This document shows positions 1 to 32,976 of a stretch of 32,976 nt of DNA, piece after piece (position 1 is the stretch's first letter; each line of letters begins with the position of its first letter). Both the position numbers and the translations under genes were made by a program. The stretch lies in assembly GCA_963205175.1 (NCBI GenBank), contig CAUJIW010000112.1, positions 1 through 32,976 on the forward strand. Direction: 5' to 3'. A model generated the notes under the pieces. The model searched no databases, was not told the origin of the DNA, and saw only the letters and a list, made by a program, of their open reading frames with translations. The DNA is from Pseudomonadota bacterium (lineage in GTDB: Bacteria; Pseudomonadota; Alphaproteobacteria; Sphingomonadales; Sphingomonadaceae).

Positions 1-750
1 GACCACGGCGGCCAGCCGCGCCTGGGTTGCCGGACTGTTGAGAAATTCGCTGAGCTGCGCCATCTCGCGCACCATCACTTCGCGCACGCGGGCCTCGACG
101 CCCTCGCGCATCAACGCCTTGGTGGCGATCAGCGACGGCGACGACAGATCGGCCATCGCCGCGCAGGCGGCCTGCGCGCGCGCCAGCGCGGTGCCGGTCG
201 CCACCACCTCGCTCGCCAGCCCGATGTCGCGGGCGTCGTGCGCCGACATCGGCTCGCCCAGCAGCAGCCAGCGGGCGGCGCGCGCGTGACCGGCCATGCG
301 CGGCAGCAGCAATGACGAGGCGAATTCCGGCACCAGCCCCAGCCTGGCGAACGGCAGCAGCAGCGTCGCGTCCGGTTCGAGATAGACCAGATCGCAATGC
401 AGCAGCAGCGTGGCGCCAATGCCGACGGCGCGCCCGGCCACCGCCGCCACCACCGGCTTGGGAAACGCCGCCAGCGCCTGCATGAACCGGAACCCCGGCC
501 GTTCGTCCATCGGCAAGGCGCGCACAGCCTGGAGGCCGGCGATGTCGTTGCCGGCACAGAAGGTCGCGCCCTCCGCCGACAGCAGCACCGTCGTCAGCGT
601 GTCGTCCGCGGCGGCCGTGGCCAGTGCCGCGCGCAGGCCATCGTACATCGCCGGATTGATGGCGTTGCGCGCCTGCGGCCGGTGCAGGCGCAGATGCAGC
701 GTGGCGCCTTCCCGCGCCACCTGCAGGTCGTCCGGGACGGCGTCAGCCAC
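1..750 (-). CDS. Enoyl-CoA hydratase/isomerase family protein (partial, 3' end beyond window)
   Basis: Crotonase-fold protein; 250 residues are visible and the stop codon lies before base 1, so at most a few residues are missing from a usual length of about 255-265. The start is a GTG at 748-750, 3 bp after the TGA of the upstream SDR gene, which indicates translational coupling. Oxyanion-hole segments are visible as FCAGND (about residues 64-69) and GRAVGIGAT (107-115). The second active-site stretch reads LPFARLGLVPEFASS (about 132-146). The classical hydratase Glu of the PEINLG motif is not there, but there is a Glu at 142 in the VPEFASS position. That pattern resembles delta3,delta2-enoyl-CoA isomerases (ECI2/PECI-like) more than true hydratases. 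It is the last gene of the leftward catabolic operon, so its substrate is presumably an unsaturated acyl-CoA. The family is certain; hydratase versus isomerase is inference. Confidence 0.88.
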   Translation of the reverse strand, partial: MADAVPDDLQVAREGATLHLRLHRPQARNAINPAMYDGLRAALATAAADDTLTTVLLSAEGATFCAGNDIAGLQAVRALPMDERPGFRFMQALAAFPKPVVAAVAGRAVGIGATLLLHCDLVYLEPDATLLLPFARLGLVPEFASSLLLPRMAGHARAARWLLLGEPMSAHDARDIGLASEVVATGTALARAQAACAAMADLSSPSLIATKALMREGVEARVREVMVREMAQLSEFLNSPATQARLAAVV

Positions 751-753
751 GGT

Positions 754-1530
754 TCAGGCCGTGATGTGGAAGCCGCCATCGACGGCCAGATGCTGGCCGG
801 TGATGTAGCTGGCCGCATCGGTGAGCAGGAACCAGGTCGCCGGGGCCACTTCGTCGGCGGCAGAGAAGCGCCCCAGCGGAATCTGGCGGATGTAGCGCTC
901 GCGGAACCGTTCGTCGCGGATGGTCTCGGTCATCGGCGTCTCCACCACGCCATAGCAGACACTGTTGACGTTGATGCCGTGGCGGGCCCATTCGCGCGCC
1001 GCCGACATCGTCAGACCCAGCACACCGGACTTGGCGGCGCCGTAATTGATCTGGCCGATGGTGCCGCGCCGGCCGGCGTCGGAGGAGATGTTGACGATGC
1101 GCCCCGGCGCCGCGTCACCCCGCTCGGCCTTGGCGATCAGCGCCCGGCCGACCGCGCGCAGGCAGATGAAGGCCCCGGTGAGATTGACATCGATCACCTG
1201 CCGCCAGCGGTCCAGCGTCATTTCATGCGCCATCGCCGCGCGCACGATGCCGGCGTTGTTGATGAGGCCGTGCAGATCGCCGAACTGTTCCAGCGTCGTG
1301 GCGACGCACGCCTCCACCGCCGCCTCGTCGGTGACATCCAGCGCGCAGATGCGCAAACCGGACTCCGGGCGCTCGGCCGCCAGCGTTTCCAGCGCCGCCC
1401 GGTTGGCGTCCACCGCGACAATCCGCGCGCCGTGATCGAGGCCGTATTCCACCAGCGCGCGGCCGACACCCTGCGCACCGCCGGTGACGATGAAAGTCCG
1501 GTCCGCAAGCCCGAACGCCTTGTTGTCCAT
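754..1530 (-). CDS. SDR family oxidoreductase (FabG-like, NAD-type 3-hydroxyacyl dehydrogenase)
   Basis: Classical short-chain dehydrogenase of 258 residues, the normal length. The Rossmann glycine motif TGGAQGVG is at 16-23, NNAG at 91-94, the catalytic Ser at about 149/150, Tyr163 and Lys167 (YxxxK), and the C-terminal GQHLAVDGG is typical. An Asp at position 41, at the end of beta-2 (VAVDAN), favours NAD(H) over NADP(H). It starts at ATG 1530, 27 bp after the thiolase stop, and its own stop nearly touches the next gene, so it sits in the middle of a four-gene operon. In this context it probably oxidises a 3-hydroxyacyl-CoA or a cyclic alcohol before thiolysis. The exact substrate cannot be read from sequence. 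Confidence 0.93.
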   Translation of the reverse strand: MDNKAFGLADRTFIVTGGAQGVGRALVEYGLDHGARIVAVDANRAALETLAAERPESGLRICALDVTDEAAVEACVATTLEQFGDLHGLINNAGIVRAAMAHEMTLDRWRQVIDVNLTGAFICLRAVGRALIAKAERGDAAPGRIVNISSDAGRRGTIGQINYGAAKSGVLGLTMSAAREWARHGINVNSVCYGVVETPMTETIRDERFRERYIRQIPLGRFSAADEVAPATWFLLTDAASYITGQHLAVDGGFHITA

Positions 1531-1557
1531 GCTGTATCCCGTCGATGAAGTTGAGGA

Positions 1558-2757
1558 TCACAACGTCCCGATGACCGACACGCTGCACACATTCTTGTTG
1601 GGGAAGCCGCCGAGGTTGTGGGTCAGCCCCAGTTTCGGCGCGGCGAGCTGGCGCTCGCCGGCGCGGCCGAGCAGCTGGAGATAGAGTTCATAGACCATGC
1701 GCAACCCCGTCGCGCCGATGGGATGGCCGAAGCATTTGAGCCCGCCATCGACATTGCACGGCATCGCGCCATCGCGGTCGAAGCGGCCATCGAGCACGGC
1801 ACGCCAGCCCTGCCCGACGTCGGCCAGGCCGAGATCCTCCATGGTCACCAGTTCGGTGATGGAGAAGCAGTCGTGTACCTCGATCAGATCGAGCTCGGCG
1901 CGCGGGTCGACGATGCCGGCTTCCTGGTAGGCCCGCCGCGAGGCGATGCGCGTGGTGTGGGCATAGCTGCCATCCCAGGAATCGAAGCCCGCCTCCGAAC
2001 CGTTGCTCAGCGCCAGCTGCATCGCCTTGACGCTGACCAGCGTGCCGCTCCTGCCAAGCTGGCGCGCCATCTCCGGCGTGGTGACGATGGCGCAGGCCGA
2101 GCCATCGGAAACGCCGCAGCAGTCATACAGCCCCAGCGGATGGGCGATCATCGGCGCCTTGAGAATCTGCTCGTGGGTCAGCCGATTGCGCAGATGCGCC
2201 TTGGGATTGAGCGCGCCATTGTCATGGCTTTTCTTCGAGACATGCGCCATCGCCGCCTTGAGATCGTCGAGCGCGACGCCGTGACGGGCGACATAGGCGC
2301 TGGCGAACTGCGCGAAGCTGCCGGGCGCCGTCACCGAGGGAAACCACAGATCCTCGAAGGTGCCCTTGGTGCGTTCCGGCAGGCCGCCGTAGCCGGTGTC
2401 CTTGAGCTTCTCCACCCCCAGCGCCAGCGCGATGTCGTAGGCGCCCGAGGCGACGCCATAGACCGCGCCGCGCAGCGCCTCGGTGCCGGTGGCGCACATG
2501 TTTTCCACCCGCGTCGCCGCGATATTGGGCAACCGCAGGGCCGAGGCCAGCGACAGGGCCGACTTGCTCAGGCTCTGCTCGTCGGTCGACAGGCCGAACC
2601 ATGCCGCCTCGATGCGGTCGCGCGGGATGCCGGCGTCGGTCAGCGCCTCGCTGAACGCCTCCAGCATCAGATCTTCCGCGCTGCACTCCCACCGCTCGCC
2701 AAAGCGCGAACAGCCCATGCCCAGAATGACGACCTTGTCCTTGATACCCGTGGCCAT
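1558..2757 (-). CDS. Thiolase family protein (SCP-x/Ltp-type acetyl-CoA acetyltransferase)
   Basis: Thiolase-superfamily protein of 399 residues. The start at ATG 2757 is chosen over an upstream in-frame start at 2814 because AGAAGGAA lies just before it and because the longer version would run into the upstream coding region. The nucleophilic Cys is C88 in NMCATGTEA. The C-terminal half carries EVHDCFS (293-299), GHPIGATG with the catalytic His at 345, and HNLGG (380-384). The HDCF and HNLGG signatures are those of the sterol-carrier-protein-x/lipid-transfer-protein thiolase branch, which acts in steroid and branched-chain side-chain degradation, often together with a DUF35/OB-fold protein. 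Such an OB-fold domain is fused to the product of the gene immediately upstream (17-bp gap). Role: CoA-dependent cleavage of a 3-oxoacyl-CoA, or a retro-aldol-type reaction as in Ltp2; which one is open. Confidence 0.93.
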   Translation of the reverse strand: MATGIKDKVVILGMGCSRFGERWECSAEDLMLEAFSEALTDAGIPRDRIEAAWFGLSTDEQSLSKSALSLASALRLPNIAATRVENMCATGTEALRGAVYGVASGAYDIALALGVEKLKDTGYGGLPERTKGTFEDLWFPSVTAPGSFAQFASAYVARHGVALDDLKAAMAHVSKKSHDNGALNPKAHLRNRLTHEQILKAPMIAHPLGLYDCCGVSDGSACAIVTTPEMARQLGRSGTLVSVKAMQLALSNGSEAGFDSWDGSYAHTTRIASRRAYQEAGIVDPRAELDLIEVHDCFSITELVTMEDLGLADVGQGWRAVLDGRFDRDGAMPCNVDGGLKCFGHPIGATGLRMVYELYLQLLGRAGERQLAAPKLGLTHNLGGFPNKNVCSVSVIGTL

Positions 2758-2774
2758 TTTTCGTTCCTTCTCGA

Positions 2775-4226
2775 TCAGGCCGACAGGCGGCGCGGCGGCA
2801 CGGCCTTCCAGCAATAGCGGCGGAAGCCGCGCCGGGCGTCGACGTCCTTGAGCCGGAAGGCGAGCGCCAGCGGCGTGTCGACCGCCAGCGCGCCGGGCGC
2901 GAAGTCGCTGAACTCCAGCATGGTGACGCCACCGCCGGCGAAGCGGACATTGCCGTACATCAGCGGCGGACTGTAGGAGAGCGCCAGCCAGTCCTCGGTG
3001 ATGGATTTAACCGTCGCCGCCTTGTCGGCGAACGGCTCCGCCACCTGGGTGTCGGTCTGCCGGCAATCGGGGTTGACGCACACGCGGGTGCGCGGAAACT
3101 GGGCGGTATCGCAGGCCGTGCAACGACCGCCGACGAAGCCGGTCACCGTCTGGCGATGGCGGAAAAAAGCCGACTGGGCGGTGCGGTTGTCCCGCTCGGC
3201 CCGCATGCCCCAGTCCAGCGCCAGCGCGCCGCTGAACGACAGGAAGCGCAGGTAGTTGTCGTCCGTCGTACCATCGGCGAGCATCTGCGCGGCACCCACC
3301 ATCGCACCGGCCCGGCCGATCGCATCGGTTGCCCGCAGCAGCAGCGTCTCCGCGCCCTGACCGTAGCCGACCACCAGGATCAGGTCGCCCGGCGCCGCCG
3401 ATTGCAGCGCCAGCGTCAGCAGCAGCAGCGGATGGGCACAGCCGCTGTCGCCGCACGGCTCGATCAGATCGTCAACAATCGCCGCCGCCGCCAGGCCGCA
3501 TTTCGCGGCAATCGCTTCGGCCTCCCGGCGCGGGAAACCGGCCATCACCACCCGGGCGACCGCCGCGCCGGCAACGCCGGCCCGCGTCAGCGTCGCCTCG
3601 ATGGCGCGCGGCAGAATGCGCAGCGCGCCCATGTCGCGGGCCCAGCGTTCTTCCAGCGCGTAATCAAAATCCGCGTCGCTGGCGCGATAGTGATCGACAA
3701 AATCCACCGACAGGGCGTGGCCGGCGACGAACTCGGCCAGCACCTCGCCCTCCCCCACCACCAGCGCGGCCGCCGCGTCGCCCACCCGCATTTCCTGCGC
3801 GCTGGCGGGCCGGGTGTGACGCTTGTCGGCGGCGACCACCAGGCTGGTCTGCGGCCGCTCGAACGCCGCCCGCAGCGCCGCCACGCCGGCGCGCAGCGAA
3901 CCGCCGAGGTCGGCCGTCGCCAGCGTGTCGGGCAGCGCCAGCGCCTCGCCGATCAGCGTCGCGTTCTGGCGGTCGGCGAACGGCATGGTGGTGGAGGCGA
4001 CGCTGAGCGCCGCCACCGCCGGCATATCCAGCGCGGCCAGCGCCTGAGCCCCGGCGGCCACCGCCATGGTCAGGCTGTCCTCGTCCTGGCCACAGATCGC
4101 CCGCGTGCCGCGCGCCAGCGCCTTGAGGTTGGGGTTGGCCCAGGCGTGTGCCGCCGCGATCGCCCGCCGGTCGAGGCGCCGACGCGGCACATAGGCGCCG
4201 AAGGACAGGATACCGCGTCTCGTCAC
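2775..4226 (-). CDS. HMG-CoA synthase-like protein fused to a zinc-ribbon/OB-fold (DUF35) domain
   Basis: A 483-residue two-part protein. Residues 1 to about 345 form a thiolase-fold domain like the 3-hydroxy-3-methylglutaryl-CoA synthase family (SFGAYVPRRRL near the N terminus, GDSGCAHP at 259-266, VVGYGQGAE at 286-293). Residues about 363-483 are a DUF35 module: a zinc ribbon with cysteines 369, 372, 383 and 388, then an OB-fold. Where HMG-CoA synthases carry the acylated Cys, this protein reads DLGGSLRAG (106-114), with no Cys, so ordinary synthase chemistry is doubtful. It may instead be a partner or scaffold for the thiolase encoded next, since DUF35 proteins form complexes with thiolases. 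The start is a GTG at 4224-4226 with AAGAGG upstream. It is the first gene of the leftward operon. The catalytic role is unknown. Confidence 0.88.
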   Translation of the reverse strand: MTRRGILSFGAYVPRRRLDRRAIAAAHAWANPNLKALARGTRAICGQDEDSLTMAVAAGAQALAALDMPAVAALSVASTTMPFADRQNATLIGEALALPDTLATADLGGSLRAGVAALRAAFERPQTSLVVAADKRHTRPASAQEMRVGDAAAALVVGEGEVLAEFVAGHALSVDFVDHYRASDADFDYALEERWARDMGALRILPRAIEATLTRAGVAGAAVARVVMAGFPRREAEAIAAKCGLAAAAIVDDLIEPCGDSGCAHPLLLLTLALQSAAPGDLILVVGYGQGAETLLLRATDAIGRAGAMVGAAQMLADGTTDDNYLRFLSFSGALALDWGMRAERDNRTAQSAFFRHRQTVTGFVGGRCTACDTAQFPRTRVCVNPDCRQTDTQVAEPFADKAATVKSITEDWLALSYSPPLMYGNVRFAGGGVTMLEFSDFAPGALAVDTPLALAFRLKDVDARRGFRRYCWKAVPPRRLSA

Positions 4227-4527
4227 AGGCAGACCTCTTGATGAAAATTGCGCGACAGCAGCGATGCCGCATGACCGCTCCTGCCGGAGGCGGCCATGCC
4301 AGGTGGGCCGGTGCTAGACGCTGGCGCGCTCAGCTTGAACTCGCATCGCCCGCATGTTGGGCGGCGGCATTTTTCGGGCCCGTTGCGAGTTGGATGTGAG
4401 CCCGCCAGCGCCTAGCCCGAGGAGGCATCGCGCCCATCAGACGCGCCGCGATAAGGCCGCGCCGTGCGGCACCGGCGGCGACCGACACCACAACCGCGAG
4501 AACCGATCAGCTTGGGGAACAGGGATC
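4227..4527. other. Intergenic region between divergent operons
   Basis: About 300 bp without a convincing gene between the divergent HMG-CoA-synthase-like and acyl-CoA dehydrogenase genes, so it must hold both promoters. It contains an 8-bp inverted repeat, AACTCGCA (4338-4345) and TGCGAGTT (4384-4391), with a 38-bp spacer. No clear sigma-70 promoter was recognised. The AAATC-N4-GATTT dyads found near the tetR gene are absent here. Confidence 0.5.
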
Positions 4528-5703
4528 ATGGACATGCAGACCGACATTCGTGACGAGGCCGAACACGTCGGCATGTTGCGCGACACGCTGCGCCGCTTCA
4601 TCGACAAGGAAATGCCGCGCCCGCTGGTGCAGCAGTGGGACAAGCGCAACGAGTTCCCCCGCGACGTCCACGACAAGCTGGTGGCGCTGGGCCTGACCGG
4701 CCTCACCGTGCCCGAGGCCTATGGCGGCAGCGGCCGCGACATCACCGCGACCATCATGGTGATCGAGGAACTGTGCTCGCGCTCAATGGCCGTGGGCTGC
4801 GCCTATATTCAGGCCGCCTGCTATGCCGGTCTGAACCTGTGCGAGGTGGCAAGTGACGCCCAGAAAGCCGCCCTGCTGCCGCGCGTCGCCAGCGAGGGGC
4901 TAATGTTCGCCTACGGCTTCACCGAACCCGACGTCGGCGCCGATCTGGCCAGCGTCCGCACGACGGGCGAGCGTGACGGCGAGGCGCTGGTCATCAACGG
5001 CAACAAGCGGTTCTGCTCCGGTGCCGCCATATCCGAGTATATCTACGCGCTGGTGCGCACCGGGCCCGCCGATGAAAAATACAAGAACCTGTCGCTGGTG
5101 CTGATTCCGCCCACCGCGCCCGGCGTCACGCTGGAGGCGCAGGACACGCTGGGGCTGAAGGGCGGCGGCACCTATGATGTGAACTTCACCGATGTGCGTA
5201 TTCCGCTGGACAATGTGGTGGGCGGCGCCGATGGCTGGAACGACGGCTGGACGCGCCTGGTCGGGCCGGGGCTCGACGTCGAGAAGCTAGAGGTCGCCGC
5301 CATGGCGCTGGGCATCGCGCGCGGCGCGGTGCAGGATGCCTGGGATTATGCCCAGCAGCGCGTCCAGTTCGGCAAGCCGATCTGCACCATCCAGTCGATC
5401 CGCCACATGCTGGCCGACGCACGTACCAAGTTCGAAGCCTGCCGGCTGATGACCTACAACGCCGCCCGGCTGATCGACGCCCGCCAGCCGGCGGCGGTGG
5501 AAACCTCGATGGCCAAGCTGTTCGTCTGCGAGACCGCCAAGGAGATCGTGCTGAGCTGCCAGCAGATCATGGGCGCCTATGGCTATGTCCGCGACTTCGA
5601 CATGGAACGCTATGTCCGCGACATTCTGGTGATGCCGATCCTCGGCGGCTCGTCGGCGATCCAGCGCAACAACATCGCCAACCGGCTGCGGCTGCCGCGC
5701 TGA
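4528..5703 (+). CDS. Acyl-CoA dehydrogenase family protein
   Basis: FAD-dependent acyl-CoA dehydrogenase of 391 residues, normal length. The start ATG 4528 is preferred over an in-frame start at 4354 because the upstream part is not protein-like and an AGGGA site precedes 4528. Family signatures are YGFTEPDVGADLASVRT (129-145), QRVQFGKPI (277-285) and QQIMGAYGYVRD (345-356). The usual YEGT Glu near the C terminus is replaced by GG (ILGGSSAIQ, 371-379). A Glu at 252 in LDVEKLEVAA lies where isovaleryl-CoA and long-chain enzymes carry their catalytic base, so the enzyme is probably active with the alternative base. It introduces a trans-2 double bond in an acyl-CoA and passes electrons to ETF. 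It is co-oriented with the thioesterase 11 bp downstream. Confidence 0.93.
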   Translation: MDMQTDIRDEAEHVGMLRDTLRRFIDKEMPRPLVQQWDKRNEFPRDVHDKLVALGLTGLTVPEAYGGSGRDITATIMVIEELCSRSMAVGCAYIQAACYAGLNLCEVASDAQKAALLPRVASEGLMFAYGFTEPDVGADLASVRTTGERDGEALVINGNKRFCSGAAISEYIYALVRTGPADEKYKNLSLVLIPPTAPGVTLEAQDTLGLKGGGTYDVNFTDVRIPLDNVVGGADGWNDGWTRLVGPGLDVEKLEVAAMALGIARGAVQDAWDYAQQRVQFGKPICTIQSIRHMLADARTKFEACRLMTYNAARLIDARQPAAVETSMAKLFVCETAKEIVLSCQQIMGAYGYVRDFDMERYVRDILVMPILGGSSAIQRNNIANRLRLPR

Positions 5704-5714
5704 CCGGCGGGCTC

Positions 5715-6125
5715 ATGGGCGGCGTCGATGGCTTCAACGCCCTGCTCGGCCTGAACCTGGCCGGCGCGCAAGACGGCGCGTTCGTGGTGACGCTGGAGGC
5801 GGACGCCCGGCACCTGCACGAGCAGGGCACGGTTCACGGCGGCGTGCTGCTGGCACTGCTGGATACCGCCATGGCGCGCGCCGCCCGCGCCCACTGTCCG
5901 GCCGGCCACTACGCGCCGACGCTGGACCTGCAGGCGCACTTCCTCCGCCCGGCCAGTCCGGGGCGCCTGACCGCGCGGGCGCGCGTCCGCCACGCCGGAC
6001 GGCGCCGGCTGCTGGTGGCGGCGGAGGTGCATGACCCGGCGGACCGGCTGATCGCCACGGCGACCGCGACGCTGATGCCGACGCCGCTGGCAAGCCAGTG
6101 CGGCGCCGATCACAGCAAGGGCTAG
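5715..6125 (+). CDS. PaaI-type hotdog-fold thioesterase
   Basis: A 136-residue single hotdog domain. The PaaI/4HBT signature is visible as HEQGTVHGGVLLALLDTAMA (about residues 34-53), where HGG and the Asp in LLDTAMA belong to the active-site region; a beta-sheet second half follows (LDLQAHFLRPASPG). Proteins of this group hydrolyse acyl-CoA thioesters and often free CoA from dead-end intermediates of aromatic or alicyclic catabolism. The start ATG 5715 lies 11 bp after the dehydrogenase stop, so the two are probably cotranscribed. Its stop codon overlaps that of the convergent tetR gene through a shared CTAG (6122-6125). Confidence 0.9.
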   Translation: MGGVDGFNALLGLNLAGAQDGAFVVTLEADARHLHEQGTVHGGVLLALLDTAMARAARAHCPAGHYAPTLDLQAHFLRPASPGRLTARARVRHAGRRRLLVAAEVHDPADRLIATATATLMPTPLASQCGADHSKG

Positions 6126-6793
6126 GCCGGATCGGCCACGTCGGCCAGCAGGCCGCCGGTGGCGAACGCCGCCAGCTCGTCGATCATGGCCAGATCGCCG
6201 CGGCCGCCGCGCACGTCGCCCAGCGCGGTGCGCTGCAGGGCGGTGAGGCCGGAGACGCCATGCACCAGCGTCACCACCGCCATCATGAAGCGCAACCGCA
6301 ACCGGGTCACCGGCACGGCCGGGCACAGCGTCGTCAGCCGGTCGGCCACCCGTTGCAGCCGGGCCTCGAAATGGACGCGCCACAGCGCCTGGATTTCGGG
6401 ATCCTGGTCCATCATCAGCCGTTCGAGAAAACGCAACGCCTTCAGCCCCCACGGATGGTTGTCGCGCAGCTCCAGCTGCGACAGCGCCATCGCCCGCATG
6501 ATCTCGATCACACTGGCCTGCTGCTCGGGCGGCACCGACTCGCCCCACTGCGTGGTGATGAAGTCGAGAATCGCGCTGACCAGCTGCACCCGGCCGCCGA
6601 AATGATAATGCACCGCCCCGGAATTGCGGCAATCCGCCAGTTCGTTGATGCCGCGCAGCGAGGCGCCCTCGACACCGCGCTCGCCGAACAGCTCCATCGC
6701 CGCCAGGATCAGCCGCGTGCGGGTATCCGCCGCCGGTGTTTGTATCCTGCCCGCATCCGCGCCGCGCGCCAACGGCGTGTCCGCCTCGGCCAT
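6122..6793 (-). CDS. TetR/AcrR family transcriptional regulator
   Basis: A 223-residue TetR-type repressor. The DNA-binding domain lies at about residues 24-72: RTRLILAAMELFGERGVEGASLRGI leads into the recognition helix and the hallmark HYHFGGRVQL (YHFG variant of YYHF). The rest is an all-helical ligand-binding domain with no recognisable ligand. The start ATG 6793 has a strong AAGGAG site 8-9 bp upstream. It is divergent from the flavin monooxygenase, and the intergenic region holds two dyads of identical design, so autoregulation plus control of the monooxygenase is the simplest reading. The ligand is probably the substrate or a CoA thioester of this island. Confidence 0.93.
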   Translation of the reverse strand: MAEADTPLARGADAGRIQTPAADTRTRLILAAMELFGERGVEGASLRGINELADCRNSGAVHYHFGGRVQLVSAILDFITTQWGESVPPEQQASVIEIMRAMALSQLELRDNHPWGLKALRFLERLMMDQDPEIQALWRVHFEARLQRVADRLTTLCPAVPVTRLRLRFMMAVVTLVHGVSGLTALQRTALGDVRGGRGDLAMIDELAAFATGGLLADVADPA

Positions 6794-6816
6794 GCCGCCG
6801 CTCCTTCCGGTTCGTT

Positions 6817-6830
6817 AAATCACTTGATTT
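6817..6830. promoter_or_regulatory. Putative TetR operator, dyad 1
   Basis: Inverted repeat AAATC-ACTT-GATTT (arms of 5, spacer of 4), 23 bp upstream of the tetR ATG. It has the same arm sequence and spacing as the dyad at 6853-6866, 36 bp away centre to centre. It stands out as an AT-rich patch in high-GC DNA between two divergent genes, as expected for a TetR-family operator. Confidence 0.7.
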
Positions 6831-6851
6831 CCCTACCACCCGCCCCTAGCC

Positions 6852-6867
6852 TAAATCAACCGATTTA
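6852..6867. promoter_or_regulatory. Putative TetR operator, dyad 2
   Basis: Inverted repeat TAAATC-AACC-GATTTA (arms of 6, spacer of 4), about 66 bp upstream of the monooxygenase ATG. It shares the AAATC-N4-GATTT core with the dyad at 6817-6830. Binding here would be placed to block the rightward monooxygenase promoter. Confidence 0.7.
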
Positions 6868-6933
6868 AGACAGGCCAGCCGCACGCCGGGCAACCGGACG
6901 GCCATCAAGGCCGCATACCGGGGGGAGACAGAC

Positions 6934-8463
6934 ATGGACGCACAAGCCTCATGGACGGGCGGCACGGGTCGCGGCGGCGGCACGCGGCCGGACATCGACG
7001 TCGCCATCATCGGCACCGGCTTTTCCGGCCTCGGCATCGCGATCGCGCTGAAAAAGGCCGGCCGCCACGACTTCCGCATTTTCGAGAAGGCCGACGAGGT
7101 GGGCGGCACCTGGCGCGACAACCACTATCCGGGCTGCGCCTGCGACGTGCCCTCGCACCTCTATTCCTTCTCCTTCGAGCCCAACCCGGACTGGTCGCGG
7201 ATGTATTCGCCGCAGCCGGAAATCTGGCGCTACCTGCGTCACTGCGCCGACAAATACGCGCTGCGGCCGCACATCCGCTTCGGCTGCGAGATTCTGCGCG
7301 CCGTGTTCGACGAGGCCCGCGCGCTATGGGTGCTGACCGACCGCACGGGCGCGCAGACCACCGCCCGCGTCGTCGTCTCCGGCATGGGCGGGCTCAGCCG
7401 GCCGGCCTATCCGTCGCTGCCGGGGCTGGAGGGGTTCCAGGGCACCAGCTTCCACTCCGCCGACTGGAACCACGACTATGATCTGGCCGGCAAGCGGGTG
7501 GCGGTCATCGGCACCGGCGCCAGCGCCATCCAGTTCGTGCCGGCGATCGCGCCGCACGTCGGCCAGCTGACGCTGTTCCAGCGCACGCCGCCGTGGGTGC
7601 TGCCCAAGGCCGACCGGCCGGTGCGGCGCTGGGAAATGGCGCTGATGCGCGCCCTGCCGCCGCTGCAATACCTCTGGCGCGGCGCCATCTACTGCATGAT
7701 GGAAAGCCGGGCCTACGCCTTCACCCGCAACGTCAAGCTGATGGCCCGCGTCGCCGAGATGGCGACCCGGCATCTGGAACAGGCGATCCCCGACCCGGTG
7801 CTGCGGGCCAGGCTGACGCCCGACTATACGCCGGGCTGCAAGCGGCTGCTGATCTCCAACGACTATTACCCGGCGCTCAACCGGCCCAACGTCCATGTCG
7901 AGACCGCCGGCATCGAGACAGTAACGGCCACCGGCATCCGCACCCGCGACGGCGTCGAGCACCCGGTGGACGCCATCATCTTCGGCACCGGCTTCAAGGC
8001 CACCGACGTGCTGAGCCCCACCGAGATCGTCGGCCGGGGCGGCCGGTCGCTCAACGCCGAGTGGGATCGCGGCGCGGCGGCCTATCTCGGCACCGTGGTC
8101 GCCGGCTACCCCAACATGTTCTTCCTGATGGGGCCGAACACCGGGCTGGGCCACAACTCGATGGTCTACATGATCGAGTCGCAGATCCGCTACGTGATGG
8201 ACGCGCTGCGCCAGCTGGACCGGCGGCGCTGGCGGGCGCTCGACGTGGCGCCGGCCGTGCAGGCGGCCTACAACGACGCGCTGCAGGGGGAGATCGCCCA
8301 CACCGTTTGGCAGTCCGGCTGCAAGAGCTGGTACCTCACCGAGGATGGCCGCAACCCGACGGTGTGGCCGGGCTTCACCTTCAGCTTCCGTCGGCGCACC
8401 CGCCGGGTCGACCTCAACGACTTTGACCACGTGAGTTCAAACCCCACAGTGGCGGGAAGCTGA
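6934..8463 (+). CDS. Flavin-containing (Baeyer-Villiger type) monooxygenase
   Basis: A 509-residue class B flavoprotein monooxygenase. The FAD Rossmann motif is GTGFSGLG (27-34), followed by DEVGGTWRDNHYPGCACDVPSHLYSFSF (about 54-81), typical of BVMOs. The BVMO fingerprint FxGxxxHxxxW is met by F168 to W178, and the NADPH Rossmann motif is GTGAS (193-197). It uses NADPH and O2 to insert oxygen next to a ketone, giving an ester or lactone. The start ATG 6934 is preceded by a strong GGGGGAGA site. It is divergent from tetR, with paired dyads between them. With the CoA-dependent genes to the left it suggests degradation of a cyclic or branched ketone; the substrate is not readable from sequence. 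Confidence 0.93.
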   Translation: MDAQASWTGGTGRGGGTRPDIDVAIIGTGFSGLGIAIALKKAGRHDFRIFEKADEVGGTWRDNHYPGCACDVPSHLYSFSFEPNPDWSRMYSPQPEIWRYLRHCADKYALRPHIRFGCEILRAVFDEARALWVLTDRTGAQTTARVVVSGMGGLSRPAYPSLPGLEGFQGTSFHSADWNHDYDLAGKRVAVIGTGASAIQFVPAIAPHVGQLTLFQRTPPWVLPKADRPVRRWEMALMRALPPLQYLWRGAIYCMMESRAYAFTRNVKLMARVAEMATRHLEQAIPDPVLRARLTPDYTPGCKRLLISNDYYPALNRPNVHVETAGIETVTATGIRTRDGVEHPVDAIIFGTGFKATDVLSPTEIVGRGGRSLNAEWDRGAAAYLGTVVAGYPNMFFLMGPNTGLGHNSMVYMIESQIRYVMDALRQLDRRRWRALDVAPAVQAAYNDALQGEIAHTVWQSGCKSWYLTEDGRNPTVWPGFTFSFRRRTRRVDLNDFDHVSSNPTVAGS

Positions 8464-8487
8464 CACGACGATTCCCGGAACGGCGCG

Positions 8488-8503
8488 TCCGGTCACGACC
8501 GGA
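8488..8503. terminator. Hairpin between convergent genes
   Basis: Perfect inverted repeat TCCGGTC-AC-GACCGGA in the 65-bp gap between the convergent monooxygenase and UspA genes. There is no T-tract, so a factor-independent terminator is only possible. Confidence 0.4.
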
Positions 8504-8528
8504 GAACCGCAACATCCCGCGCCGCGGA

Positions 8529-9374
8529 TCACCGGAATAACAACACCGGGCTGCGGCAGGCGCGGATCATCTCCGTGGTGGTACTGCCGACCAGAAGAGC
8601 GCGCAGAGGGGAATGTCCATAAGCCCCCATCACCAGCAGGCTGTGCGGCCGGGCGTGAAGATAGGCGTGAATGGTCTCGGCCGGCTCTCCGGACACGAAC
8701 GTGATCTTCACGTCGCGATGCTCCCGCAGCGCCTGACGCGCCCAGGCCAGATAATCATCATTGCACCGGCTGCCGGACATCACCACGTGGATGCCCAGAC
8801 CCGCGCACAGCGGCGAGCTGGCGACAAACGCCACCGACTTGCGCGCGCTCGGGCCGCCATCGAAGGCTATCACCACCTGCGCCGGCTCCACGAAGGTGCG
8901 GGAGGCCACCAGCACTGGCCGGACACTCTGGCGGACTACCCGCTCCACCTTGCTGCCCAGATGCCCCTGCGCGAAATCGGCGGAAGCGCCACGCTTGCCG
9001 ATCACCACCAGCGCGGCATCGCCCTCACGCTCGATCACCGTCTCGACAATGCCGCCATGACGGTGGGTGGTCATGATGTCCGCGACACCCGCGGCCATCA
9101 GACGATCCCCGGCCGCGGCCAGCAGTGCACGCCCGCGCTCCTGGGCCAGGCGCCCCTCGGCTTCATCGATACGCGCCAGCTCCTCAAGGAGCGCCGACTT
9201 GGCGCCGAGCCCCACCGCACCCGAGAGGTCGTTGCGCGCGGCGGCGGCGTCCTTGCGCTGAATGACGTGGAGCACCTCGACCGCGGCGGCGAGCCGACGG
9301 GCAGCCCACGCCGCATGGTCGACCACACTGGTGGCATAGACCGAGGCATCAATGCAGGCCAGCAATCGCGTCAT
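8529..9374 (-). CDS. Universal stress protein, two UspA domains
   Basis: A 281-residue tandem UspA protein. The first domain spans about 1-140 and begins RLLACIDASVYA; the second spans about 147-281 (QVVIAFDGGPSARKS). The second domain ends with the complete ATP-binding motif G-x2-G-x9-G-S at 250-264 (GAYGHSPLRALLVGS). The equivalent loop of the first domain (GKRGASADFAQGHLGS) has one extra residue, so only the second may bind ATP normally. The start ATG 9374 has GGGGGAGAAG upstream. It lies 30 bp downstream of the SulP gene and is probably cotranscribed; SulP and UspA genes are commonly paired. Its specific role is not known. Confidence 0.93.
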   Translation of the reverse strand: MTRLLACIDASVYATSVVDHAAWAARRLAAAVEVLHVIQRKDAAAARNDLSGAVGLGAKSALLEELARIDEAEGRLAQERGRALLAAAGDRLMAAGVADIMTTHRHGGIVETVIEREGDAALVVIGKRGASADFAQGHLGSKVERVVRQSVRPVLVASRTFVEPAQVVIAFDGGPSARKSVAFVASSPLCAGLGIHVVMSGSRCNDDYLAWARQALREHRDVKITFVSGEPAETIHAYLHARPHSLLVMGAYGHSPLRALLVGSTTTEMIRACRSPVLLFR

Positions 9375-9404
9375 GATCTTCTCCCCCGCCCCGGGCGTGA
9401 CATT

Positions 9405-10890
9405 TCAGTGCGAGACGGACTGCCCATCCGCACCCGGTTTGTGAAAAACACCAAACCGGTCGACCAAGGTGGCGCTGGCCTCATTGAGGCCAAGCAGCGC
9501 CACCTCGGTGCCCTCGCGGCGAAACTTGAGCATGACCTTATCAAGCGCGCCAACAGCGGAAATATCCCAAAAATGTGCATCCCGCACGTCGATCACCACC
9601 TTCTCGATCACCTCGCGGAAATCGAAGGCCGCATGAAACTGGTCCGACGAGGCGAAGAATATCTCGCCGGTCATGCGATAGGTGCGGCACCGCCCGTCGT
9701 CCGACAGGCTGCTGACGACAGCGAACAGACGACTGACCTTGCTGGCAAAGAAAATTCCCGAGAGCAGCACGCCGACGAGAACGCCCTTGGCCAGATCGTG
9801 CGTCCAGACCACCGTGACGACGGTGGCCACCATGACCACGCTGCTGTGCCAGGGATGTACCCGCAGGTTCCTGATCGAACTCCAGCTGAAGGTGCCGATC
9901 GAAACCATGATCATCACCGCCACCAGCGCCGGCATGGGAATTTTCGCCACCAGCGGGCCGAGCACGACGATGAGGAACAGCAGGAAAATACCGGCCACGA
10001 AGGTCGACAGTCGTGTCAGGCCGCCCGACTTCACATTGATGACCGATTGCCCGATCATGGCGCATCCCCCCATGCCGCCCATGAACCCCGTCAGCAGATT
10101 GGCGATCCCTTGGCCCTTGACCTCACGCTCCTTGTCGGAGGGCGTGTCGGTCAGCTCATCGACGATCTGGGCGGTGAGCAGCGATTCCAGCAGACCGACC
10201 GCCGCCATTGTCAAGGAATAGGGCAGGATGATCTGCAGCGTCTCAAACGTCAGCGGCACGTGCGGCAGTGCGAACACCGGCAATGTGGCGGGCAGCTCGC
10301 CCATGTCGCCGACCCGGTTCACGTCGAGGTCGAGATAGATGGCGAGCACGGTGAGCACCACGATCGCCACCAGCGGCGAGGGCACCGCCCGCGTCAGACG
10401 CGGAAACAGGTAGATGATGGCAAGCGCGCCGGCGACCATCAGATATGTCACGGGCGTCACGCCAACCAGCTGCGGCAGCTGGGCAAGGAAAATCAGGATC
10501 GCAAGGGCGTTGACGAATCCCGTGACCACAGAACGCGAGACGAACTTCATCAGCAGATCGAGCCGGAGGAAACCGCCGGCAATCTGGATCACACCCATCA
10601 GCACCGTCGCCGCGAACAGATACTCGATGCCATGATCGCGCACCAATGGCACCACCAGCACGGCCACGGCGGCGGTCGCAGCGGAAATCATGCCCGGACG
10701 CCCCCCCCACCAGCGCGATGATGACAGTGATCGAGAAAGACGCGTAGAGCCCGACCTTGGGATCGACACCGGCGATGATGGAGAAGCCGATCGCTTCGGG
10801 TATCAGGGCCAGCGCAACGACCAGGCCGGCGAGAATGTCATTGCGGGGATTGCTCAGCCATTCGCGCTGAAGCGTGTTCATTGCGGTCAT
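9405..10890 (-). pseudogene. SulP family inorganic anion transporter with STAS domain, single-base frameshift
   Basis: The reading frame begins at ATG 10890 ([11 protein letters not shown]) and encodes the first SulP helices ([35 protein letters not shown]) up to IALVGG. It then leaves frame at a run of eight C (10701-10708; G on the coding strand). The continuation, [20 protein letters not shown], which contains the conserved Sul[12 protein letters not shown] motif, lies in another frame and runs to the TAA-free end at 9405. Seven instead of eight G would restore one protein of about 494 residues. A C-terminal STAS domain ([21 protein letters not shown]) is intact. The family imports anions such as sulfate or bicarbonate, usually with Na+ or H+. 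The break could be a sequencing or assembly error, a real mutation, or phase variation. UspA follows 30 bp downstream. Confidence 0.85.
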
Positions 10891-11214
10891 GAGGGCGATC
10901 GAACCTGAATTTCAGACACACTTTCGCGCCAGCCACGGATACAGCCGTCTGGAGTAGGCGGTTTGAAAGAAGTTATCCGGGGGATAGGCGCCCGGCCGAG
11001 CCACCCGGCAAGCCGAGTCCGACGAATGTCGCCTGTTAGGCCAGCGTGGTGGTGAAATCAAGCGGATGAACCACGGCGCGCCCGGCGGATACGATGACAG
11101 CAGCGACGACAGGGATCAGTCGGCGGCCAGGGTCATCCGCCATCGCCCCAGCCGGATGTCACGACATGACGCCCGAGTGGTCTCTTTTGCCGGGGCATCA
11201 GGACCGGATGACCG
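10891..11214. other. Intergenic region upstream of SulP and downstream of acr3
   Basis: About 320 bp without a convincing gene. It should contain the leftward SulP promoter and the end of the ars operon. Short imperfect dyads are present, such as ATGTC-AC-GACAT at 11156-11167, but none stands out. No terminator with a T-tract was found after acr3. Confidence 0.5.
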
Positions 11215-12282
<1,068 letters not shown>

Positions 12283-12368
12283 ACATCCTCTTTCGGCAGC
12301 AAACGCCGACGGCGCGTCGACATGGTAGCGGCAGTCTCCGGGAGTCCACCATCGTGCGCGGGCACGCC

Positions 12369-12890
12369 TCAGTGATCGCCCGTCGCCACACCCGTGGCCC
12401 CTTCCGTGCGGCCGATCTCGCTGATCCGGCGCTCGGTCGCCATGCGATCGATGCTGTCCAGCGGCAGATTGAGGAAGAGATTGATACGGTTGCGCAGGTA
12501 GCGCAGGGCCGTGAGAAACGCCTGCCGCTGACCATCGCCCTCTACCGCCGCCGGATCCTCAATACCCCAGTGGGCAGTCATCGGATGGCCCGGCCATACC
12601 GGGCAGGTCTCACCCGCCGCATTGTCGCAGACCGTGAAAATGAAATCGAACACCGGCGCGTCGGGACCGGCAACCGCGTCCCAGCTTTTGGATCGCAGAC
12701 CATCAACCGGCAGGCCCGCTTCCCGCAACACATCCAGTGCCATCGGGTGGACCTGACCCTTGGGCTGGCTGCCGGCGCTCCATGCCCGGAACCGACCGGC
12801 GCCCATGCTGTTCAGCAACGCCTCCCCCAGGATCGAGCGGGCGCTGTTGCCGGTACACAGAAACAGGACGTTATAGATCTTCTCGGTCAT
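12369..12890 (-). CDS. arsC: Arsenate reductase, low-molecular-weight phosphatase (thioredoxin-coupled) type
   Basis: A 173-residue protein with the P-loop C12-x5-R18 (LCTGNSARS) at the N terminus, as in LMW protein tyrosine phosphatases and Staphylococcus pI258 ArsC. Two further cysteines, C88 and C96 ([12 protein letters not shown]), match the redox relay that ends in a disulfide reduced by thioredoxin. The HWGIEDP motif (107-113) includes the general-acid Asp region. The C-terminal tail beyond about residue 150 is longer than in pI258 ArsC. It reduces arsenate to arsenite for export by ACR3. The ribosome site AGGA overlaps the arsR stop codon (TGAGGA), and the gap is 9 bp, so translation is probably coupled. 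Confidence 0.94.
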
Positions 12891-12899
12891 GAAAGGTCC

Positions 12900-13268
12900 T
12901 CACACGGCAGTGGCACAGACAAGGGCGCCGGTCAGATCGACGCAGAGTTCCGGGGCGCCCTGGCAGCAATCCTGCACCAGGAACGCCAGCAGGCGCCGCA
13001 TGGCGGCAAAGTCGGCGCGATAGCGGATCAACCGGCCTTCGCGCTGGGAGGCGGCAAGTCCGGCCCGCTCCAGCGTCGCCAGATGGTGGGACATCGTGGA
13101 GGCCGCCACGCCAGCGTGATCGGCGATCTCACCCGCCACCATGCCGTTGGGCCCGGCGCGCACCAGCAGACGGAAGACAGCCAGCCGGGTTTCATGGGCG
13201 AGGGCGCCCAGCGCCTCGACGGCCCAGCGGGTCGAGCCGGATTCGTTGATGGCTGAAATAGTTTCCAT
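12900..13268 (-). CDS. arsR: ArsR family arsenical-responsive repressor
   Basis: A 122-residue winged-helix protein: ALGALAHETRLAVFRLL (19-35), recognition helix in VAASTMSHHLATLERAG (54-70), wing in REGRLIRYR (76-84). It lacks the ELCVC-type site in the DNA-binding helix. Instead it has a C-terminal Cys cluster C101, C102, C109 (DCCQGAPELC) plus C118, the arrangement reported for As(III) sensing in Acidithiobacillus-type ArsR. It represses the ars operon until arsenite binds. ATG 13268 is the only plausible start, yet it has no Shine-Dalgarno sequence; the promoter elements lie so close that the mRNA may be leaderless. Confidence 0.93.
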   Translation of the reverse strand: METISAINESGSTRWAVEALGALAHETRLAVFRLLVRAGPNGMVAGEIADHAGVAASTMSHHLATLERAGLAASQREGRLIRYRADFAAMRRLLAFLVQDCCQGAPELCVDLTGALVCATAV

Positions 13269-13303
13269 AATTCGCGAAATATCAAAATATCAGCCATTGT
13301 CAA
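13269..13303 (-). promoter_or_regulatory. arsR promoter with candidate ArsR operator
   Basis: On the minus strand a perfect -35 box TTGACA (13298-13303) is followed after 16 bp by TATTTC, which would place the start of transcription at or next to the arsR ATG. Between them is an exact tandem direct repeat, TGATATTT twice (AAATATCA on the plus strand, 13277-13292). It is joined to the palindrome TTCGCGAA (13271-13278). Elements inside the promoter would let a bound repressor block RNA polymerase. Confidence 0.6.
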
Positions 13304-13341
13304 TCCCGTCGACGGACGCCACAACGGCCATTGTCATGGAA

Positions 13342-13355
13342 CGGATACATATCCG
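13342..13355. promoter_or_regulatory. Inverted repeat upstream of the alkaline phosphatase gene
   Basis: Perfect dyad CGGATA-CA-TATCCG, 35 bp upstream of the chosen phosphatase start, in the 121-bp divergent arsR/phosphatase region. It overlaps the position expected for a promoter or operator. The binding protein is unknown. A single Pho-box-like half-site TTGTCAT lies just upstream at 13331-13337. Confidence 0.4.
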
Positions 13356-13389
13356 CTGCATGGGGATGATGGATGAAAGGAAGATGCCC

Positions 13390-14904
13390 ATGTCGAAACG
13401 CCGTCTCGCCGTCAGTGCCTGGTCACTCCCGCTAGCCTGTCTGCTCGCCCTCTCTTCCGGGGCTGACGCTCAGACCGACAGGAGCAGCGAAGGCTATCGC
13501 CAGCAGGGTGAAGCGGCGCTGACGCGGCTGAAGAACAGCACGCCGCGTCCGGCCAGGGCGCGCAATGTCATCATCTTCATCGGCGACGGCATGGGCGTCT
13601 CCACCCTGACCGCAGGACGCATCTTTGCCGGACAGTCTCTTGGCCGCGACGGTGAATCCTACGAAACCGCCATGGACAGCCTGGACCATGCCGCACTGGT
13701 CAAGACCTATTCCCACGACGCCCAGGTGGCCGACTCGGCGTCGACCGCGACCGCGATCATGACCGGTGTGAAAACCCGCAGCCGCACCCTTGGCGTCGGA
13801 CCGGAAGCCGCTTTCGAGGATTGCCCGGCCGCGCTCGCGCATCCCCTGCCGTCGCTGTTCGACATCGCCCAGCAGCGACGGCGGGCGACCGGTGTCGTCA
13901 CCACCACGCGGATTACTCATGCCACCCCGGCGGCAACCTATGCCCACACACCCCAGCGCGACTGGGAGTCCGACACGGACATGCCGGAGGCCGCCCGACG
14001 CGAGGGCTGCCTCGATATCGCCCGGCAGCTGGTGGAAGGCCCTGTCGGCGCCCGCCTGGATGTGATCCTGGGCGGCGGCCGCGCGGCGTTCCTGCCCCGA
14101 ACCCGGAAAGACCCCGAATATGCCGACAAGACCGGCGGCCGCAGCGACGGTCGCGACCTGGTCCAGGTCTGGCAGCGCGCCAATCCGAAGGCCGCGTTTG
14201 TCTGGAAGCGCGATCAGTTCGCCGCCGTCGACCCCGACCGCCATACCCGCCTGCTCGGCCTGTTCGAACCCAGTCACATGCAATACGAGGCGGACCGAGC
14301 CCGCGACGGTGCCGGTGAGCCCTCACTGGCGGAGATGGTTGAGACAGCAATCCGCATGCTGTCCCGCAACCCGCAGGGTTATGTACTGATGGTGGAAGGC
14401 GGCCGCATCGACCACGCGCATCACGCCGGAAACGCCCACCGCGCCCTTGCCGACACCAAGGCGCTCGATGAAGCGGTGGCGACCGCGCTGCGCCTGGTCG
14501 ACCTCGACGACACGCTGATCATCACCACCGCCGATCACAGCCATACACTGTCGATCAGCGGTTATCCCGGGCGCGGCAACCCCATTCTCGGCACGGTGGC
14601 GCACACGCCAGGCACGCCTGTCCTCGCCAAGGACAAGAAGGCCTACACCACGCTGTCCTACGCCAACGGCCCCGGCGCCGTCAGTGCCTCCGAGCGGCCG
14701 GACCCGGCAACCACCGACACCGGGGCGGTCGATTACCGGCAGCAGTCGCTGATTCCGCTGTCGTCCGAGACCCACGGCGGCGAGGACGTGGTGGTCCGGG
14801 CATCCGGCGCCGGCGCCCAGCTGTTCCGCGGCACCATCGAGCAGCACACCATTTTCTATATCGTGCGTGAGGCGCTGTTCGGCGCGAGCGACAACCACCA
14901 GTAA
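13390..14904 (+). CDS. phoA: Alkaline phosphatase (PhoA family), exported
   Basis: A 504-residue phosphomonoesterase. ATG 13390 is chosen because AAAGGA lies about 9 bp upstream and a Sec signal peptide then starts at once (positive KRR, hydrophobic core about residues 7-22, cleavage near ADAQ, 25-28). The much longer upstream frame would overlap arsR. Metal and active-site motifs: IGDGMG with Asp66, VADSASTAT with nucleophile Ser116, MVEGGRIDHAHHAGN, TTADHSHT and SETHGGED, the full zinc/magnesium set of E. coli-type PhoA. It releases phosphate from organic esters in the periplasm. Its neighbours, an arsenate operon on one side and a TonB receptor next to a Pho-box array on the other, fit phosphate starvation. 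Confidence 0.95.
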   Translation: MSKRRLAVSAWSLPLACLLALSSGADAQTDRSSEGYRQQGEAALTRLKNSTPRPARARNVIIFIGDGMGVSTLTAGRIFAGQSLGRDGESYETAMDSLDHAALVKTYSHDAQVADSASTATAIMTGVKTRSRTLGVGPEAAFEDCPAALAHPLPSLFDIAQQRRRATGVVTTTRITHATPAATYAHTPQRDWESDTDMPEAARREGCLDIARQLVEGPVGARLDVILGGGRAAFLPRTRKDPEYADKTGGRSDGRDLVQVWQRANPKAAFVWKRDQFAAVDPDRHTRLLGLFEPSHMQYEADRARDGAGEPSLAEMVETAIRMLSRNPQGYVLMVEGGRIDHAHHAGNAHRALADTKALDEAVATALRLVDLDDTLIITTADHSHTLSISGYPGRGNPILGTVAHTPGTPVLAKDKKAYTTLSYANGPGAVSASERPDPATTDTGAVDYRQQSLIPLSSETHGGEDVVVRASGAGAQLFRGTIEQHTIFYIVREALFGASDNHQ

Positions 14905-15313
14905 CCACGCCATCAGCAACCTGGCCCTGCCGCGCGACCACGACGACGGCCACGCCGGACTTCCGCATGCCGGCCGCCGCCGATGGTGGTCGGCCTCGGC
15001 TCGCAGCGTGCGTCTCGCTGGTGAGTGCTCACCGGCGGGGCGCCAGGATGGTCATCTCCAGATGACGCCCTTGCGAAGAAAGGGCGGCGAGGCACCCGCA
15101 AGGGCCACCACCTCGCGACCACGTCGCACCGCGATGCGGCGGACGCCGCGACCCTGAAAAGCACGTTGCCGTCTTGCGCCGCCAGGCCAACACGGACCGG
15201 GGGCAACACGGCGACGCGAGTAACAGCTGCGGGTCGGGCGGCGTTTTCCGACGGGCTGAACGTTCGGGATCGAGGCGATGACGCCACCATCCCGAACGTC
15301 AGCCAATCAGGCA
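14905..15313. other. Intergenic region with serial hairpins between convergent genes
   Basis: About 410 bp with no convincing coding potential between the convergent alkaline phosphatase and TonB-receptor genes. It holds three perfect inverted repeats: 15020-15033 (GGTGAG-TG-CTCACC, extended by two pairs including a G-U), 15051-15066 (GTCATCT-CC-AGATGAC), and 15260-15299, listed separately. They may be terminators or parts of a small RNA; no promoter was recognised. Confidence 0.5.
15260..15299 (-). terminator. Stem-loop downstream of the TonB receptor gene
   Basis: Perfect 11-bp arms, ACGTTCGGGAT and ATCCCGAACGT, enclose 18 bases that contain a nested GGCG-ATGA-CGCC hairpin. It starts 14 bp after the receptor stop. 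There is no T-tract, so it may act with Rho or protect the mRNA 3' end. Confidence 0.55.
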
Positions 15314-18097
15314 CTAGAAGGTGACGCGGGCACCCACCTTCACTGTCGGGCCATATTTTTCATACTGCAGCAACCGCTGCCGGCCGTTGTAATTCTGGTA
15401 GGCGAAGTACTTCGCGTTGTTGACGTTCACCCACTCGGCATAGAGGCGGATGGCGTCGGTCAGCTTGTACTTCGCCGAGATGTCGATCTGGAAGTGGTTG
15501 TCGACCCAGCGATCCTCGTCGGCGGAACCACCGATCTCATCGAGATACTTGTCGCGATACGTACCGGCGACACGCAGGTCGATCGGCCCCTTTTCGTACC
15601 CCAGCACCAGGTTGAAGGTGTTGCGCGAGTTGGACGGCAGCGAGATGGAGCGACCGTCGAACAGCGTACCCTTCGACCAGGTGTAGGTGTAGTTCGCCTG
15701 CATCAGCAGACCGTCGAACGGCGCCGGCAGCATGGTGAAGACCTGGCTGTAGCTGGCCTCGATACCCGCCACTTCGGCCTTGTCGCCGTTGAGCGGAATG
15801 ATCGCCTCGGCGAAGGTCGTGCCACGATAGACACCGTTGTAGGGGGCATCGTCAGCCTCGAAGAAGCCGTCGATGATGAAGTTGTCGATGGACTTGTAGA
15901 AGCCGCCGAACGTCACCGCGGCGTTAGGCGCGAAGTAATATTCAACCCCGGCATCAAGGTTCCACGCGATGTACGGCTTCAGGTCGGGATTGCCGAACTC
16001 CGCTTCCTCATCCTCGTTGATGGTGAAACGCGGCGCCATCTTCGAGAGCTTCGGCCGCATCAGGCTCTTGTAGCCGGCCGCCCGCAACACCAGCTCGCGC
16101 TGCGGCTGGTAGCGCACGGTCAGGCTTGGCAGCCAGTCGGTGTAGCTGCGGTCAGAGCTGACCGGCGTCACGAACACATCGTCGCCATCGTCAGCAACGA
16201 GGTTGCCGCTCATCTCGTTCTTGGTGTGCTCGACGCGCAGACCGCCGATGACGCGCAGCGTATCGCTGTCCCAGCGACCCAGCAGGTAACCGGCGGCGAC
16301 ATCTTCCTTCACCGCGTAGTCGGTGCTGCTGGAATTGAGATCGATCTCATACTGGTCGGTCTCGAAGCCGCCCCGGTTGGCCAGCAGGAACTCCGCCGCG
16401 CCGGTCTTGCTGGCAACCGGGCCCATGTCGAGCAGGCGATAGGTCTGCTTGCCGAGCACATCGGCGAGAGTGTAATCGCCATCATAGTCGCCGTAATAGA
16501 TCATGTTGAAGTCGTATGACTTCTTGCGCCAGCGCGCCTTGGCACCAGCCTGGACCGTGAAGTCGCCGCCCTCCATGGCGAACTTGCGCGCCAGATCGGC
16601 CTTCAGGGCCCATTCCCGGTCCTGACTGTCCGACAGCGTCGTCAGTTCGGTGCGGTTGAAGCCATAGTTGGTGGGATCATTGACCTCGTCGGCGCCGCTC
16701 AGGATGGTGTAGGTCGGCACCCGGGCATTGCTGTAGTCCCACGCGATGTCCACGCCGTCCTCGTCGAAGCGGGCACGGAACCGGGTCGGATCGATGGAGA
16801 AGTCCTCCTTCTCCGTCGACTTGGCGTAGCTGGCGAACCAGTCGAACTTCCAGGTGCCGGTGTCGGTGTTGCTGCCCAGCACCACGGACTGGATGCGCTG
16901 GCGCTCGAAGCGGTCCTTGATGTCACGGCGGACCTCGATACGATCATCCGCGTCACTGAAGACCGCGCCATCGGCATCCCCCTCGGCGGGTTCGCCATCG
17001 AAGATGAAGGTGGTGCGACGACGATATTCCTGATCGTCGAACTGGCTCCAGTTGCCGCGGATGTAGGCGGTCGTGGTGTCAGACGCACGCCAGTCGAACG
17101 ACAGCGCGGCGCTGAAGCGCTCGCGTGTCACGTCGTAATCGCGATATTCAACCTCTTCGTTGTAATCGACGCCATCCTCACTGGTAGACCAGGTGGTCGC
17201 CTCGACATTATCGGTCTCGAATTTGCGCTTGTAATAGCTGATGCCGCCGGCAACACCGAAATCCTCGCCCAGCCGGGTCGAGAAGTCGAAGCTACCCTTG
17301 GGTGTCACCGTGCCAGCGTAATCGTTGTAGCTGCCTTCGGCGCGCACCGCATAATAGTCCTTCTTGCGATCGAAAGCGCTGGTGGTGTTGATCTCGATGG
17401 ACGCGCCGATGGTATCGCCGTCCATATCCGGGGTCAGCGACTTCTTGACCTCGATCGACTCAATGACATCGGACGAAATAACGTCCAGCGCCACCGACCG
17501 CACATCGGACTCCGGTGCCGGCAGGCGCACGCCGTTGAGCGAGCTGGAGTTGAGCTCTGGGTCAAGCCCCCGCACCGAGACGAAGCGACCCTCGCCCTGA
17601 TCGTTCAGGATGTTGACACCCGTCAGGCGACGCAGCGATTCCGCCACGTTCTGATCGGGAAACTGGCCGATGGCGTCGCGGGTCAGCACACTCGTCACAC
17701 CGTCGGCCGCCTTCTGGCGCGACAGCGCGCTGGCCTGGCTGGCCGCCTGACCGATGACCAGAATATCGGTGGCACCCACACCGGTGAGCGCGAAGTCACC
17801 GGTCGCACGGCCGGTGGCAGGCACCGCGATGGTCCTCGTCATCGTCGTGGCACCGATATAGCGCACTTCCACCGTGTAGTTTCCGGCAGGCACATCAGCG
17901 AAAATGTAAACGCCATCACGGTCCGTGGTGGCCGCGCGGCCGAGCTCAACCAAGCGCACGCTGGCGGCCTGCAAGGCACGCGTGCCCGAGGCGTCGACAA
18001 CGGTCCCAACGAGATCGCCGGCCTGGGCAATCGAGGCAAGAGAGACCGAAGCCAACAATCCGGCAACGATCTGGAGCTGCGATGAACGGAAAATCAC
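15314..18097 (-). CDS. TonB-dependent receptor with carboxypeptidase-regulatory-like N-terminal domain
   Basis: A 927-residue outer-membrane transporter. A signal peptide (1-26, ending IAQA) is followed by a carboxypeptidase D regulatory-like beta-sandwich (about 28-105; GTVVDASGTRALQAASVRL, ADVPAGNYTVEV). Then come a TonB-box-like DILVIG (111-116), a plug domain (about 125-235; FPDQNVAESLRRLTGV, VSVRGLDPE) and a beta-barrel ending in the terminal Phe typical of outer-membrane proteins. The start is a GTG at 18095-18097 with GGGGG about 10 bp upstream. It imports a bulky substrate with TonB/ExbBD energy. The substrate is unknown, but the adjacent alkaline phosphatase and the upstream Pho-box-like array point to a phosphorylated compound. 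It converges on the phosphatase gene. Confidence 0.94.
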   Translation of the reverse strand: MIFRSSQLQIVAGLLASVSLASIAQAGDLVGTVVDASGTRALQAASVRLVELGRAATTDRDGVYIFADVPAGNYTVEVRYIGATTMTRTIAVPATGRATGDFALTGVGATDILVIGQAASQASALSRQKAADGVTSVLTRDAIGQFPDQNVAESLRRLTGVNILNDQGEGRFVSVRGLDPELNSSSLNGVRLPAPESDVRSVALDVISSDVIESIEVKKSLTPDMDGDTIGASIEINTTSAFDRKKDYYAVRAEGSYNDYAGTVTPKGSFDFSTRLGEDFGVAGGISYYKRKFETDNVEATTWSTSEDGVDYNEEVEYRDYDVTRERFSAALSFDWRASDTTTAYIRGNWSQFDDQEYRRRTTFIFDGEPAEGDADGAVFSDADDRIEVRRDIKDRFERQRIQSVVLGSNTDTGTWKFDWFASYAKSTEKEDFSIDPTRFRARFDEDGVDIAWDYSNARVPTYTILSGADEVNDPTNYGFNRTELTTLSDSQDREWALKADLARKFAMEGGDFTVQAGAKARWRKKSYDFNMIYYGDYDGDYTLADVLGKQTYRLLDMGPVASKTGAAEFLLANRGGFETDQYEIDLNSSSTDYAVKEDVAAGYLLGRWDSDTLRVIGGLRVEHTKNEMSGNLVADDGDDVFVTPVSSDRSYTDWLPSLTVRYQPQRELVLRAAGYKSLMRPKLSKMAPRFTINEDEEAEFGNPDLKPYIAWNLDAGVEYYFAPNAAVTFGGFYKSIDNFIIDGFFEADDAPYNGVYRGTTFAEAIIPLNGDKAEVAGIEASYSQVFTMLPAPFDGLLMQANYTYTWSKGTLFDGRSISLPSNSRNTFNLVLGYEKGPIDLRVAGTYRDKYLDEIGGSADEDRWVDNHFQIDISAKYKLTDAIRLYAEWVNVNNAKYFAYQNYNGRQRLLQYEKYGPTVKVGARVTF

Positions 18098-18146
18098 GGT
18101 GTCAAACCCCCTGAATCTGGTGTCGGGGGTCGTTTGACGACAACAA

Positions 18147-18186
18147 GTGTCACCTTCGGGTCAGATTGATGTCACTTTGATTACAT
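18147..18186 (+). promoter_or_regulatory. Pho-box-like array (candidate PhoB binding sites)
   Basis: Four 7-bp direct repeats start exactly 11 bp apart on the plus strand: GTGTCAC (18147), GGGTCAG (18158), ATGTCAC (18169) and ATTACAT (18180). The known Pho box is a 7-bp repeat, CTGTCAT, with an 11-bp period, so this looks like two adjacent PhoB sites; the first and third repeats match best. It lies 50-90 bp upstream of the leftward TonB-receptor start and about 190 bp upstream of the rightward chemoreceptor. The repeat orientation is that usual for rightward transcription, while the distance better suits the receptor. Confidence 0.62.
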
Positions 18187-18216
18187 GACCGGTGGCGCGG
18201 GATATTCCCTGAACGG

Positions 18217-18234
18217 CGTGGCAAGGACGCCACG
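18217..18234. repeat. Short hairpin in the chemoreceptor leader
   Basis: Inverted repeat CGTGGC-AAGGAC-GCCACG between the Pho-box-like array and the chemoreceptor start. If transcription begins near the GATATT at 18201, this would form in the leader RNA. No function is known. Confidence 0.3.
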
Positions 18235-18378
18235 ATGCTGGTGACCGGCGCGCCACGAGCGGCCGAACCATATTTTCTCCACCAGCCCGGCGCCGGCGGG
18301 GGATACTTCAGCTAAACCGAATATTCACACCCTTACATGAATGCTAGCAGCAACAATCATGAAACTCCGCAGGTATGT

Positions 18379-20154
18379 ATGAAAATACAACATCTTAGCG
18401 TCCGCCTTCGCGCTTTCCTGTTGATTCCGCTGGTCGCCGCAGGCCTGGTGCTGGGCGTTGTCACCGCTGTCAACCTGGGCCATGAGCGCCTGACCGAGCA
18501 GCGCGAAACCGAACTCGCCAGTCTGCTGGATGTCGCGACATCGATGGTGGCGGGGTATCAGCGAGCCGTCGATGACGGCCGGATGACCAGAGCCGAGGCA
18601 CAAGCCGACGCGATCGCCCGGCTGAAGACGGTGCGCTATCGCGGCAGCGAGTATCTGTTCATCATCGACAACGACGTACGCATGGTGATGCACCCCAACA
18701 GGCCGGAACTCGACGGTACCAGCGTGCGCGACATGAAGGATCCCAACGGTGTCGCCCTGTTCGTCGAGATGGTCGACATCGTCAGGAAAAGCGGCTCGGG
18801 CATCGTGCATTATGCATGGCCGCGCACCGGCAGCAGCGAGCCGGTGGACAAGATGAGCATGGTCAAGGCCGTGCCCGGCTGGGGGTGGATCATTGGCACC
18901 GGCGTCTATGTCGACGACCTCGCCGCCCAGTATCGCCAGGCGCTGACCCAGACCCTGCTGCTGGCGGCCGCCTTCGTTGCCGCCCTGTCGGCGGTGATCT
19001 GGCTGGTGGTGCGCAGCATCGTGCGTCCGCTCACCTCCATCAAGACGTCCATCGTCGGCCTGTCCCGGGGCGATCTCGCCGTCGACGTGCCTGCCGCCCG
19101 CCGCCATGACGAGCTGGGCGACCTCGGCCGCGCCGCCCTGGTGCTGCGGGACAACCTGCAGGCCGCCGAGGCGTTGCGCGCCGAGAACGAGGCCGCCCGG
19201 CAGCAGAACGAGCGGCGCGAGCGCGAGCACGCCGAGCAGCAGCGCCGCCAGGAGGAAGCCGCCCGGGAGCGTGAGGCGCAGATGCGTCAGGCCGCCGAGG
19301 CCGAGCGGCGGGCACAGATGCATGCGCTGGCCAACCAGTTCGAGGCCGCGGTGGGCGCGATGGTGACGACGGTCCAGCAGTCAGCGCAGGAGATGCTGGG
19401 CCTGGCGACGACACTGGGCGACAACGTGCACGAAAGCAGCCGCCGCACCGCCACCGTCGCCAGCGCATCGGAGGAGGCCGCCGCCAGTGTCCAGAGCGTC
19501 GCCACGGCGGCGGAGGAACTGGAAGCCTCGATCCGCGAGATCAGCCGCCAGATGCAGGTATCCGCCACTGCCGCCGGCGAGGCGGTGGCCCAGGCCGAGC
19601 ACAGCAATCAGGAGGTCGAGGCGCTGTCGAACGTCGCCGGCCGCATCGACGAAATCGTCGGCATGATCCAGGCGATCGCCGAGCAGACCAACCTGCTGGC
19701 GCTCAACGCCACCATCGAGGCGGCCCGCGCGGGCGAAGCTGGCAAGGGCTTCGCGGTCGTCGCCTCGGAAGTGAAGAGCCTTGCCACCCAGACCGCCAAC
19801 GCGACGGTCGAGATCACCGGTCAGGTGGAGGCCATCAAGGCGCGCGTCGGCAGCTCGATCGCCTCGATCCAGGCCATCGCCGGCACCATCGCCCAGTTCG
19901 ACAAGATCACCACCACCGTCGCGGCGGCGGTGGAGCAGCAGGGCGCGGCGACGGCGGAAATCGCCTCCAGCGCGCAGCAGGTGTCGGCCGGCACCACGCT
20001 GGTGTCGAGCAATATCGTTGGCGTCAACGAGATCGTCGAGACCAGCCGCACGGTCGCCGAAACGGTGCGCAGCTCCGCCGCCAGCGTCATGCAGCGCGCC
20101 GACGATCTGCAAAGCGCGGTCTCCGCCTTCATCGCCGAGGTGCGCGCTGCCTGA
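18379..20154 (+). CDS. Methyl-accepting chemotaxis protein with periplasmic Cache domain
   Basis: A 591-residue chemoreceptor. ATG 18379 (MKIQHLS) is preferred to an in-frame ATG at 18337 because AGG lies upstream and the protein then begins just before the first membrane helix ([22 protein letters not shown], about 9-30). A single Cache_2-type sensor follows (about 35-195; [31 protein letters not shown]). Then come a second helix ([19 protein letters not shown]), a HAMP domain ([11 protein letters not shown]), a very charged Arg/Glu/Gln coiled coil, and the signalling domain with the hairpin-tip motif [19 protein letters not shown] and [10 protein letters not shown]. It relays ligand binding to CheA/CheW. 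The ligand is unknown; a Pho-box-like array upstream suggests a role in phosphate limitation. It ends with strong hairpins before a convergent gene. Confidence 0.93.
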
Positions 20155-20175
20155 CGCGGCGGCCTGAACGGCAAA

Positions 20176-20205
20176 CGGGCGGACCGGCCCCGGCCGGTCC
20201 GCCCG
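20176..20205 (+). terminator. Terminator-like hairpin after the chemoreceptor gene
   Basis: Perfect inverted repeat with 14-bp GC-rich arms (CGGGCGGACCGGCC and its complement) and a 2-base centre, 22 bp after the chemoreceptor stop. No T-tract follows. It is symmetric, so it could end transcription from both convergent genes. Confidence 0.65.
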
Positions 20206-20217
20206 CGCGTGTGACAG

Positions 20218-20240
20218 GCGAGAGGGGCCACCCCTCTCGC
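20218..20240 (-). terminator. Terminator-like hairpin after the second TonB receptor gene
   Basis: Perfect 10-bp arms GCGAGAGGGG and CCCCTCTCGC with a 3-base loop (CCA on the plus strand), 6 bp beyond the receptor stop. It stands next to the hairpin at 20176-20205, so each convergent gene appears to have its own. Confidence 0.65.
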
Positions 20241-20246
20241 GGATCG

Positions 20247-22712
20247 TCAGAACTTTACGCCGAACGACACACCGAAGGTGCGCGGCTGGCTCGGGAAGCG
20301 CACCACCACGTTGGCGTTGCTGGCCACCGCCGTCCACGCGTAGGTGTTGAAGAGGTTGCGCGCCCACAGCGAGGCGGTCCAGCGATCGTCGAGCGCATGC
20401 ACGCCGATGCTGCCGTTGACCATGCCGTAGCCCTTGATCTTGTAGAGGTCGATGTCCTCGAAGATCGTGTTGCTCTTGCTCTGGTAGCGACCGTTGAGCA
20501 CGACCTGCAACGCGATGGAGTCATTGAGCGGCTGGTCATACATTGCCGACAGGCTGCCCTGGAACTTCGGGCTGTAGATGAACGGCGTGCCGGAGAAATC
20601 GACATTCTCCACGCCCGCCGCCGTGGTGCCGAAATATTCCGTCACCTCGGTGTGCAGCCACAAGGCGGTGGCGCTGAGCGTCAGCGACCGGACCGGTCGG
20701 ACCGTAACATCGACATCCAGACCATAGGCCTCCGACTTCGGAATATTGTCCAGCCGCGACAGCGCGGTGTAGATCGGGTCCGCGAAGTAGGTGCTGATCT
20801 GCTTGTCCTTGTAGTCATAATAGAACAGCGCCACGTTAGCCTGCATCCGCAGTGCTTCCACCGTCGATTTGAGGCCGATCTCGTAGGCCGTCAGCAGCTC
20901 CTGCTTCACCGGCCCGTTCTGCTGCGCCATGCTGGCCGCGTTGACGGGCGTGGTGCCCGATTTCGCGCCGCGCGACACCGAGGCGTAGCCGAGGAAGTCC
21001 GGGCTCGGCTTCCAGTCCAGCGCCACCCGCCAGGAGACATTGTTCTCGTCGAGCACCGAGCGGACCCGGCCGAAGGCACCTGCATCGGCATCGAACGTAT
21101 TGCACTGGTTCTCGCTGATCGGGTCGGCAAGTACGCCATAGGCGGTCAGGAACAGGTAGCGGTTGACAACATTGACGTTGGGCAGCATCGACCCGTTGTG
21201 GTCGCGCGAGCAGCCGCTGTAACGCTGCTTGTCCTCGGTGTAGCGGATACCGCCGGTCAGCTTGAACTGGTCGTTGAGTTCCCAGTCGGCGTTGGCGAAC
21301 AGGCTCCACGTCGTGGTCTTCATGTTCGCTTCATCGATATAGGTGCGGAATGCCTGGCTGATCTGCTCCAGCGTGTAGCCGCCGCTGTTGAACGGGGTCG
21401 CCGCCAGCGTGGCACCATAGTAACGGATCAGCCCGACGTTGGCATTCTGGCCAAGCAGGGTGCGGTTGCTGTCGAGAATCTTGTCCCGCGCGTAATAGCC
21501 GCCCACCAGCCAGTTCACTGGCCCGGACACGCCTTCGATATGCAGATCCTCGGCGAAGGACTTGATGCGCCCCACCCCGTTCTGGACCAGAATTTCATAA
21601 GGGGCGCCACTCCAGTCGAACAGGGCGTCGCGCTTGAAGTCATTGTAACTGGTCAGCGATACCAGCTTGATGTTGTCGGTGATGTCCTGGTCCAGTCGCA
21701 ATTTCAGGCCAAGGAAGCGGTTGCCCTCGTTCAGCCGGCCATCCAGGCCTTCGCCGATACCGATGTCCGTCGCCCGCTGGGCATAGGGTGCCCAGTCGGC
21801 CTGGCTGGCCTTGGTCGGCTGGTTGTTGGCGATGTAGTCCACCAGACCCGGCGCGTTGAACGGGCTGCTGGCGGTGGCGGGGCTGAAGCCGATGCCCTGG
21901 CCGGCGACGGTGTCCGAGTTGTTGCGCCACCAGGTCACCGACAGGTCGATGTTGGTGCCTTCCGCCGGCTGCACCGCCAGCGCGCCGCGCAGGCCGTATT
22001 TCTCCACCTTGCCCAGACGCTCGTCACGGCTGTTGGACTTCTGCCAGCCCTTGTCGCTGTTCTCGCTACGGAAGGCCAGACGTGCCTGCACGCCCTCGGT
22101 CAGCGGGCCGGAGATGTAGCCGCCGATGTTGTAGGTCTGATAGTTGCCCAGGTCGGCGTTCAGCGCGGCCTTGAACTCGTCGGTCGGCTTTGCGGTGACG
22201 AAGTTGATCAGGCCCGCCGTGGTATTGCGGCCATAGAGCGTGCCCTGGGGGCCCTTCAGCACCTCGACGCGCTCAAGATCCATCACCGGGCCGGTATTCA
22301 TGATCGGGTAGGCGTAGGCCACTTCATCGACGTAGGTGCCAACGGTCGACGTGGCGGACAGATTGATGGTGTTGAAGCCGATGCCGCGCATCGTATAGGT
22401 GGGGACGCCCTGATAGCTTTGGGACACCGTGAAGCTCGGTACCACGGTGGTGATGTCAGACACCGTATTGACCCGCATCGCGGTCAGCTTATCGGAATCG
22501 AAGGCCTGGATCGCCATGCCGACATCGTTGATCGATTCGGCGCGCCGCTGCGCGGTGACGATGATGTCCTGCAGCATGGTGTAATCTTCACCGCCGGAAG
22601 ACGCTGCCGCGGCCTGCCCCCCAGCAGTCTGGGCCAGCGCCGCCGGCGCCAGAACGGATGTTGTCAGGGCGCAAACAGCCGCACCTGCCCAAAGAATCGA
22701 ACGATAATCCAT
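20247..22712 (-). CDS. TonB-dependent receptor
   Basis: An 821-residue outer-membrane receptor. ATG 22712 (MDYRSILWAG) is chosen because a GGGGGGAG site lies about 9 bp upstream and a clear signal peptide starts there, cleaved near ALAQ (about residue 28); the longer frame from 22757 is unlikely. A TonB-box-like DIIVTAQRR is followed by a plug domain with ERVEVLKGPQGTLYGRNTTAGLINFVT, the standard IRPQGT-type strand. The barrel ends in FGVSFGVKF, with a terminal Phe. Unlike the other receptor here it has no N-terminal regulatory sandwich. This short type is much expanded in sphingomonads, where members serve plant-derived or lipophilic compounds. It is divergent from a LuxR regulator with a lux box between, so it is probably under its control. 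Confidence 0.94.
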   Translation of the reverse strand: MDYRSILWAGAAVCALTTSVLAPAALAQTAGGQAAAASSGGEDYTMLQDIIVTAQRRAESINDVGMAIQAFDSDKLTAMRVNTVSDITTVVPSFTVSQSYQGVPTYTMRGIGFNTINLSATSTVGTYVDEVAYAYPIMNTGPVMDLERVEVLKGPQGTLYGRNTTAGLINFVTAKPTDEFKAALNADLGNYQTYNIGGYISGPLTEGVQARLAFRSENSDKGWQKSNSRDERLGKVEKYGLRGALAVQPAEGTNIDLSVTWWRNNSDTVAGQGIGFSPATASSPFNAPGLVDYIANNQPTKASQADWAPYAQRATDIGIGEGLDGRLNEGNRFLGLKLRLDQDITDNIKLVSLTSYNDFKRDALFDWSGAPYEILVQNGVGRIKSFAEDLHIEGVSGPVNWLVGGYYARDKILDSNRTLLGQNANVGLIRYYGATLAATPFNSGGYTLEQISQAFRTYIDEANMKTTTWSLFANADWELNDQFKLTGGIRYTEDKQRYSGCSRDHNGSMLPNVNVVNRYLFLTAYGVLADPISENQCNTFDADAGAFGRVRSVLDENNVSWRVALDWKPSPDFLGYASVSRGAKSGTTPVNAASMAQQNGPVKQELLTAYEIGLKSTVEALRMQANVALFYYDYKDKQISTYFADPIYTALSRLDNIPKSEAYGLDVDVTVRPVRSLTLSATALWLHTEVTEYFGTTAAGVENVDFSGTPFIYSPKFQGSLSAMYDQPLNDSIALQVVLNGRYQSKSNTIFEDIDLYKIKGYGMVNGSIGVHALDDRWTASLWARNLFNTYAWTAVASNANVVVRFPSQPRTFGVSFGVKF

Positions 22713-22817
22713 GAATCTGAACTCCCCCCCGCCGGACCCCATTGATTGTGTTGGCACTTTGTAATGCGATGGGTGTAGCCGGCTTCAAGGCTGGCAGGAT
22801 CGCGTTGCGGCGGAGTA

Positions 22818-22843
22818 CTATCAACCTGATAGCCGTATCAGGG
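22818..22843. promoter_or_regulatory. Lux-box-like dyad between luxR and the TonB receptor gene
   Basis: At 22824-22843 the sequence reads ACCTGATA-GCCG-TATCAGGG, a 20-bp dyad with perfect inner arms CCTGATA/TATCAGG. It fits the lux/las-box rule (CT, 12 bases, AG within 20 bp). A second perfect dyad, CTATCA-ACC-TGATAG (22818-22832), overlaps its left half. The site ends 15 bp before the luxR ATG, inside or beside the luxR promoter, and 112 bp upstream of the divergent receptor start. Autorepression of luxR and activation of the receptor gene are both possible. Confidence 0.7.
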
Positions 22844-22858
22844 TAGTAAAGGGAGAAG

Positions 22859-23608
22859 ATGGGAATGGATGCGGAACGGCGGGCGCTGTGGGAGCAGACC
22901 GCCCGGTTCGTCGAAGCGGTGAAGGCCGCCGGGGAGGCCAACGGCTTGCCGTACATTGCCGCCCAGAGCGATCTGGGCGACCCGGAGCCGATGTGCGACG
23001 CCGACGGCCGCCCTTACGCCGAAACCAGTTTCCGCTGGTTCGGTCCGTTCGACCAGTACTGGCGCAACCGCCGGCTGGCACTGGACTCCCCGTTCCTCAA
23101 TGCCGCGCGGATGATCGCCGAGCCCTTCTATTTCGCCGATGGCCGGCTGCACAGCTGGCGGGCGACCCGGCTGCTCGATGACTTCGACTGCACGCAGGTG
23201 ACACGGCTCAGCGGCATCACCGCCGCCATCATCACGCCGGTGCATCTGCCACGCGGCATCATTGGCACGATGGTATGGGCCTCCCCCACCACGATGGATA
23301 TCGCCCACGTGTTCACGAACCAGGCCGAGCACCTCCACGCGCTCGCCCTGCGGCTGATCGCCAGCCACGCCGAGGCCGCCGGGCGGCCACGCAACGCCGC
23401 GGCGCCTGCCGCACTCACCCGGCGCGAGGTGCAGTGCCTGCGCTGGGCGGCCGCCGGCAAGACCGACGGCGAGATCGGCATCATCCTGTCGCTATCGATC
23501 TCGACGGTGCGCTTTCACCTGCGCAATGCCTCGGCCAAGCTCGGCGCCACGGGCCGCGCGCAGGCGATCCAGGCCGCCGCCGGTCTTGGCTTCGTCGGCG
23601 CCCGCTGA
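22859..23608 (+). CDS. LuxR family regulator with autoinducer-binding domain (LuxR solo)
   Basis: A 249-residue regulator. The N-terminal part (about 10-170) has the autoinducer-binding domain pattern: YWRNRRLALDSPFLNAAR, PFYF and GITAAIITPVHLPRGIIG. Compared with TraR, the key Asp (D76) and a Tyr (Y67) are kept, but the usual Trp before them is absent and DP is DSP, so the ligand may not be a standard acyl-homoserine lactone. The C-terminal LuxR HTH (about 186-247; LTRREVQCLRWAAAGKTDGEIG, STVRFHLRNASAKLG) is complete. No luxI-type synthase is in the window. Start 22859 has GGGAGA close by; an ATG at 22865 has better spacing. It may be cotranscribed with the acyl-CoA dehydrogenase gene 61 bp downstream. 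Confidence 0.9.
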   Translation: MGMDAERRALWEQTARFVEAVKAAGEANGLPYIAAQSDLGDPEPMCDADGRPYAETSFRWFGPFDQYWRNRRLALDSPFLNAARMIAEPFYFADGRLHSWRATRLLDDFDCTQVTRLSGITAAIITPVHLPRGIIGTMVWASPTTMDIAHVFTNQAEHLHALALRLIASHAEAAGRPRNAAAPAALTRREVQCLRWAAAGKTDGEIGIILSLSISTVRFHLRNASAKLGATGRAQAIQAAAGLGFVGAR

Positions 23609-23669
23609 GTCCCCCCTGTAACGTCCGCCAGCTTGCAAGAGAGGCGCCGGACACGCGATTCCGGCCGCC

Positions 23670-24824
23670 ATGGATATTTTTCTCTCCGCCGACGACCGTC
23701 GCTTCCGCGACGAGGTTCGCACCTTCCTCGCCACCGCCCTGACGCCCGAGTTGCGGCGCGCCGGCCGGCGGGCCCGCAGCGTGTTCCACGAGCCGGACAT
23801 CTCGCTGGCCTGGCAGCGCATCCTGCACACGCGCGGCTGGGTGGCGCCGGACTGGCCGGTGGCCCATGGCGGCACCGGCTGGACCGAAGTGCAGCGGTAC
23901 ATCTTCGCCGCCGAATGTGCCCGCGCCAATGCGCCGTCGCTGGCGCCGATGGGCCTGAAGATGGTGGCGCCGGTGATCATGCACTATGGCAGCGACGCCC
24001 AGAAGAACTTCTACCTCCCGCGCATTCTCTCCGGCGAGGATTACTGGTGCCAGGGCTTCTCCGAGCCCGGCGCCGGCTCGGATCTTGCCAACCTCGGCCT
24101 GCGGGCCGTGCCCGACGGCACGGATTATGTGCTCAACGGCTCGAAGATCTGGACCACCCACGCCCACCACGCCAACCGCATGTTCTGCCTGGTGCGCACC
24201 GGCAGCCACGGCAAGCCGCAGTCGGGCATCACGTTCCTGCTGCTCGACATGGCAAGCCCCGGCATTACCGTGAAGCCGATCATCACGTTGGCCGGCGACC
24301 ATGAACTCAACCAGGTGTTCTTCGACGACGTGCGAGTACCGCAGGCCAACCGGCTGGGGGCGGAAAACGACGGCTGGTCGGTGGCGAAATATCTGCTGGC
24401 CTTCGAGCGCGGCGGCCGCTACGCGCCGGCGCTGCGGGTGACGCTCAACCAGCTGCGCGCCGCCGCTCACGACGAGGGACTGACCAGCGACCCCGACATC
24501 GCGCTCGGGCTCGGCCGGCTTGCCGCCGAGGTCGACGCACTGCAATCGCAGGAACTGCAGGCCCTGGTGGGCGGCCGCGCCGGCGATGCCGCGCTGCTGC
24601 CGTCGATGCTGAAGATCCTCGGCACCGAGATTTCCCAGCGGCTCGACGAACTGGCGCTGCTGATCGCCGGCCCAGCAGCCTTCCCGACCGTGCTCGACGC
24701 AGCGCCCGACCATGTGGCCGTCGCCATGCCGCGCTACCTCAACGACCGGGCGGCCAGCATCTATGCCGGCTCCAACGAAATCCAGCGCGACATTATCGCC
24801 CGGATGCTGCTCGGGCGGAGCTGA
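23670..24824 (+). CDS. Acyl-CoA dehydrogenase family protein (pimeloyl/FadE heteromer-like)
   Basis: A 384-residue FAD-dependent acyl-CoA dehydrogenase homologue. Signatures: CQGFSEPGAGSDLANL (127-142), NGSKIWTTHAHHANRMFCLVRT (156-177) and SIYAGSNEIQRDIIARMLLG (363-382). The classical Glu of YEGT is Ala here (A366); a Glu at 246 in LAFERGGRY lies in the region of the alternative base. YAGSNEIQ and the overall sequence resemble subunits of bacterial pimeloyl-CoA-type or steroid FadE dehydrogenases, which can work as heteromers; no adjacent partner gene is present. The start ATG 23670 has no strong ribosome site. It is convergent with the acyl-CoA ligase gene (29-bp gap), and together they suggest activation and desaturation of the same acid. 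Confidence 0.92.
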   Translation: MDIFLSADDRRFRDEVRTFLATALTPELRRAGRRARSVFHEPDISLAWQRILHTRGWVAPDWPVAHGGTGWTEVQRYIFAAECARANAPSLAPMGLKMVAPVIMHYGSDAQKNFYLPRILSGEDYWCQGFSEPGAGSDLANLGLRAVPDGTDYVLNGSKIWTTHAHHANRMFCLVRTGSHGKPQSGITFLLLDMASPGITVKPIITLAGDHELNQVFFDDVRVPQANRLGAENDGWSVAKYLLAFERGGRYAPALRVTLNQLRAAAHDEGLTSDPDIALGLGRLAAEVDALQSQELQALVGGRAGDAALLPSMLKILGTEISQRLDELALLIAGPAAFPTVLDAAPDHVAVAMPRYLNDRAASIYAGSNEIQRDIIARMLLGRS

Positions 24825-24853
24825 ACCCCGCCCGTCAGCCTGCCGCGCGCGTG

Positions 24854-26416
24854 TCAGTTGACGTTGCGCGACTGACCGGCCCAATAGGGCTCACGCAGGG
24901 TCCGGCGCAATATCTTGCCCGACGGGTTGCGCGGCAGCGCGTCGATGAAGTCGACGCTCTTGGGGCACTTGAAGTGGGCGATGCGATCGCGGGCGTGGGC
25001 GATGATGCTCGCCGGGTCCGGCGACACCCCGGGCCGCGGCACGACGATCGCCTTGACCGCCTCGCCCCATTTGGCGTCCGGCACGCCGATCACCGCCACG
25101 TCCGCCACGTCGGGGTGGCCGTAGATGGCGCTCTCCACCTCCGCCGGATAGACGTTCTCGCCACCTGAGATGATCATGTCCTTGATGCGGTCCTGGATGA
25201 ACAGATAGCCTTCCTCGTCCAGCAGGCCGGCGTCGCCGGTGCGCAGCCAGCCGTCGGCGTCGATTGCCCTGGCGGTCTCCTCCGGCCGGTTCCAGTAGCC
25301 CTTCATCACCATCGGCCCACGCACCATCACCTCGCCGACGGTGTTGGGCGGCAGCGTGCGCCCTTCCTCGTCGACGACCTTCAGCTCCACCCCCGGCATC
25401 GCCTTGCCGGCCGATGTCATGACGTGGACGCGTTCCGGCCGGTGATCTTCCGGCGCCAGCGCCGTCACCGGCCCCCAGGTCTCGGTCATGCCGTAGACCT
25501 GCATGAACTCGCAGCCCAGCACGGCAATGCCGGCCTTCAGCAGCTCCAGCGGAATCGGGCTGGCGCCATAGGAGAAGTAGCGCAGGCTGGAGAAATCCGT
25601 CTGCTTGGCGCGCGGATGGCCGAGCAGGATCTGCAGCGCCGCCGGCACCAGGAACAGCCGCTTCAGCCGGTGGGTCTCGATCGCCTCCAGCACCGCGCCG
25701 GGGTCGAACTCGCGCAGCACGATGTTCTCCTGCGCGCCATAGACATTGAGCAGCGCCGTGCCGACACCGGCGATGTGGGCGAACGGCATGGCCAGCATCG
25801 CCGTCTCGCCGGGCTGCGACGACAGCCATTCCAACCCCGAGCTATCGACCAGCGGCCGGAAGCGGGTGACGTTGGCGTGGGTCAGCATCGCGCCCTTGGG
25901 TTTGCCGGTGGTGCCGGAGGTATAAAGCTGCAACAGGATGTCCTCGGCGTCCACCGTCACCGGCGGCGGCGCGTCAGAGGCAACGTCGCGCCAGGCGGCA
26001 AAGCCATTGGCGGAGTCCGAATCCATGATGATCACGGAATCAAGCCCGTCTGCAAGCTTGCCGGCGGTTTCGGCGAACACCGCGTCGACGAACAGGTGGC
26101 GCGCGCCGCTGTCCCGCAGGATCCAGGCGATCTCGTCCGGCGCCAGTCGCCAGATCACCGGCACCAGCACCACCCCGGCCTTGGCGGCACCCAGCATCAG
26201 TTCGATGGCGGCATCGCTGTTCTTGCCCAGATGCGCGACCCGGTCGCCGGGCTTCAGCCCCATGTCGAGCAGCGCATTGGCGACCCGGTTGGTATGGCGA
26301 TCGAGCATCGCATAATCGGTCACCCGACCCTCGAAGCGCAGGGCGATAGCCCGCGGTCTTTCGCGCCCGTGGCGATTGACGATGTCGCCAAAGGTTTCGG
26401 CCTGTTGTCCGGTCAT
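24854..26416 (-). CDS. AMP-forming acyl-CoA ligase (fatty-acid/aromatic acid:CoA ligase family)
   Basis: A 520-residue ANL-superfamily enzyme that activates a carboxylic acid with ATP to an acyl-AMP and then an acyl-CoA. The P-loop YTSGTTGKPKG is at 165-175. YGMTETWG, LRTGD followed by FIQDRIKDMIISGGENVYPAEVE, and the catalytic Lys501 in NPSGKILRR are all present, so it should be active. The start ATG 26416 has GGGGAGGA upstream. The length and motifs fit medium/long-chain or cyclic acid ligases of the FadD3/FadD13 kind, but the acid cannot be named. It converges with the acyl-CoA dehydrogenase gene, and the alcohol dehydrogenase gene 95 bp upstream is in the same direction. Confidence 0.94.
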   Translation of the reverse strand: MTGQQAETFGDIVNRHGRERPRAIALRFEGRVTDYAMLDRHTNRVANALLDMGLKPGDRVAHLGKNSDAAIELMLGAAKAGVVLVPVIWRLAPDEIAWILRDSGARHLFVDAVFAETAGKLADGLDSVIIMDSDSANGFAAWRDVASDAPPPVTVDAEDILLQLYTSGTTGKPKGAMLTHANVTRFRPLVDSSGLEWLSSQPGETAMLAMPFAHIAGVGTALLNVYGAQENIVLREFDPGAVLEAIETHRLKRLFLVPAALQILLGHPRAKQTDFSSLRYFSYGASPIPLELLKAGIAVLGCEFMQVYGMTETWGPVTALAPEDHRPERVHVMTSAGKAMPGVELKVVDEEGRTLPPNTVGEVMVRGPMVMKGYWNRPEETARAIDADGWLRTGDAGLLDEEGYLFIQDRIKDMIISGGENVYPAEVESAIYGHPDVADVAVIGVPDAKWGEAVKAIVVPRPGVSPDPASIIAHARDRIAHFKCPKSVDFIDALPRNPSGKILRRTLREPYWAGQSRNVN

Positions 26417-26511
26417 ATGTCATCCTCCCCGCCGGAAAGGTGGGGCCGCGGCCGGCGATCGCCAAGCTGTTGCGTGTGTCAGGGTTGGTCGTAGACCGCG
26501 GGTCCGGATGT

Positions 26512-27684
26512 TCAGCAGCGTCCATCCCAGGCCAGGGCATAGAGGGCGCGCATCTCGTCGATCGTCGGCACGCGCGGATTATTGGCCGGCGACCCCGAGG
26601 CCAGCGCCTGCTCGCACATCAAGGGCAGCAATGCCTCCCAACGGGCGCGCTCGATGCCAAACACCGGCGGCGTCGGCACGTCGAGATCGCGGTTGAGCGC
26701 CGCCAGCTCCTCGATGAGCCGGGCGACGGCGGCCTGGTCTCCCTCGTCGTCGCCGGCGATCCCCATGGCACGGGCGCAATCGGCGTAGCGGGCGGGTGCC
26801 GACGGCGCCGACCAGGCGGTGACGGCGGGCAGCAGCATGGCGTTGGACAGGCCGTGCGGCACATGGAAGTGGGCGCCGATCGGCCGGCTCATGCCATGTA
26901 CCAGCGCCACCGAACTGTTGGAGAAGGCGATGCCGGCCTGGGTCGCCCCCAGCATCATCGCGGAGCGCGCCGGACGGTCCTGCGGGTCGGCGCAGACCCG
27001 GCGGATATTCGGCGCGATCGCCCGCATTGCCGCCAGCGCCATGGTGTCGCTGAACGGATTGGCCCGGCGCGAGACATAGGCCTCGATGGCGTGGGTCAGC
27101 GAATCGATGCCGGTGTCGGCGGTCAGCCGGCGCGGCTTGGTCAGCGTCAGCTCATAATCGACCAGCGCTGCCACCGGCAGATAGGCCAGCCCCGGGCAGA
27201 GCATCTTCTCGTCAGTGTCGCCGTTGGTGATGATGGTGAAGCGGGTCGCCTCGGAGCCGGTGCCAGCGGTGGTGGGGATGGCGATGATTGGCAGGCCCGG
27301 CTGGTCCTGCACATGCGGCACCTTGTAGTCGGCCATGGAGCCACCCAGCCGGCCCAGCACGGCGATGGCCTTGGCGCTGTCGAGCGGGCTGCCGCCGCCG
27401 AAGCCGATCACGCAGTCATGGTCGCCGGCCTCTAGACAGGCAAGCCCGGCCTCGATGGAGGCGATGGTGGGATCGGGCACGGTGTCGGCGAACACCCGCG
27501 CCTGGATACCGGTGGCGGCGAGATCATCGACCAGGCGCGAGACCCAGCCCTGGGCGACCAGAAAGCCGTCGGTCACCACCAGCGGCCGCGACAGCCCGAG
27601 CATGGCCAGCACCTCGCCGGCCTGGCGGGAGGCGCCGGCGCCGACGCGCAGGATGCGGGGCAGGGCGATGGCGCTGATGCTCAT
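26512..27684 (-). CDS. Iron-containing alcohol dehydrogenase
   Basis: A 390-residue group III alcohol dehydrogenase. ATG 27684 is chosen over an in-frame start at 27798 because AAGGAAGG precedes it and the extension would overlap the SixA-like gene. The nucleotide-binding motif GGGSPLD is at 96-102. The four metal ligands are all present: D194, H198, H263 and H277 (DTGIDSLTHAIEAY and GMSRPIGAHFHVPHG). It oxidises an alcohol or reduces an aldehyde with NAD(P); the substrate is unknown. It lies 29 bp after the phosphatase gene and ahead of the acyl-CoA ligase, so an alcohol-to-acid-to-CoA route is conceivable. Confidence 0.94.
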   Translation of the reverse strand: MSISAIALPRILRVGAGASRQAGEVLAMLGLSRPLVVTDGFLVAQGWVSRLVDDLAATGIQARVFADTVPDPTIASIEAGLACLEAGDHDCVIGFGGGSPLDSAKAIAVLGRLGGSMADYKVPHVQDQPGLPIIAIPTTAGTGSEATRFTIITNGDTDEKMLCPGLAYLPVAALVDYELTLTKPRRLTADTGIDSLTHAIEAYVSRRANPFSDTMALAAMRAIAPNIRRVCADPQDRPARSAMMLGATQAGIAFSNSSVALVHGMSRPIGAHFHVPHGLSNAMLLPAVTAWSAPSAPARYADCARAMGIAGDDEGDQAAVARLIEELAALNRDLDVPTPPVFGIERARWEALLPLMCEQALASGSPANNPRVPTIDEMRALYALAWDGRC

Positions 27685-27713
27685 GGTCTGCCTTCCTTGT
27701 CGGCCGGTGTGGT

Positions 27714-28247
27714 TCAGTCGCCGTCGAGGTCGGCGTCGAGGTGCTTGGGCCGCACGTAGCGCAGCAGACGGCCGGTCCTGGCCTTCACGCCCGACCACTG
27801 GTCCACATCAAAGCCGATCTCCGCCAGCGTGCCGGTGGGGAATTTGGCCGCCAGCCCCGAGCGCAGCTTTTCCGGCCCGCTGCCTACCAGATGGAGCGCC
27901 AGATCCTCGAAACCGGGGTTGTGCCCGACCAGCAGCACCGACCGCACGCTGTCCGGCAGTTCGTGTACCAGATCGAGCAGTGTGTCGTGCGAGGCCATGT
28001 AGATGCGCTCGTCGAACTGCGCCTCAAGCGGCGCGCCATAGCCCTCGGCCACCAGCGCCAGCGTCTCGCGGGTACGGGCGGCGGGAGAACAGATCACGGC
28101 ATCGAACTGCGCGCCCTCGGCCCGCAGATAGTGACCAATGCGCGGCGCGGCGCGGCGACCACGGTCGTTGAGCACACGGTCGAAATCCCGTTGGTGCGGG
28201 TCATCCCAGCTGGACTTGGCGTGGCGCAGCAGCGTCAGCGTCTTCAC
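27714..28247 (-). CDS. SixA-like histidine phosphatase
   Basis: A 177-residue histidine phosphatase. The phospho-acceptor motif LLRHAKSSW begins at residue 6 (RHxK as in SixA), a second Arg is in SPAARTRET, and the second catalytic His is in VGHNPGFED. SixA proteins dephosphorylate phosphohistidine domains such as HPt or NPr. This protein is a little longer than E. coli SixA (about 160), with a C-terminal extension rich in Arg and Asp. The start is a GTG at 28247 with a weak GGGGAAAGA upstream. The target is unknown. Confidence 0.9.
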   Translation of the reverse strand: MKTLTLLRHAKSSWDDPHQRDFDRVLNDRGRRAAPRIGHYLRAEGAQFDAVICSPAARTRETLALVAEGYGAPLEAQFDERIYMASHDTLLDLVHELPDSVRSVLLVGHNPGFEDLALHLVGSGPEKLRSGLAAKFPTGTLAEIGFDVDQWSGVKARTGRLLRYVRPKHLDADLDGD

Positions 28248-28327
28248 GAGGCGTCTTTCCCCAGGCTCTTTGTAACCGGCTTATACCGGCAGGACCGCAG
28301 GTCCAAGGCAAAATCTGGTGACCGACC

Positions 28328-28750
28328 TCAGCGCGCCGGCCGCCACCAGCGCGCGGCCGCCGCCCGTTCGATCGCCGAGGCGGCCAGCCGCTCGATGCCC
28401 AGCGTGGCGCGCACGGTATCGAGGATCGAGCGCTCGAAGCGTCCCAGATGGTCATCCGCCGCCGCCACGTCGCAGGCCAGGCAATAGGCGGTCTCGCAGG
28501 CCTCTTCCGGCACGGACTCGCGGATGATGCCGAGCACCGTTGTCAGCCCTTCCTCGGCGTCGAGGATGGAGCCGCAGTCGCGGGCGGTGGGGATGAGATG
28601 CTCGATGTTGAAGCCAGCGAACACCGGCAGATCCTGCACCAGCCGGCCGATCCGCTTCAGCTCGTTGTCGGACATTGACCGGTCGGAGCCGGCAACGACA
28701 ATCATCAGGTAGATCAAGGCGGTATGCATGGAAATCGGCTGGCCGGTCAT
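28328..28750 (-). CDS. TerB family (tellurite resistance TerB-like) protein
   Basis: A 140-residue small helical protein. It has the TerB arrangement of two similar halves with acidic clusters: VVAGSDRSMSDNELKRIGRLV near the start and DVAAADDHLGRFERSILDTVR near the end. TerB-like proteins are often metal-binding and found near membranes; a link to tellurite is known only for a few. There are no other ter genes here, so this is probably a general family member. The start ATG 28750 lies 36 bp after the helicase stop, suggesting an operon; an internal ATG at 28729 is possible. Confidence 0.8.
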   Translation of the reverse strand: MTGQPISMHTALIYLMIVVAGSDRSMSDNELKRIGRLVQDLPVFAGFNIEHLIPTARDCGSILDAEEGLTTVLGIIRESVPEEACETAYCLACDVAAADDHLGRFERSILDTVRATLGIERLAASAIERAAAARWWRPAR

Positions 28751-28786
28751 GGCGCGCGGGTGCCCTTTCAGGATGTTGGGTCGGGG

Positions 28787-31552
28787 TTAAAGATCGTCCG
28801 ATACAGTAAGCGGCGCCTCCACGTGCGGCAAGGGCGCCAGAAAGTCGCGGGTCGCCGCCACCGCCTCGGCGAGGCCGACCCGTGCAATCGGCACGTCGGG
28901 CGGAAAGGCCGACAGCAGCCGAGAGGGCACCGCCGCGCCCAGCAGCACGAACACGCCGCGGTCTCGTGCGGTGCGGATCAGCCGGCCAAACGCCTGGGCA
29001 AGCCGGGCGCGGGTGACCAGATCGTCGTAGGCGGCGCCACCAAAGGCCGCCCGCCGGGCGGCGTGCAGGATGGTCGGGCGCGGCCACGGCACGCCTTCCA
29101 GCACCACCAGCCGCAGCGAATGGCCCGGCACGTCGACGCCATCGCGCAGGGCATCGGTGCCGAGCAGGCTGGCATGGGCATCGGCCCGGAACATATCGAC
29201 CAGCGTGCCGGTGTCGATGGGGTCGACATGCTGGGCCAGCAGCGGCAGACCCTCCTCCGCCAATGGCCCGGCGATGCGGGCATGGACCGCCTTGAGCCGG
29301 GCAATCGCCGTGAACAACCCCAGCGCGCCACCGCCGGTGGCGCGGATCAGCGCCTTGTAAGCACCGGCGAGCTGGCCGATGTCGCCGCGCTTGACGTCGG
29401 TGACGACGAACACCCGGGCGGCATTGGCATAATCGAACGGCGAGGCGGCGGCGAAGCGGCGGGCCGGCAGCGGCAAGTGGTTGGCGCCGGTGCGGTGCTC
29501 GGCTCGGCTCCAGTCGCCAGGGTCGGCGCCACGGTCGCGCAGGGTGGCCGAGGTCACCACCACGCCGTGCGCCGGCTCCAGCACCAGCGAGGCGAACGGC
29601 CGGGTCGGGTCCAGCCAGTGGCGATGCAGACCGACATCGAACTCGCGGCCCTCGGCGCGGTCGAGCGCCATCCAGTCGACGAAATCGGGATTGGCGACAC
29701 CGCCCAGCCGGCCGAGCAGGCCGATCCAGGCCATCACCGTCTGCCGGCGATACTTGAGCCCGGAAGCGGCGCCCTCCAGCCGGGTGCGCAGCGCGGAATC
29801 CAGCCAGTCCGGCCGGTCCTCGATCAGCACCGCCAGCCGCTGCTCCAGCGCCGCCATCGGGGCGACCAGCGCTTCCAGCATGTCCTGCGCCGCCAGCCCG
29901 GTTTCCACCACCTGTGGCGCCAGATTGGCGATCTCTGTCTCCAGTCCGTAACCGGACTCGCTCATCTCGGCGCGCGCCAGCACCTGCGCCCGCACCGCGC
30001 CGAGCAATTGCTCGATCGGCCCGTCGCCCGCCCCGTCGGCGACGCGGGCCAGCCAGCCGTCGGACGGCAGGTCGCGCGCCACCCGCAGCAGCAGCGCGAG
30101 CTGGGTGGCGCTGCTATCGTCGTGCAGCACCAGCTCGGCCAGCCGCGCCTCCAGGCCACGCCGTCGGCCCCGGCTGCGGCCGCCTTCCGGCCCCAGCAGC
30201 CAGCGGCGCAGCTCGATGGCCTCGGCACCGCTGAGATGGGCGGCGAAGGTGGAATCGGCGGCATCGAACAGGTGATGCCCCTCGTCGAAGACGATGCGGC
30301 TCATCACACCGCCCTCGGCGCGGCCGCGCGCGGCGTTGACCATCACCAGCGCGTGGTTGGCGACGACGATGTCGGCGCGCGCCGCCTTGCGCGCCGCCCG
30401 CTCGATGAAGCAGCGGCGGTAGTGCGGGCAGCCGGCGAAGACGCACTCGCCACGCCGGTCGGTGAGCGCCGCCAGCCGGCCATTGCCGAACAGCGAGGCC
30501 AGCCAGCCGGGGAAGTCGCCGCCGATCATGTCGCCATCGCGGGTATAGCGGGCCCAACGGGCGGTCAGCTGCGCCAGGATGGCGGCCCGGCCGGTGAAGG
30601 CGCCCTGCACCGCGTCCTCCAGGTTCAGCAGGCAGAGGTAGTTCTCCCGCCCCTTGCGGATGACCGTGCGGCGGGCACGCACCGCCGGGTCGGGGTAAAG
30701 CCTGGCCAGCTCGCCATCGAGCTGGCGCTGCAGCGCCTTGGTGAAGGTTGACACCCAGACAGTGCCGCCGGCCTGTTCGGCCCACAGGCTGGCCGGCGCC
30801 AGATAGCCCAGCGTCTTGCCGGTGCCGGTGCCGGCCTCCACCAGCGCCACGTTGGGCGCCGCCTGCATCTCGCGCGGCTGGAAGGCATGCGCCGCCGCGC
30901 GGGCGAAATCGCGCTGCTGCGGCCGGGCCTCGGCCCGCGCACCCACCAGATGGGCGAGGCGCGTGGCAACCGCATCACCGTTAAGGACAATATCGTGGGG
31001 GGCGGCGCGCGGCGGCATGTCCTCCCACTCCGCCAGGCTGAGGAACAGCGGCCGGTCGGCGTGGCGCGGCTGGGCGACGCGGGCGGCGACATCCGGCCCC
31101 CACGGCCATTTCAGCCGCAGTAGCGACTGGGCCGCGCCATAGGCGCCGACGCGAAACGGCCACAGCGGGTCGGCGATCTCGGCCAGCAGCGCCTCGGCCG
31201 CCCGGCGCAGGAACAGCGCCTCCTCCTCCAGCGTCGCCGGCGCCTCCAGCGCCAGCGCGCGGGCCAGCCCACGCGCCGTCGGCACGCAGAAGCGCGCCGG
31301 GCGGACGAAGGCGAACAGCTCCAGCAGGTCGAGCCCCGACAGCTCGGGGTAGCCCAGCCGCGAGGCGACCAGCGGCGCGTTGATCAGGATCACCGGGGTG
31401 TCGGCGGCCAGCCGGATCGCCTGGCCGCGCGTCACGGTGTGGACGCTGCCCGAGCTTTCCGCCACCCAGATGCCGCCATGGCCGGCCGCCAGCGTTGGGT
31501 AACGCAGTGGCGGCGGCGGCGGGTTCGACGACAGGGCGGGTTGATCGGACAT
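28787..31552 (-). CDS. ATP-dependent DNA helicase, DinG/XPD type with iron-sulfur cluster
   Basis: A superfamily 2 helicase of 921 residues from ATG 31552. Walker A EAGTGTGKT is at 239-247, and the DEAH-like box DEGHH at 423-427. Between them four cysteines (about 307, 370, 375 and 381; YLCLL and CVFAGCPHYRRC) would hold the 4Fe-4S cluster that marks the DinG/XPD group. The C-terminal motor domain is complete (GTDALRDGVDVPGHSLRLVVLEGVP, LAQAFGRLIRTARDRG). About 210 residues precede Walker A; this part resembles a degenerate exonuclease-type domain, but no catalytic acid set was found. Such helicases unwind 5' to 3' and resolve R-loops or damage structures. The start is uncertain: in-frame GTG 31579 and ATG 31573 are also possible and none has a good ribosome site. 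Confidence 0.92.
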   Translation of the reverse strand: MSDQPALSSNPPPPPLRYPTLAAGHGGIWVAESSGSVHTVTRGQAIRLAADTPVILINAPLVASRLGYPELSGLDLLELFAFVRPARFCVPTARGLARALALEAPATLEEEALFLRRAAEALLAEIADPLWPFRVGAYGAAQSLLRLKWPWGPDVAARVAQPRHADRPLFLSLAEWEDMPPRAAPHDIVLNGDAVATRLAHLVGARAEARPQQRDFARAAAHAFQPREMQAAPNVALVEAGTGTGKTLGYLAPASLWAEQAGGTVWVSTFTKALQRQLDGELARLYPDPAVRARRTVIRKGRENYLCLLNLEDAVQGAFTGRAAILAQLTARWARYTRDGDMIGGDFPGWLASLFGNGRLAALTDRRGECVFAGCPHYRRCFIERAARKAARADIVVANHALVMVNAARGRAEGGVMSRIVFDEGHHLFDAADSTFAAHLSGAEAIELRRWLLGPEGGRSRGRRRGLEARLAELVLHDDSSATQLALLLRVARDLPSDGWLARVADGAGDGPIEQLLGAVRAQVLARAEMSESGYGLETEIANLAPQVVETGLAAQDMLEALVAPMAALEQRLAVLIEDRPDWLDSALRTRLEGAASGLKYRRQTVMAWIGLLGRLGGVANPDFVDWMALDRAEGREFDVGLHRHWLDPTRPFASLVLEPAHGVVVTSATLRDRGADPGDWSRAEHRTGANHLPLPARRFAAASPFDYANAARVFVVTDVKRGDIGQLAGAYKALIRATGGGALGLFTAIARLKAVHARIAGPLAEEGLPLLAQHVDPIDTGTLVDMFRADAHASLLGTDALRDGVDVPGHSLRLVVLEGVPWPRPTILHAARRAAFGGAAYDDLVTRARLAQAFGRLIRTARDRGVFVLLGAAVPSRLLSAFPPDVPIARVGLAEAVAATRDFLAPLPHVEAPLTVSDDL

Positions 31553-31607
31553 GGCGGCGCTACTAATGACCATCTCCACATATGTTCACAACCCGTCTGG
31601 ACAGTAG

Positions 31608-32976
31608 ATGAGTGATCTCAAGGCCGCCGCGGCCGACAACAAGGCCTGGGTGTTCGAGGAAGCCCGCAAGCTGGTGGAGCGTTTCAAGGACGCGCCGCCG
31701 GCCAAAGGCTATGTGCTGTTCGAGACCGGCTATGGCCCGTCGGGCCTGCCGCACATCGGCACCTTCGGCGAGGTCGCCCGCACCACCATGGTCCGTCAGG
31801 CCTTCAGCCTGCTCTCCGACCTGCCGACCAGGCTGTTCTGCTTCTCCGACGACATGGACGGCCTGCGCAAGGTGCCGGACAATATCCCCAACAAGGAGAT
31901 GGTGGCCGAGCATCTGGGCAAGCCGCTGACCCAGGTGCCCGACCCGTTCGGTACTCACCCCAGTTTCGGCCAGCACAACAATGCCCGGCTGCGCGCCTTC
32001 CTCGACACCTTCGGCTTCGAGTACGAGTTCCTGTCGGCCACCGACTGCTACAAGTCCGGCCGCTTCGACGCGACACTGCGGGCGGTGCTCGCCCACTATG
32101 ACGCGGTGAAGGGCGTCATCCTGCCAACGCTCGGCGCCGAGCGGCGGGCAACCTATTCGCCGTTCCTGCCGGTCTGCCCGAAGACCGGCATCGTGCTGCA
32201 GGTGCCGACCATCGATCGCGACGTCGAGGCTGGCACCATCAGCTACATCGACCCCAACGACGGCGAGCGGATGACCGTGCCGGTGACCGGCGGCCACTGC
32301 AAGCTGCAGTGGAAGGCCGACTGGGCGATGCGCTGGGTGGCGCTGGAGGTCGACTACGAGATGGCCGGCAAGGACCTGATCGACTCGGTCACCCTGTCGT
32401 CGAAGATCGCCCGCGTGCTCGGCGCGCGGCCGCCGGAGGGCTTCAATTACGAACTGTTCCTCGACGAGAAGGGCGAGAAGATCTCCAAGTCGAAGGGCAA
32501 CGGCCTGACCATCGAGGAATGGCTGACCTACGCCAGCCCGGAAAGCCTGGCGCTGTACATGTACCAGTCGCCGCGCAAGGCCAAGCGGCTCTATTTCGAC
32601 GTCATCCCCAAGGCGGTCGATGAATATTACCAGTTCCTCGCCGCCTACCCCGGCCAGGCGGCGGCGGAGAAGCTCGGCAACCCGGTGCACCACATCCACA
32701 ACGGCCAGGTGCCGAGCGTCGACCTGCCGGTGTCGTTCAGCCTGCTGCTGAACCTGGTGGCCGCCGCCAACAGCGACGACCGCGCGGTGCTGTGGGGTTT
32801 CCTCTCCCGCTATGCGCCGGGCACCAGCCCCGAGAGCCACCCCGAACTGGACAAGCTGGTGGGCTACGCGCTGGCCTACTACCGCGACCGGGTGGCGCCG
32901 CTGCGCCAGCTGCGCGCGCCGACGGCGGCCGAGCGGCCGGCATTCGAGGATCTGCTGGACCGGCTGGGCCGCATCA
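31608..32976 (+). CDS. lysS: Lysyl-tRNA synthetase, class I (partial, 3' end beyond window)
   Basis: The first 456 residues are visible of a protein usually about 510-530 long. It is a class I Rossmann-fold synthetase with the HIGH variant HIGT (49-52 in [10 protein letters not shown]) and the KMSKS variant KISKS (about 291-295, [10 protein letters not shown]). Most bacteria use class II LysRS; class I is known in archaea, spirochaetes and many alphaproteobacteria, which supports the placement of this genome. It charges tRNA-Lys with lysine. The start ATG 31608 has a weak upstream site. It is divergent from the helicase gene with only 55 bp between. Confidence 0.95.

Follow-up and report, generated by a model that had tools for sequence, protein, structure and literature searches.

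A predicted Pho box upstream of a phytase-linked TonB-dependent receptor gene in a Sphingomonadales genome

A 32,976-nt stretch of DNA (hereafter the window) from the draft genome of a Sphingomonadales member (3.39 Mb in 202 contigs) contains two divergent genes separated by a short repeat array, which raises the question of which regulator reads the array and which gene it serves. On the minus strand lies the gene for a 927-aa TonB-dependent receptor (15314–18097, −), recognized by Pfam and by NCBIfam TIGR01782 (583.6 bits, cut-off 310), in which Pfam delineates an N-terminal carboxypeptidase-regulatory-like domain, a plug and a barrel; no solved structure matched it at E ≤ 1e-5. The plus-strand gene (18379–20154, +; upstream ATG at 18337) encodes a chemoreceptor with sCache_2, HAMP and MCP signal domains (Pfam, NCBIfam). 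The original prediction read the array as a Pho box that would place the receptor, the chemoreceptor or both under phosphate control.

The array (18147–18186) is made of four 7-bp half-sites arranged head-to-tail with 4-base linkers and a period of exactly 11 bp: GTGTCAC (18147–18153), GGGTCAG (18158–18164), ATGTCAC (18169–18175) and ATTACAT (18180–18186) in direct reading. Read towards the receptor gene, these become ATGTAAT, GTGACAT, CTGACCC and GTGACAC, joined by CAAA, CAAT and GAAG, and they cover −89 to −50 relative to the receptor GTG start at 18097. The four repeats and their exact 11-bp period were verified as originally described, and they exceed chance expectation. A plain score for four TGTCA units at 11-bp spacing reached 17 of 20 on the plus strand versus 15 of 20 on the minus strand, and neither 200 dinucleotide shuffles of the whole window nor 5,000 shuffles of the intergenic region produced a score as high as 17. 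Across the 3.39-Mb genome, the pattern TGWMAYNNNNNTGWMAY has 9 matches, including the array itself on the minus strand, versus a single match for the reversed control. A scan of both strands for sigma-70-like promoters found none.

We scored the site with two matrices, both trained without the window. The first was obtained by de novo expectation maximization on the upstream regions of 80 orthologues of the TonB receptor, the nearest of which belong to Novosphingobium, Sphingopyxis and Sphingobium; the genomes searched included no second one of the window's own genus. The motif that emerged from these 80 regions is a four-unit Pho box, TGTCATCaAACTGTCAC..aAcCGTCAC.c.gCTGTCAT. With this matrix, the held-out array scored 31.5 bits on the minus strand (17.9 bits on the plus strand) and was the top site of both window strands, compared with a maximum of 18.1 bits in 100 whole-window shuffles; none of 4,000 intergenic shuffles reached 31.5 bits. 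Because conservation among orthologues does not in itself prove PhoB, the second matrix was built solely from promoters of pstS, the classical PhoB target, using 29 promoters from other Sphingomonadales genomes with no TonB gene among them and trimming the result to its informative columns. The array was again the top site in the window, at 21.4 bits on the minus strand versus 10.2 bits on the plus strand; 3 of 5,000 intergenic shuffles reached 21.4 bits, and the maximum in 200 whole-window shuffles was 19.8 bits. The Pho-box reading is thus supported by both matrices, under each of which no other site in the window scores as high as the array, and the matrix test that had been proposed for it places the array far above background. 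Judged from its sequence, the array at 18147–18186 is almost certainly a PhoB site.

Direct repeats with a spacing near 11 bp are common among OmpR-family regulators, five further PhoB-like regulators score in the same genome, and the half-sites of the array have drifted toward TGACA; a different regulator from the OmpR/PhoB family, or some other reader of TGACA/TGTCA repeats, might therefore bind the array in place of PhoB. However, the matrix trained on pstS promoters alone finds both this array and those of the orthologues, and phosphate-acquisition genes are among the neighbours, so that we consider a substitute regulator very unlikely. A different concern is that the array arose by chance or is a decayed remnant, the box having been lost along with its operon and its function being gone, as might be suspected from the absence of a phytase partner from the locus and from the degenerate third half-site. 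Chance is ruled out by the shuffles, the reading frame of the receptor is intact and the score of 31.5 bits is typical of the orthologues, as it falls within their quartiles (25.5–34.0 bits, median 29.7 bits). Taken together, these points make chance or decay extremely improbable, and we proceed with the array as a predicted PhoB site.

The position of the box points to the receptor gene as its target. With the first matrix, the best sites of the orthologues lie at a median of about −89 (interquartile range −110 to −82), and boxes in this group are found about 75–125 bp upstream of the start; the window array starts at −89. The pstS matrix independently located a site at p ≤ 0.05 upstream of 79 of the 80 orthologues and at p ≤ 0.01 upstream of 55, again at a median of −89 (p values calculated against random pieces of each locus). 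The suggestion that distance favours the TonB receptor is borne out, in that the box sits where the receptor orthologues carry theirs, and the proposed tie between an outer-membrane receptor and the phosphate regulon is upheld, at the level of sequence, by the held-out matrices and the orthologue boxes. We therefore propose that the Pho box very probably switches on the TonB receptor gene (15314–18097, −) when phosphate runs out.

The orientation of such an array is easily misjudged, because TGTCA reads TGACA on the opposite strand. It had been argued that orientation favours the chemoreceptor; the plain consensus does lean slightly towards the plus strand (17 versus 15), but both matrices, whose columns extend over the linkers, give the minus strand the higher score. 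The two strands differ little when only the half-sites are scored (23.0 bits on the minus versus 20.2 bits on the plus strand), and the minus-strand preference arises because the linkers CAAA, CAAT and GAAG match the orthologue consensus on that strand only. In three of the four half-sites the minus strand has TGAC in place of TGTC. This third base is rare in the orthologue matrix (10–14% in most of its columns), and the third half-site of the array scores about zero. No single orientation call is infallible, since the pstS matrix runs in the forward direction in only 69 of the 80 orthologues; the reverse direction scores higher in the other 11, five of them from Sphingopyxis. Position is a firmer argument than orientation for the receptor as the target. 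In those five Sphingopyxis orthologues (L018, L074, L081, L082 and L087), the upstream arrays mix TGTCA with TGACA/GTAACAC units, which suggests that the box has either drifted or come to be used differently in that lineage.

Could the same box also serve the chemoreceptor? PhoB bound at the array might activate both genes, as they flank a common intergenic region, the plain consensus prefers the plus strand and, the half-sites being nearly palindromic, either matrix can still read a match on the plus strand (17.9 and 10.2 bits). Against such dual control, 253 of 5,000 intergenic shuffles attain the plus-strand score that the pstS matrix gives (10.2 bits), which is thus near background, and the chemoreceptor start lies 192 bp from the array, well outside the 75–125 bp seen for boxes of this group. 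Conservation upstream of orthologues of both genes had been put forward as a test, and only half of it stood: the repeats are kept upstream of the receptor orthologues, but at E ≤ 1e-100 neither 60 relatives nor 299 genomes of the same family yielded an orthologue of the chemoreceptor, so conservation gives control of the chemoreceptor no support. Nor does any of the 80 orthologue loci have a chemoreceptor gene as the receptor's neighbour. Seven chemoreceptor homologues from other families of the class (35–42% identity, tblastn) showed no convincing box in the direction of the gene. The candidate at one of them (L198) was rejected, as its score of 19.5 bits, in the reverse direction, fell to 15.5 bits with its own base composition and the site points away from the gene.

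The protein itself also argues against an analogy with the phosphate chemoreceptor CtpL, which had been invoked in favour of Pho control. CtpL-type ligand domains are helical bimodular, whereas sCache_2 covers the sensor region of the window protein. Its nearest NCBIfam model is the malate receptor CtpM (167.7 bits, below the cut-off of 900) and the solved sensors closest to it belong to other chemoreceptors of the Cache type, so the domain type differs from that of the PstS-sensing CtpL. With a long distance, a weaker orientation and no conservation, the idea of chemoreceptor or dual control found no positive support. We consider it unlikely that PhoB at the array activates both genes, and the chemoreceptor is most likely a bystander. 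It is quite improbable that the box drives both so that starvation would induce a phosphoester importer together with a lineage-specific chemoreceptor; if it did, uptake would be coupled to chemotaxis toward organic phosphate or the carboxylate by-products of it.

Returning to the receptor as the probable target, the genome encodes the machinery that its control by phosphate would need: phoR is present next to a pstS-pstC-pstA-pstB-phoU-phoB cluster, with PhoB recognized by TIGR02154 (352.9 bits, cut-off 296.2), and the genome's own pstS is preceded by a 38.9-bit Pho box in the pstS direction. In the mechanism that we propose, PhoB in its phosphorylated form would occupy the four half-sites, which run head-to-tail from −89 to −50, and would bring in RNA polymerase to transcribe the receptor gene. 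The substrate that this receptor takes across the outer membrane would most likely be phytate, one of its breakdown products or a similar phosphoester, which periplasmic phosphatases would then cleave. Further Pho-box-like arrays were seen elsewhere in the genome. Three more TonB receptor genes (L118, C38; L204, C96; L123, C57) have candidate arrays shortly upstream, in the direction of the gene. A three-unit 11-bp array (L202/L203, C67:11808–11835, −) scores 27.2 bits with the pstS matrix and lies upstream of an EAL-type-like signalling frame; it is A-rich and therefore may be a chance match.

The proposed substrate derives from the company that the receptor keeps in relatives. A beta-propeller phytase is encoded in the same locus for 73 of the 80 receptor orthologues, mostly starting at the receptor stop codon, and in two loci (L044 and L051) the gene that follows the receptor encodes a purple acid phosphatase. 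In another two (L059 and L063), the phytase gene is located on the opposite strand, upstream of the receptor gene, and such a divergent pair would share one box. A TonB receptor gene beside a phytase gene in Citromicrobium bathyomarinum JL354 was likewise taken to suggest phytic acid as the substrate (PMC3400609), and among the members of the Caulobacter PhoB regulon are a phytase and several TonB-dependent receptors (PMC11208175), so that PhoB control of such genes is not new in principle. Given the phytase in 73 of 80 loci and these two precedents, our best guess is that the receptor imports phytate or a related phosphoester. Consistent with this, phytate or related phosphoesters can be proposed as the substrate class for the whole receptor group, which is uncharacterized, widespread in Sphingomonadales and mostly phytase-linked, and which two independent lines of sequence evidence place in the phosphate regulon.

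No phytase gene was found in the window. The window receptor, a TIGR01782 protein, is nonetheless nested within the phytase-linked clade, as sister to eleven other orthologues (98% SH-aLRT), so the missing phytase is a derived state. Both types of enzyme that are same-locus partners in relatives occur here on separate contigs, each with its own Pho box: a box scoring 27.6 bits precedes a beta-propeller phytase gene (L106, C181:3610–4704, −) at about −82, and a perfect dyad, TGTCATCAAACTGTCAT, is found about 70 bp upstream of the gene for a purple acid phosphatase (PF16656; C92, L107:4304–5740, +). The explanation that the phytase of the operon had simply moved elsewhere was rejected, as the genome phytase groups with the Sphingobium type (89/79 support) and not with the receptor's Novosphingobium clade; from this placement, it is unlikely to have been the receptor's first partner. 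The partner genes are thus dispersed in an unusual way; separate Pho boxes at them would provide co-regulation in place of an operon, and the genome thus illustrates how the operon of relatives has been replaced by separate promoters, each with a Pho box.

Within the window, the receptor gene instead converges with a gene for a PhoA-type alkaline phosphatase (13393–14904, +; PF00245, 453.6 bits; start uncertain, the longest frame beginning at 13141), with about 400 bp between the two gene ends. An alkaline phosphatase gene adjoins the receptor gene in none of the 80 orthologue loci. Upstream of the phosphatase lies a weak Pho-box-like site, ATTGTCATGGAACGGATAC... (13330–13360, +), which is second-best in the window with the pstS matrix (13.7 bits) and scores only 7.4 bits with the orthologue matrix; 0.44% of shuffles of that promoter reached its score. 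We keep this site as tentative because the upstream regions of alkaline phosphatase orthologues from 24 relatives showed no consistent Pho box. Directly beside the alkaline phosphatase is an arsenic cassette (11215–13268, −) consisting of arsR (12900–13268, −), an arsC-like gene (12369–12890, −) and an SBF/Acr3-type exporter gene (11215–12282, −), which makes arsenic and phosphate genes neighbours.

Three known systems frame these results. CtpL of Pseudomonas aeruginosa, which takes its phosphate signal from PstS (PMC4926252) and becomes more abundant in phosphate starvation (PMC9864684), is a chemoreceptor like the window protein, but the latter has an sCache_2 sensor, is nearest to CtpM and has no convincing box pointing its way. 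The known Pho boxes of E. coli pstS and phoA and of Caulobacter likewise consist of 7-bp, near-TGTCA half-sites repeated head-to-tail every 11 bp upstream of phosphate-acquisition genes; by comparison, the half-sites of the window array have drifted to TGACA on the coding strand, and the PhoB site here is a predicted one. The third comparison is with the TonB–phytase loci. The pair in C. bathyomarinum JL354 has a receptor of the same family as that in the window, and the loci of other Sphingomonadales carry a phytase together with a Pho box at the same distance as in the window, whereas the window receptor adjoins an alkaline phosphatase, and the phytase and the purple acid phosphatase reside on other contigs.
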